From Candidatus Gastranaerophilales bacterium (GTDB taxonomy: Bacteria > Cyanobacteriota > Vampirovibrionia > Gastranaerophilales > Gastranaerophilaceae): a stretch of DNA of 64,000 bases. This document shows, piece after piece, positions 1 through 64,000 of the stretch. Positions within the stretch are counted from its first letter, which is position 1, and each line of letters starts with the position of its first letter. The position numbers and the translations under genes were made by a program. Below the pieces are notes generated by a model that ran no database searches, was not told the origin of the DNA, and saw nothing but the letters and a program-made list of their open reading frames with translations. The stretch is taken from the NCBI GenBank assembly GCA_944326525.1, contig CALVEG010000006.1, forward strand, positions 1-64,000. Direction: 5' to 3'.

Positions 1-132
1 TTCCCATGACATTTCCCTTTCAATTTCGTTTCCTTGTGTCATGTGTTACGGCATTGCTCTTTAAAATCTTTAATTTTATCTCTGTTTTTTGTAATATTTC
101 GTTACATAAAACGCCGAAATTCAATTATATCA

Positions 133-166
133 CAAAAAAAGAACCGGCTTTTGACCGGCTCTTTTT
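133..166 (-). terminator. Rho-independent terminator of the phosphorylase-like gene
   Basis: Arms AAAGAACCGG (138-147) and CCGGCTCTTT (155-164) pair with one mismatch. On the minus strand the stem is followed by a U tract, just past the stop at 185. The plus-strand flank is also T-rich, so it may work in both directions. Nothing recognisable lies between position 1 and this site. Confidence 0.75.
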
Positions 167-184
167 TATTTTTTTTACTCAAAT

Positions 185-1876
185 CTACTTGATATTTGAG
201 AATGTCCAAGCATCAAATGTTGGAGTTTCAGAAATATTCATTTCTTTTTTCTTTCCGCCTGAGGTTGAATCATTATGCGCAATCGGTTTATACAATCTGT
301 TGTAGTATTCGATAACCATTCTGTCTGAGTTAAAGTATGCTTCAGATGTTCTGATTGCCTGTCTCATCAATCTTGCCCATTCCTGTTTGTTTTCGTAGTA
401 TGTCGGAATAATTTCATTTTCAATCTTGTTCATCATACATTCATGATCTTTCCAATGACGTTCTTCCCAAGGCATTTCATCATCAAGTTCTGGGTATTCG
501 ATTGTGTAACCGTTGATTCCGTCAAATGTGCCTTCTACTGTCCATCCATCAAATGTTGATAGGTGAAGAGCTCCGTTTGCATTTGCTGACATTCCTGATG
601 TTCCTGATGCTTCAAACGGTCTTAGAGGTGTATTCAACCAAATATCTGAACCACGTTTTAGCATTCCTGAAAGCTCAAGTTCATAACCAGGAAGTACAAC
701 AACGTTTTTAAGTGTGTGTGAACGGTTAAGAAGTTTGTTGAACATTTCTTTACCCATAACATCATCCGGATGGAATTTTCCAGCAAAGATAATTTGAATT
801 TTGTTTTCATCAAGAAGTTTGTTGATTCTATCTTTGTCCATCAAGATAAGCCAAGCTCTTTTGTAATCTGCAAATCTTCTTGCCCAAGTAATTGTTAATA
901 CATCAGGATTAAATCTCTTTCCTGCTACATTTGCTACGTATTCAAACAATTCTGTTTTCATTTCACGTTTTACAGCAAGAAGTTTTTCAGGTGTGTTTGC
1001 TTCTTTAATTCTTGGATCTTGCCAGTAGTGTAAGTTTACAGCGTTAGTGATTGCTCTAATTGGGCATCTGCCTTCAACCCATTCCCACATTTTGTTTGCT
1101 ACAAGTCCGTGAAGTTGTGAAACTGCGTTTGCAAGTCTTGACATTCTTAGTGCTGCAACTGTTAGTGAGAAGTTTTCTCCGCCTAATTGTACGGCTGTTT
1201 CTCTTGATGCACCAGCAAAGAATCCGCCTTCAAGAAGTGTATCTACCCAGTGAACTTCGTTGCCTGCTGCAACCGGTGTGTGTGTTGTAAATACTGTTTT
1301 CTTCTTAACTTCTTCAAGATTTCCGTTATATTGTCTTAATAATTCAAACGCTGCAGGAAGTGCGTGACCTTCGTTCATATGGACTACATCAAACTTGTAT
1401 CCGATTGCCTGAAGTATTCTTACACCTGCTACACCAAGAACTGTTTCCTGTGCAATTCTGATTTTTTCATTTCCGTCATAAAGTTTGTGTGAAATGCTTT
1501 TTGCCCAGTCGCTGTTGCCTTCGATATCTGTTGTTAAAAGGTATACAGGGCATGCACCAAACAAATCAGGTTCAACTAAATATGCTTTTACTTTTACTTT
1601 TTCTCCGAAAATATCTACTTCTGTTGATACATTTGTGTCTTTTAAGAAATCATAATATTTTCTGATATAAGCAACTTCTACTTGTCCATCGTGTGCTATT
1701 CTCTGATCATAATAACCGTAAGACCATAGCATAGTTACACCGACCATAGGCATTTGCAAATAACCGGCTGATAACATATGAGAGCCTGCTAAAAATCCTA
1801 AACCGCCTGAATATGTCTTTAATGACTGATCCATTGCGATTTCCATTGAAAAATATGCTACGTTTGGTAATGACAT
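185..1876 (-). CDS. alpha-glucan phosphorylase-like protein (GT35 family, short form) lacking the PLP lysine
   Basis: The 563-aa protein has the N-terminus of the short alpha-glucan phosphorylase group (VAYFSMEIAMD, then SGGLGFLAGSH) and the C-terminal EASGTSGM...NGALHLSTFDGW block. Family members release glucose-1-phosphate from glycogen or maltodextrin, using a PLP held by the lysine in the GTxxMK motif. Here that position is Ser430 (GTSGMSA), read directly from the codon TCA. The start follows an AAAGGTGAAG ribosome site. The length fits the short family, so the protein is intact apart from that residue. It stands alone with its own terminator. It may be a non-PLP transferase, a regulator, or a member of a divergent subclass. 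Confidence 0.8.
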   Translation of the reverse strand: MSLPNVAYFSMEIAMDQSLKTYSGGLGFLAGSHMLSAGYLQMPMVGVTMLWSYGYYDQRIAHDGQVEVAYIRKYYDFLKDTNVSTEVDIFGEKVKVKAYLVEPDLFGACPVYLLTTDIEGNSDWAKSISHKLYDGNEKIRIAQETVLGVAGVRILQAIGYKFDVVHMNEGHALPAAFELLRQYNGNLEEVKKKTVFTTHTPVAAGNEVHWVDTLLEGGFFAGASRETAVQLGGENFSLTVAALRMSRLANAVSQLHGLVANKMWEWVEGRCPIRAITNAVNLHYWQDPRIKEANTPEKLLAVKREMKTELFEYVANVAGKRFNPDVLTITWARRFADYKRAWLILMDKDRINKLLDENKIQIIFAGKFHPDDVMGKEMFNKLLNRSHTLKNVVVLPGYELELSGMLKRGSDIWLNTPLRPFEASGTSGMSANANGALHLSTFDGWTVEGTFDGINGYTIEYPELDDEMPWEERHWKDHECMMNKIENEIIPTYYENKQEWARLMRQAIRTSEAYFNSDRMVIEYYNRLYKPIAHNDSTSGGKKKEMNISETPTFDAWTFSNIK

Positions 1877-2188
1877 ATCTTCACCTTTCCTCTTCTTCTA
1901 ATACTATGTACTCTGTCTAATACCACTCAATTGTGGGGTACCATAACAGTTTACCACAAAAATTCTACTGTCAATTGTAACTACCATTTTTTAAGTATCT
2001 AATTCTTAAGAATTAGTCATATATGGCTATTTACCAGTTTACGAAACTTAATAATAAGAGTAATATTTGGATGTAATTTGTTTAAATATATTTAAAAATT
2101 TCTTTGCTTCTTCAGAATTTGATGCATATCTTGTAGTTTCTTCAAATATATCAAGAACTTTGATTCGTGTTTGGGGCTAAATGCAAAG
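1877..2188. other. 312-bp intergenic region, possible coding remnant
   Basis: No complete gene is visible between the phosphorylase-like and methionine gamma-lyase-like genes. On the minus strand, 2176 to 2048 is open for 42 codons and reads like a protein C-terminus (FEETTRYASNSEEAKKF), but it lacks a start codon. A TTGACA (1974-1969, minus strand) may belong to the phosphorylase promoter. A palindrome TAATTCTTAAGAATTA lies near 2000. Confidence 0.25.
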
Positions 2189-3418
2189 TTATATTATTTT
2201 GTCAATAAATTTTTCCAGTGCAATTTTTACGTGTGCATAATTTAAGCCACCCTGCATATAAGCTACATAAGGAGCTCTCATCGGACCGTCAGCTGAAAGT
2301 TCTATTGTCGAGCCTTCAATAAATGTTCCGCCTGCCATTATTACTTTGTCTTCATATCCCGGTACATATTCGGGAATTGGGGTTACATAACCGTTTACAG
2401 GTGACAGTGACTGGATGGTTCGGCAAAATTGCTCAAGAGGTTCAGGTGCGCCGAAGGTTATGTTTTGGATTATATCTGTTCTTTTTTCATTATATTTTGG
2501 CGAAGAATCATAACCGATTTCATCAAAAATTTTTGCGGCTAGAATTGCGCCTTTTACTGCATCACAAACTACTGACGGCGCCATAAAAAGCCCTTGGAAA
2601 ATTAATCTGTGTTGATTAAACATTGCTCCACCTTCAAAACCTATTCCGGGGGCAGTCAAGCGGTTTGCTGATTTCTCTACCAGACGGGCTTTCCCTGCTA
2701 TATATCCGCCTGCTTCTACTATTCCTCCGCCTGGGTTTTTGATTAGAGAACCTGCAATTAAGTCTGCACCGACTTCCAGTGGTTCTTTTGTGTCTACAAA
2801 TTCTCCGTAGCAATTATCTACAAAGCAAATGCAATTCGGATTTTTTGATTTTACTATTTTACAAATACGTTCTATCGTTTCTATTGATAGAGATTTTCTT
2901 GTTGAATAGCCTTTTGAACGTTGAATTAGCACCATTGTAACGGTTTTGTCCACCATTAGTTCAAGTTTTTCAAAGTCGATATCATCGTTTAAAAGCGGGA
3001 CTTCGTCATACAAAACTCCATGAGCAATCAGAGAATCTTCTTTCGTTTCATCATCGCCTGCGGTACCGATTACCTCAAGCATTGTGTCATAAGGAGTTCC
3101 TGCAACTGATAGTAATTTATTCCCTGGTCTTAGGCATCCGAATAGGCAGCAGGCAAGTGTGTGCGTGCCTGATGCGAAATGTATCCTTGCAATCGCTTTT
3201 TCAGCTTTGAATACATCTGCAAATACTTTATCTAAAACTTCTCGTCCTAAATCATCATGCCCGTAGCCTGATACCGTATAAAAATGTTCCGGCGCTACTT
3301 TGTTTTCTATAAAAGCTTCCAGAACTTTTTTCTGGTTAAAATCTCTTATATCTTCAATATATTCAAATTGTTCTTGTAATTCTTTTTCGGCTTTTTTGAT
3401 AATCTCTCGGCTATTCAT
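2189..3418 (-). CDS. methionine gamma-lyase family (aluminium-resistance-like) PLP enzyme
   Basis: This 409-aa fold-type I PLP enzyme matches the family annotated as methionine gamma-lyase or aluminium resistance protein (PF06838). Visible features are the N-terminal YTVSGYGHDDLGRE, the cofactor-binding ASGTHTLACCLFG, and the PLP-lysine segment AGSLIKNPGGG. Relatives act on sulfur amino acids or cystathionine-type substrates; the substrate here cannot be told from sequence. Length is normal. A weak purine-rich ribosome site (GAAGGG) precedes the start. It is divergent from the VWA gene and not in an obvious operon. Confidence 0.85.
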   Translation of the reverse strand: MNSREIIKKAEKELQEQFEYIEDIRDFNQKKVLEAFIENKVAPEHFYTVSGYGHDDLGREVLDKVFADVFKAEKAIARIHFASGTHTLACCLFGCLRPGNKLLSVAGTPYDTMLEVIGTAGDDETKEDSLIAHGVLYDEVPLLNDDIDFEKLELMVDKTVTMVLIQRSKGYSTRKSLSIETIERICKIVKSKNPNCICFVDNCYGEFVDTKEPLEVGADLIAGSLIKNPGGGIVEAGGYIAGKARLVEKSANRLTAPGIGFEGGAMFNQHRLIFQGLFMAPSVVCDAVKGAILAAKIFDEIGYDSSPKYNEKRTDIIQNITFGAPEPLEQFCRTIQSLSPVNGYVTPIPEYVPGYEDKVIMAGGTFIEGSTIELSADGPMRAPYVAYMQGGLNYAHVKIALEKFIDKII

Positions 3419-3514
3419 ATATTATATCCCTTCTTCAACAGTTAGATTTTAACACGAATAATTTTGATTGCACAATATTTTGTTTTTATATTTTAGATCT
3501 GTCCAAAAGGGGAA

Positions 3515-3542
3515 TTTACATAATTTTTCTGCTTTTTAAAAT
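3515..3542 (+). promoter_or_regulatory. putative promoter giving a (near-)leaderless VWA transcript
   Basis: TTTACA (3515-3520), a 16-nt spacer and TAAAAT (3537-3542), with the ATG at 3550 only 7 nt further on. There is no Shine-Dalgarno sequence in the gap. One of a group of such sites in this window. Confidence 0.5.
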
Positions 3543-3549
3543 TGTTTTT

Positions 3550-4257
3550 ATGAAAAGAATAATTTTAATACTTGCAATTTTAATAAGTATTCCGTCTTTT
3601 GCTTCGGAATATTCAGTTCATACTCCAGAAAATTACAATTATAATTCTGAGGTTGGTGAAAAAACGTTATTTATTTTGGATTTTTCCAACAGTATGAGTG
3701 AGTATTTGAATGGGGAAAGAAAAGTTGATTTAATGATTGACACAATGAAAAAAATTCTTCCTAAAATTAACCCTTCAAGTTTTATCGGTTTAAGGGTTTA
3801 TGGGCATAGAATGGGATTTACGCCTTACGAGGCTTGTCGGGCATCAAGTTTAAAGGTGCCAATATCAAAGTCCAGTGTTAATAATATTCAATCGGCACTT
3901 GCTGAAACAGAACCCAGAGGAATGACTCCAATTACTTTTTCATTGAAAGAGGCTGTAAAGAAAGATTTTATGGGATTTAGCGGAAGAAAGCACATAATTC
4001 TTCTCACTGACGGCGGCGAAAACTGTGACGAAAGTCCGTGTAAATGGGTAATGGAGCTTGTAAAGTACAGAAAAGATATTGTGATTGATGTTATTGCGTT
4101 TAATGTAACGGAGGCTGATGATTTGGATCAGCTTGAGTGTACTTCTCTTGTGACAGGCGGAAAATTTTACAGCGCAAATACTGCAGCTGAACTTGCTAGA
4201 AGTCTAAATAAAAGCATAAATGTTAAAAAAGATGTTGAAGCTAAAATTATTCCTTAA
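3550..4257 (+). CDS. secreted von Willebrand factor A domain protein
   Basis: A signal peptide (about residues 1-18, ending SFASEY) is followed by one VWA domain. The metal-ion-dependent adhesion site is complete: DFSNSMS (DxSxS), RGMTPI (Thr) and LTDGGENCD (Asp). Such domains bind protein or carbohydrate ligands through a divalent cation. Four cysteines in the mature part could form disulfides, which fits an extracytoplasmic location. It is 235 aa with no other domain. A 63-nt gap separates it from the next gene, which appears to have its own promoter, so they are probably not co-transcribed. Confidence 0.8.
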   Translation: MKRIILILAILISIPSFASEYSVHTPENYNYNSEVGEKTLFILDFSNSMSEYLNGERKVDLMIDTMKKILPKINPSSFIGLRVYGHRMGFTPYEACRASSLKVPISKSSVNNIQSALAETEPRGMTPITFSLKEAVKKDFMGFSGRKHIILLTDGGENCDESPCKWVMELVKYRKDIVIDVIAFNVTEADDLDQLECTSLVTGGKFYSANTAAELARSLNKSINVKKDVEAKIIP

Positions 4258-4263
4258 AATAAC

Positions 4264-4293
4264 GCAATTTTTCTTCTAAAAAATTTTTATATA
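4264..4293 (+). promoter_or_regulatory. regulon box: GCAATT-N18-TATATA
   Basis: GCAATT at 4264-4269 and TATATA at 4288-4293, followed by AGTATAGAGG. The ATG is 27 nt downstream. The arrangement matches the elements at 14091-14121, 23843, 50584, 62864 and 63904. Confidence 0.45.
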
Positions 4294-4320
4294 AGTATAG
4301 AGGAAAATAAAGGGAAAATT

Positions 4321-4995
4321 ATGCTTGCCGGAGATTTGTACAAATTAGGTAGAACTATAGTTAAAAATTCAGGCTTAATCAGAAAGACCGGAAAGCCTGA
4401 TATCCCACGGTATTTGTATCATATGACACGAAAGAAAAATTATGAGCAAATGTTAAAAGATGGTGTCATAAATAAATATATTGACACAGGTGGTAGTGGT
4501 TTATCCGGAGTTTTTATGTTTGATTTGAAAAATTTCGAAAAACGCTGGGTAAATACCTGGTTTAATATTGGTGATATGAAAGTTAATCTGGGCAGAGCGC
4601 TTTTATCTAAGCATGCTTCTAATGCAGGGATTGGAGGTGTTACGCAGGATATTGTAATGTTGAGAATTCCGACTAAAAATATGGATATTAGCAAACTGAA
4701 AATTAGAAGACAGGATGTTATGAATTTGGATGAGGCTGATAGTGCCATTTATCAATCAGTTTATACGAGAAGAAAACTTCCTATTGAATATATATATGAG
4801 TCCGATATTGATATTTCTGAAATTCAGAAAATAGGTGATACATCTATTGAAATTAAGAATGAAGAAGAATTAAAAAAAATAATTGAATTAAAGCCGTTTG
4901 ATTTGCTGTTAAAGCTTTTTAAAGGTCAACCTGAAGAAAAGGGAATATTGGCGCATCAAGCAACGAACCCTAAAGCCTTTATACATGAATTATAG
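4321..4995 (+). CDS. unknown protein, possible ADP-ribosyltransferase (DarT/KptA-like) fold
   Basis: No signal peptide or membrane segment in 224 aa. The segment RYLYHMTRKKNYEQMLKDGV resembles the opening of ART-fold enzymes such as DarT and KptA (Y-H-x-T, helix, I/M-L-x-x-G). A later PIEYIYESDI resembles their closing strand. If correct, it would transfer ADP-ribose from NAD to an unknown target. Family membership rests on these short patterns only. The C-terminal 40 residues are unassigned. The upstream region carries the box shared with other lineage-specific genes, and the ribosome site is a loose AAAGGGAAAA. No antitoxin-like partner is adjacent. Confidence 0.5.
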   Translation: MLAGDLYKLGRTIVKNSGLIRKTGKPDIPRYLYHMTRKKNYEQMLKDGVINKYIDTGGSGLSGVFMFDLKNFEKRWVNTWFNIGDMKVNLGRALLSKHASNAGIGGVTQDIVMLRIPTKNMDISKLKIRRQDVMNLDEADSAIYQSVYTRRKLPIEYIYESDIDISEIQKIGDTSIEIKNEEELKKIIELKPFDLLLKLFKGQPEEKGILAHQATNPKAFIHEL

Positions 4996-5002
4996 CGGTG
5001 AA

Positions 5003-6805
5003 TTATTTGCAGCCGTCATCATTAAAATCAACTTTGCCGTCAAAATCGTTATCTACACCGTCATAACATGATCCTATAGAATATTTGCTTTCGGGGCGTA
5101 CGGAGTGTTTAAGATATATGTCAGGAATTTTCTTCCAGATAAATTCAAACCAGCCTTTATAAAATTTAGCAAGTTCAGAGTTTTCTATAACAAGGCAGTT
5201 TTCGTCGTTGCGGTTTTCTCCGCTGTTTGAAAAGTTCATAGAGCCTGTTATTACATATTTATCATCGATTATCATTGATTTGTTGTGAACTTTGCCTGCG
5301 AAATTCTCGGTTTTGAGAGGAATACCTGCTTCTCTTAGAATTTCGTGGGTTGTGTGATTTGAACGGACACTTGTTGCATCAAGTATTATTTTGACGTCTA
5401 CTCCTCTGTTTTTAGCATCAATCAGGGCTTGAGTTAGTTTTTTATGCGTTATTACAAAAACAGGAAGATAAACATAACTTTTGGCTTTTTCTACAAGCGG
5501 AACAAGAGCTTTTTCTACGGTTTTATCTTGGGGTGAAAAGTATGCGTTGATTTTTGTTGTTCCAACCGTAAATGTATTTTCTCCATCCAGCAGAGTTTTA
5601 AAAGTGTGGAATTTTCCTGAGAACATCTGTTCGAATTCTTTTGTGTAATATTCGGAAAGTGCTGGCGAATCAATGATTACAACATTATTTGCGTTGAAGC
5701 CGGAAAAGCCGGTTCGTGAAAAATTCATTGAACCTGTCATTAATCTTTTCTTGTCAGAAATTATGAATTTGTTGTGCATCAGCATTGAGGTAAGTTTTTT
5801 ATTGTCTTCAATTTTATCAGATTTTTTATTGTTAATTGTGCTTAGAAAATTGTCCATTTCTTCTCGAATGGGTTGTTCGTCTTTAACTTCGTAGACTATG
5901 CGAATTTGGACTCCTCTTTTTCTAGCCCTTTCTATTGCGTTTTCAATGTCAGGAATTCTGCTCCATTCATAAACTGCCATATCAAGTGTTGAAGTTGTAC
6001 TGTCAATAAGATTTACTGTTTCTTTGCAAAACGGATGAATGCATTTTGTGTCAGGAGTCAGGTGGTTTGTGTAATCTGACAGTAAAAATTTTATACCGTT
6101 AATTTCTTTTATTTCTAGGTATGTAGATTTATCCAGCGTTGGAGCTTCTTTTTCTTTAAGTTTTTGGCTTTTTTCGGGATTTACTATACAGTATTTGCAT
6201 TTTTCAAACTGTAATTCCGCTTCTTTCATCGGTAATATCAGAAAATCACTTGTTTTTACACCATATTTGCAATTGAGTTTATGAAATTTACCGCTTTTCC
6301 TGTTTAAGATAACCAGATTAAGGGTTTTAGCTTCTTGCAGGTTATTATTAAAAAGTTCAGGTTCTGTTAGTTTGCCGTCAATTATTGCGTTGCCGGATTT
6401 AAGCAGTTCTTCTGTGTAATTTAAATCGCCTGCAAAAATTTCTGCATAACGGCAATCTGTTGATCTTTCCTGTTTAAAATTGATTTTTACTCTCTTACCA
6501 AGCAGTGTATCTTTTGCAAATTCATCAGCCATGTATCCTGCATTTATTGCGTCAGGCTGTGAAAGTTTAAATTTATTCATCAATTCATTTTGATTAACTT
6601 TTAAGTCAGAGGTAAACGTTTCGACACCTTGAATGCAGATCTTTTCACCTTCATCATATACTCCGTTGCTGTTTAGATCAACGGCAAATTGTGTCGGCGA
6701 AAAGACTTCAATTACTCTGGTGCCGGAGTTTTTGTAAATTTCAAATCCTGCGAAAAACGCGAACAGTATTGTTATATAAATTATTCTTAAAAATTTTTTC
6801 TTCAT
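5003..6805 (-). CDS. secreted nuclease-like/phospholipase D composite protein
   Basis: Order in the 600 aa: an N-terminal hydrophobic segment (residues 5-20); a staphylococcal-nuclease-like region (to about 150; AINAGYMADEFAKDTLLG, RYAEIFAGDLN); an Ada-like metal site (HKLNC...CKYC, about 178-210); two phospholipase D HKD motifs (H344 in MHNKFIISD, H507 in VHNKSMIIDD, each followed by TGSMNFS); and a C-terminal DGVDNDFDGKVDFNDDGC stretch like a calcium-binding tail. The nuclease part lacks a clear catalytic Arg pattern, while both HKD sites look intact. It is probably exported and cleaves nucleic acid or phospholipid phosphodiesters. The start directly abuts the stop of the upstream gene, suggesting translational coupling. 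Confidence 0.8.
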   Translation of the reverse strand: MKKKFLRIIYITILFAFFAGFEIYKNSGTRVIEVFSPTQFAVDLNSNGVYDEGEKICIQGVETFTSDLKVNQNELMNKFKLSQPDAINAGYMADEFAKDTLLGKRVKINFKQERSTDCRYAEIFAGDLNYTEELLKSGNAIIDGKLTEPELFNNNLQEAKTLNLVILNRKSGKFHKLNCKYGVKTSDFLILPMKEAELQFEKCKYCIVNPEKSQKLKEKEAPTLDKSTYLEIKEINGIKFLLSDYTNHLTPDTKCIHPFCKETVNLIDSTTSTLDMAVYEWSRIPDIENAIERARKRGVQIRIVYEVKDEQPIREEMDNFLSTINNKKSDKIEDNKKLTSMLMHNKFIISDKKRLMTGSMNFSRTGFSGFNANNVVIIDSPALSEYYTKEFEQMFSGKFHTFKTLLDGENTFTVGTTKINAYFSPQDKTVEKALVPLVEKAKSYVYLPVFVITHKKLTQALIDAKNRGVDVKIILDATSVRSNHTTHEILREAGIPLKTENFAGKVHNKSMIIDDKYVITGSMNFSNSGENRNDENCLVIENSELAKFYKGWFEFIWKKIPDIYLKHSVRPESKYSIGSCYDGVDNDFDGKVDFNDDGCK

Positions 6806-7648
6806 CTATAATTGCTTGTAATTTGTAATTTCAAAACCTAATCCGTGAATTTTGTTTTCTAGTTCTTTGTTTTGAGTAATCAGGAATTCTTTAGTATTTG
6901 AATTGTTTTTATTTGAATTGTATTTGCAAGGATGAATAATAACTTCTGTAATATTGGGTTTATCAGGAATTATTTCCAACCCGAGTTCTATAGTTTGTTC
7001 ATCCATCATTTTTGAGTATTCTATTCCTAATATATAATCATTTGTTTTTATATCGGTGCTTTTGAGTAGTTGTTTATTTGTTTTAGCAAAATGATTTGAG
7101 AAAGCAAACTTTAAAAGATTTTTAAAATATTTAAAATTCAAGTTTTTAGAAAGTTTCGGAACAAAATAAAAAGTTTCTAAGTGAGTTCTTACAAACGGAA
7201 TGTTGTATTCTTTTGCAAGTTTAAGCGTAAGTTTAAAAATTTCGGGGATTTCGTGAATGTATTTTAAAGATGCAATAAAATCAGGTTTTGAAAATTGTAT
7301 AATTTTTTCAATTTGTGCGCGAAATTCCTTTTCTATTTGTTTTAAAAGTTCTTTATTTTTAGAATTAATTAAAAGATAAAAATATCCTTTATTAAAAACA
7401 CCGTTATTATCGGTTAGCAGATGGCAGCGTGTAAGGGATTGTCCATTTGTTAGGTTAAGTTGAACCCCAAGGCTGAGGGATTGGCATTCCGGAAGAATTT
7501 CGTTCACTGCATTGTCGAATGCTTCTCCGATTGCGCAAAGTGCAGCACTTTTTAAAAGACCTTTTTCATAAGCGTAAAGTATGGCTCTGTTAAAATCTTT
7601 CGAAATCCCAAAATTGTCAGCATTTAGAATAAAATATTTATCAGTCAT
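6806..7648 (-). CDS. ChbG/HpnK (YdjC-like) deacetylase family protein with altered metal site
   Basis: The 280-aa protein has the YdjC-family layout: NADNFGISKDFNRAI at the start, GVQLNLTNGQSL about 65 residues in, and SLKYIHEIPEIF near 150. Family members remove N-acetyl groups from chitooligosaccharides or hopanoid sugars using a metal bound by Asp and His. Here NADDFG reads NADNFG, the usual GVHLNLT His is Gln, and the DSHxHxH motif reads ASLKYIH. The canonical metal site is therefore probably lost or remodelled. A GGGGA ribosome site precedes the start. First gene of a two-gene operon with the nuclease/PLD composite. Confidence 0.65.
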   Translation of the reverse strand: MTDKYFILNADNFGISKDFNRAILYAYEKGLLKSAALCAIGEAFDNAVNEILPECQSLSLGVQLNLTNGQSLTRCHLLTDNNGVFNKGYFYLLINSKNKELLKQIEKEFRAQIEKIIQFSKPDFIASLKYIHEIPEIFKLTLKLAKEYNIPFVRTHLETFYFVPKLSKNLNFKYFKNLLKFAFSNHFAKTNKQLLKSTDIKTNDYILGIEYSKMMDEQTIELGLEIIPDKPNITEVIIHPCKYNSNKNNSNTKEFLITQNKELENKIHGLGFEITNYKQL

Positions 7649-7751
7649 TTATAATAATCCCCTGAGTGTGTACTTTTTGATTATATTATAAAATTTAGAA
7701 TAATGGAAATGTGTTTAATTTCTTAATCTATAAAGCACCTGACTGTATCGG

Positions 7752-7780
7752 TTGAATTGAGTTAGAAGATTTGATATAAT
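7752..7780 (+). promoter_or_regulatory. extended -10 promoter overlapping the apparent upstream ATG
   Basis: TTGAAT (7752-7757), a 17-nt spacer and TATAAT (7775-7780) preceded by TGA. The ATG at 7779 lies inside the -10 box and cannot be translated from this promoter. The usable start is therefore ATG 7791, giving a leader of only a few nucleotides. Confidence 0.6.
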
Positions 7781-7790
7781 GTCTTTTGTA

Positions 7791-8216
7791 ATGGTAAGAT
7801 TTTTAGTAATAATTTTTTCTTTACTCATATTTACGTCTTCAAATGTGTTAGCAGGAGATATAAGATACGGTTATAACTCACGAGGCGATTATGTTCCGAT
7901 ATCTGTTGACGGGAAGATGGTGAATTACGGATATAACCCTAGAGGTGATTACGTTCCTGTATCAGTAGGCAGTGACAGAATAAATTATGGGTATAATTCA
8001 AGAGGTGATTATGTTCCGACTTCTATTGGCAGAGATAAAATAAATTATGGCTATAATTCCAGTGGTAATTATGTCCCGACATCAGTTGGTGAAAATCATA
8101 TTCAGTACGGATACAATCCTAAAGGAAATTTTGTTCCAACGGGAGTCGGGGGCAGACAGATAAATTACGGATACAATTCAAAAGGAAAATTTGTTCCTGT
8201 AGGTATAAGTAATTAG
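7791..8216 (+). CDS. secreted protein made of six 20-residue YGYN repeats
   Basis: After a signal peptide (MVRFLVIIFSLLIF...LAG, residues 1-22), the whole mature protein is six tandem units of 20 residues. The consensus is I-N-YGYN-S/P-R/K-G-D/N-Y-V-P-T-S-V-G plus four variable residues; the last unit is shortened to 18. No database family is recognised. Tyr, Gly and Asn dominate, suggesting an extracellular beta-rich or adhesive structural role, which is inference. ATG 7791 is preferred over ATG 7779 because the latter overlaps the promoter -10 box and yields a poorer signal peptide. There is no Shine-Dalgarno sequence. Confidence 0.7.
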   Translation: MVRFLVIIFSLLIFTSSNVLAGDIRYGYNSRGDYVPISVDGKMVNYGYNPRGDYVPVSVGSDRINYGYNSRGDYVPTSIGRDKINYGYNSSGNYVPTSVGENHIQYGYNPKGNFVPTGVGGRQINYGYNSKGKFVPVGISN

Positions 8217-8261
8217 GTAGTTTTTGCAATTTGACAATGTTTGTATTATCATAAAAATTAA

Positions 8262-8517
8262 GCCGTGCTCCACGGGGAATTGCAATCCCTCGACCGGAAG
8301 TTAACGCCGGGTGCAGAGCCTGTTGTGAGGGTTTGTCGGGCAGGGTAAAAGTAAATATTTTCGTTGAGCTTTACATTTGAGGCGGCGTAAAACTCCGAAC
8401 CGTGTCAGGATGGAAACATAGCAGCACTAAGGTGACCTTTGCGGGTGTCTTGATTGTAAGGGGAGAAAATATTTTCCGATACTTATGTTTGGCGGATTCG
8501 ATAGACAGAGGCACGGC
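8262..8517 (+). ncRNA. ffs: signal recognition particle RNA, long form
   Basis: The ends GCCGTGC (8262-8268) and GCACGGC (8511-8517) pair perfectly. The conserved apical core is visible as GTGTCAGGA TGGAAA followed by AGCAGCAC near 8400-8435 (GGAA tetraloop and Ffh-binding internal loop). At about 256 nt it is the long type with an Alu-like 5' domain, as in Bacillus, not the short 4.5S type. It assembles with Ffh to target membrane proteins. A T-rich tract right after 8517 probably completes termination. Confidence 0.93.
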
Positions 8518-8634
8518 TTTTATTTTTATATAGGATGTATTTTTATTATTAACCGAGTGGTCTTTAATTTTCTCCAACAGTGCAATTTTGTTTAATTTGC
8601 TTTAAAGATATTTTGTTTTAGAAAGGAGATAAAG

Positions 8635-9030
8635 ATGACTCAAAGGCTAGAATTATATAGGTGCAGTGTATGTGGAAATCTTGTTCAGGTCATACTTGAT
8701 GGTCAAGGTGAACTTGTTTGCTGCGGAGAACCTATGAAGCTTTTAAAGGCTCAAAAAAATGAAGAAGGTAAAACAGAAAAACATGTTCCTGTTTTTATTA
8801 AGGATGAAAACGGAAACGACATAATTGCTGTTGGTTCAACTCCTCATCCTATGGATGAAAATCACTACATAATGTTTATTGAAACAATTTCAAAGGACAA
8901 AAACAAAGTGAAACTAGAATATTTATACCCCGGTGAAGAGGCAAAAACATGTATAAAAGATCAGGAATTTGTTGATTTTGCTTATGAATATTGTAATTTA
9001 CACGGGTTATGGGAGGGTAAACGTGATTAG
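8635..9030 (+). CDS. dfx: desulfoferrodoxin (superoxide reductase)
   Basis: Two-domain superoxide reductase, 131 aa. The N-terminal desulforedoxin site is CSVCG...VCCGEPM (CxxC plus CC, centre I). The catalytic centre II ligands appear as KHVPVF, GSTPHPM, HYI and CNLHGLW. It reduces superoxide to hydrogen peroxide in the cytoplasm without releasing oxygen, as in anaerobes. A strong GAAAGGAG site precedes the ATG. The stop overlaps the ferritin start, so the two form an oxidative-stress operon. Confidence 0.95.
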   Translation: MTQRLELYRCSVCGNLVQVILDGQGELVCCGEPMKLLKAQKNEEGKTEKHVPVFIKDENGNDIIAVGSTPHPMDENHYIMFIETISKDKNKVKLEYLYPGEEAKTCIKDQEFVDFAYEYCNLHGLWEGKRD

Positions 9031-9535
9031 TGAAAAAATTCAAAACATACTTAACGAGCAGATTAACAAAGAATTTTATTCAGCTTATTTGTATCTTGCT
9101 ATGTCTGCACATTTTGACGAAATTGGTCTTAAAGGTTTTGCTGACTGGACAAAAATTCAGGCACGCGAGGAGGTAGATCATGGGATGATTCTTTTTGATT
9201 ACATAATAGAACGCCAAGGAAAAGTGTGTTTGAAGCCAATACAAGCGCCTGAAGAAAATTTTGGTAATCCTTTAGAAGTTTTTGAAAAAATATACGAACA
9301 TGAAAAGTACGTGACTGATAGCATAAATTGTGTGGCTAATATGACGGATGAAGAATGTGATTTGGCTACAAGATATTTTATAAATTGGTATATATCGGAA
9401 CAAGTTGAAGAAGAAGCAAATGTAGATGATATTATCAAAAAGCTAAAGATGTTTGGTGCAGAAAAAGCTGCTTTGTATCATCTTGATAAAGAGCTTGGTT
9501 CCAGAGAATACAAACTTCACACGTATAATTCATAA
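9023..9535 (+). CDS. ftnA: bacterial non-haem ferritin
   Basis: A 170-aa four-helix ferritin with ferroxidase ligands in EFYSAYLYL (Glu), AREEVDHG (Glu and His), and the EEC and SEQVEEE segments on later helices. It stores iron and removes Fe(II) that would react with peroxide. The start is GTG 9023 because GGGAGG (9011-9016) sits 6 nt upstream and the protein then opens MISEKIQNILNEQINKEF as in ferritins. An in-frame ATG further upstream would add residues with no homology inside the superoxide reductase gene. It overlaps that gene by 8 nt, indicating coupling. A terminator follows. Confidence 0.93.
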   Translation: MISEKIQNILNEQINKEFYSAYLYLAMSAHFDEIGLKGFADWTKIQAREEVDHGMILFDYIIERQGKVCLKPIQAPEENFGNPLEVFEKIYEHEKYVTDSINCVANMTDEECDLATRYFINWYISEQVEEEANVDDIIKKLKMFGAEKAALYHLDKELGSREYKLHTYNS

Positions 9536-9560
9536 AATTTTAAAAAGCTTTAACTATATA

Positions 9561-9592
9561 GGCAGGAAAGTTAATAATTAATTTTCCTGCTC
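9561..9592 (+). terminator. terminator after superoxide reductase-ferritin operon
   Basis: GCAGGAAA and TTTTCCTGC pair around an AT-rich loop and are followed by a T-rich stretch. Confidence 0.65.
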
Positions 9593-9661
9593 TTTGTTTA
9601 ATTATTGCGAATTTGTAACTAATTTGTCTTGAAGTCTAAAATATTTTAATATGTATATGTT

Positions 9662-11248
9662 ATGAAAAATTCCGGAATAATAGTAGTTGATGATGAAAAA
9701 ATGGTTACCTCCGCATTCAAGACGTTATTTGCGGTGGAGGGAATAAAAGGCGGTGCGTTTTTTAATTCGCCGAAAGAAGCCCTTGAGTATATGCAAAATG
9801 AAGCTCCTGATTTAATAATATCTGATTTTTTAATGCCGGAGATGAATGGGCTTGAATTTTTAAGAGAAGCAAAGAAAATGTATCCGGAAACAAGTATGAT
9901 ACTTTTAACCGGTTATGCTGATAAAGAAAACGCAATTAGAGCAATCAATGAAGTAGGGCTTTATAAGTATATTGAAAAACCTTGGGATAATGATGACTTG
10001 TTGATGAATATTCGAAATGGTATTGAAAGAAGTCACCTGTTAAGCGATTTAAGACAAAAAATATCTGAATTAGAAGAAGCTAAAAAGCAACTTGAAGTTT
10101 ATTCAAATGATTTGGAAAGACTTGTTGCAGAAAGAACTCATGATTTATCTCAGGCAAATCAGAAGTTAAGCGGGATTATCAATTATTGCGCAGATGGAAT
10201 AATAATACTAAACTCAGAAGGAAAAATTGAGCAAATAAATCCAGCTTGCGAGAATATGACTGGTGTTGACGGTTGTGCCATTATAGGTAAACTGTTTACA
10301 CAGTTTGTAAAAGGTTGTAAGCAAGATATGTTTTCAGATAATGGTGGCTTATTCGGGTTAAATTCTGACAATTCTGAAATATTGTTGAAAGATTGTTCTG
10401 TAGTTAATTCTCTTAGCGGAGCTTTGACTCCTGTTGAAATAAATTTAGCCGCTATAAGTGATGAAAATACGGATTTACCTGAAAAGTACGTTGGTGTAAT
10501 AAGAGATGTAACGACTCAAAAAGAAACAGAGCGTTTAAGAGATGATTTTATTGCGACTCTTACGCACGATTTAAGAACACCATTGCTTGCGGCAATTCAA
10601 ACTTTAAAATTCTTTCTTGACGGTTCATTGGGGGATTTGGATGAAAAGCAGAAAGTGCTTTTGTCAACAATGTTACAAAGTAACGAGGATTTGCTTGGGC
10701 TTGTAAATGCTTTGCTTGAAGTTTACAGGTTTGATAGTGGTAAACTTGAACTTTGTAAAACGGTTTTTGCTCCAAGAACTTTAGTAGAACAATGCGTTGA
10801 AGAATTGGCACCGCTTGCCAAAAGTAAGAATATTACTATAGAGTTAGATTGTGATTTTGATGACAAGCTTGAAATTCTAGCCGATAAAGGTGAATTAAAA
10901 CGTGTAATTACAAATCTATGCGGAAATGCAGTGAATTATACGAACAAAGAAGGCCATATAAAAATTATACTTAAAGCTCAATCCGGAGATTTAATATTTT
11001 CTGTAGAAGACAACGGGAATGGAATACCAAAATCTGATATTCCTCATTTATTCACAAGATTTTCACAGGGAACAAGCCGTAAACGTTCAACTGGAACGGG
11101 TTTAGGATTATATTTGTCACGTCAGATAATAGAAGCACATGGCGGCAAAATTTGGGTTGAAAGTAAAATTAATAAAGGAAGTGAATTTACTTTCCTTTTG
11201 ACTGATGTTGTAAAATCAAATGAAGAAAGACAGGTTGTAAATGGTTAG
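9662..11248 (+). CDS. hybrid sensor histidine kinase (receiver-PAS-HisKA-HATPase)
   Basis: 528 aa in the order: receiver domain (1-120; phosphoacceptor Asp55 in LIISDFLMPEMNG, IEKPW Lys), coiled coil (130-170), PAS domain (about 172-290), HisKA with His302 in ATLTHDLRTPL, and HATPase_c with N box NLCGNAVNYT, G1 DNGNGIP and G2 GTGLGLYL. No membrane segment, so it is a cytoplasmic kinase whose own receiver may gate it. It overlaps the response regulator gene by 8 nt, making them a likely phosphorelay pair. There is no Shine-Dalgarno sequence; TTGTCT-17-TAATAT ends 9 nt before the ATG, so the leader is very short. Confidence 0.92.
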   Translation: MKNSGIIVVDDEKMVTSAFKTLFAVEGIKGGAFFNSPKEALEYMQNEAPDLIISDFLMPEMNGLEFLREAKKMYPETSMILLTGYADKENAIRAINEVGLYKYIEKPWDNDDLLMNIRNGIERSHLLSDLRQKISELEEAKKQLEVYSNDLERLVAERTHDLSQANQKLSGIINYCADGIIILNSEGKIEQINPACENMTGVDGCAIIGKLFTQFVKGCKQDMFSDNGGLFGLNSDNSEILLKDCSVVNSLSGALTPVEINLAAISDENTDLPEKYVGVIRDVTTQKETERLRDDFIATLTHDLRTPLLAAIQTLKFFLDGSLGDLDEKQKVLLSTMLQSNEDLLGLVNALLEVYRFDSGKLELCKTVFAPRTLVEQCVEELAPLAKSKNITIELDCDFDDKLEILADKGELKRVITNLCGNAVNYTNKEGHIKIILKAQSGDLIFSVEDNGNGIPKSDIPHLFTRFSQGTSRKRSTGTGLGLYLSRQIIEAHGGKIWVESKINKGSEFTFLLTDVVKSNEERQVVNG

Positions 11249-11906
11249 GGTTTTGATAGTTGAAGATCACGATATGGCGCGGATGGGGCTTTCTGTAATC
11301 TTGAGCAAAAATCCGAACATAGAAATCGCTGATATGGCATCAGACGGTCAAGAAGGAGTGGATAAGGCATTATCATTAGAGCCTAATGTGGTAATAATGG
11401 ACATAGGACTTCCAACAATTGATGGGATTGAAGCTACAAAAAAAATTAAACTTGCCAATTCAAGGATAAAAGTTTTAATGTATACTTCTCGAGAAGATGA
11501 AGATGATATTTTTGATTCATTTCAAGCAGGAGCTGACGGTTATATAACAAAGGGTGCAACCTCAGAGCAGACTGTATCTGCAGTGTTAGCAGTAAGTGAA
11601 GGTGCAGGCTGGCTTGATCCTGCAATTGCAAAAGTTGTTTTAACAAATGTAAGACGTAATACTCAACCTCAGCAAAGACGTGGGGAAATAAATTACAAGC
11701 TCGGTAAAAACTTGTATGGACTAACAGAAAGAGAAATGGAAGTTTTGGCCTTGATAGTCGACGGGCTTACAAATCCGCAAATTGCTGAAAAATTAGTAAT
11801 TACAATTTCAACAACAAAAACTCATGTTCATAGCATTCTTCAGAAACTTTATGTAGGTTCACGTGCTAAGGCAATAGCTACTGCTATGAAGGAAGGGCTC
11901 GTTTAA
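11241..11906 (+). CDS. NarL/FixJ-type response regulator
   Basis: Receiver domain with acidic pocket VEDHD, phosphoacceptor Asp54 (VVIMDIGLP), Thr/Ser (MYTSRE) and Lys (GYITKGA). It is followed by a LuxR/GerE helix-turn-helix (LTEREMEVLALIVDGL, NPQIAEKL, TKTHVHSILQKL). It is a DNA-binding transcription factor of 221 aa. Position and overlap make the preceding hybrid kinase its probable partner. The next gene starts directly after its stop, so it may control or share function with that gene. Targets cannot be predicted. Confidence 0.93.
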   Translation: MVRVLIVEDHDMARMGLSVILSKNPNIEIADMASDGQEGVDKALSLEPNVVIMDIGLPTIDGIEATKKIKLANSRIKVLMYTSREDEDDIFDSFQAGADGYITKGATSEQTVSAVLAVSEGAGWLDPAIAKVVLTNVRRNTQPQQRRGEINYKLGKNLYGLTEREMEVLALIVDGLTNPQIAEKLVITISTTKTHVHSILQKLYVGSRAKAIATAMKEGLV

Positions 11907-13349
11907 ATGTTGAAAAGACTTTTGCCGGCTGCATTGTTATTAATGGTTCCATTGGCAGCAAATGCTTGGTCGTTTGATGAATTCAAAGAGAATATTAGCG
12001 AGATGGAGCTTTCTGCGCCTTGGAAGAAAGAGGATAATTCTGCTGCACAAAGAGCAAAATATCTTAATAATGTCAAAAAAGAAGATTTAAAGGAAGAATA
12101 CGGGCGTAAAAAATTTGAATTACACCCAAATCCTTATATGACGGTAGAAGAATATGAGATGTTATCTGCTCCAAAGGATAAAAAACTTGAGGAAATTCCT
12201 ATCCCAAAGCCAGAAAAAGCTTCAGATATGAAATATGTTCCTGAGTATGATTATGAAATTGTTCGCTACAACAATCCGCCCGGAAGTCCTGAAATTTCGT
12301 TGGACACGGATTTTAAACAGCGTAAACAGCAGAATATTCAAGGTATAGTATCTCCGGATTATACAATTCTGGTTTATCCATCGGTTTATTACTATCACAA
12401 AGAGAATGTTGTTACTTGTGATCTTTTCGTAATTCCGCTGGAGCAGAAAGGAAATGCGCTTACCAGAATAAAAAAAGCAAATGTAATGCATCGTGATCAA
12501 GAGCCAATCCTTTCTACAGAAAAATCGACTTCTGAATATGGTATATTTAGAACTTTGACTCCTATTGATTTCAATATTGATGGTACAAAGCTTCTGGTGA
12601 AAGAAAAAATCGGAAGCAATTCTGATGGTATCTGGCAGACAAATGCAATAGTATATGATTTTTCGACAAATACTTCTTATAAGCTTAATGAAATAAGGGA
12701 TGCGATTACTTATTATTGGCAAGAATACAAAAATCTTAATTTAAGCGATTTTAGATGGGACATTTATCCTCTTGGTTTTGAGGTTAATAATCCAGATAGA
12801 ATAGCAGTTGCAGCGTTTGCATATACAGGTGGAACTCCTGTTTTTTTAGGTAATTGGAGTGTTGATACAAAGGGAGAACGGACGCTTTTGCTTTCGTTGA
12901 ATCCAAAAAACAAAGTTCAAATAAGCATGAACGGAGTTAAAATGATTCGTTCAGGTGTTGTCCCCCCTGTGATATTAGAACAGGAGGAAAAGCATAAAAA
13001 ATATCTTGACAAGCTTGATGCAAAAGAAAAGAAAAAAGAAGAAAAGGAAAAACTTGAAGCTCTAGAAAAAGAATACAAACAAAAGTTAAAAGAGTTGGAT
13101 AAAGATTTAAAATTTGAACTTAAGAAAGATGACATAAGGGGGAAAGTACAAGGTTCTACTTCTCTTAATGACTCTGTGGAAAAAGTAGAAGAAGTCTTGG
13201 AAAATGCTGAACAAAAGCAATTAGAGAAAGAACAAAAAGCAAAAGAGCGTCAAGAGGCCAGAGAGCAAAAACGTCTAGAGCAAGAACAAAGAAAAAATAA
13301 CTCATCTGGTTCTGCTTCCACCGGTGCCGTAGCTCCAGAAAAAGAATAA
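11907..13349 (+). CDS. exported protein of unknown function with C-terminal coiled coil
   Basis: 480 aa beginning with a clear signal peptide (MLKRLLPAALLLMVPLAANA). The middle (about 90-360) is predicted globular and beta-rich, with Tyr/Pro-rich stretches such as VPEYDYEIVRYNNPPGSPE; I recognise no family. Residues about 365-465 are a Lys/Glu-rich coiled coil ending in a short Ser/Gly tail. The ATG begins immediately after the response regulator stop, so it is the third gene of the two-component operon. It could be a periplasmic effector or target of that system; this is inference from position only. Confidence 0.75.
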   Translation: MLKRLLPAALLLMVPLAANAWSFDEFKENISEMELSAPWKKEDNSAAQRAKYLNNVKKEDLKEEYGRKKFELHPNPYMTVEEYEMLSAPKDKKLEEIPIPKPEKASDMKYVPEYDYEIVRYNNPPGSPEISLDTDFKQRKQQNIQGIVSPDYTILVYPSVYYYHKENVVTCDLFVIPLEQKGNALTRIKKANVMHRDQEPILSTEKSTSEYGIFRTLTPIDFNIDGTKLLVKEKIGSNSDGIWQTNAIVYDFSTNTSYKLNEIRDAITYYWQEYKNLNLSDFRWDIYPLGFEVNNPDRIAVAAFAYTGGTPVFLGNWSVDTKGERTLLLSLNPKNKVQISMNGVKMIRSGVVPPVILEQEEKHKKYLDKLDAKEKKKEEKEKLEALEKEYKQKLKELDKDLKFELKKDDIRGKVQGSTSLNDSVEKVEEVLENAEQKQLEKEQKAKERQEAREQKRLEQEQRKNNSSGSASTGAVAPEKE

Positions 13350-13351
13350 TA

Positions 13352-13597
13352 TTAGCTGATCAATTTTAGTTTATCTGCTCTTTTAAGCTTTTTAATTCTA
13401 TATTCTTCTTTCATAGCTTCGGATTTTGTGTTGAATTCTTTGGAATAGACAATTCTAACAGGCTTGTGAACTCGGGTATATTTAGCACCTTCACCATTTT
13501 TGTGTGCATTAAAGCGTTTTTCTATATCGTCTGTAAAGCCGCAATAAAGTGTATTATCTTCAGTTAAAAGTAAATATACATAATACTTCTTATCCAT
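13352..13597 (-). CDS. GIY-YIG nuclease domain protein (UPF0213/YhbQ-like)
   Basis: The 81-aa protein is one GIY-YIG domain: YYVYLLLTEDNTLYCGFTDDIEKR, with a later conserved basic helix (KEEYRIKKLKR). Small stand-alone members have weak nuclease activity and uncertain roles in DNA repair. The usual G-I-Y reads Y-V-Y and Y-I-G reads Y-C-G, common variants. It converges tail-to-tail with the exported-protein gene at 13349. No Shine-Dalgarno sequence is obvious before the ATG, and the preceding minus-strand gene has its own terminator just upstream. Confidence 0.85.
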   Translation of the reverse strand: MDKKYYVYLLLTEDNTLYCGFTDDIEKRFNAHKNGEGAKYTRVHKPVRIVYSKEFNTKSEAMKEEYRIKKLKRADKLKLIS

Positions 13598-13614
13598 AAA
13601 AACAACTTACAATA

Positions 13615-13642
13615 AAAAAGACGACTTTAAATCGTCGTCTTG
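13615..13642 (-). terminator. terminator of the Gly/Cys-tail gene
   Basis: On the minus strand AAGACGAC and GTCGTCTT pair around GATTTAAA and are followed by TTTTTTATT. Confidence 0.8.
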
Positions 13643-13697
13643 AATTATTTTTCTACATTTTCTCACAATTATAAAACCATAAACTTTTCTTTTAATC

Positions 13698-14063
13698 CTA
13701 TACAAATGAGGTAAAGCCGCCTCCGCCACCGCAAGAACCAGAGCTTGCCGCGCATCCACCGCCAGCGCTTGCGCCAACGAATCCGCCTGCACAGTCTGTA
13801 CCAATTACCGCAACTGCATTTGCAAAGTTGCTTAAAAATCCAGTGTTAGCTGTGCCTGCTTCGCTTGTTGAATAATTTGAAAAATCTACATTTATTACGT
13901 GTGGTGTGCTGAATACAACAGCATCATATGAATTCATTGCTAAATAACTTTTTTCTGATTTAAGAGCTAAAGATCCTGCTGTTTCTGCAGTTTCAGATTT
14001 TTTAGATGAAATTGTTTGTGTTGAAGTTTGTTGTGAAGTGCGTGCGAAAATGTTGTTTGTCAT
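13698..14063 (-). CDS. small unknown protein with Gly/Ser/Cys-rich tail
   Basis: 121 aa starting MTNNIFARTSQQTSTQTISS. ATG 14063 is chosen because AAAGGAG lies at the right distance; an in-frame upstream start has no ribosome site. Residues 1-40 are Ser/Thr-rich, the centre is neutral, and the last 30 residues are almost only Gly, Ala, Ser and Cys (AGGGCAASSGSCGGGGG) ending FTSFV. No signal peptide and no known family. The tail resembles microcin B17-type precursors in composition, but no YcaO, dehydrogenase or exporter gene is nearby. The promoter region carries the shared regulon box. Confidence 0.65.
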   Translation of the reverse strand: MTNNIFARTSQQTSTQTISSKKSETAETAGSLALKSEKSYLAMNSYDAVVFSTPHVINVDFSNYSTSEAGTANTGFLSNFANAVAVIGTDCAGGFVGASAGGGCAASSGSCGGGGGFTSFV

Positions 14064-14090
14064 CTTATACTCCTTTAAGCCTCGTGTACT

Positions 14091-14121
14091 TATATAAAAA
14101 AAAATAAAATTGTTGAATTTC
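14091..14121 (-). promoter_or_regulatory. regulon box: GAAATT-N19-TATATA
   Basis: On the minus strand GAAATT (14121-14116) and TATATA (14096-14091) are 19 nt apart. TATATA is followed by AGTACACGAGG, nearly the same as downstream of the boxes at 4288 and 63929. The ATG is 27 nt further on. Confidence 0.45.
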
Positions 14122-14264
14122 AGCATGTGCTTTTTTCTTAACATTTGTTTACAAAAAATATAAATCCATAGATTGATTAAATACGCTCTATTGGTTGATG
14201 TCATTTGCTTTATAAGAATATAAGCTTATAGTGTAAAACCAGACTAAGGAGATATTGAGAGAGT

Positions 14265-14930
14265 ATGAAAAAAATATTATTAAGCCTTATAATGATTATT
14301 TCAATGTTATCTTCGGCTGCTTTTGCTTTGGACAACAGCCTAAATTCAATAATTGTAGAGGGCGTTTCTGATAATAATTACAATGTAATTTTGCGAACAG
14401 ATAAAGTTACGAATGTAAAAAGGACTGTAAAAGATAATGGCGTGTTAGTTTTAGAGCTTAAAAATATTGCAACATCGCTTAATTTGGATACTAAATATGT
14501 AAATGCAAATAATATAGACAATGTTGTTGTTGAAAACACGGCAAATAATGGTGTAAATATATATATAGAAGCACCTAATGCAGGAAAAGCAGATATTATA
14601 TTTGATACACCGGCAGCTCCTCCTGTAGTTGTTGGGGATGGAATTTCAAGAAATCAAATTGCTTGGATAGCAGCTGCATTTGTTGTAGTGTTTGCGATGG
14701 CCGGAAGCTTCAAAAAATCTGCTGAAAAAGATGCTCGATTAACCTATGAGAATGACCTTGCAGAGCGTGAAATTAAGTTTTACAAAGAATACAAGTCAGA
14801 TATTCTAACTTCAGCAAGAATTGATAACAAGATTAAAGAGAATTTGGCTAAAGCCAGAATTGCAAGTGTTGTAAAGAACTCTCAAAAGGCAGCTACAATA
14901 AGAAGCTTGCAAAAGATGTCTATGAGATAG
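14265..14930 (+). CDS. exported or membrane protein, possible AMIN-like domain
   Basis: 221 aa: signal peptide (residues 1-21), a beta-rich region (about 25-118; IIVEGVSDNNYNVILRTDKV, LVLELKNIA, VVENTANNGVNIYIEA) with the strand pattern of AMIN domains, a Pro/Val linker, one membrane segment (IAWIAAAFVVVFAMAG, about 130-146), and a basic, helical cytoplasmic tail. AMIN domains localise proteins to the cell envelope; here the match is by pattern only. An AAGGAG lies upstream, slightly far from the ATG. It is divergent from the Gly/Cys-tail gene. Confidence 0.6.
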   Translation: MKKILLSLIMIISMLSSAAFALDNSLNSIIVEGVSDNNYNVILRTDKVTNVKRTVKDNGVLVLELKNIATSLNLDTKYVNANNIDNVVVENTANNGVNIYIEAPNAGKADIIFDTPAAPPVVVGDGISRNQIAWIAAAFVVVFAMAGSFKKSAEKDARLTYENDLAEREIKFYKEYKSDILTSARIDNKIKENLAKARIASVVKNSQKAATIRSLQKMSMR

Positions 14931-14968
14931 CTTTTTATCAAAAATTTGTAAACTAAGACAAAAGTAAT

Positions 14969-16099
14969 TTAACTTAAGCTGCTAAAATAGTTAGATATAA
15001 TTTCTTCAATTTTATTTGCAGCTTTACCATCCCCGTAAGGGTTAACAGCTTTTAATCTTGTTGATTCGAATGAATTTGAAAGTACTTTTTCGCTATATTC
15101 AAGAATTTTGTCATAGTCTGCCCCTACTAGAACCGAAACTCCAGCATCAATACCTTCTTGGCGCTCTGTTTCATAGCGCATAACAAGTGTTGGACATCCA
15201 AATGAGGGAGCTTCTTCCTGAATTCCGCCTGAATCTGTTAGAATAAGCTTAGCATTTTTCATTAAATACACAAGATTAGGGTAATCAAGCGGTGTTAAAA
15301 GTTTGATATTACTGTAATTTCTAAGTCTATCATGAATTTTGTCTTTTACATTAGGATTTGGGTGGACAGGAATTACAAATGTATGGTCAGAATATTTTTT
15401 AGCAAGAAATTCTATTGCTGAAATGATCCTGTCAATCCTTTCACCGTGATTTTCACGACGGTGAGCTGTAATAAGTACAAGTTTGTCATTAATTTCAATA
15501 TTATTTGATTTGTAAAATTCGGCACTTTCTGCAAGTGTTTTGTCAGACAAGCAAAAAAGCGCATCAATAACAGTATTTCCTGTGACAAAAATCGTATCTT
15601 CAGAAATATTTTCTTTTAAGAGAGCTTCTTTATTTTTTAATGTAGGTGCAAAGTTAAGAGCTGTAACTCTTGAAGTCATTTGGCGCATAACTTCTTCAGG
15701 GAACGGTTCGTATATGTCGTATGATCTTAAGCCTGCTTCTACATGGAAAACCGGAATTTTGTTGTAAAAGCTGGCTAACGCTCCGCATAAAACTGTCATT
15801 GTGTCCCCTTGCACGATAGTTGCATCTATTTTATTTGAAGCAAAAACACCATTTAAAGCTGTTAAAATTCTTGTTTGAATCTCTAAAAGTGATTGGTTTG
15901 GCTTCATGCAATCAAGATTGATGTCTGCTTTCAAATTAAAGTAAGAAAGCGTTTGATTTGAAAGCTCTTTTTGCTGTTCTGTATTGCAAACTATAACATT
16001 AAATTTGTCGGGATATTTTTTTAGCTCAATAATAACCGGTGCAAGTTTAATAACTTCCGGTCGTGTCCCAAATACAACAAGTATATTTTTTCTCTCCAT
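14969..16099 (-). CDS. wecB: UDP-N-acetylglucosamine 2-epimerase
   Basis: 376 aa, full length for non-hydrolysing UDP-GlcNAc 2-epimerases. Motifs include FGTRPEVIKLAPV at the start, VQGDTMTVLCGALA, HVEAGLRSYD, EEVMRQMTS, ITAHRRENHGER, and LTDSGGIQEEAPSFGCPTLVMR. It converts UDP-GlcNAc to UDP-ManNAc for surface polysaccharides. Not in an operon here. A TATAAA about 9 nt before the ATG and no ribosome site suggest a very short leader. The CsaB gene near 44 kb may act on the same class of cell-wall polymer (inference). Confidence 0.95.
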   Translation of the reverse strand: MERKNILVVFGTRPEVIKLAPVIIELKKYPDKFNVIVCNTEQQKELSNQTLSYFNLKADINLDCMKPNQSLLEIQTRILTALNGVFASNKIDATIVQGDTMTVLCGALASFYNKIPVFHVEAGLRSYDIYEPFPEEVMRQMTSRVTALNFAPTLKNKEALLKENISEDTIFVTGNTVIDALFCLSDKTLAESAEFYKSNNIEINDKLVLITAHRRENHGERIDRIISAIEFLAKKYSDHTFVIPVHPNPNVKDKIHDRLRNYSNIKLLTPLDYPNLVYLMKNAKLILTDSGGIQEEAPSFGCPTLVMRYETERQEGIDAGVSVLVGADYDKILEYSEKVLSNSFESTRLKAVNPYGDGKAANKIEEIISNYFSSLS

Positions 16100-16216
16100 A
16101 TTTTAAATTTTATAACAAAATTATATATATGCAATTAGATAATCTAATAAGAGAATAAAAAAAACAATTCATTTTATAAAATGTAAATACGATGAATCTT
16201 ATACAAAGGAGTGAAA

Positions 16217-16453
16217 ATGCCTGATTTATACGTTCTTGAATCCTGTCCATACTGTAGAAAAGTTATAGCTTTTTTAAATGAAAATGCTATTAAATATAAT
16301 GAATTTGATATTTCAGAACCCGAAAATTACGACAATTTGCTAAAACTTGGTGGCAAATCACAGGTTCCTTTTCTTGACGATGAGGAAAATCATATCAAAA
16401 TGTATGAATCTGACGAGATAATAGATTATTTCAGAAATAGCATGAAGGAGTAA
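16217..16453 (+). CDS. glutaredoxin-like protein
   Basis: 78 aa with a thioredoxin fold and the classic active site ESCPYCRK (Cys10, Cys13), a cis-Pro in SQVPFL, and a YESDEIIDYF C-terminal helix. It probably reduces disulfides or glutathione-type mixed disulfides. ATG 16217 fits the AAAGGAG at 16205-16211; the in-frame GTG at 16211 overlaps that ribosome site and is rejected. The next gene starts one base after its stop, so both are made together. Confidence 0.9.
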   Translation: MPDLYVLESCPYCRKVIAFLNENAIKYNEFDISEPENYDNLLKLGGKSQVPFLDDEENHIKMYESDEIIDYFRNSMKE

Positions 16454-16454
16454 T

Positions 16455-18053
16455 ATGTTTTTTAATAAGTATAATACAGGATCTGATTATAATGATTGTG
16501 TAGCAAGAGGAAATTGTGCTTTATCCCCGGAAGTGCGTGCAATTCAAGAAGTTATTCTAATGTTTACTTCTCAGTTAGCTTTTTACGAATTAAAAGCTGA
16601 GAAGCTTAACATGGCCTATTTTGAAAATAAAGAAGTAATTTTAAACGGTGTTATTTCACTTATTTCAACATCAGAATATTCGCATGAACAGCTTCTTGAT
16701 ATAATAAGCAAAATTTATTCTAAACTTTTATACGCTAGGAAAGAATATCAGAATTTTTGCACTTTAAACAGCCTAAGATGCGAAGATTTGAAGTTGTCAT
16801 TAAAGCTTAGCCCTGAAATGACTTTGAATGAGATAATTCGGGCAGGAGAAAAGGTTTTTCTGGATAATTATAAAAAGCTTTCTTTACGGCAAAAAACACT
16901 TAGGGAAATTTTAATTCTTGTAATAAAAAGTATTAGTACAAATCTTTTAAAGCTAAAAGAATTTGATAAATTTGATACTGATATTTTAAAAAATTTGCTT
17001 GAAGGATTGAATATCTTTAATTTTCAGCGAGTAGCATTGCAGAAGTTAGAGCAGAAAATAACCGCGTTATCAAAGAATGATATTGAACTTATTCAGATGC
17101 TTTCTTCTTCAATGATGGAAAAGTTCGGACCTATACAGAAAAAGCTTGTTTCACGCTCGACAAAACCGTCTAAAGCTATTCTTGTTTCTGGTTCAAATTT
17201 GCAAAACCTTTATAATGTATTAAAATGTTCAGCTAATTTTGATATTGATATTTATACACATTCAGATTTGCTAATTGCACATGCGCTTAAAAGATTTGAA
17301 GAATTTCCTAATTTAAAAGGCCAGTATGGAAGTTGTTTTACAAATTGTATACTGGACTTTGCAACTTTCCCGGGGGCAATTTTACTCACTAAAAATACTT
17401 TTCCAAATGTAGATTATCTATATCGAGGTAAACTGTTTTCAGGCGAAGAAATTTCACCTAAAGGCGTGTTTAAGATTGAAAACAATGATTACACATCTCT
17501 TATTGAAGCCTCGCTCAATGCCAAAGGATTTACAAAAGGCAAAGATGTACCTGCAATAACTGTCGGTTATGAAGGTGCGGAACTTGAAGCAAAATTAGAT
17601 GAAATTTCAGAAAAAATCAATGCTTTAGAGATTGAACATCTTATAATCATTGGTCGATCAGATTTTTCAGGTGTGCAAGAAGAATATTTTAAAAAACTGT
17701 TTAAACAACTTAACTCAAAAACTTATGTAATAACTTTTTCTCATTCAAGCGGAAAAGATAACGAGTTGTATATAAATCTTGGTAACAATCTTCCTTTGAT
17801 TGATGATGTGATGAATAAAATATTCAATAAACTTGATATTACTTCAAGCCGTTTATCCTTTATTCTAACAAAGTGTGACCCAAGCTCAATTTCTTATATC
17901 ATAAATCTTCATAATTTGGGAGCCAAAAAGATATTTTTAACTAAGTGCCCCTCTTATGTGATAAACCCAAGTATACAAAGTTCCCTAAAAAACCTTTATG
18001 GAATTCATCAAGCTTATAATCCTGAAGATGATTTAAAAATAATGTATGATTAA
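16455..18053 (+). CDS. degenerate hybrid cluster protein (hydroxylamine reductase) homologue
   Basis: 532 aa, colinear with Hcp: NDCVARGNCALSPEVRAIQE aligns with the Hcp cubane-cluster loop, AILVSGSNLQNLY and YTHSDLLIAH with the GHD/GEM segment, and CILDFATFPGAILLTKNT with EFxxFPGAIxMTTNC. The residues that bind the hybrid cluster are replaced: His to Ser247, Glu to Asp, Cys to Thr in TKNT, no AGCAK or QCND cysteines, and no WYEQK. Only Cys15 and Cys21 of the four cubane cysteines remain. The fold is probably kept but hydroxylamine or NO reduction is unlikely. An AAGGAG precedes the ATG. It is translated with the glutaredoxin, whose partner it may be. Confidence 0.7.
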   Translation: MFFNKYNTGSDYNDCVARGNCALSPEVRAIQEVILMFTSQLAFYELKAEKLNMAYFENKEVILNGVISLISTSEYSHEQLLDIISKIYSKLLYARKEYQNFCTLNSLRCEDLKLSLKLSPEMTLNEIIRAGEKVFLDNYKKLSLRQKTLREILILVIKSISTNLLKLKEFDKFDTDILKNLLEGLNIFNFQRVALQKLEQKITALSKNDIELIQMLSSSMMEKFGPIQKKLVSRSTKPSKAILVSGSNLQNLYNVLKCSANFDIDIYTHSDLLIAHALKRFEEFPNLKGQYGSCFTNCILDFATFPGAILLTKNTFPNVDYLYRGKLFSGEEISPKGVFKIENNDYTSLIEASLNAKGFTKGKDVPAITVGYEGAELEAKLDEISEKINALEIEHLIIIGRSDFSGVQEEYFKKLFKQLNSKTYVITFSHSSGKDNELYINLGNNLPLIDDVMNKIFNKLDITSSRLSFILTKCDPSSISYIINLHNLGAKKIFLTKCPSYVINPSIQSSLKNLYGIHQAYNPEDDLKIMYD

Positions 18054-18071
18054 TCTTTAAGTGTAAAATAC

Positions 18072-18101
18072 AAAAAATCCCGCCGTAAAGACGGGATTTT
18101 T
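18072..18101. terminator. bidirectional terminator between the Hcp-like gene and rpsG
   Basis: AAAAATCCCG (18073-18082) and CGGGATTTTT (18092-18101) form a perfect 10-bp stem with A and T flanks, serving both converging genes. Confidence 0.88.
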
Positions 18102-18120
18102 ATATATAATATTAAAAATA

Positions 18121-18591
18121 TTAATATCTGTAATGAGCAAACGCTTTGTTAGCTTCAGCCATTTTGTGGGTATCTTCACGCTTTTTGCAAGCTGCGCCTG
18201 TACCGTTAGAAGCGTCAATAATTTCGTTTGTCAATTTTTCAATAATTGATTTACCGCCGCGTTTTTTAGCGAAATCAATGATCCAGCTTGAAGAAAGAGC
18301 GAATCCTCTGTCAGCTTTAACTTCAATCGGAACCTGATAAGTAGAACCACCGATACGTCTTGCTTTAACTTCAAGAAGCGGAGTTGCATTAGTAAGACCT
18401 TTTTGGAAAACTTCCATAGGATCTTGGTTAGTTCTTTCTTTAATTCTTTCCATAACTGAATAGAAGATCTTTTCAGCTAAAGACTTTTTACCACGTCTCA
18501 TAATTCTGTTGATGAATTTAGAAACGTCAACGCTATTATATACAGGATCTGCTAACGGAACACGTTTTGCAGGTTTAGAACGTCTAGACAT
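18121..18591 (-). CDS. rpsG: 30S ribosomal protein S7
   Basis: 156 aa, the usual length, with SRRSKPAKRVPLADPVYNS, RGKKSLAEKIFY, EVKARRIGGSTYQVPIEV and EANKAFAHYRY. It nucleates the head of the 30S subunit by binding 16S rRNA. Its ATG shares one base with the rpsL stop (TAATG), so translation is coupled. A terminator follows directly, so fusA and tuf, which normally continue this operon, are not downstream. Confidence 0.98.
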   Translation of the reverse strand: MSRRSKPAKRVPLADPVYNSVDVSKFINRIMRRGKKSLAEKIFYSVMERIKERTNQDPMEVFQKGLTNATPLLEVKARRIGGSTYQVPIEVKADRGFALSSSWIIDFAKKRGGKSIIEKLTNEIIDASNGTGAACKKREDTHKMAEANKAFAHYRY

Positions 18592-18977
18592 TACTTCTTA
18601 CCTCCTTTTGCATTCTTTTTAGCACCATATTTAGATCTGCTTTGTGTTCTGTTAGCAACACCAGCAGTATCAAGTGTGCCTCTAACTATGTGGTAACGAA
18701 CACCAGGAAGGTCTTTAACCCTTCCACCTCTAATAAGAACAACACTGTGCTCTTGAAGGTTGTGGCCGATACCCGGAATATATGAAGTAACTTCAAATCC
18801 GTTTGTTAAACGTACTCTGGCAACTTTTCTTAAAGCTGAGTTCGGTTTTTTAGGGGTAGTTGTGTAAACCCTTGTGCAAACTCCACGTCTTTGAGGGCAA
18901 TCCATCAAAGCTGGAGATTTAGTTTTGTCTGTTAGCTTTTTACGTTCACGACGTACAAGCTGATTAATTGTAGGCAT
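18591..18977 (-). CDS. rpsL: 30S ribosomal protein S12
   Basis: 128 aa starting [15 protein letters not shown]. The decoding-site loops are standard: [13 protein letters not shown] (lysine present at the streptomycin-sensitive position) and [16 protein letters not shown] 18977 is preceded by GGAG at 7 nt; upstream in-frame codons lie in the leader. First gene of a two-gene operon, with a structured leader of about 170 nt before it. Confidence 0.98.
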
Positions 18978-19146
18978 TTTTTTCTCCTTTTTCTTACTAC
19001 TTCTTTTCGGCAAAATCATATCCTGAAACCCTTACGCATTCCGGTTATGATGGGACTGCCGGACTTTTAAAGTGCTGTCCCTACGTCCTATTTTTGCCTG
19101 ACAGCCGAATATTCCAGCACGAAAATTCCGGCTATTGTCTATCATT
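18978..19146 (-). promoter_or_regulatory. structured 5' leader of rpsL-rpsG
   Basis: Between the promoter and rpsL the minus-strand RNA can form AGCCGGAAT/ATTCGGCT (one bulged G) and GGGAC/GTCCC, the latter enclosing complementary ACTTT/AAAGT. This region is GC-richer than its surroundings. It may be an autoregulatory ribosomal-protein site or attenuator; no known motif is recognised. Confidence 0.4.
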
Positions 19147-19175
19147 ATTTAAGTTCAAACAGTTTTCTATGTCAA
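19147..19175 (-). promoter_or_regulatory. promoter of rpsL-rpsG
   Basis: TTGACA (19175-19170), a 17-nt spacer and TTAAAT (19152-19147) on the minus strand, about 170 nt before rpsL. Confidence 0.55.
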
Positions 19176-19257
19176 GTAAGCTTAATTTTTTCATTAAGAA
19201 TCTTGAAATATCACTTGTAAAAGGTTATAATATATATTATTTATATGGAGATTTTAG

Positions 19258-19914
19258 ATGAAATTTAAAATTAAAGTTTATTTTGCCGTAATATTACTTT
19301 TACTTGGTTTTTGGTTGTATGCGTTATTTATAATGTCAGATGATTATAAAGCTGAAAAAGAGAAAGAACTTCCGCCGACAATTCACATCAAAAAAGTGGT
19401 TGTTGGTGATCCGAATATATATGAATATATTCCTGAATATTTGCCAAAGCCTATTCCAGAAGATGTTTTGACAGGATCTAAGGAAAATAGTTTTTATGAT
19501 TATTTATTCCTAAATCCGAACAAAAAATCAGTCTTTTACCAGTTTAGACCTGGGTCTACTCTTGCGTCTGACAGTGAAAGCTTCCATAAATCCATAGATG
19601 CATATCTTAAAGAGGTAAGAACTGACGGTAATTATAAGAATAAATTCGTAACAGACCATGGTGCAAAAGTTTATGAAAAAGGTGTTTTAAAAAGCGTAGA
19701 AGCAGCGCATTATGTTCCGAAAAAAGGTGATTCAAGAAGACACATTAAAAAAATGGCCGAGAAAAAAGCAAGAATCGATGCTGTAAAGGCATTTTACGAA
19801 GAATGTGCCAAAAGCTTTTGCATAATAAATAACAAGACACAAGAATATGTTGTGCTTGACAAACGAGATTTAACAAAAGCAAAGAAACTGCTTGATGATT
19901 ATAGGTTGTGGTAA
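19258..19914 (+). CDS. unknown membrane-anchored protein
   Basis: 218 aa with one N-terminal hydrophobic segment (residues 7-26) and a charged extracytoplasmic part. Features are a Pro/Tyr-rich stretch (IYEYIPEYLPKPIPEDVL), a central region around NPNKKSVFYQFRPGSTL, and a basic helical C-terminus with two cysteines (EECAKSFCI). I do not recognise a family. A GGAG precedes the ATG. It converges with leuD, whose stop abuts its own. Its length and codon use look normal. Confidence 0.65.
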   Translation: MKFKIKVYFAVILLLLGFWLYALFIMSDDYKAEKEKELPPTIHIKKVVVGDPNIYEYIPEYLPKPIPEDVLTGSKENSFYDYLFLNPNKKSVFYQFRPGSTLASDSESFHKSIDAYLKEVRTDGNYKNKFVTDHGAKVYEKGVLKSVEAAHYVPKKGDSRRHIKKMAEKKARIDAVKAFYEECAKSFCIINNKTQEYVVLDKRDLTKAKKLLDDYRLW

Positions 19915-20412
19915 TTAATCATTAAGTTTGAAGTCGCCGTGTTTTTTAATATGTTCAACAAGTCCACCGTCAGCAAGCATCTTGCGCATAACAGGTGGAA
20001 TTGGTTCAATTTGAATTACAGCACCGTTTGTAAGGTTTGTAATAACACCTTTTTCAATGTCAACATCAAGCTCATCCCCTGCATCAATAGCATCAGTGTC
20101 GCATTCAATTGCTAAAAGCCCAATATTGATTGCATTTCTGTAAAAAATTCTTGCAAAGGATTTTGCGATAACCGCTCCTACTCCAGCGATTTTAATGATT
20201 TGAGGAGCGTGTTCACGAGAAGATCCAAGCCCAAAGTTGTTTCCGGCAACGACAAAATCACCTTTATTCATTCTTGAAGCAAAAGTTTCATCCGCATCTT
20301 CAAGAACGTGCTTTGCAAATTCTTCCAAATTTGAACGTAAGTGAAATAATCTACCTGGTGCTATATGGTCTGTTGAAATGTTATCACCGAATTTAAAAGC
20401 TTTTCCTCTCAT
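19915..20412 (-). CDS. leuD: 3-isopropylmalate dehydratase small subunit (aconitase-family swivel domain)
   Basis: 165 aa, the length of the short LeuD/HacB type. Motifs are FGDNISTDHIAPGRLF, NFGLGSSREHAP and AKSFARIFYRNAINIGL. With a LeuC-type large subunit it isomerises isopropylmalate in leucine synthesis; homoaconitase or citrate-type relatives look similar. The specificity loop reads FHLRS, which leaves the substrate open. No large subunit gene is in the window. A possible partner is the dehydrogenase at 61588-62580. An AAGGAGG lies before the ATG. Confidence 0.88.
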   Translation of the reverse strand: MRGKAFKFGDNISTDHIAPGRLFHLRSNLEEFAKHVLEDADETFASRMNKGDFVVAGNNFGLGSSREHAPQIIKIAGVGAVIAKSFARIFYRNAINIGLLAIECDTDAIDAGDELDVDIEKGVITNLTNGAVIQIEPIPPVMRKMLADGGLVEHIKKHGDFKLND

Positions 20413-20503
20413 GCTTTCCTCCTTGTTTTCTACATAATACTACAAAAAAATAAGATTATATGATATAATTGTTAAGAAATTAAGATAAAAGAGGACAATT
20501 ATT

Positions 20504-21127
20504 ATGTATTTTAGCAGAAAATGTAAAATAACTTATATATCACACGGTGCAACAATATATTCTGAAGAAGGCAGATTTTCAGATGTTTTGAATTATCCGC
20601 CGTTAAATGACGCTGGTCAGGAGGAAGTTGAAAAAATAACTGATTATTTAAGACGCAGAGCAATAAAAAATGATAAAATTTATTCATCAGCAGCAACAAG
20701 AACCCTTCAAACTGCTGAAGTTATTGCAAAATTATACAAAAAGAATTACGAAATTATTGAAGATTTAACTCCACGAAAATGCGGATCATTCAACGGCTTA
20801 ACTTATGAGCAAATTGAACAAAAATATCCGGAAGATTTTAAAATTTTAATGACAGATCCTTCTATAGCGACACCAAAAGATGCCGAATCTGTTGATGATT
20901 TTGTAAAAAGAACGAGTAGCGTTATAGATCGCATTGTAGAAGAAAATATTCAAAATAGGGTTATTATTGTAACTCACCCTGATGTAATAAAGGCTGCAAT
21001 TTGTGATGCTTTGAACATTCCACCAGCATCATTGCCTCGTATTTATATTAAAACGGGCAGCGCAACTCAAATTAGCTATTTCGAAAGCTGGAAAAGCTTG
21101 ATATATTCTGGCTATACTCCGCTTTAG
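20504..21127 (+). CDS. histidine phosphatase superfamily protein (variant SHG motif)
   Basis: 207 aa with the phosphoglycerate mutase-like layout: TYISHGAT at the N-terminus, SSAATRTLQTAE, GSFNGLTYEQIEQKYPE, and THPDVIKAAICDAL. The second catalytic His (THP) and the SSxxxRxxQTA Arg are present. The signature RHG reads SHG, so one phosphate-pocket Arg is missing. Substrate unknown; phosphoserine, sugar-phosphate or cobalamin-pathway phosphatases share this fold. An extended -10 (TGATATAAT, 20461-20469) and a GAGGA ribosome site precede it. It overlaps the converging radical SAM gene by 4 nt. Confidence 0.8.
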   Translation: MYFSRKCKITYISHGATIYSEEGRFSDVLNYPPLNDAGQEEVEKITDYLRRRAIKNDKIYSSAATRTLQTAEVIAKLYKKNYEIIEDLTPRKCGSFNGLTYEQIEQKYPEDFKILMTDPSIATPKDAESVDDFVKRTSSVIDRIVEENIQNRVIIVTHPDVIKAAICDALNIPPASLPRIYIKTGSATQISYFESWKSLIYSGYTPL

Positions 21128-22671
21128 TGGGTGCTAAAATCTAACAATCTTTTATTTTCAGTTTGCAGAAATTCTTTTCCGGGCTTAACTTCTATAAAAT
21201 CCCAAGGGAGTGCTGAGTTTAAGTCCCAGTTTTCTGTTGCATAGAAATCTGTATTTATATTATTTTTGCGAGCGGCAGTCTTGAAATCTCCAAGTTTTCC
21301 GCCGGATTTGTAAACATCTATAAGAAAATCACCGAAGTTTTCACCGCCTCTTGATAGAACTGCTTGCCAGTAATCCCATTTTATGCTTGAAATATTAGCT
21401 GAAACTCCAAGTTTATGCATTTCCTTTTTCAAGTATTTTGATTTTGATTCCAATGTCTTTGTATTTTCTCTGCCAAGCCACTGGAATGGAGTATTTGGTT
21501 TCGGTACAAAGCTTGAAAATCCGAAGGATATGTCAAAGCCTTTGTGGGCTTTTTTTAGTTTCTCAGCAAGCGATATAAGTGCTTCAACATCTTCATCTGT
21601 TTCTGTTGGGAGTCCGAGCATTCCATATATTTTAACGCCCTTAAGACCGCATTCTGATGCAATATTTACTGCTTGTATAATTTTATCTTCTTCAAGGTTT
21701 TTATTTATAACTTTTCTTAATCTTTCACTTCCTGCTTCTACTGCAAGGGTAATATTCTTTTGCCCTGCATTACATAATGTTTTAACAATTTCAGGTTTGA
21801 TTGCGTCTACTCTTAATGATGAAACGCTCATTTCAATTTTTTGTCCGTTTTTAATCTTGTTGTTAATAAGATCAAAAAGTTCTTCAAATTTTGGATGTGC
21901 GCTAATTTGAGCACCTAAAATCGCTATTTTATCTGTGTATTTAAGCCCAAGCTCAATTGATTTAATTACATCGTCATAAGGAGCACATCTTAAAGGCAAA
22001 TTCATATATGATGCAAGGCAAAATCCACAGCGATTTGCACAGCCTCGTGCAAGTTCTGCAATAAATGTATTCTTAAAGAAAGCATCTTCGCTTATTATAG
22101 GTGTATATACGCAGTTGTCTAAGCGTTTAGTAAGTTTTTTGATTTTTTCCTGATTTTGACTAGGTACATAAACGCCCTCTAGTTCTGCTAAACATTGTAA
22201 AATATATTCTTTAGGTTTTGATTTGTTATTTTTGCAGATTTCAACAACCTTAGAATTTATATCTTCGCCATCTCCAACAATAATAAAATCAAAAAAGTCT
22301 TTATAAGGAACAGGATTTGCGCTTACAACCGGCCCGCCAGCAAAGATTAATGGATAAGATTCGTTTCGAGCTTTTGATTTTAATGGAATTGAATATTTTT
22401 CCAACATAGAAAATATTGTTAAAAAATCGGTATCAAACGTAAATGAAAAACCCATTAAACCAACATTTTCAGGCCTATATAGCGTTTTAGTTGTATCTGA
22501 ACAAATCATCTCAATATTTACGTCAGGCATTTCGTCAATTTCTTTAAACATCCATAAAAAGCCTAGAGATGAAAGCGCAAAAGACTTTATGCCGGGAAAT
22601 GCCAACCACATTGTATAGTCTGCATTTTTAGAAAAAATTCTGTCATAAAGGTAAATATCGGATTTATTCAT
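21124..22671 (-). CDS. radical SAM protein with N-terminal cobalamin-binding-like domain
   Basis: 515 aa. Residues 1-150 resemble a B12-binding domain (FSFTFDTDFLTIF, IFAGGPVVSANP, FIIVGDGED). The radical SAM core follows with the cluster motif ARGCANRCGFCLAS, then VEAGSERLRKV and YGMLGLPTETDEDV. Such proteins resemble a widespread uncharacterised family related to MiaB-type methylthiotransferases; the substrate is unknown. ATG 22671 is chosen because GGAGGG precedes it and it overlaps the AI-2E gene stop as ATGAATAA. It is therefore co-translated with that transporter. Confidence 0.85.
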   Translation of the reverse strand: MNKSDIYLYDRIFSKNADYTMWLAFPGIKSFALSSLGFLWMFKEIDEMPDVNIEMICSDTTKTLYRPENVGLMGFSFTFDTDFLTIFSMLEKYSIPLKSKARNESYPLIFAGGPVVSANPVPYKDFFDFIIVGDGEDINSKVVEICKNNKSKPKEYILQCLAELEGVYVPSQNQEKIKKLTKRLDNCVYTPIISEDAFFKNTFIAELARGCANRCGFCLASYMNLPLRCAPYDDVIKSIELGLKYTDKIAILGAQISAHPKFEELFDLINNKIKNGQKIEMSVSSLRVDAIKPEIVKTLCNAGQKNITLAVEAGSERLRKVINKNLEEDKIIQAVNIASECGLKGVKIYGMLGLPTETDEDVEALISLAEKLKKAHKGFDISFGFSSFVPKPNTPFQWLGRENTKTLESKSKYLKKEMHKLGVSANISSIKWDYWQAVLSRGGENFGDFLIDVYKSGGKLGDFKTAARKNNINTDFYATENWDLNSALPWDFIEVKPGKEFLQTENKRLLDFSTH

Positions 22672-23716
22672 TTCCCTCCATTGCAATTTCGTTTTTCTCA
22701 TTTATAGGTTTAATGTAAAGTTCGTCTATTAAAACGCATATAGTTGAGGCTATTGCAGGGGAAAGAATTACACCCCAAAATCCCATAAATTGCTCACACA
22801 CGAATAGTGCAAAGAATATGGTAAGCGGGTGAAGTTTCATAAATTTTCCAAAAAGCAGCGGCCTAACAATAATATTTGATGCCTGTTGGATTAGGAAGAA
22901 TGTAACAATCAAAAGAATAAATTTAACAATTCCAACAGGATAAGCAACAAGTAGAATAACAACCAGTGCAATTGTAGGACCTAAAACCGGAACAATATCC
23001 ATAATACCTGTTATTAAACCAAGCAGCAATGGATAATCAACTCCTAATATAATAAGAGTAATCATTTGCATTATTCCGATTGCAAGCATAGAAAGAACTT
23101 GTGCTCTTACGTATCCGCCGACTTTGTTGCTAATAGTTGTGAATATAAAATCTGCACGACCTTTAAGATTTTGAGGGAAAAGTTCTAAAAACTTTTCAAC
23201 TAAATATTTTTTATCAACAAGCAGGTAAAATATAATCATACCAATTGCGACTGTAACGACAAAAAACTGAAAAACTCCGATTGTAATATTCCAAGACTGA
23301 CTAAACACATTGTGTGCAAGATCAGGGCTTGTATCAAGTATTGAAGTTAAGTTAATTAAATCTGCTATCGTGTGTCCGTAGACCTTAAGGGTTGTTATAT
23401 AATTGGCGGCATCCATAATTTTGTCTGGAAAAACTTGAATGAATGTCTTGATTTCTTTAAATGCAATGGCAATTATAGGTGCAAACAAGGCAAAAATTGC
23501 AAGAATACCTCCAAACACTACGATTACTGATGCTAAAATACGGTTATTTTTTAGTTTAGTTTGGACTTTTTCTACAAATGGATCTAGGGCGCAGGCAATT
23601 ACGTAAGCTGCAAAAAATAGTAATACGATTCCTGAAATTTTGGGCAAAATTAAAAGTAATATTACTATGCCTGCAATAAAAGCAATATTTTTAACTGAAA
23701 AAAATCTTGGTATCAT
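22664..23716 (-). CDS. AI-2E family membrane transporter
   Basis: 350 aa with about eight hydrophobic segments and the family's conserved C-terminal region (LGLITGIMDIVPVLGPTIALV, then HPLTIFFALFVCEQFMGFWGVILSPAIAS). Members export signals or ions; few have a proven substrate. First gene of a two-gene operon overlapping the radical SAM gene by 8 nt. Confidence 0.92.
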   Translation of the reverse strand: MIPRFFSVKNIAFIAGIVILLLILPKISGIVLLFFAAYVIACALDPFVEKVQTKLKNNRILASVIVVFGGILAIFALFAPIIAIAFKEIKTFIQVFPDKIMDAANYITTLKVYGHTIADLINLTSILDTSPDLAHNVFSQSWNITIGVFQFFVVTVAIGMIIFYLLVDKKYLVEKFLELFPQNLKGRADFIFTTISNKVGGYVRAQVLSMLAIGIMQMITLIILGVDYPLLLGLITGIMDIVPVLGPTIALVVILLVAYPVGIVKFILLIVTFFLIQQASNIIVRPLLFGKFMKLHPLTIFFALFVCEQFMGFWGVILSPAIASTICVLIDELYIKPINEKNEIAMEGNE

Positions 23717-23842
23717 TTAATCCCTCTCAAAAATTTACACTATTAAAGTTTATCAATAAAATATTTTTTTTTCAATTGTAAATAAATTTAATACCAAATG
23801 TAACAAAAATATTAAGTAATGTAAATTTATTATGATATAAAG

Positions 23843-23873
23843 TCAATTTTACTATAAATATATCCTTTATATA
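23843..23873 (+). promoter_or_regulatory. regulon box: TCAATT-N19-TATATA
   Basis: TCAATT (23843-23848) and TATATA (23868-23873) with exactly 19 nt between, then TTTAACGAGG. The ATG is 29 nt downstream. Confidence 0.45.
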
Positions 23874-23902
23874 TTTAACGAGGATAAAAATCGAGGTACA
23901 AC

Positions 23903-24427
23903 ATGGGTTTCCTAACTGGTACATACCTAAAAATGCAAACCGCGCGAATGCGAATTCAACTGCAACATCAGTTGACCTCCATTATGTCGCAATTAAATAG
24001 GGTCACCAAGCAAATGGGCCAAATGGAAAAAATGTTGACTTCTCAACAGAGAAGTGCAGACCTTGCTTTGCGTCAACAAACACAGTATAGTATTTGGAGT
24101 ACTTTACAAGATAAGTATCCTGGAATTGATCCCAATAATCCTGCAACTTTAACAGGGATGGATTCAGCTGGAATGCAAGCGTTTAGTTATACTCAGCAGC
24201 AGGCACAATACAGATACGCACAAGCTCAATCTGTATGGGCTGATTACTTTGAAAACTATAAAGAAGCTCAAATGGAACCGCTCAAGAGTTTGGAAGAAAG
24301 CTTAACAATCAGAAAAACCAATATCGAATCGAGAATACAGCTTATCGAACAGCAAGAAAAAGCTGCAGAAAGCATGACGAAATCTTCACAACAAGACTTC
24401 ACCCCGCAGTATTCGGGACAAGGTTAA
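23903..24427 (+). CDS. unknown Gln/Met-rich helical protein
   Basis: 174 aa, no signal peptide, almost entirely helical. It is rich in Gln and Met, with coiled-coil heptads at residues 10-60 (MRIQLQHQLTSIMSQLNR) and 125-155 (LEESLTIRKTNIESRIQLIE). A short Pro/Asn break (GIDPNNPATL) separates them. No family is recognised. The helix-break-helix plan resembles small secreted or filament-forming helical-bundle proteins, but this is shape only. It is preceded by the shared regulon box and followed by a strong terminator, so it is monocistronic. Confidence 0.6.
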   Translation: MGFLTGTYLKMQTARMRIQLQHQLTSIMSQLNRVTKQMGQMEKMLTSQQRSADLALRQQTQYSIWSTLQDKYPGIDPNNPATLTGMDSAGMQAFSYTQQQAQYRYAQAQSVWADYFENYKEAQMEPLKSLEESLTIRKTNIESRIQLIEQQEKAAESMTKSSQQDFTPQYSGQG

Positions 24428-24435
24428 TAAATTTT

Positions 24436-24468
24436 AGCCCCCTTGCCTAAGGGCAAGGGGGCTTTTTT
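24436..24468 (+). terminator. strong Rho-independent terminator
   Basis: AGCCCCCTTGCC and GGGCAAGGGGGCT pair around a short loop, followed by TTTTTT. Confidence 0.95.
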
Positions 24469-24495
24469 AATCTTTAAACTTCATTTGATGACCCG

Positions 24496-24681
24496 CTAAA
24501 ACTCATCAATATGAATTGCACCGACTGGGCAGTTAAAAACCGCATCCATACAGCTTTCTTCGTTTCCGCTTACCTTTGTGTGGTCTGGAACTGCAAATGC
24601 TTTACGAATTTCAAATACTTCAGGATTTATTGTGGAACATACCCCGCATCCGGTGCAGTTATCAGAAATACTTATATGCAT
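24496..24681 (-). CDS. [4Fe-4S] ferredoxin
   Basis: 61 aa with the single-cluster pattern CTGCGVC...NCPVGAI; ligands are Cys9, Cys12, Cys15 and the Cys of NCP. An extra Cys (ESCMDAVF) near residue 44 could form a disulfide, as in Desulfovibrio and Thermotoga ferredoxins. A low-potential electron carrier, consistent with anaerobic metabolism. It lies 63 nt downstream of thrB on the same strand, with no clear functional link. Confidence 0.93.
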   Translation of the reverse strand: MHISISDNCTGCGVCSTINPEVFEIRKAFAVPDHTKVSGNEESCMDAVFNCPVGAIHIDEF

Positions 24682-24744
24682 AAAAACTTTTCCTTACTAT
24701 ATAAGTATTTATCGCATGTGTATAAAATTCATTCCCTTTTATTA

Positions 24745-25689
24745 TTAGTCAATTTTAATTATTTCAGCGCCGTTTTCTTCAACCGGAAGTGTTATAATTT
24801 CTGCTTTTATATTTAAATCGTTCCAAGTATCTCTTACGATTGATTTAATTTTATCGAGATTGTTCTTTTCGCTGATAACAAGTATTGCAGGGCCTGCACC
24901 GCTTAAAACACAGCCTAGAACATTTTCTTCGTGTTTTAAATTTTCTGTAATTTTTTCAAGTCCCGGAACAAGTTTCATTCTATAAGGTTGGTGAAGTTTA
25001 TCCTTTAGCGCAAGTTTCATTAAAGCAGAATCTTTTGTATGAATTGCATGAACAAACATTCCCATTCTTTTGATGTTGAAAACAGCATCCTGCATAGGAA
25101 CTTCTTTGGGAAGAACAGATCTTGAGATGTCTGTAGCAAGTTCATACTCCGGAATACAAACCGTAATTGACCATTCTTTTGGCCAGTCGAGCTTTTTATA
25201 AACGATACTTCCATCCTCTTCACTGGATGTAATGACAAGTCCGCCGACTATCGCTGGGGTAACATTGTCTGGATGACCTTCAACTTCAGTTGCTATTGAT
25301 AATAAAGCAGCTTCGTCAGCAGGACGCCCGAGAAGCTCGTTAGCTGCCAAAAGTCCGCCGACGATTACTGAAGCACTGCTGCCTAATCCTCTTGCTACGG
25401 GTATTTGTGTATGAATTGTTATCTTTAATTCGCTTGGCGTCTGCCCGATTGAGTTGTATAAAAGCTCTACTGCTTTGTATATTATACTGTTTTCGTCCAT
25501 CGGTATATGCTCAAGCGAAAGCTCATCAGCTTTGTCATCTTCTGATATTACATTAATCTCTATTCCGGTTCCGGGGAGTACTGTTTCTTCAATGGTAACC
25601 GTATTATATATAGGAAGCGCCATTCCCATACAATCAAAGCCCGGGCCTAAATTCGCCGTCGTTGCGGGCACTTTCACACTTACTTTCAT
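24745..25689 (-). CDS. thrB: homoserine kinase
   Basis: 314 aa GHMP kinase with VKVPATTANLGPGFDCMG at the N-terminus, the ATP loop PVARGLGSSASV, EGHPDNVTPAIVGG, and the C-terminal LSGAGPAILVI. It phosphorylates homoserine in threonine synthesis. Full length. An AGAGG site precedes the ATG. thrA and thrC are not in the window. Confidence 0.97.
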   Translation of the reverse strand: MKVSVKVPATTANLGPGFDCMGMALPIYNTVTIEETVLPGTGIEINVISEDDKADELSLEHIPMDENSIIYKAVELLYNSIGQTPSELKITIHTQIPVARGLGSSASVIVGGLLAANELLGRPADEAALLSIATEVEGHPDNVTPAIVGGLVITSSEEDGSIVYKKLDWPKEWSITVCIPEYELATDISRSVLPKEVPMQDAVFNIKRMGMFVHAIHTKDSALMKLALKDKLHQPYRMKLVPGLEKITENLKHEENVLGCVLSGAGPAILVISEKNNLDKIKSIVRDTWNDLNIKAEIITLPVEENGAEIIKID

Positions 25690-25777
25690 ATTTCCTCTTT
25701 AGATTTTCCACAAATATAATAACACAAAGAGAATTTTTGAACAAATTTTAAGGGAAATATTGCGTTTTTTAAAGAAC

Positions 25778-25805
25778 TTGAACCCTCATAAATGCGCGGT
25801 ATAAT
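25778..25805 (+). promoter_or_regulatory. promoter predicting a leaderless mnmD-like mRNA
   Basis: TTGAAC (25778-25783), a 16-nt spacer and TATAAT (25800-25805). The ATG (25812) is exactly 6 nt past the -10 box, placing the expected +1 on the A of ATG. Confidence 0.6.
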
Positions 25806-25811
25806 TGAATT

Positions 25812-27245
25812 ATGTACGAAATACACCCATACTTTACCAATGACGGATCTGTTGGACTTTTTAGCCCTGAAGCTGATGATATATACCACTCTACCTACGG
25901 TGCCTTAGCTGAAGCTTATGAAAAGTTTGTTATTCCTGCTGATCTGGAAAAATATTTTCAAAATAATACGCAAATAAAAGTTCTTGATATATGTTTCGGA
26001 ATTGGCTATAACACAAAAAGTTTTTTAAATTTTTTATTGGAAAAAAATATAATTAATTTTCAAAATAAAAATCAAAAAAAACAAAAAAAATTTTTGACAT
26101 TAAAACAAAATAACGCCACGATATATACCAATAATACTGTAAAGCAAATATGTAACGACAAGTTATATTCAAATAACACTAATTATAACGACGAGGTATA
26201 TGGCAATAATATTATAATGGAAACTCATGAGAAAAATGTTCATGAAAGTGCAACAAATAACGAAGCGCTATATTCAAATAATATTTTAGCAGAGAATTCT
26301 GCATGCAAAGCTCAAAATAATAAAATTTTTATAAAAGCGATTGATACCGATGCAAAGTTATTTTATTTTTCTCCATTTTTTAGGCAGGGTTTAGAAAAAG
26401 ACAAAAAATATAATAATATCGATTTTAATTATGAAAAAATTAATAAACTATTAAAAAATGATTTTTCACAAAAATATAAACTAAAAAACGATGTGAATTT
26501 ATTTATATTCAAAAACATAATTGAAAAATTACCTGAAATATTTGATGACATTGAATTTGAGGAAAATTTAACCTCAAAGAAATATTTTGCATTTTTTGAT
26601 CACAGATTTATAGCCTTATATAAGCTTTTAAAAAATAATCAATGTAAATATGGCTTCTATGCTAGTTTAAATACATTCTTACATAATATATATTATAGGT
26701 ATATTTCAAATCGTTATAAAAAGGCACTGAATGCCTTATGCATGAACGATTTAATTTTTGAACCAGAAGTTAATGATGCAAGAGTTTCTATTAAAAATGA
26801 TAAAAATATCTATAATTTAATTTTTTTGGATGCGTTTACCCCTGCTAAGTGTCCTGCGCTTTGGTCGTTGGAATTTTTTAAGCTCCTTTTTGAGCATCTT
26901 GATGAAGATGGAATGATTTTAACTTATTCAAATTCTGCTGCTGTAAGAAATGCTATGATAAATGCAGGTTTCTTTGTCGGTAAAATTTATAATGAGAAAA
27001 TAAATAAATTTACCGGCACTATTGCAGTTAAAAATAAATCACTTATAAAATATGAGCTTTCAGAATACGATTTAGGGCTTATAAATTCTCGTGCAGGTAT
27101 ATTTTATCGTGATGAAAATTTAGACCTTGTTAACGAGGCGATTATAAAAGCCCATGAAAATGAAGTTAAAACAAGTGATAAAATATCAAGTTCAAAGTTT
27201 ATTAAAGCTTATAAAAAACAAAAATTGAATATCGATCGCTGTTAA
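25812..27245 (+). CDS. MnmC/MnmD-like tRNA methyltransferase with Asn/Tyr-rich insertion
   Basis: 477 aa. The N-terminus has the MnmD hallmarks (YEIHPYFTNDGSVGLFSPEA, YHSTYGALAEAYEKFV) and a SAM site (LDICFGIGYNTKSF). The C-terminal half has FLDAFTPAKCPALWSLEFF and LTYSNSAAVRNAM. Family members methylate aminomethyl-uridine at tRNA position 34. Between motif I and the next conserved block (about residues 85-175) lies a low-complexity Asn/Lys-rich insertion with four copies of N-x-x-L/I/V-Y-x-N-N. A further species-specific stretch follows. The core looks intact, so the insertion probably forms a surface loop. The transcript appears leaderless. Confidence 0.78.
   Translation: MYEIHPYFTNDGSVGLFSPEADDIYHSTYGALAEAYEKFVIPADLEKYFQNNTQIKVLDICFGIGYNTKSFLNFLLEKNIINFQNKNQKKQKKFLTLKQNNATIYTNNTVKQICNDKLYSNNTNYNDEVYGNNIIMETHEKNVHESATNNEALYSNNILAENSACKAQNNKIFIKAIDTDAKLFYFSPFFRQGLEKDKKYNNIDFNYEKINKLLKNDFSQKYKLKNDVNLFIFKNIIEKLPEIFDDIEFEENLTSKKYFAFFDHRFIALYKLLKNNQCKYGFYASLNTFLHNIYYRYISNRYKKALNALCMNDLIFEPEVNDARVSIKNDKNIYNLIFLDAFTPAKCPALWSLEFFKLLFEHLDEDGMILTYSNSAAVRNAMINAGFFVGKIYNEKINKFTGTIAVKNKSLIKYELSEYDLGLINSRAGIFYRDENLDLVNEAIIKAHENEVKTSDKISSSKFIKAYKKQKLNIDRC
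26111..26285 (+). repeat. four interspersed 28-bp in-frame repeats inside the mnmD-like gene
   Basis: Copies at 26111-26138, 26153-26180, 26186-26213 and 26258-26285 align without gaps (all begin TAACG, share a central TATAT and an AATAA/AATAAC core). All lie in the same reading frame and encode NATIYTNNT, NDKLYSNNT, NDEVYGNNI and NEALYSNNI. A fifth, partial copy is in the next gene at 27778-27805. Confidence 0.75.
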
Positions 27246-27338
27246 TTTTATTTGAATATAACTAAACGATATAAGGTTATAATTTTTTATATTTTAAAAT
27301 TTTTATTAATTTTTTTTCGGTTAAAAAAAATTAATTTT

Positions 27339-27367
27339 TTTACAAAATAAAAATAAAAATTTATAAT
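27339..27367 (+). promoter_or_regulatory. promoter predicting a leaderless flavoprotein mRNA
   Basis: TTTACA (27339-27344), a 17-nt spacer and TATAAT (27362-27367), with the ATG (27374) exactly 6 nt further on. No ribosome site is present. Confidence 0.6.
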
Positions 27368-27373
27368 AGTTTT

Positions 27374-28699
27374 ATGAAAAAATATGATGTTGTAATTATA
27401 GGTGGTGGAACAGCTGGGTGTGCGGTTGCATATATGGCTGGGATGTCCGGCTTAAAGGTTTTGCTTCTGGAAAAGAATATTCATTTAGGTGGTGCAATTA
27501 CATCGGGGCTTGTGGTGCCTGTTATGAATTGCGGTGAAAATCAGATTAACAGAGAGTTTTACGATGCTTTGACTACTGAATTAAAGTCACTGGGCGGTCA
27601 GGTTACATATCTGGGTAATCAAGGATGGTTCAATCCAGAGCTTACCAAAATTGCTTTGGATAATCTTATGCGAAAAGCCTCTGTGGAAGTGCTTTTTGGT
27701 GTTTATATACAAAATGTAGCTATTGATGAGCGTAAGATTATTAGTGTACAAATATCAAATGAAATATTATCAGTATATAACGGCAAGTTATATGATAACA
27801 ATAAAAAATTATCGGTATCTATCGGAGCGAAGTACTATGTAGATGCGACAGGAAATTGTGAAATTGGAAAACTTTGTAATTGTGAATTTTTAGAAAAAAA
27901 TGATGAACAACAGCCTGTTAGTTTAAGATTTATAATGAGTGGAGTAGATGTAAAGCGTTTTGGGGAGTGGCTTAAGGACTACGACAAAGACAGAAATGTT
28001 ACAACTGTTGAGAATATAGATTGGGAAGTACATCTTTCTACGGCTTGTACGTGGGATAGAGATAAAAAATGGGCTTTAGCACCTTTGTTTAAGGAAGCTG
28101 AGAAGAATAGTATACTCAAGCCTCAGGATTGGAACTATTTTCAGGTGTTTACTGTGGCTGGAATGCCTACATCTGTTGCGTTTAACTGCCCTAGAATTAT
28201 AGATTATACTGATATGAATAAGCCGGAAGAAGTTTCAAAAGCCTTGCAGGATGGGCGTCAGAGCATATTAAGACTCGCCGATTTTTGCAAAAGATATTTC
28301 CCCGGGTTTGAAAAAGCATATATTTCAAATATAGCTGATATGCTTGGGGTAAGGGTTTCAAGGCGAATTAAGGGGAAATATATTTATACTGCCGATGACA
28401 TAATTACAAGCAAAAAGTTTAAAAACCCTGTTGTAGTTTCAAATTACCCTATTGATGTTCATAGCCGTAAAAAAGACCAATCTACTCTTAGAGTAGTCAA
28501 GGATTATGAGCTTCCGCTGGAATCTTTAATGTCTGCAGATATTGATAATTTGTTTGTGGCTGGTCGTTGTATATCAACGGATTTTATGTCGCAAGGTGCA
28601 ATTAGGGTTCAAGCAAGCTGCTTTGCAATGGGAGTCGGGCTTGGAAAATATTTTGCCGAGTTAGAAAATAATCACAATTCTTTATCTTTGGCAGAGTAA
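27374..28699 (+). CDS. FAD-dependent oxidoreductase (PF12831-like)
   Basis: 441 aa with an N-terminal Rossmann motif (VVIIGGGTAGCAVAYMAG...LLLEK), GGAITSGLVVPVMN, VDATGNCEIGKLC, and a C-terminal FAD-contact segment LFVAGRCISTDFMSQGAIRVQ. It belongs to the large group of cytoplasmic flavoproteins whose substrates are mostly unknown. Residues 136-144 (NGKLYDNNK) match the repeat in the upstream methyltransferase and sit in a loop just before VDATG. It overlaps the converging CoA-disulfide reductase-like gene by 28 nt, and no terminator is visible. Confidence 0.85.
   Translation: MKKYDVVIIGGGTAGCAVAYMAGMSGLKVLLLEKNIHLGGAITSGLVVPVMNCGENQINREFYDALTTELKSLGGQVTYLGNQGWFNPELTKIALDNLMRKASVEVLFGVYIQNVAIDERKIISVQISNEILSVYNGKLYDNNKKLSVSIGAKYYVDATGNCEIGKLCNCEFLEKNDEQQPVSLRFIMSGVDVKRFGEWLKDYDKDRNVTTVENIDWEVHLSTACTWDRDKKWALAPLFKEAEKNSILKPQDWNYFQVFTVAGMPTSVAFNCPRIIDYTDMNKPEEVSKALQDGRQSILRLADFCKRYFPGFEKAYISNIADMLGVRVSRRIKGKYIYTADDIITSKKFKNPVVVSNYPIDVHSRKKDQSTLRVVKDYELPLESLMSADIDNLFVAGRCISTDFMSQGAIRVQASCFAMGVGLGKYFAELENNHNSLSLAE
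27778..27805 (+). repeat. fifth copy of the N-x-K-L-Y-x-N-N repeat
   Basis: TAACGGCAAGTTATAT matches copy 2 of the mnmD-like gene at 15 of 16 positions, then diverges. It is in the same frame relative to its gene and encodes NGKLYDNNK. Confidence 0.5.
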
Positions 28700-30045
28700 A
28701 TTTTTTCAGCAAGTATTTGAGCAGCATTAAGTAGCGGATCAATTGTTGGCGAAAATGGCGGAGCATATGTAAGGTCATTTTGCAAAAATTCTTCTGCTGT
28801 TAATCCAGCCAACAATGCTGATGTTACGGCGTTTACTCTTTTGTCAGCATCGCCGCATCCAATAGCTTGGCAGCCAAGCAATTTTCCTGTGTTTTTGTCA
28901 GCAATTAGTTTTAAAGTTATGTTATTAACATCCGGCATATAGCCTACTTTGTCGTTTTTTGTTACTTTAGCCGAAATTGTCTCAATACCGAGTGTTTCTG
29001 CCTTTTTTTCTGTAATTCCGGTCATTGACATACTTAGTGAAAGACATCTTGTAACTGCAGAGCCTAAAACACCTGTAAATTTATCATTACCGCCGCAAGC
29101 ATTGACTGCGGCTGTTCTCCCTTCTTTGTTTGCATTAGTGCCTAATGGCATCCAGATTTTTGTGTTTGTGATAAGCAAATTTTCTTCAACGCAATCCCCG
29201 CAGGCATAAATGTCTTTTATATTGGTTTCCATTTTCTCATTAACTTTTATTGCGCCTGTTTCACCTAAGATTATCCCTGCATCTTTTGCTATTTCAATAT
29301 TAGGCTTTACTCCTGCACAAATTACAACAAAATCAGCCTCAATTTCTTTTCCGGAACCTGTTCTTACAAGTTTAACACCGTTGTTGTCGCCGGAAAATTC
29401 AGTCGCCATTTCTGATGTTAGGATTTCAAACCTGTCAGATGAGATTTCTCTTAATTGCTTAAGGATAAGTTCTGACATATCGTCATCAAAGTTCTGCATA
29501 ATCGTCGGTGCATATTCAATCAGTGTTGTGTGCACATTTTGCTTAACAAGCGCTTCAAGCATTTCTATTCCGATGTAGCCACCGCCTATAATAACTGCTT
29601 TTTCAGAATTTTCCGCTTTTTCTTTAATCGCAATCCCGTCTTCCACTTTTCTTACGGTAAAAACGTTTTGAAGCTCGACATTTTTAATTTTAGGGATTAT
29701 CGGACGTGCGCCGATTGCAATTATAAGCTTGTCATAATCAGTTAAAAATGCCCTATTTTCGCCCATAATCTCAATTAAAACCTGTTTTGAGGCAGGCAGA
29801 ATCTTTGCCGCACGATGTTTCAGGTGAATATGAATGCCGTCTTTCTCAAATTCTTCGGGCAGTCTTACCAAAAGCATTCTGAAATCCTCAAAATTACCCT
29901 CTATATAATAAGGAAGTCCGCACGCAGAATAAGAAACGTGAGTGTCGTCAGTATATAAATTAATCTCTGCTTCAGGTAAAAGTCTTCTTGCTTTTGCTGC
30001 TGCCTTTGCGCCCGCTGCAACACCGCCTAGTATAACAATTTTCAT
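28672..30045 (-). CDS. CoA-disulfide reductase/NADH oxidase family flavoprotein
   Basis: 457 aa with KIVILGGVAAGAKAAAKARR (FAD), the active-site cysteine motif SYSACGLPYYI, a second Rossmann loop AVIIGGGYIGIEMLEAL (NAD(P)H), and DIYACGDCVEE. The single redox Cys is typical of CoA-disulfide reductases and water-forming NADH oxidases, not glutathione reductases. It supports thiol balance or oxygen removal in an anaerobe, in line with the superoxide reductase system. Which of the two reactions it performs is not decidable from sequence. Confidence 0.9.
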   Translation of the reverse strand: MKIVILGGVAAGAKAAAKARRLLPEAEINLYTDDTHVSYSACGLPYYIEGNFEDFRMLLVRLPEEFEKDGIHIHLKHRAAKILPASKQVLIEIMGENRAFLTDYDKLIIAIGARPIIPKIKNVELQNVFTVRKVEDGIAIKEKAENSEKAVIIGGGYIGIEMLEALVKQNVHTTLIEYAPTIMQNFDDDMSELILKQLREISSDRFEILTSEMATEFSGDNNGVKLVRTGSGKEIEADFVVICAGVKPNIEIAKDAGIILGETGAIKVNEKMETNIKDIYACGDCVEENLLITNTKIWMPLGTNANKEGRTAAVNACGGNDKFTGVLGSAVTRCLSLSMSMTGITEKKAETLGIETISAKVTKNDKVGYMPDVNNITLKLIADKNTGKLLGCQAIGCGDADKRVNAVTSALLAGLTAEEFLQNDLTYAPPFSPTIDPLLNAAQILAEKIYSAKDKEL

Positions 30046-30094
30046 AATATTGTAATACTAAAACTGACTTATGTTTTTCACAATCTCTAACCGT

Positions 30095-30238
30095 CTAATT
30101 TAATCCTGATGTGTTTAAAATCATTTCTCTCATAAATTCGCAATAGCTGTCTATGTCATCTAAATCGTCAACACTTTGGTCTATTAAAGTCCTAATTTCA
30201 ATAATAATATTTTCGTTTTTTAAATTTTCAAAATCCAT
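30095..30238 (-). CDS. small acidic protein of unknown function
   Basis: 47 aa, start MDFENLKNENIIIEIR, with Asp/Glu clusters (DQSVDDLDDIDSYCEFMRE). No membrane segment or known family. A GAGGG lies 9 nt before the ATG; an in-frame upstream start has no ribosome site. Coding status rests on the ribosome site and codon-like composition. Confidence 0.5.
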   Translation of the reverse strand: MDFENLKNENIIIEIRTLIDQSVDDLDDIDSYCEFMREMILNTSGLN

Positions 30239-30384
30239 AATACATAACCCTCTTATCACTAATAAAATGTAATTCGGCAAAAAATCATAAATACTTTAGA
30301 AAAAATGTTCTGATCTTTACAAAAATTTACTGGCAAACGCAAAAATATTTTTTTAGAAGATTTAAAAAACACAAGGAGGCATCC

Positions 30385-30732
30385 ATGGAAATTGCTAACA
30401 ACATTAACGCGCAAGCATTTAAATCAAGGTTTATGAGTTCAAAGGCGACAATAGAAGTTAATAAATTAGCTCAAGAACAAGGCATAAATAATTTTATAGA
30501 ACAAGTTAATAACTCAATAAAGTATTCAGGAAATTATAAGTTTAATGTAAAACACCTTTACAGTAAAGCCTTAGATATTGTAAAAACTGAAATTAAGTAT
30601 GAGAAAAACGGTATAAAATATGTGGTTACAGAAACCTCATCAAAAATTAAAAATCCGGCTGAATTTACTATGAGTCTATTAAAAAGTCTAAGCGATAAAA
30701 CGAGTAATTTTTACAAGAAATTATTTGGTTAG
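30385..30732 (+). CDS. unknown small helical protein
   Basis: 115 aa, basic and helical, without signal peptide or membrane segment. It begins MEIANNINAQAFKSRFMSS and ends SDKTSNFYKKLFG. An AAGGAGG lies before the ATG. The upstream region has GCAAAA and a TTTAAAAAACACAAGG stretch loosely like the shared regulon box, too weak to count. It overlaps the converging permease gene by 4 nt. Confidence 0.6.
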   Translation: MEIANNINAQAFKSRFMSSKATIEVNKLAQEQGINNFIEQVNNSIKYSGNYKFNVKHLYSKALDIVKTEIKYEKNGIKYVVTETSSKIKNPAEFTMSLLKSLSDKTSNFYKKLFG

Positions 30733-31619
30733 TCAATTTCATTATAAACGATTTTCTTTCGCAAGCTCCATTGAATCGTTGTAAGCACAAGAATAATAAA
30801 AAATAAAACGTAAGCAATAGCGCTTGCTTTACCAACATTAAAGTATTCAAAAGCATTTTTGTAAATAGCATAAACAAGAACATTTGTGCTATCTAAAGGT
30901 CCGCCCTGTGTCATAAGATAGATTAAGTCAAATACCTGAAAAGAACTTATCGCAGTTATAATTACAACAAAAAATATAGAAGGAGCCATAAGCGGAACAG
31001 TTACATTAATAAACGTTTGAAAAGAATTTGCGCCATCTATTTTAGCCGCCTCAAACATGCTGTTAGAAATTCCGCTTAAAGAGGAGATAAATATAATCAT
31101 ATTGTATCCGATAAGCTTCCAAACCGTAACTATAATAAGTGCCGGCATTGCATAATTTGTGTCATAAAGCCAATTAATATGTAAATTTAAGACATTAGCC
31201 AAAAGCCCGATATTAGGATCAAAAATCCACTGCCATACAATTCCGATAACAATCATTGGTGTTATAAAAGGTAGAAAGTAAGCAGTTTTAAAAAATTCAG
31301 ATCCACGTATTTTAGAATTTAAAATGCAGGCCAAAATTAAAGGTATAATAACACCTAAAACGGATGTTGATATCGCAAAAACAAACGTGTTTATAAGAAT
31401 TTTAAAAAATAAAGGTTCAGTAAAAATTTCTTTATAGTTATTTAAGCCTGCAAAAGTTATTGGGTTAATCAAATCCCATTCAGTAAAACTTAACCCGAAA
31501 GAACAAATAACAGGAATTATAATAAAAACGAGAATTCCGACAAAAGCTGGCAAAACAAAAAGCCATCCTGCAAATTTTTGATTATTAACCGATTCAGTAA
31601 TAATTTTTTTTATGTCCAT
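30729..31619 (-). CDS. sugar ABC transporter permease (MalF/UgpA type)
   Basis: 296 aa with six hydrophobic segments and the ATPase-contact loop EAAKIDGANSFQTFINVTVPLM. Typical of permeases importing oligosaccharides or glycerol-3-phosphate. Its usual partners (second permease, solute-binding protein, ATPase) are not adjacent on either side. A TATAAT lies 9 nt before the ATG (near-leaderless), and this region is shared with the divergent phosphohexomutase promoter. Confidence 0.92.
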   Translation of the reverse strand: MDIKKIITESVNNQKFAGWLFVLPAFVGILVFIIIPVICSFGLSFTEWDLINPITFAGLNNYKEIFTEPLFFKILINTFVFAISTSVLGVIIPLILACILNSKIRGSEFFKTAYFLPFITPMIVIGIVWQWIFDPNIGLLANVLNLHINWLYDTNYAMPALIIVTVWKLIGYNMIIFISSLSGISNSMFEAAKIDGANSFQTFINVTVPLMAPSIFFVVIITAISSFQVFDLIYLMTQGGPLDSTNVLVYAIYKNAFEYFNVGKASAIAYVLFFIILVLTTIQWSLRKKIVYNEID

Positions 31620-31661
31620 GCTATATTTATTATAGTTTAAATATTAGGGGAGAAAGATAAT

Positions 31662-33119
31662 ATGAAAAAATATGAACATGCTTTCGGCAAAAATGATATA
31701 AGAGGGATTTACGGCGAAGATATAACAGAGGAAATATTTTATGCCACAGGTCGAGGTTTTGTGGAGTATTTGAAGCATCTTACTTCCCGAAAAGAAGGGG
31801 AGATATGGATAACTGTAACCAGAGATGCAAGAACGCATTCTCCTTCACTTGCAAAAGCTCTAATTGATGGAATTACTTCAATTGGCGCAAATGTCATAGA
31901 TTTAGGTCTTGCCCCGACTCCAATAGGATATTACAGTGAAGTAGTCGGTGTTCCTTCAGAAATTACAAACGGCAATAAAGTTATGTCAGCAATGATAATT
32001 ACAGCAAGCCACAATCCAAAGGAATACAACGGCTTAAAAATGACATTTGGCGGCAGAACTTTGAATGAGGCTCAAATTAAAGAAGTTAAGGAATACGCTT
32101 TTAAAGAACTAGAAAATACTGGCGCTGAAATTAAATCCGGTAAAGTTGTGGAGTACAACATAATTCCAGACTATATAAAAGATATGAAAGAGCGTTTCGG
32201 CCATATAGGAAAAGGGTTAAAAATAGTTGTAGACAGTGCCAATGCAACAGGTGGAGTGGTTGGACCTCAATTATATAAAGAATTAGGGTGCGAAGTTATT
32301 GAGCTATTCTCAACCCCTGACGGAAATTTTCCAAATCACCATCCAAATCCGAGTGATTTGAAAACATTAAAGGTGATAGAAGAAACCGTTGTTGAGAACA
32401 AAGCAGATGTTGGAATTGCCTACGATGGTGACAGCGACAGAATAGGAGTTATTACACCTGACGGAAAGCCGCTTACAGGAGATAAACTTTTGCTTATATA
32501 TGCTCAAGATTTGCTTGATACTATTGATGACAAAAGCAGACTTACTGTTGTAAGCGAGGTTAAGTGTTCACAAGTCCTTTTTGATACCATAAATAATGAA
32601 GGCGGGCACGCTGTAATGTGCAAAACAGGTCACGGCTATATTAAAGACAAAATGAAAGAAACAAATGCGCTTTTGGCAGGTGAAATGAGCGGCCATACTT
32701 TCTTTAAAGATCGTTATTATGGATTCGATGATGCAATTTATGCCGGATGTAGAATTATTGAAATAATTTCAAAAAATAAAAATAAAAATTCAGCATTTAA
32801 GCTTCAAGATATGCTAAAGCCTTTTGATGCAGTGTGTTCATCAGATGAAGTAAGATTTCCATGTCCAAATGATAAGAAAAAAGAAACGCTTGAAAAATTT
32901 AAATCTTGCGTAGAAAGCAACTCAAATCTTTTTGGAAGCCCTATCAAAGATATAATAACGCTTGATGGAATGCGAATTGTTTTTGATGGCGGATTTGCGT
33001 TAATTAGGCAAAGCAATACAGAACCTGTTTTCACTTTAAGGTTTGAAGGAAAAACAAAAGAAGCATGCGAAAGATACAAAAACTGTATGATTAAAACTTT
33101 AGAAAGTGTACTAAAATAA
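31662..33119 (+). CDS. phosphomannomutase/phosphoglucomutase
   Basis: 485 aa alpha-D-phosphohexomutase with the active-site serine loop IITASHNPKEYNGLK, metal loop AYDGDSDRIGVITPDG, sugar-specificity loop AGEMSGHTFF and phosphate loop RQSNTEP. It interconverts hexose-6- and hexose-1-phosphates for polysaccharide and glycogen precursors. A GGGGAG ribosome site precedes it. The next gene starts 4 nt after the stop. Confidence 0.95.
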   Translation: MKKYEHAFGKNDIRGIYGEDITEEIFYATGRGFVEYLKHLTSRKEGEIWITVTRDARTHSPSLAKALIDGITSIGANVIDLGLAPTPIGYYSEVVGVPSEITNGNKVMSAMIITASHNPKEYNGLKMTFGGRTLNEAQIKEVKEYAFKELENTGAEIKSGKVVEYNIIPDYIKDMKERFGHIGKGLKIVVDSANATGGVVGPQLYKELGCEVIELFSTPDGNFPNHHPNPSDLKTLKVIEETVVENKADVGIAYDGDSDRIGVITPDGKPLTGDKLLLIYAQDLLDTIDDKSRLTVVSEVKCSQVLFDTINNEGGHAVMCKTGHGYIKDKMKETNALLAGEMSGHTFFKDRYYGFDDAIYAGCRIIEIISKNKNKNSAFKLQDMLKPFDAVCSSDEVRFPCPNDKKKETLEKFKSCVESNSNLFGSPIKDIITLDGMRIVFDGGFALIRQSNTEPVFTLRFEGKTKEACERYKNCMIKTLESVLK

Positions 33120-33123
33120 CATT

Positions 33124-33714
33124 ATGAATGATAGTGAAAAAAATACTTTAATCATTGGTTTGTTGAGTTTATCTTTGATTCTTTTAATGTATTCAACGAC
33201 GGGCGAATTTGAGCCAATAGACAGTTTTAATACTACGAGCGGTTCTGGGATGACTCTTTTAAATGATAGTTTTTATGTAGATGATATTAATGCAGGTCCA
33301 ATGGATTTTGAATCAGCAGAATATTATTGCAATTCACGCGGTATGGAGTTACCGACTCGTGAGCAAGCTTGGGAAATGTGGAGAGCATCCGCAAATTGTA
33401 AAATTGCAATGGTTTTAAATAATCATGTTATTAAAGACAAAGCAACTTTTCTAAAATCTTGTCATAATCTCAATAAAGATTGTCTTTTTCCTTCAGAGCA
33501 AGTTAATTATTTTTGTAATCCAAATAACGATCTTTTATTTCTTGATGAGAAAGTGTTTAGGTATGGGAATTACTGGCTAAAAGACAAATATGACAAAAAT
33601 GGTCATTATAGCGCAAATTTTATAAATGGTATGACTAATGCCTATGCTGATAATATAAAACTTTTAGGCGTAAGGTGTGTACGCTCTGTTTCTCAAAAAG
33701 TAAATAAAGAGTAA
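33124..33714 (+). CDS. membrane-anchored protein with DUF1566-like (Lcl) C-terminus
   Basis: 196 aa with an N-terminal anchor (residues 8-24). A lectin-like pattern follows: AEYYCNSRGMELPTREQAWEMW, cysteines around KSCHNLNKDC, YWLKDKYDKNGHYSANF and the closing VRCVRS. This matches the shape of DUF1566/FGE-like modules that occur in surface proteins, at low certainty. It lies 4 nt behind the phosphohexomutase gene, so they are co-transcribed. Confidence 0.6.
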   Translation: MNDSEKNTLIIGLLSLSLILLMYSTTGEFEPIDSFNTTSGSGMTLLNDSFYVDDINAGPMDFESAEYYCNSRGMELPTREQAWEMWRASANCKIAMVLNNHVIKDKATFLKSCHNLNKDCLFPSEQVNYFCNPNNDLLFLDEKVFRYGNYWLKDKYDKNGHYSANFINGMTNAYADNIKLLGVRCVRSVSQKVNKE

Positions 33715-33720
33715 TAACTC

Positions 33721-33749
33721 TTGATTTAAATTTTTTTTAATGTTAGAAT
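33721..33749 (+). promoter_or_regulatory. promoter of rpsE-secY operon
   Basis: TTGATT (33721-33726), a 17-nt spacer and TAGAAT (33744-33749) preceded by TGT (extended -10). About 120 nt upstream of rpsE. Confidence 0.65.
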
Positions 33750-33772
33750 GAACTTGTCAGAAAAGTTACTCA

Positions 33773-33821
33773 CGAATACGAATTCCAATAGCTTTAAATA
33801 GCTCTTATTTTGGCGTATTCG
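33773..33821 (+). promoter_or_regulatory. hairpin in the rpsE leader
   Basis: CGAATACG (33773-33780) pairs with CGTATTCG (33814-33821). The enclosed 33 nt contain TAGCTTTAAATAGCT. No U tract follows, so it is not a terminator. A ribosomal-protein autoregulation site is possible. Confidence 0.4.
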
Positions 33822-33872
33822 AAAAAAATATCAAAAAGATTGTTTATTAAAGAAAACGAAAGGTAAAAATCA

Positions 33873-34511
33873 ATGGATTTAGAAAACAAAGACGAACTTT
33901 CTTCAGAAGTAATTGAAAACATTACAGAAGAATCAGCTGAAGCAGTAGAAGCAGTTGAAGATGAAAAACCTGCAAAAGGCAGAAAAGGCCGCGGCAGAAA
34001 GCAGAAAATTGAAACAGTAGAAGAAAAACCGCAAAGCGAATGGACAGAAAGAGTTGTTCAAATCAGCCGTGTAACAAAAGTTGTAAAAGGCGGAAAGAAA
34101 CTAAGCTTCAGAGCCATCGTAATCGTAGGTAACCAAAAAGGACAAGTAGGTGTAGGTTGTGCAAAAGCAGCTGAAGTAATAATTGCAATTCAAAAAGCAA
34201 TAGCAGATGGCCGCAAAAACCTTGTTACAGTACCTATTTTCAAAACAACAATACCTCATCCGATAACAGGACGTTCAGGAGCTGGTGCTGTAATGCTTAG
34301 ACCTGCTTCACAAGGTACAGGTATTATTGCAGGTGGTGCAGTTCGTTCAGTATTGGAGCTTGCAGGTATTGAAAACATACTTTCAAAATCTTTAGGCTCA
34401 AAATCACCTTTAAACGCAGCAAATGCAACAATAGCAGCATTAAAAGCGCTTACTCCGTTCAGTGATGTTGCTAAAAAACGTGGTTTGACAATAGCTGAAC
34501 TTTTAAACTAA
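33873..34511 (+). CDS. rpsE: 30S ribosomal protein S5
   Basis: 212 aa, longer than the usual 165-175 because of an acidic then basic N-terminal extension (residues 1-58, Glu-rich, then [10 protein letters not shown]). The conserved S5 core follows: [56 protein letters not shown]. It functions in decoding accuracy. First gene of an operon with rpmD, rplO and secY, carrying its own promoter and leader. Confidence 0.97.
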
Positions 34512-34573
34512 CCTGACGGTTAATTGTTAAAAGAATTTTAGTAATAATTATAAAGATAAAAGGAATTAGCAAA

Positions 34574-34756
34574 ATGGCAGATAAAAAAATTAAAATTAAA
34601 TTGGTAAAAAGCCTTATAGGTTCATCTGAAGCTCAGAAAAAAGTAGTAAGAGGACTAGGTTTTACAAAAAAAGATCAGGTTGTTGAACACTTAGACAGCG
34701 CAACAATCAGAGGAATGATCAATAAAGTTCCGCATTTACTAGAAGTAACGGAATAG
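34574..34756 (+). CDS. rpmD: 50S ribosomal protein L30
   Basis: 60 aa, the usual size, with IKIKLVKSLIGSSEAQKKVV and GLGFTKKDQVVEH. An AAAGGA ribosome site precedes the ATG. Lies between rpsE and rplO as in the standard spc operon order. Confidence 0.96.
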   Translation: MADKKIKIKLVKSLIGSSEAQKKVVRGLGFTKKDQVVEHLDSATIRGMINKVPHLLEVTE

Positions 34757-34816
34757 TCACAAATACTGCGTAAGTTAACGCGAGCGGTACACATTAAAAA
34801 ATAAAGGAAAAGAAAA

Positions 34817-35269
34817 ATGACAGATACAATTACATTAGAAAATTTGCAACCTGCAGAAGGTTCAACACACAAAATTAAAAGAGTAGGCAGAGGCCGTTCA
34901 TCAGGAAGAGGTAAAACTTCTTGCCGTGGTCACAATGGTGAAGGACAAAGATCAGGAAGCTCTTCAAAAAGAGGTTTTGAAGGCGGTCAGATGCCATCAT
35001 ACAGAAGATTACCTAAATTAAAAGGTTTCCAAGTATACAAAAAACCTGTATCAGCAGAAATTAATGTTGGCAGATTAGCTCAATTAGGTATTAAAGAAGT
35101 TACTCTTGCCGCATTAAAAGAAGCAGGAAAAGCTCATCCGTCAGCAGATTTGTTGAGAATATTAGGTAATGGTGAAATTAGTGAAGCAATTACAGTAAAA
35201 GCAAATTATGTAACACCATCAGCAAAAGAAAAAATAGAAAAAGCAGGCGGAAAGGTTGAGTTAGTATAA
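34817..35269 (+). CDS. rplO: 50S ribosomal protein L15
   Basis: 150 aa with LQPAEGSTHKIKRVGRGRSS, RGHNGEGQRSG, GFEGGQMPSYRRLPKLKGF and the C-terminal AKEKIEKAGGKVEL. Its stop overlaps the secY start by one base (TAATG). Confidence 0.98.
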   Translation: MTDTITLENLQPAEGSTHKIKRVGRGRSSGRGKTSCRGHNGEGQRSGSSSKRGFEGGQMPSYRRLPKLKGFQVYKKPVSAEINVGRLAQLGIKEVTLAALKEAGKAHPSADLLRILGNGEISEAITVKANYVTPSAKEKIEKAGGKVELV

Positions 35270-36606
35270 TGGCACAAGGGATGAAAATGCCTACAACCGA
35301 TGATTTGATGTCAATGTGGCAAGCTTCAGGATTGAAGCAAAAGATCATTTTTACATTTTTAATGATAGCCGCATTTCGTTTTGGTGTTCAAATGCCGTTA
35401 TACGGTATAAACAACCAGGTGTTTTCAAATATTGCGCAAGGAAATAATATCATAGGATTTTTAGATTTATTTTCAGGCGGAGCTTTAGGAAAAGTATCAA
35501 TATTTGCACTTGGTATTGGACCATTCATTACGGCATCAATCATAATGCAGCTTGTTTCTGTTGTTATTCCGTCATTGGAAAAACTCCAGAAAGAAGAAGG
35601 TGAAGCAGGCAGACGTAAATTATCACAATATACTCGTGTATTTACGGTAGTTCTTGCAGTGTTTCAGTCAATAATATTTATGTTATTTATGAGACATTTG
35701 CCTGGTGCAATTGCGCCGGATGTAAATCATTTTATGTTTTATATAAGTTCAATTGCAGTACTTACAGCGGGTTCAGTACTTGTGATGTGGATTTCCGAAT
35801 TGATAACTGAAAAAGGCATCGGTAACGGAGGTTCATTGATAATCTTTGTTGGTATTTTGTCGGGAATTCCGGTATATGCCTCAAGGACATTTGAGATGGT
35901 TCAAAAAAGCACACCTATGTTGATGGGATTGATCGGACTTCTAATAATTTTCTTTATAACTATGATCTTCATTGTTATAATGCAGGAAGCTATTAGAAAA
36001 GTTGTAATTATCAATCCGAAACGTCAGGTCGGAAATAAGGTTTATGGCGGTATGAATTCATATATTCCGTTCAAACTTAATCCGGGTGGTGTAATGCCGA
36101 TAATCTTTGCAATAGCAATATTATTATTTCCGTCAACTGTTTTAAGTTTAGTAGGACAAGCTAACTTCAATTCAGTTGCAGTTAAGAATTTTGTTGTCAA
36201 ATTAACAACAATAATGAGTCCTGACGGAATTGTTTATTACGGATTATATTTTGCATTAATCGTCGCATTAACATTCTTCTATGCTTCAATAATGCCAAAT
36301 ATGCAGCCCAAAGATATTGCAAACAACCTTAAAAAATACGGTTCTTCAATACCAGGTGTAAAACCTGGGAAACCAACCGCAGATGCTTTGGATAAGATTT
36401 TATCTAAAACAACATTTATCGGTGCAATCGGGCTAGGTGTAATTGCACTTGTTCCATCATTTGCAAGTTATGTAACGAATATAAAAACACTTCAAGGTAT
36501 CGGTGCTACATCTTTAATAATCATGGTCGGTGTAGCTCTTGACCTTATCAATCAGGTAAATACTCATCTTTTAGCAAGAAATTATGAGTCTTTCTTGAAA
36601 GAGTAA
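35269..36606 (+). CDS. secY: preprotein translocase subunit SecY
   Basis: 445 aa, ten hydrophobic segments, with DLFSGGALGKVSIFALGIGPFI... in the plug region, the GEAGRRKLSQYTR cytoplasmic loop and TEKGIGNGGSLIIF. It forms the Sec protein-conducting channel. It is translationally coupled to rplO. A terminator follows, so adk, map and infA are not co-transcribed here. Confidence 0.98.
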   Translation: MAQGMKMPTTDDLMSMWQASGLKQKIIFTFLMIAAFRFGVQMPLYGINNQVFSNIAQGNNIIGFLDLFSGGALGKVSIFALGIGPFITASIIMQLVSVVIPSLEKLQKEEGEAGRRKLSQYTRVFTVVLAVFQSIIFMLFMRHLPGAIAPDVNHFMFYISSIAVLTAGSVLVMWISELITEKGIGNGGSLIIFVGILSGIPVYASRTFEMVQKSTPMLMGLIGLLIIFFITMIFIVIMQEAIRKVVIINPKRQVGNKVYGGMNSYIPFKLNPGGVMPIIFAIAILLFPSTVLSLVGQANFNSVAVKNFVVKLTTIMSPDGIVYYGLYFALIVALTFFYASIMPNMQPKDIANNLKKYGSSIPGVKPGKPTADALDKILSKTTFIGAIGLGVIALVPSFASYVTNIKTLQGIGATSLIIMVGVALDLINQVNTHLLARNYESFLKE

Positions 36607-36628
36607 GCCTGTAAAAAATAAAACTAAG

Positions 36629-36662
36629 AAAATAGCCTCATAAACTTTGGGGCTATTTTTTT
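36629..36662 (+). terminator. terminator after secY
   Basis: AAAATAGCC and GGCTATTTT pair around a 13-nt loop, followed by a T run. Confidence 0.85.
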
Positions 36663-36756
36663 GTTGAAAAAATAGCAAGTTTCTGCAATGCAGCCAAAGT
36701 GAAAAAACAGTATGATAAACATGTAAATCCTCAACTCTTCTGATTGCTCAGTTTAT

Positions 36757-36782
36757 GCCCCTTTAGAGGGGCTTTTCTTTTA
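36757..36782 (+). terminator. second terminator after secY
   Basis: GCCCC and GGGGC enclose TTTAGA, followed by TTTTCTTTT. The 94 nt between this and the previous terminator hold no ORF. Confidence 0.6.
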
Positions 36783-36798
36783 CAAATTGTTAATATTT

Positions 36799-36827
36799 TT
36801 GCAATTTTACGTGAAATAAGTTATCAT
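36799..36827 (+). promoter_or_regulatory. promoter of the PilZ gene
   Basis: TTGCAA (36799-36804), a 17-nt spacer and TATCAT (36822-36827), 33 nt before the ATG. Confidence 0.45.
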
Positions 36828-36860
36828 AGGCATAGATAAGAGCTTTGAAAGGGTAAATAA

Positions 36861-37460
36861 ATGAGAGAATTAATAGAAAACAATCAGCGTATAACAATGG
36901 TTACTTATGATTTTAGAAATGCTAATAAAGGAACTATCGTTGATGTTCAGCCGGATAATTTTACAATAGAACTGGATTATGATCCGAAAGGTGTATTAAA
37001 GAGTAATTACTGTGAATTTTACACACAGACATCAAATGGCATCTTGTATTTTGATTCATATGCCAAGGATATAGATGGCAGAAGAGTTACTATTGCAAGC
37101 CCTGCAAAGCACAAATTTTTACAAAGAAGACGTTTTACCCGTATAAAATACATGCATGACTTAAAACTTGCTTGTGGAGAAGCTTCTTATGACATTTCTA
37201 CTCTCGATATTTCAGCAGGTGGTATGAAGTTTGTGACAAATAGTAATATTGATATTGATAAAGAATACCAAATTACTTTGCCGCTATCTGATGAAGTTAG
37301 TGTAGATTGTATTTTCTCACCGATAAGAATAGAAAAGAACTTAAATGGTGAAGAACGAGCTTACACTCTTTCCGGTGAATTTAAGTTCTCTGATAATAAG
37401 GTAAAACTTACTTTAATACAGTATTGTTCAAAGCGTAGTTTAGAAATAGCAAACAAATAG
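36861..37460 (+). CDS. PilZ domain protein (c-di-GMP receptor)
   Basis: 199 aa: an N-terminal YcgR-like beta domain (residues 1-85) and a PilZ domain opening with FLQRRRFTRIKY and containing STLDISAGGMKF, the two halves of the c-di-GMP binding motif (RxxxR and D/NxSxxG). Both are intact, so it should bind the second messenger. Cytoplasmic, with no membrane segment. It is followed 11 nt later by a PLP enzyme gene, whose link to signalling is unclear. Confidence 0.88.
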   Translation: MRELIENNQRITMVTYDFRNANKGTIVDVQPDNFTIELDYDPKGVLKSNYCEFYTQTSNGILYFDSYAKDIDGRRVTIASPAKHKFLQRRRFTRIKYMHDLKLACGEASYDISTLDISAGGMKFVTNSNIDIDKEYQITLPLSDEVSVDCIFSPIRIEKNLNGEERAYTLSGEFKFSDNKVKLTLIQYCSKRSLEIANK

Positions 37461-37471
37461 AGGCTAATGAC

Positions 37472-38509
37472 TTGAGTCTTTTGTCATTATTTAGAAAAAA
37501 AACAAGAAACGCACTATTTACGACGCCGTCACACGCTCAGAAGTTTTTTATAGTTAATAAGTTCAGACAATTTTATAAGTTTGACATATCTGAAACGGAT
37601 ACCCATAACCCTGAGGATGCGCTTAATAAAGCTCAGGAGTCAGCAGCAAAGATTTATGGAGTAAATTATACCTTATTTTTGACGAATGGATCTTCTAGTG
37701 GTGTAATTGCAGCTGTTTTGGCAGCAACAAAAGCCGGAGATAATGTTTTATTGCATGAAGATGCTCATCCATGTCATATTAATGCTGTAAAATTAGCTGG
37801 TTGTAATCCGGTATTTTATAAACTTCCTATAATTAAAGAGTTTGGGGTTTATGGCAGAAATTCGGTTGAGAATTTAAAGTTATATTTTGAAACTAATAAA
37901 ATAAGTGCTGCTATAATAACATCGCCGACATATGAAGGTTATGTATCTGATATAAAGGGAATTAAGGAGCTTTGTCACAATTATGGAGCAAAGCTTATAG
38001 TGGATGAAGCTCATGGTGCACTATACCCATTTTCGGATATGCTTCCGCAAAGCGCTATAAAGATAGCTGACTTTACTGTTCAATCTTTGCACAAGACGGC
38101 TGGCGGACTTAATCCGACTGCACTTCTTCATTCAAATTGTGAGATTAATCCTGAAAATGCCTTGAAAATGATTAATACAACTTCGCCATCATATCCTTTG
38201 TTAGCTTCAATTGAAGCTAATATAAATTATTTGAACAGTAAAAAAGGTAAAAATAAAATAGAAGAATTAATACAACAAATAGAAGATTTAAAAAATAAAT
38301 GTCCAAATATTACTTTTGGCGGGGATGACATAGCAAAAATTTTAATAAAGTCTGAGAAATATACAGGAGATGAACTTTCATCTATCTTATATGAAAAATA
38401 CGGAATTGAAGATGAAAGAAATAATGAATTTTCATCACTTTTACTTTGTGGAATAGGCACAGATATAAAAAAGCTCGAACGTTTAAAAAAAGCTTTATTA
38501 AAAATGTAA
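37472..38509 (+). CDS. Orn/Lys/Arg decarboxylase-like PLP enzyme, short
   Basis: 345 aa fold-type I PLP protein. It has LFLTNGSSSGVIAAVLAATK, LHEDAHPCHINAVKLAG, ITSPTYEGYVSDI, IVDEAHGALYPF, and the PLP lysine in VQSLHKTAGGL. Orn/Lys/Arg decarboxylases are usually 450 aa or longer; here the C-terminal domain is greatly reduced. The likely start is TTG 37472, with AGAGG 8 nt upstream. It probably decarboxylates a basic amino acid, but the truncation leaves the function uncertain. Confidence 0.75.
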   Translation: MSLLSLFRKKTRNALFTTPSHAQKFFIVNKFRQFYKFDISETDTHNPEDALNKAQESAAKIYGVNYTLFLTNGSSSGVIAAVLAATKAGDNVLLHEDAHPCHINAVKLAGCNPVFYKLPIIKEFGVYGRNSVENLKLYFETNKISAAIITSPTYEGYVSDIKGIKELCHNYGAKLIVDEAHGALYPFSDMLPQSAIKIADFTVQSLHKTAGGLNPTALLHSNCEINPENALKMINTTSPSYPLLASIEANINYLNSKKGKNKIEELIQQIEDLKNKCPNITFGGDDIAKILIKSEKYTGDELSSILYEKYGIEDERNNEFSSLLLCGIGTDIKKLERLKKALLKM

Positions 38510-38610
38510 CATTTTGTAATAAAAGGTTTGAAATTATTAAAGAAACTGTCATGCAAAGCCGATACCTAAGATAAGAATAGTACTAACTCGAAAGGAAAAG
38601 GCGTAAAACT

Positions 38611-40599
38611 ATGGGAATGGCAGCATCACAAGCCAGATTATTATCAATAACCTCCCGTATGTCAGATAATGAATTACGGGCGCAGTTAATTAATAATGCC
38701 AAAATACGCCTTACAGAAGATTCATCAAAGGCGAGTGAAAAATATATTAATGCTTTAAATCAAACGCAAATGATGATGTCTAATAAAGATTTACAAGGTA
38801 ATGATCTTTATCAGCAATTAACTTATAACAGTTTGACAGCATACAGCTCTTATAACAACCAATACGGATTGATTAATAAGTCAGGAGAAATGGTTGTAAC
38901 AGAACTTGAAGCTGCAAAATTTGAGCAAGCTCTAGCGGCAGCTGAAGGTAATGAAGATACCGATGCATTAACTGAGTTTTTAAAACTTTATGGTTTAGAA
39001 AAAGATGATACTTCATATTGGGAAACAAACGGTCTCAGTGATGAAATGAGAGCTCGTTTTGAAGGTGATATAGAATATGACGCTAACGGAAACAGAGTAA
39101 GCGGTTATCATTATGGATATGAAATGTCAAAAACATCTACAGAAATGGGTGTTTACGAAAGATTATTAGACGATTATACAAAGGCAGATGAAGCATATAC
39201 AAGTGCCGTAGTCAAAGAGATGAAAAATTATCTATATGGCTACAAACCACAAGGTTTCACAACATCATACGAAGACATGTATAATGATGTTGTTGGCGGA
39301 ACCAAGACAGACCAGATGTCAGGCTCTCAAGAGGCTTTGAATTACCTCAAAACAATGTTTGGCGAATTAGTGTCAAATAAATATATTGATACGCAAATAA
39401 AAAACCCAGACGGGACAGTTGAACCATCAATATTCTATGAAAACATGGACTATTTACTAAATGATACAATATCATTTAGTGGAGGTAATGCTGTTATATC
39501 ACGCGAAGTAGGAATAACAGGTACAGATCCAGGTCCATATAGCATTGATGGGAAATTTAATATTACAAAAGATCCAAATACAGGTGCTATGACTGTTACA
39601 GGCGTATCTGAAGAAGGTAGTTCATACACTTGCGGTGCAGTTACAGGTGCAGGTCCTGAATATAGCTTTACATATACCTATACAGAGCAAGAAGAGCAAG
39701 AAGATGGAACTATTGCAACATCAACCAAAACAGGTACTTGTACATTTAATTTGGATACAAAAAGCGCAACAATAGAAGAAAATGCAACTGCAGAAGATGT
39801 TGCAGGACAAATCCAATATATTTATAAATATTTTAACCAAAACGTCTTGTCTCAAATGGATAGAGATAAATTTTCTAATTTAGCTCCAAATGAAAAAGCC
39901 GCATATGAGGAAGCTTCAAAACAGCTTTCAATGTTTATTTTTGGTAAAGACATTGGTGCTGAAAACTATGAAAATCTTGATGATATGGAATGGATCATTA
40001 ACGAAAGCGGCATTCCAACGACAAACTTAGATAGCACCACCTCAGTAATTATAAACCAAACAATAGGCGGTGTTGAACAACCTGTTGAGTATCAAACTAA
40101 CTTTGAGGCTGTTCTTGATGTTTATTTGATAGAGCAGATGATAGATCAATTTGGTGCTCCTAAATATACCTGGGTTGATAAAACAAATCCGGATGAAAAT
40201 GCTGAAGCCAAAGCTCAATGGTATACAAACATTTTTAACAAAATGAATGAAGATGGGTATCAGAAGATATCAGCAGAGCTTGCAAAAAGTGCAGATTGGA
40301 TTCAGTATGCATTTGAAAGTGGATTATTAAGCATGATACAGGTAGATGATGAATCTCAGTGGGTATCAACAATGTACTCAAATTGTAGTGATATAACAGA
40401 AGATACAATTGATCTACTTGTAACTCAAGCTGAGGCTGAATATACACGTGAAACAAATAAAATTCAAGCAAAAGATAAGATTTACGATATGGAACTTAAG
40501 AATATCGATACTGAGCACGAAGCTTTGCAGACTGAATATGATTCAATAAAATCAGCTTTAGATAAGAATGTAGAAAGACATTTTAAGTATTTTAGCTAA
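38611..40599 (+). CDS. large unknown protein with flagellar-axial-like terminal helices
   Basis: 662 aa without signal peptide. The N-terminus MGMAASQARLLSITSRMSDN and the heptad-rich C-terminus (MELKNIDTEHEALQTEYDSI, then KNVERHFKYFS) have the paired-helix plan of flagellar hook, rod and flagellin D0 domains. The centre contains a Thr/Gly beta-rich insert (about residues 300-385) and acidic linkers. I recognise no exact family. No flagellar or type III secretion genes are in the window. It may be a secreted filament or cap protein, by shape only. An AAAGGAAAAGG site precedes the ATG. Confidence 0.6.
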   Translation: MGMAASQARLLSITSRMSDNELRAQLINNAKIRLTEDSSKASEKYINALNQTQMMMSNKDLQGNDLYQQLTYNSLTAYSSYNNQYGLINKSGEMVVTELEAAKFEQALAAAEGNEDTDALTEFLKLYGLEKDDTSYWETNGLSDEMRARFEGDIEYDANGNRVSGYHYGYEMSKTSTEMGVYERLLDDYTKADEAYTSAVVKEMKNYLYGYKPQGFTTSYEDMYNDVVGGTKTDQMSGSQEALNYLKTMFGELVSNKYIDTQIKNPDGTVEPSIFYENMDYLLNDTISFSGGNAVISREVGITGTDPGPYSIDGKFNITKDPNTGAMTVTGVSEEGSSYTCGAVTGAGPEYSFTYTYTEQEEQEDGTIATSTKTGTCTFNLDTKSATIEENATAEDVAGQIQYIYKYFNQNVLSQMDRDKFSNLAPNEKAAYEEASKQLSMFIFGKDIGAENYENLDDMEWIINESGIPTTNLDSTTSVIINQTIGGVEQPVEYQTNFEAVLDVYLIEQMIDQFGAPKYTWVDKTNPDENAEAKAQWYTNIFNKMNEDGYQKISAELAKSADWIQYAFESGLLSMIQVDDESQWVSTMYSNCSDITEDTIDLLVTQAEAEYTRETNKIQAKDKIYDMELKNIDTEHEALQTEYDSIKSALDKNVERHFKYFS

Positions 40600-40734
40600 T
40601 TATTGAACTTTATCTTGTTTTGAAGAAATCTTAATATTATACATAAAGATATAAAGATTATGTAAGGAAATCCTAATAAGCTCAATTTTAGACTATAATA
40701 ATAATATAGTTAAGAAAAGAAATTGGAGATTATC

Positions 40735-41019
40735 ATGGAATCAGTAAAAGAAATTCTTACAAAATTAGAAAATGCAGATAATTCAGTTAAAAACGAAGTA
40801 GAAAATATGTTGGTAAAATGTGGAACATCAGCTCTTCCTCAGCTAGTAGACCAACTTCAAGTAGTAAGAGGTATAAAAAGAGGCGTTGTAGCTATGACTC
40901 TTATCAGACTTGGTGATGCTTCAATTAAGTATCTTGAAAACGCTGCAAAACAGAATAAAGATTTTGAATGGGTTGCTGAATACTTGATTCGTGAAATTAA
41001 AGGTGAAATTGCAGCATAA
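40735..41019 (+). CDS. small HEAT-repeat-like helical protein
   Basis: 94 aa, start MESVKEILTKLENADNSVK, with helices typical of HEAT repeats (CGTSALPQLVDQL, KRGVVAMTLIRLGDASIKYL). ATG 40735 is chosen because GGAG lies 6 nt upstream; a TTG upstream overlaps that site. No partner is evident. A strong terminator follows. Confidence 0.65.
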   Translation: MESVKEILTKLENADNSVKNEVENMLVKCGTSALPQLVDQLQVVRGIKRGVVAMTLIRLGDASIKYLENAAKQNKDFEWVAEYLIREIKGEIAA

Positions 41020-41044
41020 ATTGCAAGATTATAAAAATATAGCC

Positions 41045-41079
41045 AAAAACACAGTCAAATTGCTCATGACTGTGTTTTT
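41045..41079 (+). terminator. Rho-independent terminator
   Basis: AAAAACACAGTCA and TGACTGTGTTTTT form a 13-bp stem with a T run. Confidence 0.95.
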
Positions 41080-41110
41080 GTATTTATATAAAGACACAAT
41101 TAAGAATTAG

Positions 41111-41119
41111 TGATATAAT
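41111..41119 (+). promoter_or_regulatory. extended -10 promoter, leaderless patatin gene
   Basis: TGATATAAT (41111-41119; TATAAT 41114-41119). The ATG at 41126 follows by exactly 6 nt, so the expected +1 is the start codon. Confidence 0.55.
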
Positions 41120-41125
41120 TGTCTT

Positions 41126-42343
41126 ATGGAAAATCAGAAATCACTTGAGTATACATGCTTATTTGGAGGCGGAGCCATAAGAGGAGCTGCTTATGCAGGG
41201 ACAGCCAAGGCAATGGAAGAACTTGGTATTAACCCTAAAACTCTTGCAGGATCATCTGTAGGTTCTGTAATTGCCGGTTTACTTGCTGTTGGATATTCGG
41301 CTATTGAAATTGAAGAAATCTTTTTAAAAATAAATTTTGAAGTATTTAGAGATGTTCAGTTATCTCTTGGAGCTAAATTTGCACTAAGTAAGGGTGAATT
41401 GTTTTTAGAATGGATAAGAGATTTAATAGAACAAAAATACTATGGTGCTAAGTATAAAAAAGGTTCGCATAAGGCTGTTACATTTAAAGATATAGGCAAA
41501 AATCTTGTTATTATAACAACCGATTTATCAAGTTTTGAATGCAAAGAATTTTCTCGATGGGAAACCCCCGATTTTGAGATAGCAGCAGCAATTAGAATTT
41601 CTTGTGGAATGCCTGGGCTTATGAGGCCTGTAGAATATAATAATCGTATATTAGTCGATGGCGATCTGCAAAAAAGCTGGCCAATGTGGAAACTGTCCAG
41701 ACACCTTGAACCTGTTGAATCAAGAATTCTTGAGTTTAGACTTGAAGGTGATTTTGAAGGCAATGACAAAAACATGATTGAGTATGTAAATTCTCTTTAT
41801 GCATTTACAACCTCAATGGCTACAAACTTTATAATCGACATTTACGGTCAAAAAGATATGTTTGATTATATTGTTATAAACACAGGTGAAACAAATATTG
41901 TTGATTTTAATATGCCTGAGGATAAAAGAAAAGACTTAATGGAAATCGGTTACACAAAAACAATAGAGTATTTTAATAAATATTTACCAGTTAAAAAAGA
42001 AAAGTTGTTAGCTATTTATCAAGATATTCAAGATAAACTTGTTAAAATCCAGAAACACTTGAAACGTTTGAATATTCAAAAAGCAAAATCACTAACTGCT
42101 GAGCTTTTTATAGATTTATGTGATTATAGGGAGCTAATTGAATCAAAAATATATAAAAACATTTCAGAATTTCAAAAGTATTTTTATAAAAACATAGATT
42201 ATCCGGCTTTATTTGGTAAAACAACCTTAAATAAGCCTGAAGAAGTATTAGAAAAATTAGATTTTACTATTAAATCCCTATATGCTAAAACATCAGAATT
42301 AGCGGATTATTTAGAGAAATATAATAAAACTTGTACATTATAG
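41126..42343 (+). CDS. patatin-like phospholipase
   Basis: 405 aa. Patatin domain (1-230): oxyanion loop GGGAIRGAAYAG, nucleophile elbow AGSSVGSV, and catalytic Asp in VDGDLQKSW (DGD instead of DGG/A). It is a probable lipid acyl hydrolase acting on phospholipids. The C-terminal 150 residues are helical and lineage-specific. No signal peptide. Transcribed alone, apparently without a leader. Confidence 0.9.
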   Translation: MENQKSLEYTCLFGGGAIRGAAYAGTAKAMEELGINPKTLAGSSVGSVIAGLLAVGYSAIEIEEIFLKINFEVFRDVQLSLGAKFALSKGELFLEWIRDLIEQKYYGAKYKKGSHKAVTFKDIGKNLVIITTDLSSFECKEFSRWETPDFEIAAAIRISCGMPGLMRPVEYNNRILVDGDLQKSWPMWKLSRHLEPVESRILEFRLEGDFEGNDKNMIEYVNSLYAFTTSMATNFIIDIYGQKDMFDYIVINTGETNIVDFNMPEDKRKDLMEIGYTKTIEYFNKYLPVKKEKLLAIYQDIQDKLVKIQKHLKRLNIQKAKSLTAELFIDLCDYRELIESKIYKNISEFQKYFYKNIDYPALFGKTTLNKPEEVLEKLDFTIKSLYAKTSELADYLEKYNKTCTL

Positions 42344-42352
42344 AAATTTATA

Positions 42353-42381
42353 TTGACAATATATCTTTTTTAAATTACTAT
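42353..42381 (+). promoter_or_regulatory. promoter of tRNA-Leu
   Basis: TTGACA (42353-42358), a 17-nt spacer and TACTAT (42376-42381), 16 nt before the tRNA. Confidence 0.7.
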
Positions 42382-42397
42382 TAACTAGTGGATAGAA

Positions 42398-42484
42398 GCC
42401 CTAATGGCGGAATCGGTAGACGCGTTGGACTTAAAATCCAATTGGGTGAATAACTCAGTGCCAGTTCAAGTCTGGCTTAGGGCA
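42398..42484 (+). tRNA. tRNA-Leu (anticodon UAA)
   Basis: 87 nt. Acceptor arms GCCCTAA/TTAGGGC plus discriminator A; anticodon stem TTGGA/TCCAA with loop CTTAAAA (anticodon TAA); long variable arm TGGGT/ACTCA; T arm CCAGTTCAAGTCTGG. It is a class II tRNA. CCA is not encoded. There is no group I intron in the anticodon loop, unlike many cyanobacterial trnL-UAA genes. Confidence 0.97.
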
Positions 42485-42488
42485 ATTT

Positions 42489-42518
42489 AAAGGCTTTCTT
42501 TTTAGAAAGCCTTTTTTA
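42489..42518 (+). terminator. terminator of tRNA-Leu
   Basis: AAAGGCTTTCT and AGAAAGCCTTT pair, followed by T residues. Confidence 0.9.
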
Positions 42519-42559
42519 TTACAATTTGTAAATTTTTATTTATAAATCAAAAAAAACAT

Positions 42560-42592
42560 GCAATTTAACCTCTTTTATATACTTATTATATA
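42560..42592 (+). promoter_or_regulatory. regulon box variant: GCAATT with TATATA
   Basis: GCAATT (42560-42565). TATATA occurs at 42576-42581 (10 nt away) and 42587-42592 (21 nt away, 24 nt before the ATG), so the spacing differs from the 18-19 nt of the other sites. Confidence 0.3.
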
Positions 42593-42616
42593 TATAGGAT
42601 ACAAAGAGAGTATAAA

Positions 42617-43489
42617 ATGACGTTAAAGTTTGATTTAGAAATATTTGGAAAATGTTTACAAGGTCTTGGTCAGGGCATGATGCAAGGCGGAATGTTAATG
42701 AGTACAACCCGCATGATCCACAGAGGAGGCCTATATGGAGGCATGAGTATATGGGGTTGTGGAAGTTTTATGGGCTGCCCTCCGCCATTAAATATTTGGC
42801 ATCCGATGTATGCTGACAATACTACAAATCCGTATTTAATACAGCAAGGAAACAATTACGCATCTTTGCAAGCACAAGAATTATTTGATAAGGCTTACGA
42901 ATATTATAAGAAGCAAGAACAGCAATTTGGACCTCAATTCCCGCCCACTGAATCTGAACAAACGACTCAAACTGAAATTGGAAAAGAGATTCAAAATGCA
43001 TTAATTAATGTGAATGGTGAAGCCTCAATAACAACATCACAATATTCAACACTGTTTAATAAAGAAAATAAAACAGAAGAAGAAAAAGAATTATTAGATA
43101 AAGCATACAAAGAATCAATAAAATCTGCAGGAGAATCATATATCAACTTTGCTGACAAAACTTATGGTAATGCAGATGGCAGCATGACAACAGATGAATT
43201 TACCGAATATTTGATGGGTACAATTACAAGAGATACTGGCTATGAATTAACCGAGAAAGGCAAAGAGGTTCTTCCAAAAGCATTTAACAAGTTAGATCTG
43301 AATGGTGACAATAAAATAAGTAAAGATGAAATGAGTGCCTTACTTGGTTATATTGACATATCAGCTGATAACCAAAAAGACGGCAAATTAACGAATGCTG
43401 GATTTTTCTCTGCCTTACAAGGGTTTGAGTCAGAAGATACCTTTAAAGATACACTTAAAGATATTCATGATGATTTATACAGTGAATAA
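42617..43489 (+). CDS. EF-hand protein with Gly/Met-rich N-terminus
   Basis: 290 aa, no classical signal peptide. Residues 15-75 are Gly/Met-rich (GQGMMQGGMLMS, GGLYGGMSIWGCGSFMG). The C-terminal half holds one canonical EF-hand (DLNGDNKISKDE) and two weaker ones (NADGSMTTDEF; ADNQKDGKLT), so it should bind calcium. The Gly/Met-rich opening recalls the protein at 51606, suggesting related surface or assembly roles. No known family covers the full length. The ribosome site is a loose AAAGAGAG. Confidence 0.65.
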   Translation: MTLKFDLEIFGKCLQGLGQGMMQGGMLMSTTRMIHRGGLYGGMSIWGCGSFMGCPPPLNIWHPMYADNTTNPYLIQQGNNYASLQAQELFDKAYEYYKKQEQQFGPQFPPTESEQTTQTEIGKEIQNALINVNGEASITTSQYSTLFNKENKTEEEKELLDKAYKESIKSAGESYINFADKTYGNADGSMTTDEFTEYLMGTITRDTGYELTEKGKEVLPKAFNKLDLNGDNKISKDEMSALLGYIDISADNQKDGKLTNAGFFSALQGFESEDTFKDTLKDIHDDLYSE

Positions 43490-44497
43490 TTTTTCAATAC
43501 CGGACCAGTCAAGGTGTTTAGAGGATGCAAAATTACTTAAATCGGAAGGTTTAAGTGATTTTAATTGTTCAAAGATTTTACTCCAATCGTTTGCTTGTTT
43601 TTCAAGTGAAATAAGCGGGATAGAAGCTTCATCAGCAAGTTTTTCGACCTTCACATCATAATTTATACCAGCGACTTTTACACCAGCCTTTAAAGCCGCA
43701 ATTACTGCATGAAAACGCATAGCCAACATAAAATCCAATTGAGAAATTCTTTTAAAAGTTTCAACTCTATTTTTATAATAAATAATTTTCGTTTCTACAT
43801 TTGGATTTTTGGATTTTAAGATTTTTTCAAAGCGCTTACAAATTTCTTCATCCAAGGATTTTTGGAAAACAAAAAGTTCAATTTTACGACCGGAAAATTG
43901 CTTTAAAATATTATCGGCAAAATCGTTTAAAAACTCATCAGTTAGTGAAGCGAAATTTCTAAGCTGAATTCCAACCGCATAGTTTTTAGGAACTTCTTTT
44001 ATATTGATATCAAAAACCGGATCATTAACCAATTCTGCTTCAATCCCCCAGTTATTAAGAAGTTCAAGACTTTTTCTATCTCTTACTGAAACGTATTTTG
44101 CTTTAGACATAAGTTTTTTTACAATAATTTGAGAGATTTTACGATTTAATGGTCCAATACCTTGTGCAAAAATAACAACATCTTTTTTAAAAAATAGTGC
44201 ACAATAAATAATAAAAGAATAATATAAAAGGCTTTTAAGACTTGTAACATCCTGCAAAAGACTTCCGCCGCCTGAAATTAGAATATCCGAAGCCTTAATT
44301 GCTTTAATAACATTTTTGAGTTTAAAATTTTTAACCGAGTTAACACGGTAATCGTTTGCAGTTTTATTAGGATTAGAAGAAATAACAGTAATATCAGCAT
44401 GCAAGGCTTTAAGTTTATCGCAAAGAACTGAAAGTATTGCATCATCACCAAAGTTGTCAAAACCGTAGTATCCTGATATAACTACTTTTTTAGGCAT
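43475..44497 (-). CDS. csaB: polysaccharide pyruvyl transferase CsaB
   Basis: 340 aa with VVISGYYGFDNFGDDAILSV, ILISGGGSLLQDVTSLKSLLYY, VIFAQGIGPL, VSVRDRKSLELL and AMRFHAVIAAL. It adds ketal pyruvate to cell-wall polysaccharide, the anchor for SLH-domain S-layer or outer-membrane proteins. ATG 44497 is chosen for its AAGGAGG and because it overlaps the kinase stop as ATGCCTAA. Third gene of eda-kinase-csaB. The tail overlaps the EF-hand gene by 15 nt. Confidence 0.93.
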   Translation of the reverse strand: MPKKVVISGYYGFDNFGDDAILSVLCDKLKALHADITVISSNPNKTANDYRVNSVKNFKLKNVIKAIKASDILISGGGSLLQDVTSLKSLLYYSFIIYCALFFKKDVVIFAQGIGPLNRKISQIIVKKLMSKAKYVSVRDRKSLELLNNWGIEAELVNDPVFDINIKEVPKNYAVGIQLRNFASLTDEFLNDFADNILKQFSGRKIELFVFQKSLDEEICKRFEKILKSKNPNVETKIIYYKNRVETFKRISQLDFMLAMRFHAVIAALKAGVKVAGINYDVKVEKLADEASIPLISLEKQANDWSKIFEQLKSLKPSDLSNFASSKHLDWSGIEKLFTV

Positions 44498-45440
44498 CAA
44501 GCCCTCCTTTTTCAAAGATTGAATATATTTCATCTTTGTATGGAATAGATTTTATTGCGCCGATACCTTTAGCTTGAAGTCCTGCGACAATTGAAGCAAA
44601 TCTGGTTGCCTCAAAAGGTGTTAACCCGTGAGTTATGGCATGCAAAAATCCACCATTGAAAGCATCTCCGGAACAAGTTGTATCAACAACATCATGGGTA
44701 TAAAATTCAGAAAAAATTATGTTACCGTTGTACCCGGTATAATATCCGCCCGCATTTGAATCTTTAATAACAATGATACTAACTCCCATGTCCCAAATAT
44801 TTTTCATAATATTTTCAAGAGAATCAATTTCAAGAATATTAACAGTATCATACTTTGCACTCATAAACAGAATATCAACATTTCCTATAACACTGTTAAA
44901 ATCTTCTCTCGCATTTTCTGGAGTTGTAATTTGTAGAGAAAAATTCGGATCATAAGCAGTTATGACATCATTATTCTTTGCAAATTTAAAAGCAGACAAG
45001 ACAGCTTCTTTTGCAGAAATTGAAAGAGATTGGGTTACACCAGAAGCATAAACGACTTTAGAATTAGCGATGTAATCTTCTGTTATGTCTTCAATAGAAA
45101 GTTTAGCAGGCGCTATACGCTTTCTATAATAGGCAAATTCCTTTTTGCAGCCAGTAGGACGAGCAATAAAATAAAGCCCATTAGGCTCAGGAGCAGGTTT
45201 AACCTTAGATATATCAAGTCCTTCATTTTTCCAACTGGATATAAGATAGTCCTTAAAAACATCTTCGCCAACTCTTGTAATAAATCCGACTTTTGAACCA
45301 GCTCTAGCAGCAGCAACAGCAGTTGCAAGAGCATCTCCGCCGTAATATTTTTTAAGACAATCCGCCTCACATAAATGAATATCGCTGGAAAGTTCAACAA
45401 GACTTTCACCGATAGTTATAATATCAAGTTTTTCTTCCAT
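44490..45440 (-). CDS. kdgK: PfkB-family sugar kinase, probably 2-keto-3-deoxygluconate kinase
   Basis: 316 aa ribokinase fold with IITIGESLVELSSDIHLCEA, GGDALATAVAAARAGSKVGF, and the catalytic DTTCSGDAFNGGF motif (usual GAGD reads CSGD; the base Asp is kept). Placement next to Eda supports phosphorylation of keto-deoxygluconate to KDPG, from uronic acid or pectin breakdown. Specificity is inferred from the neighbour. It lies 1 nt after eda and overlaps csaB by 8 nt. Confidence 0.82.
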   Translation of the reverse strand: MEEKLDIITIGESLVELSSDIHLCEADCLKKYYGGDALATAVAAARAGSKVGFITRVGEDVFKDYLISSWKNEGLDISKVKPAPEPNGLYFIARPTGCKKEFAYYRKRIAPAKLSIEDITEDYIANSKVVYASGVTQSLSISAKEAVLSAFKFAKNNDVITAYDPNFSLQITTPENAREDFNSVIGNVDILFMSAKYDTVNILEIDSLENIMKNIWDMGVSIIVIKDSNAGGYYTGYNGNIIFSEFYTHDVVDTTCSGDAFNGGFLHAITHGLTPFEATRFASIVAGLQAKGIGAIKSIPYKDEIYSIFEKGGLDA

Positions 45441-45441
45441 A

Positions 45442-46050
45442 CTAATCCTTTAGTTCTTGCAAAGCCGTTTTTACACGATTTGTAATCTCAGAATAAGAAT
45501 AACCGCTCATAAGATCTCTACCGACACCTACGGCAACAGCGCCTGCATTGATATAATCTTTAATTTCTGAAATTTTTGCAGCACCCATTGGAACTATATT
45601 AAGAAACGGCATGGGTCTTAAAAGGTTTTCTAAATAAGAAACTCCGCCAAGAGCAGTTATCGGAAATATTTTAATTAATTTGACTCTGGCTTTCCAAGCC
45701 GAATATGCTTCATTTGCAGTTGAAGCTCCTGCTACAAAGGGAACTTGTCTGTCTTTAGAAAACTTAACAAGATTCATTTGAAATATAGGACTTGATAAAA
45801 CTTCAGCTCCTGCGTCAACTGCTGTCTGTGCTTGAAGTGATGTTATTATTCCTCCTGCACAAACCTTAGCATGCTTTGATATTTCGTCTATTACGTAATA
45901 AATCTCAGGATTTACCACATTTATTTCCATAAATTTAATTCCGCCTTCAATTAATGCATAAGCGGTACTTTTAACTTTTTCCGGATCTCTGCTTCTTAAT
46001 ATCGGTAAAAGTTTTTGTTCTGATAATAATTTTACTAAATTTTCGTTCAT
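45442..46050 (-). CDS. eda: KDPG/KHG aldolase
   Basis: 202 aa class I aldolase. KLLPILRSRDPEKVKS, the catalytic Glu segment GGIKFMEINV, and the Schiff-base lysine in KIFPITALGG are present. It splits keto-deoxy-phosphogluconate into pyruvate and glyceraldehyde-3-phosphate, giving an Entner-Doudoroff-type route with the adjacent kinase. First gene of the operon, divergent from the adenylate cyclase gene by 48 nt. Confidence 0.92.
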   Translation of the reverse strand: MNENLVKLLSEQKLLPILRSRDPEKVKSTAYALIEGGIKFMEINVVNPEIYYVIDEISKHAKVCAGGIITSLQAQTAVDAGAEVLSSPIFQMNLVKFSKDRQVPFVAGASTANEAYSAWKARVKLIKIFPITALGGVSYLENLLRPMPFLNIVPMGAAKISEIKDYINAGAVAVGVGRDLMSGYSYSEITNRVKTALQELKD

Positions 46051-46098
46051 AATCTATCCTTTTTTTGAAATTTATTATATCATAAAATAAGGAGGGGT

Positions 46099-48060
46099 AT
46101 GAAAAACTTAAAGTCTAAACTGTTTTTTATATATTCATTTATTTTTTATGTAGTCTTGTCATTTGTGCTATTGGTAATTTCATGGCAGATTCTTGAACCG
46201 AATGCATACAATTTTATGGTTAAGAATTTTAACGCAGTGCAAAACGCATCTGACAGGATTGTAATGGTTGTTATAGATGACAAATCAACTTCAAGATATC
46301 GCTGGCCATGGAAACGTGATCTATATGCCAAAATTTTTGAATATTTAAATAACTACTGCGATACTGAATTAATAGGTTTTGATGCTATTTTTACAAGTTT
46401 AGACCAAGAGGCTCCTCAGGCAGACAAAGAGCTTTTTAACACTGTAAAAAAGATTAATAATCTGGTCGTAGGATTTAGCTTGATAGATGAAAAGCCTGCA
46501 AATAAAGAGCAAGCTGAATTATATGAGCAAAAATTTTATGACAAATTTGGCACAAACATAGAAGATAAACGAGTTAAATATCGTTTTCCTTCAAAATACG
46601 GTAGCTTTTCGAAGTATCCACAGGCATATTTTGATTCAGTAAAATATGCAGGATCCGTAAATTCAACACGATTACCTGCCAATGGTTATATGGTTTTCAA
46701 CGATTTAATCGTATCGCTAAATCAAAAATACTACCCATCATTATCATTGAGAATGTATATGCTTTTAACGGGTGCTGATAAGGTTAGTATGTATGACGAT
46801 TATGTTTTAGTTGAGAAAACAGGACTTAAAATTCCTACTACCGTAAGTTATAATGGACTTCATAACTATATAAAATTTTATAAGATACAAGACAGAACGT
46901 CATATTCATTCAAAAAATACTCAGCAGTGGATCTTATAGATTCTCTTGAAAATCTTAAAAACGGCAAAACTCCGCTTATCAATCCTTCCGAGTTTAAAGA
47001 CAAGATAGTTTTTGTCGGAGCCAACGCAAAAGCTTCTGCTATAAAAGTTATCGACGCACAGCCGACTCCAATGCTTCATGAACATCCTGGGGTCGATATT
47101 CAAGCAATTAACCTTAGTAATTTTATAAACAAAGATATTATGAAGATTAGTTCATTAAAATTTGATCTTTGCATAATTCTACTGTTAAGTGTGTTAACAT
47201 TTATAATAATAAGTCGTTTTACGGTCTTTAAATCCTTGTTATTACTAATTTTAACATCATTTTGTTATTTAACATTTGCGGTATTTTGTTATAGAAATAA
47301 TTTTGCTGTAAATGTTGTAACGCCATTAGGAATACAGCTTGTGACAATGATATTCGCCTACTCATATCGTTTTATAGTTGAGGGGAAAAACAAAGAAAAA
47401 ATAAAGCAAGCAATGGGCAAATATCTTTCGCAAGATATTATGAAAAATGTTGTAAAAAACATTGATGATATAAAGCTTGGTGGAAAGAGAGCAAATGTAA
47501 CTGTACTTTTTGCTGATATAAGAGGATTTACCAGTATGAGCGAAAAGATGACAGCTGAAGAAGTTTCAAAAATTTTAAATGAATATTTTACTGAAATTGA
47601 ACCTATAATTACTAAATACAATGGAGTTATCAACAAATTTATTGGAGACGCTGTAATGGCGATATTTGGTGAGCCGATACAAGACTTAAATCACCCTGTA
47701 AATGCAGTAAAATGTGCTTATGAAATGTTAAAAAAGGTTGATGAACTTCGTGACAAGTGGCTTTTTGAAGGGAAACCCAAAATAGAAATAGGAGTTGGAA
47801 TTAATACAGGAGATGCATTTGTCGGAAACATAGGTTCCGAAAAGCGGCTTGAGTATACCGTAATTGGTGACACAGTAAACCTTGCAAGCAGAATTGAAAG
47901 TTATAATAAAGTTTACCGCACAAACTTTTTAATAAGCAGCTCTACTTATTCATACGTAAGCAATATTGCAGATGTAATAAAAATAAGCGAAGTTACAATC
48001 CGTGGTAAAGCTAAAAAGATGGATATTTACGAAGTTTTACGCATAAGCCAAACTGAATAA
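46099..48060 (+). CDS. CHASE2-domain adenylate cyclase
   Basis: 653 aa: one N-terminal membrane helix (8-28), an extracytoplasmic CHASE2 sensor (about 35-345; RIVMVVIDDKSTSRYRWPWKR, GFDAIFTS, FVGANA), two or three membrane helices (350-430), and a class III cyclase domain. Catalytic residues are the metal Asp pair (LFADIRGFTSM, FIGDAVMAIFG), adenine-specific Lys/Asp (NKF; EYTVIGDTVNLA) and the transition-state Asn/Arg. It makes cAMP in response to an unknown external signal. An AGGAGGGG site precedes the ATG. Common in Cyanobacteria. Confidence 0.95.
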   Translation: MKNLKSKLFFIYSFIFYVVLSFVLLVISWQILEPNAYNFMVKNFNAVQNASDRIVMVVIDDKSTSRYRWPWKRDLYAKIFEYLNNYCDTELIGFDAIFTSLDQEAPQADKELFNTVKKINNLVVGFSLIDEKPANKEQAELYEQKFYDKFGTNIEDKRVKYRFPSKYGSFSKYPQAYFDSVKYAGSVNSTRLPANGYMVFNDLIVSLNQKYYPSLSLRMYMLLTGADKVSMYDDYVLVEKTGLKIPTTVSYNGLHNYIKFYKIQDRTSYSFKKYSAVDLIDSLENLKNGKTPLINPSEFKDKIVFVGANAKASAIKVIDAQPTPMLHEHPGVDIQAINLSNFINKDIMKISSLKFDLCIILLLSVLTFIIISRFTVFKSLLLLILTSFCYLTFAVFCYRNNFAVNVVTPLGIQLVTMIFAYSYRFIVEGKNKEKIKQAMGKYLSQDIMKNVVKNIDDIKLGGKRANVTVLFADIRGFTSMSEKMTAEEVSKILNEYFTEIEPIITKYNGVINKFIGDAVMAIFGEPIQDLNHPVNAVKCAYEMLKKVDELRDKWLFEGKPKIEIGVGINTGDAFVGNIGSEKRLEYTVIGDTVNLASRIESYNKVYRTNFLISSSTYSYVSNIADVIKISEVTIRGKAKKMDIYEVLRISQTE

Positions 48061-48064
48061 TATA

Positions 48065-48073
48065 TGTTACAAT
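48065..48073 (+). promoter_or_regulatory. extended -10 promoter, leaderless recG
   Basis: TGTTACAAT (48065-48073), with the ATG (48080) exactly 6 nt further on. The -35 region is poor. Confidence 0.45.
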
Positions 48074-48079
48074 TCGGAT

Positions 48080-50467
48080 ATGATAGAAGACTTGGAAAAA
48101 CTTAAACTGGCCATAGATGTAGAGATAAAACATCGTTACATTGACATTCATGGAAAAACCAAGTGTTTTTCAAAATTTATAGTCTCAGAAGCTAATAAGT
48201 ATTACAAGCTTTCTAAAAAAAATCCTAAATGGGCAGTTATAGCAGAAACATTCGCACATTATCCTGTTGCTTCTGTACCTGAAAGAAGGCGTTCAATAGA
48301 GCATCTTATTAAAGTTATACGCTCTGAAATAAGCCAATCTAATTCTGATGCAAAATTAGAAAAAACATCAAATATAGCTCTAAAAAGTCCATCAGAAACA
48401 GATGTAACTTATGTAAAAGGTGTAGGGCCTAAAGTTGCTTATACACTTAACAAACTTGGAATTTATACGGCACAGGATTTAATTTTTTATCTTCCGCGAA
48501 AACACATTGACTATTCTAGCAGAACCTTAATAAGAGATCTAAAAGAAGGTCAATCGACAACCATTTTTGGCTATGTAAAGTCTGTTTCAGCATTTAACTC
48601 AAAAAACAATTTATCTGTCGTGAAAGTTAAAATAGCCGACGAAACAGGCAGTATTGAACTAGGATTTTTTCAAGCAAAAGGTAACAGATTTACTTTAGAG
48701 CGAACAAAAGCTCAATTTCCTGTTAATGCTGGAATAATGGTTTCCGGAACAGTAAAAATGAATAATTACGATCATCGCCTGACCTTTGATAAACCGTCTT
48801 ACTCTATAATGACTGGTGAATTTCTGGAAAACAGTTCTTCAAATCTAAATATGGCAAGGATAGTTCCGATTTATACAGTATGCGAAAATCTTAGCGTTAA
48901 AACTTTAAGAAAGGCGATTTATAATGCAATTCAACTTTATAAAGACTCAATAAAAGATATTTTGCCTGAATTTTTAAGAGAAAAATACGATTTACTAGAC
49001 AAAAAAACAGCCATAGAACAAATACATTTTCCTGAAAATCAGGAATTACTAGAAAAAGCTCGATTTAGTTTAATTTTTGAAGAATTATTTATTGTTCAAT
49101 TAAAAATGGTGCGCCTAAGAAACGAAAATAATAAACATTCTGCGGTCTCTCTTGAAATAAAGCGCGACGGGCTTGTTCAGAAATTTATAGACAGTCTGCC
49201 ATTTGAACTAACAGGAGGGCAGAAGCGCGCAGTAAATGAAATTTTAAACGACTTGCATTCAGAAAAACCTATGGCAAGGCTGCTTCAAGGAGATGTTGGA
49301 AGCGGAAAAACAGTAGTTGCGTGCATAATGCTTTTAGCCGGTGTTGAAAACGGATATCAGGGAGCAATTATGGCGCCAACTGAAATTCTTGCGCAGCAGC
49401 ACTATAATAATCTTGTAAACTGGCTTACTCCTTTGGGCTTAAGTGTTGGTCTTTTTCTTGGAAGTCAAGGCAAAAAAGTCAGAGAAAAATTTCAAACCGA
49501 TTTAAGAAACGGACAAACGAATATTGCAGTAGGAACTCATGCATTAATTCAGGATTCTACAGATTTTAATAATCTTGGTGCAATAGTAGTAGATGAGCAG
49601 CACAGATTTGGGGTAAAACAGCGAAATATCTTAAAGAAAAAATCTCAAAACCCGCAAATGCTTACAATGACCGCAACACCAATTCCAAGAACTTTGGCGC
49701 TTACAGTTCATGGCGATTTAGACCTAACAATTATAGATGAATTGCCTAAAGGCAGATTACCGATTAAAACAACGCTCACCTCATCTCATAAAAATGTATA
49801 TGAACTTATAAAAAACGAGATATCTGCAGGTCGTCAGGCCTATATAGTATATCCTCTAATAGATGAAAGCGAAACTTTATCAGCAAAAGCAGCAACTCAG
49901 GAAGCTGAAAGACTTCAATCAGAGATTTTTCCTGAATTAAATATCGGGCTTCTGCATGGAAAACTCAAAAACGATGAAAAAGAACAAGTTATGAAGGATT
50001 TTAAAGACGGGAAATACCACATTTTAGTTTCAACAACAGTAGTTGAAGTCGGAGTTGATGTTCCGAATGCAACAGTTATGGTAATTGAAAATGCTGAAAG
50101 ATTTGGTTTAAGCCAGCTGCATCAGCTAAGAGGAAGAGTTGGCAGAAGTAGTCTGCAATCCTATTGTATATTAGTATCCTCATCCCGTTCACAAGAAACC
50201 CGGGAGCGCTTGGGGATTATGACACAAACTAACGACGGATTTGTAATTGCAGAAAAAGATTTGCAACTTAGAGGACCAGGGGAATTTCTAGGTACAAGGC
50301 AATCAGGACTTCCTGATTTAATAATTTCAGATATAGTGCGTGATGCCGAAATTTTAGAAAAAGCGCGCTATGAAGCAATCAATTTTATAAATAACTATGA
50401 TCTTAATAAATATCCTGAACTTAATAATGCATCAAACCTTCAACTCTTTACAGGATTGGATATATAA
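48080..50467 (+). CDS. recG: ATP-dependent DNA helicase RecG
   Basis: 795 aa. An N-terminal helical extension (1-110) precedes the wedge/OB domain (VKGVGPKVAYTLNKLGI, LRDLKEG-type region, SVVKVKIADETGSIELGFF). The helicase core has LLQGDVGSGKTVVA, VVDEQHRFGVKQR, MTATPIPRTLALTVHGDLD, and the motif VI/TRG region QLHQLRGRVGRS, ending in the RecG-typical LRGPGEFLGTRQSG. It remodels stalled replication forks and Holliday junctions. Full length. A hairpin (GCCACAAA/TTTGTGGC, 50489-50523) lies just past the stop. Confidence 0.97.
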   Translation: MIEDLEKLKLAIDVEIKHRYIDIHGKTKCFSKFIVSEANKYYKLSKKNPKWAVIAETFAHYPVASVPERRRSIEHLIKVIRSEISQSNSDAKLEKTSNIALKSPSETDVTYVKGVGPKVAYTLNKLGIYTAQDLIFYLPRKHIDYSSRTLIRDLKEGQSTTIFGYVKSVSAFNSKNNLSVVKVKIADETGSIELGFFQAKGNRFTLERTKAQFPVNAGIMVSGTVKMNNYDHRLTFDKPSYSIMTGEFLENSSSNLNMARIVPIYTVCENLSVKTLRKAIYNAIQLYKDSIKDILPEFLREKYDLLDKKTAIEQIHFPENQELLEKARFSLIFEELFIVQLKMVRLRNENNKHSAVSLEIKRDGLVQKFIDSLPFELTGGQKRAVNEILNDLHSEKPMARLLQGDVGSGKTVVACIMLLAGVENGYQGAIMAPTEILAQQHYNNLVNWLTPLGLSVGLFLGSQGKKVREKFQTDLRNGQTNIAVGTHALIQDSTDFNNLGAIVVDEQHRFGVKQRNILKKKSQNPQMLTMTATPIPRTLALTVHGDLDLTIIDELPKGRLPIKTTLTSSHKNVYELIKNEISAGRQAYIVYPLIDESETLSAKAATQEAERLQSEIFPELNIGLLHGKLKNDEKEQVMKDFKDGKYHILVSTTVVEVGVDVPNATVMVIENAERFGLSQLHQLRGRVGRSSLQSYCILVSSSRSQETRERLGIMTQTNDGFVIAEKDLQLRGPGEFLGTRQSGLPDLIISDIVRDAEILEKARYEAINFINNYDLNKYPELNNASNLQLFTGLDI

Positions 50468-50583
50468 CTAGTATTTTTACATTTATGCGCCACAAAAATG
50501 TTGAAAAATACGGAATTTGTGGCATATATATCTTGTGTATCTTCTTTATATGTTAAGTTATGTAAATAAAAGATGAAAAAATA

Positions 50584-50614
50584 GCAATATATAAATCAAT
50601 ATATACTTTATATA
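50584..50614 (+). promoter_or_regulatory. regulon box: GCAATA-N19-TATATA
   Basis: GCAATA (50584-50589) and TATATA (50609-50614) with 19 nt between; the ATG is 29 nt downstream. Confidence 0.4.
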
Positions 50615-50643
50615 TATAAGAAGAAATAACAAAGGAGCTTAAC

Positions 50644-51582
50644 ATGGGAGACTACCCAAACGAAATACCTGTATATAAACCCTTAAGATACAATACTGGG
50701 CAGGTAAGAGCAGGCCTCAATGGCGTAAGAAGACCTCCTTCAAGTATTAATATCTACCATAAAGAAACTACTGTAAACAATTTTGGTGGTGGATTTGGGT
50801 TTGGATATTATAATTATTGCGACTATGGCTTAACAAAAGCTGAGAAATGGGGTTTGGGTATAACCGGCGTATTAGGAGCCATCGGAGCATTTGCCAGTGC
50901 ATTTTTAGGCGCAAAGAATGCTGATGGCAAAGGAGATGTAGATAAACCGGAAAACTCAGAAATTCAAGCACTTAAAAAACAGATTGAAGAGCTAAAAAAT
51001 GAAAATAAAGAATTAGGTGATACCTTGGAAAAGCTCCAAGAAGATACAAAAGTTGAGGAACCAGTTAAAACCGAGGAACCAGCAAAAGTAGAAAGTGACA
51101 ATAAGCATGTTGCCGATGCTGAAGAAGTCAAACAAGAAGCAAAATTTGCAGAATTTAATGTAACGGCTCAAAAGATAGGTGATAACTTATACAGAGGCTA
51201 TACAGGCTATAACATAGTTGCAGCAAAATACAAAGCAGAAGACGGAACGCCGCTTACTCACGGAGAGATAATGGCAATCTGCAATGATATATTCAAAGGT
51301 AAAGCATTACCAACAGGAAAGATACAGTTACCTATTGAAGTAGAAGTAAACGGAAAGAAATATACCTATGACAAAAAGGTACCTGACTCAGATGTCAAAC
51401 CGTCAGAATATTCACTTAAGAAACATGATACATACTCAAGCAGTGCAGTAGCCGTTGGCAGCAAATTTGCACCTACAGTAGACGGTAAACGAGTTGGCAC
51501 CGCACTATATGAAACAAAAGAAGAAGCAATAAAAGCAGCAGAAGCAGAAATAGCAGAACTGGAAAAAGAAGATAAAAAATAA
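50644..51582 (+). CDS. TTVNNFGG-motif protein with coiled coil, unknown function
   Basis: 312 aa, no signal peptide. Order: a Pro-rich N-terminus, the motif SINIYHKETTVNNFGGGFGF (about 38-57), a Gly/Ala hydrophobic segment (GLGITGVLGAIGAFASAFLG, 77-96) that could insert in a membrane, a coiled coil (IQALKKQIEELKNENKELGD), an acidic linker, and a globular C-terminal domain (about 160-312; NLYRGYTGYNIVAAKYKAED, IQLPIEVEVNGKKYTYDKKV). A strong AAAGGAG precedes the ATG. It forms an operon with the next gene, which shares the TTVNNFGG motif. No known family is recognised. Confidence 0.6.
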   Translation: MGDYPNEIPVYKPLRYNTGQVRAGLNGVRRPPSSINIYHKETTVNNFGGGFGFGYYNYCDYGLTKAEKWGLGITGVLGAIGAFASAFLGAKNADGKGDVDKPENSEIQALKKQIEELKNENKELGDTLEKLQEDTKVEEPVKTEEPAKVESDNKHVADAEEVKQEAKFAEFNVTAQKIGDNLYRGYTGYNIVAAKYKAEDGTPLTHGEIMAICNDIFKGKALPTGKIQLPIEVEVNGKKYTYDKKVPDSDVKPSEYSLKKHDTYSSSAVAVGSKFAPTVDGKRVGTALYETKEEAIKAAEAEIAELEKEDKK

Positions 51583-51605
51583 CCCACTCAAAGGAGAAGT
51601 ATAAA

Positions 51606-52277
51606 ATGGCATGGATGATAGGTCGTAACCATTGCACAGTACCAACAGGAAGATTACAATTAGGCTCAAGAACGAGCATGAATGTACACTACGAAAAAAC
51701 TACCGTAAATAATTTTGGTGGTTGCGGCGGAATGGGTATGGGCATGATGGGTATGGACATGTATAATCCAATGAACATGGGCATAATGGGCATGGGTATG
51801 TACAATCCTATGGGTATGGGCATGATGGGCATGGGAGTGTATAATCCTATGGACATGATGGGTATGGGAGTATACGGAGATTGCTACGGAGGCGGTGCTG
51901 GAACAACCACTACAATAATAGGAGGTATTTTAAATTCGATAGGACAATTGGCAGGAGTAACCGGAGGCATAATAAATGCTAAAAAATCAGAATCTAAATC
52001 TACAGAAGATGATAGTGCTAGCAGTTCTGAAATAAAAGAATTAAAAGAACAAGTTGAATTATTAAAGCAAGAACAGCAAAAACGTGTAAAAGAAATAGAA
52101 GAATGCAAAGAATTGTCAAAATTATACCAAGAAGGTATATCTAAAGATAATGACGGCAAGTATGTAGTTAAAGTAAAAGATAAAGACGGTAAAACGATTG
52201 AACTAAAAGGCGAAACTCCAGAAGAAGTAAGAAAATTAAAAAAAGAACACGAGGCTAAATTAAAAGCTGAAGAATAA
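51606..52277 (+). CDS. TTVNNFGG-motif protein with Gly/Met repeats, unknown function
   Basis: 223 aa. The N-terminus holds SMNVHYEKTTVNNFGG, matching the upstream protein. About 60 residues of imperfect MGMGMMGM-YNPM repeats follow (residues 38-90), then a Gly/Ile hydrophobic stretch (TIIGGILNSIGQLAGVTGGII), a coiled coil (IKELKEQVELLKQEQQKRVK) and a charged tail. The common order motif, low-complexity Gly, hydrophobic segment, coiled coil marks it as a paralogue. An AAAGGAGA lies before the ATG, 23 nt after the preceding stop. A terminator follows. Confidence 0.6.
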   Translation: MAWMIGRNHCTVPTGRLQLGSRTSMNVHYEKTTVNNFGGCGGMGMGMMGMDMYNPMNMGIMGMGMYNPMGMGMMGMGVYNPMDMMGMGVYGDCYGGGAGTTTTIIGGILNSIGQLAGVTGGIINAKKSESKSTEDDSASSSEIKELKEQVELLKQEQQKRVKEIEECKELSKLYQEGISKDNDGKYVVKVKDKDGKTIELKGETPEEVRKLKKEHEAKLKAEE

Positions 52278-52300
52278 TAGACAAATAATTAAAACACATA

Positions 52301-52325
52301 AAAGCCCTTTAAAGAAGGGCTTTTT
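52301..52325 (+). terminator. terminator of the TTVNNFGG pair
   Basis: AAAGCCCTT and AAGGGCTTT pair around TAAAG, followed by T residues. Confidence 0.9.
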
Positions 52326-52451
52326 GCTGCGTAAAATCTTTGTAACAAAATAACATTACAATATTTGCAAGAATTTAAAAAGCCATTATAATAAAAATAT
52401 AGATTTGATAAGAGCAAGTGTTCTTATAATTAGAGGAAATGAGGTGTTTAT

Positions 52452-52886
52452 ATGGAAGATTTAAAAGTAGCAATCGGCTCAGATCACGGCGGATTTCAGT
52501 ATAAAGAAAAGATAATTGACTACCTAAAGGCAAGAAATATTCCTTACGTAGATTTAGGGACTCACACGCCGGAAGCTTGCGATTACCCTGAAATAGCAAG
52601 AGCTGTATGCGAAAGAGTTATATCAGGCAAGTCAAATCGTGGTATTTTAATATGCGGAACCGGAATCGGAATGTCAATTGCAGCAAACAAGGTAAGAGGA
52701 ATAAGAGCTGCATTGTGTGGAGATACTTATTCTGCAAGAGTTTCAAGAGCACACAACAATTCTAATGTACTTTGTTTAGGGCAGCGAGTAATAGGAGAAC
52801 ATCTTGCGCTTGATATAGTTGACATTTGGCTAAAAACTGGTTTTGAAGGCGGAAGACACAAACGCCGCGTTGATTTGATAGAGTAA
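52452..52886 (+). CDS. rpiB: ribose-5-phosphate isomerase B
   Basis: 144 aa with AIGSDHGGFQYKEKI, ICGTGIGMSIAANKVRGIRAA (active-site Cys and GTG loop), and ARVSRAHNNSNVLCLGQRVIG. It interconverts ribose- and ribulose-5-phosphate in the pentose phosphate pathway. Full length; a GAGGTG site precedes the ATG. The next gene begins 12 nt later, so they form an operon. Confidence 0.97.
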   Translation: MEDLKVAIGSDHGGFQYKEKIIDYLKARNIPYVDLGTHTPEACDYPEIARAVCERVISGKSNRGILICGTGIGMSIAANKVRGIRAALCGDTYSARVSRAHNNSNVLCLGQRVIGEHLALDIVDIWLKTGFEGGRHKRRVDLIE

Positions 52887-52898
52887 GGAAGGAATAAA

Positions 52899-53294
52899 TT
52901 GGAAGAAATAAATTCACATAAATTGGCCTGTATAATTGCAGCTATGCTAGATGACAAGCTTGGAAAAGACATTTCTATATTGAACATCAGCCATGTTTCA
53001 TCATTAGCAGATTATTTTGTAATTGTAACAGGAGATTCAACGCCGCACGTAAAAGCTTTAATGGAAACCGTTAAAGAGCGTACAAAGAAAGAACTTAACA
53101 GAGCGCCGTTAAGAATGGAAAATGATATAAAAAACAGATGGAATTTGCTGGATTTTGGCGACGTAGTTGTACATATTTTGCATAAGGATGAAAGAGAGAC
53201 TTATGCAATAGAAAAATTCTGGAGTAATGCATTCAGCGTTCCGGAAAAAGAATGGAGAGAAAATTCAAAAGGCTTCAGTAAATATAATAATTAG
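52899..53294 (+). CDS. rsfS: ribosome silencing factor RsfS
   Basis: 131 aa Iojap-family protein: DISILNISHVSSLADYFVIVTGDS, LRMENDIKNRWNLLDFGDVVVHIL, and ETYAIEKFWSNA. It binds L14 and blocks subunit joining when nutrients are low. The start is TTG 52899, preceded by GGAAGGA at good spacing; no ATG is near the family N-terminus. A 9-bp hairpin (53301-53321, no U tract) follows. Confidence 0.95.
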   Translation: MEEINSHKLACIIAAMLDDKLGKDISILNISHVSSLADYFVIVTGDSTPHVKALMETVKERTKKELNRAPLRMENDIKNRWNLLDFGDVVVHILHKDERETYAIEKFWSNAFSVPEKEWRENSKGFSKYNN

Positions 53295-53300
53295 ATTTAG

Positions 53301-53321
53301 CGGGTATGATTATCATACCCG
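53301..53321 (+). terminator. hairpin after rsfS
   Basis: CGGGTATGA and TCATACCCG pair around TTA. There is no T run, so termination activity is uncertain. Confidence 0.4.
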
Positions 53322-53338
53322 TTACATTTCGCAATAGA

Positions 53339-53367
53339 TTTACAAATCTGGACATATAGGTTAAAAT
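53339..53367 (+). promoter_or_regulatory. promoter predicting a leaderless TPR-gene mRNA
   Basis: TTTACA (53339-53344), a 17-nt spacer and TAAAAT (53362-53367). The ATG (53374) is exactly 6 nt past the -10 box. Confidence 0.55.
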
Positions 53368-53373
53368 GAAGAC

Positions 53374-54459
53374 ATGGAAAATACAGATAATAAAAAACAG
53401 GATTTAAACAAAAAAATAGAAGAAGCCATTTTAGCAATGGCGAAAGACCCGCAAAATATTGCAAATTACCATACTTTATCAAAGTTATATCTTGAAATTC
53501 AAGATTACGATAAAGTTATGTCAGTTTTGGAAAGTTTGTTAACTATTTCACCAAATGATGTTGAAGCACTTATTGGAATGGGGACAATGTGGTTTTACGA
53601 AAGAGATTTCAGAAAATCCCTTTCATACTACAACAAAGCGTTAGAGATTAACCCTAAAAATTACCTAATTTACTATAACATTGGTAATGTATTTGCTGAA
53701 TGGAAAAACTTTTCAAAAGCATTATTTTATTATAACAGAGCAATAGATCTTTGTTCTTCTAATCCTGAAATTTATAATGCAATTGCGCTTTTATACCAAG
53801 ATTTTGAAGAGTATGTAGAATCAAGAGCTTATTATGAAAAAGCCCTTTCTTTAGATCCTGAAAATATAACAGCACTTGTTGATATGGGTAATGTTTGTTT
53901 CAAACTATTTGATTACCCTAAAGCTTTAGAGTTATACAAAAAGGTTTTTGCTCTTAATCCTGATAACAAAATTGTAGCTATTTGTATAGGAAATACTCTT
54001 ACTTTAATGCGAGAAAGAGAAAAGGCATACAATTACTTTGAAAAAGCACTTCAAATGGAAGGCGATAATTACAAAGCTTATATTTGTTATTCAATAGCGC
54101 TTTCAGAGTTTAGAGAATATGATATTGCAATAGAAATGTATAAACGGGCAATTGCACTAGAACCCAAAACAGAAAATGCATATTTACTATTAGCAAATCT
54201 TTATACAAACCTTAACAGATTAGATGAAGCAATGGCTTTATACAAAGATGTTTTAAAATTTTCACCAAACAGTGCACAGGCGTACATGTTTATGGGTACC
54301 TGTCATTATCTTAAAGGTGAGATTGAAAAAGCAATTGCAGCATATAGAGCAGCTATTAAGGTTGAACCTGATAACGATGAGCACAAACTTGTTTATATCC
54401 AAGTGTTGGATGAATATATTGATAAAAAACGTAATGGTGAAATTGAAGAAAGTGCATAA
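53374..54459 (+). CDS. tetratricopeptide-repeat protein
   Basis: 361 aa, nearly all TPR units of 34 residues (about nine), for example LSYYNKALEINPKNYLIYYNI, SRAYYEKALSLDPENITAL and EMYKRAIALEPKTENAY. No signal peptide, so a cytoplasmic protein-protein scaffold. The next gene, a Tic20-like membrane protein, starts 2 nt later, so the pair may act together in membrane assembly or transport (inference). No Shine-Dalgarno sequence. Confidence 0.93.
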   Translation: MENTDNKKQDLNKKIEEAILAMAKDPQNIANYHTLSKLYLEIQDYDKVMSVLESLLTISPNDVEALIGMGTMWFYERDFRKSLSYYNKALEINPKNYLIYYNIGNVFAEWKNFSKALFYYNRAIDLCSSNPEIYNAIALLYQDFEEYVESRAYYEKALSLDPENITALVDMGNVCFKLFDYPKALELYKKVFALNPDNKIVAICIGNTLTLMREREKAYNYFEKALQMEGDNYKAYICYSIALSEFREYDIAIEMYKRAIALEPKTENAYLLLANLYTNLNRLDEAMALYKDVLKFSPNSAQAYMFMGTCHYLKGEIEKAIAAYRAAIKVEPDNDEHKLVYIQVLDEYIDKKRNGEIEESA

Positions 54460-54461
54460 TT

Positions 54462-54869
54462 ATGTATCATGAAAAACCCTTTATGATTGAACGTGTTGTA
54501 GCGGGATTAAGTTATTTAACCATGGGACTGGTAGGGTTTATATGGCTTATTATAGGACTTTTGAGAAGATCAAACCTGACTAAATTTCTTCAATATCACA
54601 TTTTTCAGTCTATATTCATATCAATTGGTTATGTGTTGTTATGCTTGATATTAGGCTTTGTGTTGAATATTTTTAGCCTGATTCCAATAATTAACATAGT
54701 TGCAGCACAGATTGCATTATTGTTTAATATGCCTTTGATTTTCGGTTATTCCATAATCCAGACAGTAATTTATATTTTGCTTTTCTATCTTGCAATAACA
54801 GCTTTTATGGGATTATATGGCAGAATTCCTGTTATTTCTGATATAATTGAAGAAAATACAAAATATTAG
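54462..54869 (+). CDS. four-helix membrane protein, Tic20/Ycf60-like
   Basis: 135 aa with four hydrophobic segments. The segment NLTKFLQYHIFQSIFISIGYV resembles the HFIRFNxMQAxLIxI stretch of Tic20/Ycf60 proteins, and the C-terminus GRIPVISDII resembles their closing IPxISEA. In plastids Tic20 is part of the protein import channel; cyanobacterial homologues have no settled role. A DUF4870-type protein is an alternative. Co-transcribed with the TPR gene. Confidence 0.55.
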   Translation: MYHEKPFMIERVVAGLSYLTMGLVGFIWLIIGLLRRSNLTKFLQYHIFQSIFISIGYVLLCLILGFVLNIFSLIPIINIVAAQIALLFNMPLIFGYSIIQTVIYILLFYLAITAFMGLYGRIPVISDIIEENTKY

Positions 54870-54897
54870 GATTTACTGTTTCAATTAAAAGCGTCTT

Positions 54898-55182
54898 ATG
54901 TTAATACAAAAAATTAATAATCACCAGTCAAAAATTAGCTATCAAAATAATAGTAATAGTGTTAATATTTATGCAAACCATAAATTTCAAAAAACAAAGG
55001 AAGATAACAGAAATATAAGTAAGCAAACAGTACAAATGATTGGAGCTACGATATTAGCAGGAACAGTAGCCTTTTTGCTTATAGGTCACCATAAAGGTTG
55101 GTTCAAGCCTAATAAAACTAATAGTTTGATTGACGGGAGTAATCAAGCTATAGATTCTGCCGATGTACTTTTGGACATTTAA
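54898..55182 (+). CDS. small single-pass membrane protein, unknown
   Basis: 94 aa: a polar Asn/Lys/Gln-rich N-terminus (1-48), one membrane helix (MIGATILAGTVAFLLIG, 47-64) and a short polar tail. No family recognised and no ribosome site. A TAAAAG box ends 6 nt before the ATG, so it may be another leaderless transcript, though its -35 is not convincing. Confidence 0.5.
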   Translation: MLIQKINNHQSKISYQNNSNSVNIYANHKFQKTKEDNRNISKQTVQMIGATILAGTVAFLLIGHHKGWFKPNKTNSLIDGSNQAIDSADVLLDI

Positions 55183-55185
55183 GGC

Positions 55186-55222
55186 ACAAAAAAGAAATCC
55201 CTGCGGGGTATTGGCGCAGGGA
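55186..55222 (-). terminator. terminator of the phosphodiester glycosidase gene
   Basis: On the minus strand TCCCTGCG (55222-55215) pairs with CGCAGGGA (55205-55198), followed by TTTCTTTTTT. Confidence 0.75.
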
Positions 55223-55272
55223 AGGTGCTAGTTGAGTAAGAATGTAACTTATATGAACAAAAGGTATGAGAA

Positions 55273-56589
55273 TTAAGAGTTATTTTCTTCTTTTTGTGTA
55301 ATTTCAGTATCATTTTCATTATTTTTAGGCTCTTTAACAGATAGAACCAATGCGTTTGAAAGTGGAATTCCGCCTCTCATTTGAGGTTTATTAACGACAG
55401 AGCCGTTGACATACATAACAGTTGATCCGCCACCGTCAAGGTTAATTGCGCCGATACAACCAAGTGATTGCATAAATCTTGCAAGTTCCATTAATGTCAT
55501 CCCTATTGAACTTCCTTCACGACCGTCTGCTGTAAGTAAAATCAAATTATTATCTGAAGTATAGCCTGCGGCAGTTCTGGGGTTTCTGCCACCAATTGCG
55601 CCGAGTTTTTGGGCTGTCATATCAACAAATACTTCGCCGTTTTTAACAAGATATGGGCCACCGCTTATAATATGTTTGACATTTTTCCATTCCGGAATTG
55701 TTTTAATATTTAAATCAACATCTTTATCTTTTAAAAGAGGTTGAAGAAGTTTTTTAGGACCTGAGATTACGTAACCGTTTTGCGGAATATCGAGCGGGTT
55801 AGCGGAGGCTTTTGTAATTTTGCCGTCCGCCACCCTCAAACTCATGCCATACTTCGGAGCATAGGGAGAAGTTTTACCCCATTCCGGAGTATATACAAGT
55901 ACGTGTGTTGAAAGCATTCTGGGTTGGTTTATGTTGTCTACTTTAACTTTTGCACCGCTTCCTTTGATGTTTGCGTTAAGCTGCACTCGTGCAACATCAA
56001 ATCCGTTATCAAAAATTCCTAATGCAACTCTATCGTAAACCGGACCTGTGTAAACTTTTTCATTAATCATCAATGTGCCGAGTGGAACTCCTGATTGAAA
56101 TTTAAAATATGTTCCGTTAATTGCAGCTATTGCATTCTTTGATTTGGCAATTGTAGTAATTGTTCGTCTGCTTTGAAGCTTGTCTGATGTTGATAATACA
56201 GGCATAACTTCAATATTATTTGCAATTTTTAAATCAGCTTCAATAATATTAATTCTGACAGGTCTGCCATTGTAGTAATTTGTAAGTTTTATATGTTTAA
56301 CACCGTCTTGAACATCTGTAATTATGGCTTTTGGGTATTTTTCTTTTATGTATTCGTCAAATTTTTTCTTTCTGACTTCTGGAGAAAGTTCGATGAGAAT
56401 TTTTTCCTTCAAATTTTTAACATCAATTGTCTGTACAGCATTATGAGCAACGATTACATCGTCAGCCATAATTTTTTGCGGCAAAACCATTGCCTGAAGA
56501 CATACCACCCCTAGAATAACCGAAAAGCAAAAAGCTTTTTCAATTAAATCTGACATAACCAATTTTTTGCACGACAAAATAGTATCCAT
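55273..56589 (-). CDS. exported phosphodiester glycosidase (NAGPA-like) domain protein
   Basis: 438 aa. A signal peptide or anchor (about residues 12-40; AFCFSVILGVVCLQAMVLPQ), a beta-rich spacer (50-150), then the NAGPA domain: IAAINGTYFKFQSGVPLGTL, GAKVKVDNINQPRM, GGRNPRTAAGYTSDNNLILLTADG, LMELARFMQSLGCIGAINLDGGGSTVMYV. The conserved NLDGGGSTxM motif is intact. Relatives uncover phosphodiester-linked sugars; bacterial members are cell-wall linked. ATG 56589 is chosen with GAGAGG upstream. A 115-nt structured leader precedes it. Confidence 0.88.
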   Translation of the reverse strand: MDTILSCKKLVMSDLIEKAFCFSVILGVVCLQAMVLPQKIMADDVIVAHNAVQTIDVKNLKEKILIELSPEVRKKKFDEYIKEKYPKAIITDVQDGVKHIKLTNYYNGRPVRINIIEADLKIANNIEVMPVLSTSDKLQSRRTITTIAKSKNAIAAINGTYFKFQSGVPLGTLMINEKVYTGPVYDRVALGIFDNGFDVARVQLNANIKGSGAKVKVDNINQPRMLSTHVLVYTPEWGKTSPYAPKYGMSLRVADGKITKASANPLDIPQNGYVISGPKKLLQPLLKDKDVDLNIKTIPEWKNVKHIISGGPYLVKNGEVFVDMTAQKLGAIGGRNPRTAAGYTSDNNLILLTADGREGSSIGMTLMELARFMQSLGCIGAINLDGGGSTVMYVNGSVVNKPQMRGGIPLSNALVLSVKEPKNNENDTEITQKEENNS

Positions 56590-56706
56590 AGGTCGACCTC
56601 TCAGGTTGAAGTATCGGATACCTTTTTTATTTAAGAGTGGTGTGGGGAATAACACTCATCAAGGGGTGTATAAAAAACCACTTTGAGGGCATTTAACGCC
56701 CCTCTA
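56590..56706 (-). promoter_or_regulatory. structured leader of the phosphodiester glycosidase gene
   Basis: Directly after the predicted start of transcription the minus strand has GAGGGGC/GCCCTC (56704-56685) followed by AAAGTGGTTTTTT, a terminator-like arrangement. Further on, AGGTCGACCT is a palindrome over the ribosome-site region. This may be an attenuator or a translational switch. Confidence 0.35.
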
Positions 56707-56711
56707 CTATC

Positions 56712-56740
56712 ATTGTAACATAAATTTACATACTTCTCAA
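56712..56740 (-). promoter_or_regulatory. promoter of the phosphodiester glycosidase gene
   Basis: TTGAGA (56740-56735), a 17-nt spacer and TACAAT (56717-56712) with an upstream TGT (extended -10). Confidence 0.65.
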
Positions 56741-56799
56741 TATTCTTTGTTGTAAAAACAACAAAGTTTTTACAAAACTAAATAGAGGCAATTTTACAC

Positions 56800-57375
56800 T
56801 TATTTACCTGAGAACTCCGCAATTACGCTGAGCACACAAAGTAAAAAGAGCGGGGTTAAAAGAATTGCCCAGATTGTATTTGCAGTGCTCCAGTTGTTGT
56901 GCGGAGCATCAGGAAAATTATTCTTGTTTATCCTGTTAAGCTTTATCTGTATATATACAGGGAAAGCAATAGTGCCGAATGATATTAACCAGTAATAATC
57001 CGGCAGTTTAGATGAAAAATTAATGATAAAATATAAACAGGCTGCTAAAATTCCGATGATTTTTTTTTCGCCTAATGCGCTGAAATATTTTTCCAGAATC
57101 GGGAAGAGCCAAAAGTTCGTAATACACGCAAACAAGCCTCTTGCACCTGCGTGCACTTTATAGCCGAAATTATTTTTCAGAGTTTTCCACATTATATAAA
57201 AGTAGATTATTTCATAAATTCCAAAGGATATAATGCTTAAATATACAATTTTCCAGACCGGTGTAGACGGGAAACACAACTTGCTGCTGTCAGGATTGTA
57301 ACCCTGCTGCAAAATCCCGCTTAATTTTCCGGTTATTTCATCAGATTGAGTTTGCATATTAAGTTCTTCTTCCAT
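56800..57375 (-). CDS. DUF4234-like multi-pass membrane protein
   Basis: 191 aa: a polar N-terminus (1-38) followed by about four hydrophobic segments, with WKIVYLSIISFGIYEIIYFYIMW (typical DUF4234 opening helix) and a C-terminal helix IWAILLTPLFLLCVLSVIA. Function unknown. An AAGGAGTG site precedes the ATG. It lies 13 nt downstream of the helicase gene and is probably co-transcribed. A CTTTGTTG/CAACAAAG hairpin at about 56746-56768 follows. Confidence 0.7.
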   Translation of the reverse strand: MEEELNMQTQSDEITGKLSGILQQGYNPDSSKLCFPSTPVWKIVYLSIISFGIYEIIYFYIMWKTLKNNFGYKVHAGARGLFACITNFWLFPILEKYFSALGEKKIIGILAACLYFIINFSSKLPDYYWLISFGTIAFPVYIQIKLNRINKNNFPDAPHNNWSTANTIWAILLTPLFLLCVLSVIAEFSGK

Positions 57376-57388
57376 TTTTCACTCCTTC

Positions 57389-59674
57389 TTAATCAAAATC
57401 AACAGGTTCTCTTTGAATTTTGTCGATAGCCTCTCTGGCAGTAAAAACAAGTGCCTCAGGGACATTTTCTATTGTAGTGAATTGCCTTAAAACATCGACT
57501 ACTCGTTTGAAAGCTCTTACAATATCGCCTTCGCCGATATCAATCTGTCCGCAGATTGACTCCCATTCCGCTCCTTCAACCCAGAGTTCAATAAGAGATG
57601 AAAAATATGGATTTATATACAAAGGAGCATCTACATCATGGTTATTTTGAACTTTTTCAATTTTACGGCGGATGTTGCGTATGAGATTAAGTGTTTTTCT
57701 TACAGGCTCCGAGAACGGAATATAAGGGATTTCAATTCTCAAATCTTCCGTCACAATAGCGCAAATTACAGCAGACAATTGTGATGGAGTAAGGCTTTCA
57801 AGAACTCCTGAAAATATAATTTCTGAAATATAAAGTTCATTTTCAGAACGGATTTGGGATGTTGTAATACCTTTAGAAGTCGGATAATCGTTTTCTAGAT
57901 ATCCAAAATCAGCTAAGACACTCCTATGCGACAAAAATTTATTCCAGAATATGTCACGCTGTTTTTCAACTTCTTTTTCAAGTTTCTTTTGCTTTATATT
58001 TAAGCGTTCAATAACCTCAATATTTTTAGAATGTTTCCTATACATTTTACAAGTATCGCATTGAAATTCGTGCATTTTCGCAAGCATTGCTTTTGTTTCA
58101 CGCCCAAATTGAATTGCCTCAGGCGAAAGCGGACGATTTTTAGCCTTTTCCTGCTTACAGATTTTTTTGTAAGTTTGGCGGTTTTGAACATATATAAGTC
58201 TTATTTTGTCATATTCAATTAAATCACCGTCTGAATATTTATAAGGACAAGCAAAAGTTCTTTCCTGAATTTCTCGTTTGTTTAGCTCTATCTGCTTCAA
58301 AATAGGATGAAGTCTTGTACCTGTTGAAAAATACCCAAAACTCTTTAAAATTAGTTCTTTAGCTTCATCAAGGCTAAATCTTTGAAGAAGATTTAATACC
58401 ATTGAATAACTGGGGGAGAATCTGCTTTCGAGTGGATTAGCATCACTTAAAACGAGTTCTGCGACTTCTTCAGGTGTTTGAAAAGGAGAGCCGACAATTG
58501 TGACGTATCCTACTTCATCCATACCGCGCCTTCCTGCTCTGCCCGACATCTGTAAAAATTCACTTGCAGTCAGCATTCTGTGCCCGCTATCTGTTCGTTT
58601 GCTTGTAGAACTTATTACCGTTGAGCGAGCAGGCATATTTATACCTGCAGCAAGGGTTTCTGTCGCAAATACAACCTTAATAAGACCTTTTTGAAATAAC
58701 TTTTCAACCAGAAGCTTCCAAGATGGTAAAAGCCCGGCATGATGCGACGCTACACCGCAAAGTAAATATTCTATATGCTTGTTATTATAAAGATACGGGT
58801 TTTCTGCAATATATTCATCAATAAACTGCCTAATTTGAGCTCTTTCTGCATTTGTAACAAGTTCTAAGCCTGCACATTTTTCCATTTGCTCATCACACTT
58901 ACGGCGAGAAAAAGTAAAATAAATTGCAGGCAGCATATCATTCTGCTGCAAATTTCTTACGACTTCTTTTACATAAGTTTTTTGCTTCATTTTGCCATGA
59001 GCAAATTTCTTTTTCTCAGGCTTAATTTTGTTATTCAAAGCGCCGGATGGCGTAAGAAGAGGTAACAGTTTATAAGGCTGAGAACTGTCAAAATAATAGA
59101 ATTTTAAAGGAACAGGACGAAAATCAGTATTAACAAGCTCTGTTTTTGAGTGAACTGTGTTAATCCAATCCGTTAATTCATCGGCATTTGCAACAGTTGC
59201 TGAAAGCGCAATTATTTGAACATTTGTCGGACAATAAATTATACTTTCTTCCCAAACTGTACCTCTCTGTTCATCATTCATATAATGAACTTCATCAAGA
59301 ACCACATATTTTACATCTTTCATATTATCAGCAACGGCGCCGAAATTTGTTCCGTAAAGCATATTTCTGAATACTTCAGTTGTCATAACGACAATCTGCG
59401 CATTTCGATTAATAGAAGTATCCCCTGTCAAAAGCCCGACTTTATCCTGCCCAAATTTTGAAGCAAAGTCATAAAACTTCTGGTTAGAAAGAGCTTTTAA
59501 AGGTGTTGTATAAAAAACTCTTGTACCGTTTTCTAGAGCTCTATGAATTGCGTGTTCAGCTATCACAGTCTTTCCCGCCCCAGTAGGTGCGCAGACAACT
59601 ACACTTTTACCCTCATCAATGTAATTACAGGCATCTTTTTGAAATTTGTCCAATTCAAATGGAAATTCGTACAT
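57389..59674 (-). CDS. Ski2-like DEAD/DEAH-box RNA helicase
   Basis: 761 aa. Core motifs are FQKDACNYIDEGKSVVVCAPTGAGKT (Q-like and motif I), VVLDEVHYMND (II), ALSATVANADELTDWI (III), TETLAAGINMPARSTV and QMSGRAGRRGMDEVG (VI). A helical insertion with CDTCKMYRKHSK (possible Zn pair) and a DSHCT-like C-terminus (VICAIVTEDLR, GAEWESICGQIDIGEGDIVR) follow. It resembles the Mtr4/Ski2 helicases that cyanobacteria and plastids carry, likely in RNA processing or turnover. TATAAT with AAGGG precede the start. Confidence 0.9.
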   Translation of the reverse strand: MYEFPFELDKFQKDACNYIDEGKSVVVCAPTGAGKTVIAEHAIHRALENGTRVFYTTPLKALSNQKFYDFASKFGQDKVGLLTGDTSINRNAQIVVMTTEVFRNMLYGTNFGAVADNMKDVKYVVLDEVHYMNDEQRGTVWEESIIYCPTNVQIIALSATVANADELTDWINTVHSKTELVNTDFRPVPLKFYYFDSSQPYKLLPLLTPSGALNNKIKPEKKKFAHGKMKQKTYVKEVVRNLQQNDMLPAIYFTFSRRKCDEQMEKCAGLELVTNAERAQIRQFIDEYIAENPYLYNNKHIEYLLCGVASHHAGLLPSWKLLVEKLFQKGLIKVVFATETLAAGINMPARSTVISSTSKRTDSGHRMLTASEFLQMSGRAGRRGMDEVGYVTIVGSPFQTPEEVAELVLSDANPLESRFSPSYSMVLNLLQRFSLDEAKELILKSFGYFSTGTRLHPILKQIELNKREIQERTFACPYKYSDGDLIEYDKIRLIYVQNRQTYKKICKQEKAKNRPLSPEAIQFGRETKAMLAKMHEFQCDTCKMYRKHSKNIEVIERLNIKQKKLEKEVEKQRDIFWNKFLSHRSVLADFGYLENDYPTSKGITTSQIRSENELYISEIIFSGVLESLTPSQLSAVICAIVTEDLRIEIPYIPFSEPVRKTLNLIRNIRRKIEKVQNNHDVDAPLYINPYFSSLIELWVEGAEWESICGQIDIGEGDIVRAFKRVVDVLRQFTTIENVPEALVFTAREAIDKIQREPVDFD

Positions 59675-59741
59675 CTTTTACCCTTAAAATGCTATTCTAT
59701 TATTATTATACCATAATTTACAAATAAAAACCTTATTTAAT

Positions 59742-59771
59742 AAAAAAGACTCCTTATTTCAAGGAGTCTTT
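59742..59771 (-). terminator. terminator of serS
   Basis: AAAGACTCCTT (59745-59755) and AAGGAGTCTTT (59761-59771) pair perfectly. On the minus strand a U tract follows. Confidence 0.93.
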
Positions 59772-59791
59772 CACTTAGTCAACTTTAATAA

Positions 59792-61069
<1,278 letters not shown>

Positions 61070-61204
61070 TCATCTTATTTTTTTAGCATAAATATTATAG
61101 TTTAAAGAAATATTATAATCAAGATTAAATCACACTATCCTTAAATCTAAAGATTGATTGCATTTTTGACAAAAAAATGCATAATAAGTATAGGGAGAAT
61201 GTGT

Positions 61205-61537
61205 ATGCAAATGTTTAAGAAATTGGTTTCTAAAATGAATAATCAAAGAAAACAAAAGGCAATACAGGGCATGCTTAACCCGCTTGCTTGCGACTTTGAT
61301 GAAAACAAAAATGAATTTTTAGACAAACTTTCAAGGCAGGCTGTTCAAATGTTTGAAAAAAAATGCGACATCAAAAATTTTTCAAAACTTGTTCTTTCTG
61401 ATCCTGAAAATACTTCTCACATAGAAATGACGCAGGAAATGATTAAACAAGGCAAGATTGTTGATCCGTTTGAGGATGAAAAACTTGCCCAGCTTGCTGA
61501 TAACGAAAAATTTTTAAAAGATCTCGGTCTAATTTAA
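61205..61537 (+). CDS. unknown small helical protein
   Basis: 110 aa, charged and helical, without membrane segment: MQMFKKLVSKMNNQRKQKAI, an acidic middle (DFDENKNEFLDKL) and EKLAQLADNEKFLKDLGLI at the end. No family recognised. ATG 61205 is preferred because GGGAG lies 7 nt upstream; the ATG at 61199 is too close to it. It faces the dehydrogenase gene tail-to-tail. Confidence 0.6.
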   Translation: MQMFKKLVSKMNNQRKQKAIQGMLNPLACDFDENKNEFLDKLSRQAVQMFEKKCDIKNFSKLVLSDPENTSHIEMTQEMIKQGKIVDPFEDEKLAQLADNEKFLKDLGLI

Positions 61538-61587
61538 GTTTATTAGGCTTGAAACAATCAAATCTACGTTTTTGCATTATTCAATAA

Positions 61588-62580
61588 CTATAAATTTTTA
61601 ATAATTTCCTCTGCAAATTCTTTAGTTCCGAGATTTCCGCCTAAATCAACAGTTGTCTTGCCGCTCTGAAGTGTTTTAAACAAAGCTTTTTCAATTTTTT
61701 CTGCATAACCAAACTCATTAATATATTTAAGCATTTCAATAGCAGATAATAGAAGAGCAGTTGGGTTTGCTTTATTTTGTCCCTTAATATCCGGCGCAGA
61801 CCCATGAACAGGCTCAAATACTGCACAATCAAGTCCTATATTTGCACCTTGAGCAACTCCAAGCCCTCCGATTAATCCTGCACAAAGATCTGAAACAATA
61901 TCTCCGTATAAATTCGGCAAGACCAAAACATCAAACTGCTCAGGCTTTTGAACGAGCTGCATGCAAAGATTGTCAACAAGAATTTCTCGCTGTTTAATCT
62001 GAGGGTAATCTTTTGCAACTTCACGATAAGTATTCAAAAACAATCCGTCAGAAAGCTTCATAATATTGGCTTTGGTAACAACGCAAACCTCTTTTCTGCC
62101 ATTTTTTAAGGCATAATCGAAAGCAAATTTACAAATTCTTTCTGTAGCTTTTTTAGTTATAATTTTTATGCTTTCCGCAGTATTTTCGTTAACTTGACGC
62201 TCGATTCCTGCATATAAATCCTCTGTGTTTTCTCTTACTACTACAATATCAACATTATCAAAGCGTGTTTTTACATTTGGTAAATTCTTACAAGGTCGAA
62301 GATTTGCATATAAATCAAGGTCCTTTCTTAATTGGACATTAACTGATCTGAATCCTTTACCAATAGGTGTCGTAACAGGTGCCTTCAGGGCAATTTTGTT
62401 TTTACGGATTGAATTTAAAACACGCTCAGGCAGCGGAACACCCTCTTTTTCGATAACATCTTCTCCAGCAGTTTGCAAATCCCAGTTTATTTTTAGTCCT
62501 GAAGCTTCTATAATTTTCACTACTGCATCAGATATTTCTGGTCCTATTCCATCACCATTAATTAATGTAATATTATGCAT
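61588..62580 (-). CDS. NAD-dependent isocitrate/isopropylmalate dehydrogenase family enzyme
   Basis: 330 aa decarboxylating dehydrogenase: ITLINGDGIGPEISDAVVKI, VVRENTEDLYAGIERQV, KANIMKLSDGLF, NLYGDIVSDLCAGLIGGLG and EPVHGSAPDIKGQNKANPTA. The RENTEDLYAG segment is closer to NAD-isocitrate or homoisocitrate dehydrogenases than to LeuB. With an aconitase-type enzyme it would make 2-oxoglutarate for glutamate synthesis. The small aconitase-family subunit at 19915 could be a distant partner. Its start directly follows the stop of a small Cys-containing protein gene. Confidence 0.9.
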   Translation of the reverse strand: MHNITLINGDGIGPEISDAVVKIIEASGLKINWDLQTAGEDVIEKEGVPLPERVLNSIRKNKIALKAPVTTPIGKGFRSVNVQLRKDLDLYANLRPCKNLPNVKTRFDNVDIVVVRENTEDLYAGIERQVNENTAESIKIITKKATERICKFAFDYALKNGRKEVCVVTKANIMKLSDGLFLNTYREVAKDYPQIKQREILVDNLCMQLVQKPEQFDVLVLPNLYGDIVSDLCAGLIGGLGVAQGANIGLDCAVFEPVHGSAPDIKGQNKANPTALLLSAIEMLKYINEFGYAEKIEKALFKTLQSGKTTVDLGGNLGTKEFAEEIIKNL

Positions 62581-62784
62581 TTATTCATCATCCTTTACTA
62601 TACGCAAATTTCTTTTAAACTCTTTGTAAAAGCCACAATTAGTAACTTGCAGCGAATTTTCAATATACACATCTCCAAGCGCAAGAGCTGCCAATAAAGG
62701 GCAATCCATCTCTTTTAGATAATTCTCACAAGTTATACACAAATCATCGTCTTCTATAAAAACTTTTGAATTTTGGCTATACAT
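62581..62784 (-). CDS. small Cys-containing protein, possible metal binder
   Basis: 67 aa with CITCENYLKEMDCPLLAALALG and TNCGFYK. Four cysteines (CxxC, C, C) could bind zinc or an Fe-S cluster. No family recognised. It abuts the dehydrogenase gene without a gap, so it is co-translated and may support it. No Shine-Dalgarno sequence is obvious. Confidence 0.6.
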   Translation of the reverse strand: MYSQNSKVFIEDDDLCITCENYLKEMDCPLLAALALGDVYIENSLQVTNCGFYKEFKRNLRIVKDDE

Positions 62785-62863
62785 AGGCCAATTATACAGC
62801 GTATTACAGTCTTTGTAAAGGAAAGATTCATTGTAACAATTCGTTACAAATATTAAATTAAAC

Positions 62864-62894
62864 GCAATTCATTAAAAAGATTTTTTTTTATATA
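62864..62894 (+). promoter_or_regulatory. regulon box: GCAATT-N19-TATATA
   Basis: GCAATT (62864-62869, preceded by AAC) and TATATA (62889-62894), 19 nt apart; the ATG is 34 nt downstream. Confidence 0.45.
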
Positions 62895-62928
62895 GATAAG
62901 GTTAGGTTAAAAAACAGGTAGGCTAAGA

Positions 62929-63822
62929 ATGACTGTAACAGTAGATAGTGCAGTAAATAGTGCTTGGAAGTATATGAAATTATACCCTGATTTTGTATTT
63001 GGAACAGGGTATGATGCATTTGCTAACAGGTTCAATGCAAGCTGGGATGTTGGGAAAAAACACAATTTACCATTTAAGAAAAGATTTGGCAGAGCATTTA
63101 ATGCTGGAAAAAATGCTGTAATAAGACATAACGAAAACCTATTAGCCGAAAATAACGGTTCTTTTTGGAAAGCTACAAAGAAAAGTATAACAAGCATTTG
63201 GCCGGACCTAAAAGATGGTTGGAAAACAGCCGGCGAAACAGCAAAAGCAGCAAACAAATCTAAACTATGGGCAAGACTTGGCAGTATAGGCAAAGTTTTT
63301 GGCAAAAGGATGCCTCTTATAGGAGCAGTAATAACTCTTGCCGTTGAACTACCCAATATTATAAAAACAACTTACAATGAAGGGTTACTAGCAGGTGCAG
63401 CTGAGACCGGAAAGACGGGTGTGAGACTGGGAATAAGCACACTTTGTGGTGCTTTGGCTCAAACTTTAATACCTGTTCCATTGTTAGGCGGTGTTTTAGG
63501 TTTTGCAATAGGTGATATGATTGGAAGATTTGTCGTGGGGAAAAGCTATTCTGATAAAAAAGCAGAAGAAAAACAAGCAGCAGCAAATACTAAAGGAACA
63601 AATCAATTTTCATTTAATCCAACGCAAATACCTTATGGAGGCATTACAAACAACACAAACCCGTTTGCAACAACACCCCAAACTGGTTCAGGCAGTGGAA
63701 TGAGTGATCAAGAATTTCAAAAACTTCAACAAATGTATATGCAATATGCAGGCGGAAACAATATGAATTATAGTTTCCCTAACAGCGCAACCCCTTATAG
63801 CAGCTTTAACACAATGGCGTAA
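62929..63822 (+). CDS. unknown protein with Gly-rich membrane hairpin
   Basis: 297 aa. A basic, aromatic N-terminal half (KKHNLPFKKRFGRAFNAGKN) is followed by two Gly/Ala/Leu hydrophobic stretches (MPLIGAVITLAVELPNI; LCGALAQTLIPVPLLGGVLG, with FAIGDMIGRFVVG), like glycine-zipper membrane hairpins. An Asn/Gln/Pro/Gly-rich tail (190-297) with PFATTPQTGSGSGMSD and MQYAGGNN follows. No signal peptide or recognised family. Such hairpins occur in secreted translocators and toxins, but no such system is seen here. It has the regulon box upstream and its own terminator. Confidence 0.55.
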   Translation: MTVTVDSAVNSAWKYMKLYPDFVFGTGYDAFANRFNASWDVGKKHNLPFKKRFGRAFNAGKNAVIRHNENLLAENNGSFWKATKKSITSIWPDLKDGWKTAGETAKAANKSKLWARLGSIGKVFGKRMPLIGAVITLAVELPNIIKTTYNEGLLAGAAETGKTGVRLGISTLCGALAQTLIPVPLLGGVLGFAIGDMIGRFVVGKSYSDKKAEEKQAAANTKGTNQFSFNPTQIPYGGITNNTNPFATTPQTGSGSGMSDQEFQKLQQMYMQYAGGNNMNYSFPNSATPYSSFNTMA

Positions 63823-63857
63823 GTTTAACTCCAAATCCCCTGCAACCCTAGGGATGG

Positions 63858-63892
63858 AAGTACTAAGTTCTTAACAAAACTTAGTACTTTTT
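63858..63892 (+). terminator. terminator after 63822
   Basis: AAGTACTAAGTT and AACTTAGTACTT form a 12-bp stem, followed by T residues. Confidence 0.93.
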
Positions 63893-63903
63893 CCATTTAT
63901 AAC

Positions 63904-63934
63904 GCAATTTTGATTAATAAAAATTCTTTATATA
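63904..63934 (+). promoter_or_regulatory. regulon box: GCAATT-N19-TATATA
   Basis: GCAATT (63904-63909, preceded by AAC) and TATATA (63929-63934), followed by AATACACGGGG. The ATG at 63966 is 31 nt downstream. Confidence 0.45.
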
Positions 63935-63965
63935 AATACACGGGGAAAATTACAGAGGAAAAATT

Positions 63966-64000
63966 ATGAGCGACAGCATAAAAGTAAACAGTGATGTCCA
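63966..64000 (+). CDS. start of a gene cut by the window end
   Basis: Only MSDSIKVNSDV is visible. An AGAGGAAAAA ribosome site and the shared regulon box precede it, and the upstream region closely resembles that of the gene at 4321. The product cannot be named. Confidence 0.5.
   Translation, partial: MSDSIKVNSDV

Follow-up and report, generated by a model that had tools for sequence, protein, structure and literature searches.

A core Hcp homologue of a Gastranaerophilales family without hybrid-cluster ligands, recurrently paired with a glutaredoxin

The window analyzed here, a 64,000-nucleotide stretch of a Candidatus Gastranaerophilales genome, encodes a homologue of the hybrid cluster protein (Hcp) in which all seven ligands of the hybrid cluster are replaced. 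This protein, hereafter pseudo-Hcp, is a core gene product of its family and is under strong purifying selection. Tentatively, we regard it as a family-wide protein that has lost the hybrid cluster, gained a new cysteine centre (a dithiol relay, or else one re-ligated Fe-S cluster) and acquired a dedicated glutaredoxin. In this branch, an old metalloenzyme thus seems to have been remade into something different. The window is part of contig C6 of an assembly of 1.95 Mb with 98% completeness. The gene forms a pair with that of the glutaredoxin, and the pair stands alone on the + strand:

16217–16453, + strand: glutaredoxin gene, first of the pair (ATG at 16217, stop at 16451–16453; 78 aa, CPYC, YruB/GST_N_3-like)
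16455–18053, + strand: pseudo-Hcp gene (ATG at 16455, stop at 18051–18053; 532 aa; Hcp fold without hybrid-cluster ligands)
18073–18101, reported for the - strand: terminator-like hairpin, separating the pair from the convergent ribosomal protein genes

The single base between the two genes was already part of the initial annotation, and a ribosome-binding-like GGAG for the pseudo-Hcp gene lies inside the 3' end of the glutaredoxin gene. The pair is flanked by a divergent wecB-like epimerase gene on one side and by convergent ribosomal protein genes on the other; for the hairpin, one was found against 0.6 expected by chance. The neighbours other than the glutaredoxin gene (wecB-like epimerase, rpsG, rpsL, and leuD-like) vary across genera, whereas the glutaredoxin often stays. 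These neighbours were rejected as partners, and their presence reflects general locus synteny that is changed in other genera. Elsewhere in the window, positions 13701–14060 (- strand) encode a protein of about 120 aa with a C-terminus rich in Cys and Gly (GTDCAGG...GGGCAASSGSCGGGGG), which is conserved at 12 loci that share this synteny block. It lacks a Pfam match, has only a sub-threshold match to geobacillin-26, and is possibly a peptide precursor.

By sequence and predicted fold, pseudo-Hcp is an Hcp homologue. The full-length alignment with Hcp claimed from the bare sequence is borne out by the NCBIfam profile TIGR01703 (hybrid_clust), which matches residues 1–530 (E 3.1e-53), and by Pfam Prismane (PF03063, Prismane/CODH superfamily), which scores 70.8 bits, above the gathering cut-off of 27 bits. 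A sequence match in the PDB links residues 17–529 to E. coli Hcp (7de4, E 3e-26). AlphaFold2 models with 26 and 85 relatives reached pLDDT values of 87.6 and 89.4, respectively. The structure prediction that the initial annotation had proposed as a check returned the Hcp fold, with a VIA overlay on D. vulgaris Hcp (1e1d) of Z 32.1 over 506 residues at 3.3 A, and the best Foldseek matches were all Hcp. VIA Z values to solved Hcps were 30–32, whereas those to CODHs were far lower; Ni-CO dehydrogenases show a distant fold likeness (Z about 18) and differ in length, domains, and clusters. In both models the N-terminal loop (residues 1–21) has pLDDT below 50, although it is conserved in sequence. 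The length and first domain are of the class I type, and class III Hcps can be aligned to pseudo-Hcp across about 400 residues only. Class I Hcps (D. vulgaris 1e1d/1e2u and M. thermolithotrophicus 8cnr; TIGR01703) share with pseudo-Hcp the fold, domain order, length, Rossmann-like core motifs, Cys15, and Cys21. In contrast to them, pseudo-Hcp has no hybrid ligands, Cys3, or Cys6, and instead has Cys102, Cys474, Cys498, and the pairing with a glutaredoxin.

Pseudo-Hcp falls outside Hcp proper by the equivalog cut-off, the hybrid-cluster ligands, and the cubane motif. Its TIGR01703 score of 181.1 bits is about half of the equivalog cut-off (360.8 bits), whereas canonical Hcps of the same taxonomic family score about 600–750. 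Ligand positions, numbered as in D. vulgaris Hcp, were placed by motif. The comparison with canonical Hcps (from the same order, cyanobacteria, Pelobacter, Terrisporobacter, and E. coli) relied on alignments at 20–30% identity in which the motifs flanking the ligands align clearly, and it left none of the seven hybrid-cluster ligands in the window protein. The replacements of His by Ser, Glu by Asp, and Cys by Thr that had been noticed at the outset are part of a complete series: His244 to Ser, Glu268 to Asp, Cys312 to Thr, Cys406 to Ser, Cys434 to His, Cys459 to Gly, and Glu494 to Asp. Two of these positions were located as follows:

17193–17195, + strand: Ser247, replacing ligand His244 (by alignment)
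17877–17879, + strand: Asp475, replacing ligand Glu494 (Asp in 57 of 85 relatives)

Within the cubane motif, Cys3 and Cys6 are gone and Cys15 and Cys21 are kept, so that two of the four cysteines are left, as first reported. The same pattern holds among 85 relatives, of which 62 keep no hybrid ligand, 17 keep one, five keep two, and one keeps three. Cys3 and Cys6 are absent from all 85, and just one retains the persulphide cysteine Cys406. Canonical hybrid ligands at shifted positions were also considered and rejected after a check of these 85 relatives, which lack a substitute set. On its sequence, pseudo-Hcp presumably cannot perform known Hcp chemistry, and we infer that it does not work as a hydroxylamine or NO reductase of the known kind; it should not carry a hydroxylamine reductase annotation. 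A deep sub-branch of pseudo-Hcps (L109, L111, L113–L119, L121, L030, and L006) is about 40–50 aa shorter, and the region around the former Cys434 is mostly gone.

Beside the two old cubane ligands, pseudo-Hcp has three conserved cysteines that are gains of this branch and that the initial annotation had not mentioned. Conservation of all five refers to the same 85 relatives:

16497–16499, + strand: Cys15, retained former cubane ligand (91%)
16515–16517, + strand: Cys21, retained former cubane ligand (92%)
16758–16760, + strand: Cys102, new, where a helix of domain 1 ends (93%; not the usual residue in canonical Hcp)
17874–17876, + strand: Cys474, new, immediately preceding the site of ligand Glu494 (95%; Tyr in canonical Hcp)
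17946–17948, + strand: Cys498, new, after the next strand (95%; mostly Thr in canonical Hcp)

Cys474 and Cys498 behave as a pair: both are present in 81 relatives, neither in four, and one alone in none. Their joint losses fall at three separate places on the tree, which is too few for significance (paired test, p 0.25). In the predicted model, each of the two follows one of two successive strands (467–471 and 492–496) linked by one helix, and these strands form the sheet edge that bears Glu494 in Hcp; the two cysteines would thus lie near each other in space. Among the 81 relatives with Cys474 and Cys498, 80 have at least two of Cys15, Cys21, and Cys102, and one or two N-terminal cysteines persist in the four proteins without Cys474 and Cys498. 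In the five genomes of clade B, a single, shifted N-terminal cysteine (Cys12) occurs together with 102, 474, and 498, giving four in all. The survey of relatives that had been suggested for Cys15, Cys21, and the glutaredoxin pairing thus found both cysteines widely kept and the pairing recurrent. The statement that the protein has lost its metal ligands holds for the hybrid ligands and may be too strong as a whole, given Cys102, Cys474, and Cys498 beside Cys15 and Cys21.

The glutaredoxin of the window is matched by Pfam GST_N_3 (53.7 bits, cut-off 22) and Glutaredoxin (40.8 bits, cut-off 22.9). Its best NCBIfam match, the YruB-like TIGR02196, scores 39.4 bits, below the cut-off of 88.55. In 11 aligned orthologues the first active-site cysteine is invariant and the second nearly so. 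Because some members have Ser in place of the second cysteine (CPYS), a glutathione-dependent monothiol reaction may be enough. Orthologues occur in 87 of the 146 family genomes, 85 of which also have pseudo-Hcp; in 56 of these 85 the glutaredoxin gene lies directly upstream on the same strand (gap of 4–63 bases, measured to the profile edge), and in the other 29 it is elsewhere. Other genera contribute 9–10 genomes in which the upstream slot is filled by a different glutaredoxin, and the two tested were of the Grx3 type (best match TIGR02181). In total, 65–66 genomes have some glutaredoxin directly upstream of pseudo-Hcp, and several genera have none adjoining it. Chance adjacency was rejected because two different glutaredoxin types fill the slot in different genera. 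Both types share the CPYC motif and the thioredoxin-like family with other glutaredoxins and differ from them in being genetically tied to pseudo-Hcp. The window genome encodes a GCS2-family ligase and a glutathione synthase, so the organism probably makes glutathione.

Hcp genes of classes I and III are usually isolated and have no known partner, and the partner of class II Hcp is Hcr (PMC10210160). The class II Hcp of E. coli, with its reductase Hcr, resembles the pair described here in the Hcp fold and in a redox partner encoded next door. However, the partner here is a 78-aa glutaredoxin rather than an NADH oxidoreductase, and the clusters are absent or rebuilt.

Pseudo-Hcp was found in 141 of the 146 genomes of its Gastranaerophilales family by a search with a branch profile (140 in a separate tabulation). 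Among high-quality family genomes it is present in 125 of 126, one of which (G081) scores low and may have a canonical Hcp only. Between the window protein and its nearest relative, dN is 0.096 and dS 1.8 (saturated); between two close relatives the values are 0.027 and 0.389, with omega about 0.07. A decaying pseudogene is ruled out by this omega and the near-universal presence, and the selection read from the intact frame is thereby upheld. Canonical Hcp, set apart by the TIGR01703 cut-off, occurs in 54 of the 146 genomes. The window genome also has one, a class III Hcp with every ligand present (G000:C2:209430-210941) that was absent from the initial annotation. It shares the superfamily with pseudo-Hcp and differs in its ligands, its shortened N-terminal domain, and its surroundings: at this locus (L001, contig C2, 1178–3423, - strand) the hcp gene lies between genes for an Rrf2-family regulator and a cupin. 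An hcp gene followed by a cupin gene is also found on a Terrisporobacter plasmid.

Elsewhere in the order, Hcps of families f7 (L031, L041, and L042) and f6 (L038 and L040) are degenerate in other ways. L031 keeps all four cubane cysteines; of the hybrid ligands, L038 and L040 retain Cys406 and Cys434 alone. Families f2, f3, and f4 and the rest of the phylum have canonical Hcps among the sequences inspected. Searches of the class and phylum likewise revealed only canonical Hcps outside the order among the sequences inspected; the class search sampled 146 genomes, and a wider spread may exist. The genomes surveyed are largely fragmented draft assemblies of one lineage. In the tree, the degenerate Hcps all fall on the same side of a branch with SH-aLRT 99, which is compatible with a single origin and stepwise loss, although long branches make the placement uncertain. 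Tandem pseudo-Hcps of two or three copies occur in genera g12 and g28 (L037 4620–9485, L085, and G077:C220), and these copies differ in their cysteine set.

The initial annotation had listed redox-sensing, thiol-transfer, and structural roles without choosing among them, and the data favour a cysteine-based one. The most likely role is thiol redox or transfer, with a re-ligated metal site as its close rival. As a putative assignment that we hold as our leading candidate and still short of probable, pseudo-Hcp would be a cysteine-thiol redox or transfer protein that works with glutaredoxin and glutathione. Glutaredoxins of both types reduce disulphides and glutathione adducts. The thiol role is favoured because this chemistry is common to both types and because of the pair behaviour of Cys474 and Cys498. 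These two residues would act as a redox-active dithiol or be the target of a thiol modification (such as glutathione, NO, or persulphide). Cys15 and Cys21 may act as a second thiol pair on the flexible N-terminal loop. The adjoining glutaredoxin would, with glutathione, reduce or deglutathionylate pseudo-Hcp, and metal chemistry would be left to the canonical class III Hcp where present. The support from gene pairing and cysteine conservation is indirect, and speaking against this role are the 29 genomes with the orthologous glutaredoxin gene elsewhere and the genera that have none next to pseudo-Hcp.

In an anaerobic lineage, the conserved cysteines of a former Fe-S protein could just as well bind a metal. 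According to this explanation, which we consider possible and rather doubtful, Cys15 and Cys21 together with Cys102, Cys474, and Cys498 ligate a single Fe-S cluster, or Zn, close to where the cubane used to be, and the hybrid cluster is gone. The glutaredoxin would help to assemble or protect the site, and pseudo-Hcp would carry or transfer single electrons or sense NO or oxygen. Such a site is possible because Cys474 and Cys498 follow strands on the sheet edge bearing Glu494, and it would amount to the shifted ligand positions that the initial annotation had named as its counter-case. It gains its rating from the near-constant presence of four or more cysteines (80 of 81, and four in clade B), two of them original ligands of an Fe-S ancestor. 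The N-terminal loop, conserved in sequence yet without predicted structure, also resembles loops that a cofactor orders. However, the cysteine pairs have been lost separately, as in the four proteins that keep N-terminal cysteines without Cys474 and Cys498. The glutaredoxins, moreover, have CPYC or CPYS rather than CGFS, the type known to carry Fe-S clusters.

Less probable, and in our view unlikely, is a pseudoenzyme scaffold, in which the Hcp fold serves only as a binding platform or regulator (e.g., for the glutaredoxin or for some partner in nitrosative stress) and the cysteines are of little importance. Most of the invariant residues besides the cysteines are indeed glycines and positions of the fold core, and the divergent tandem copies of G024, G042, and G077 resemble a diversification of shape. 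Nevertheless, new cysteines were gained and are held at 93–95%, and a cysteine without a use normally shows poor conservation. A partner or regulatory subunit of canonical Hcp is very unlikely: both proteins occur in the window genome, but canonical Hcp is far patchier than the near-universal pseudo-Hcp, and within the genus of the window, 10 of 12 further carriers showed no second Hcp. This patchy co-occurrence rules out an obligate partnership. A true Hcp that draws cluster ligands from other positions and is still an NO or hydroxylamine reductase is the most improbable explanation, since acidic and cysteine residues do lie near the old site (Asp475 and Cys474) but no relative has more than three of the seven ligands and Cys406 is nearly always lost.

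In the open literature (5.39 million papers), nothing was found on a cluster-less Hcp, a Melainabacteria Hcp, or an Hcp-glutaredoxin pair; subscription papers were outside the search. If the rebuilt cysteine centre is real, pseudo-Hcp would be the first branch of the Hcp superfamily known to work without the hybrid cluster, and the branch offers a natural experiment on how the Hcp fold functions once its cluster is missing. Glutaredoxin may be a redox partner for an Hcp-type protein, and none is known for classes I and III (PMC10210160). These proteins also risk misannotation under a hydroxylamine reductase label while lacking every residue that makes that enzyme. Taken together, pseudo-Hcp represents a core, uncharacterized redox protein of a widespread gut-associated lineage and, if the cysteine centre is real, may take over nitrosative or thiol-stress duties in Gastranaerophilales.
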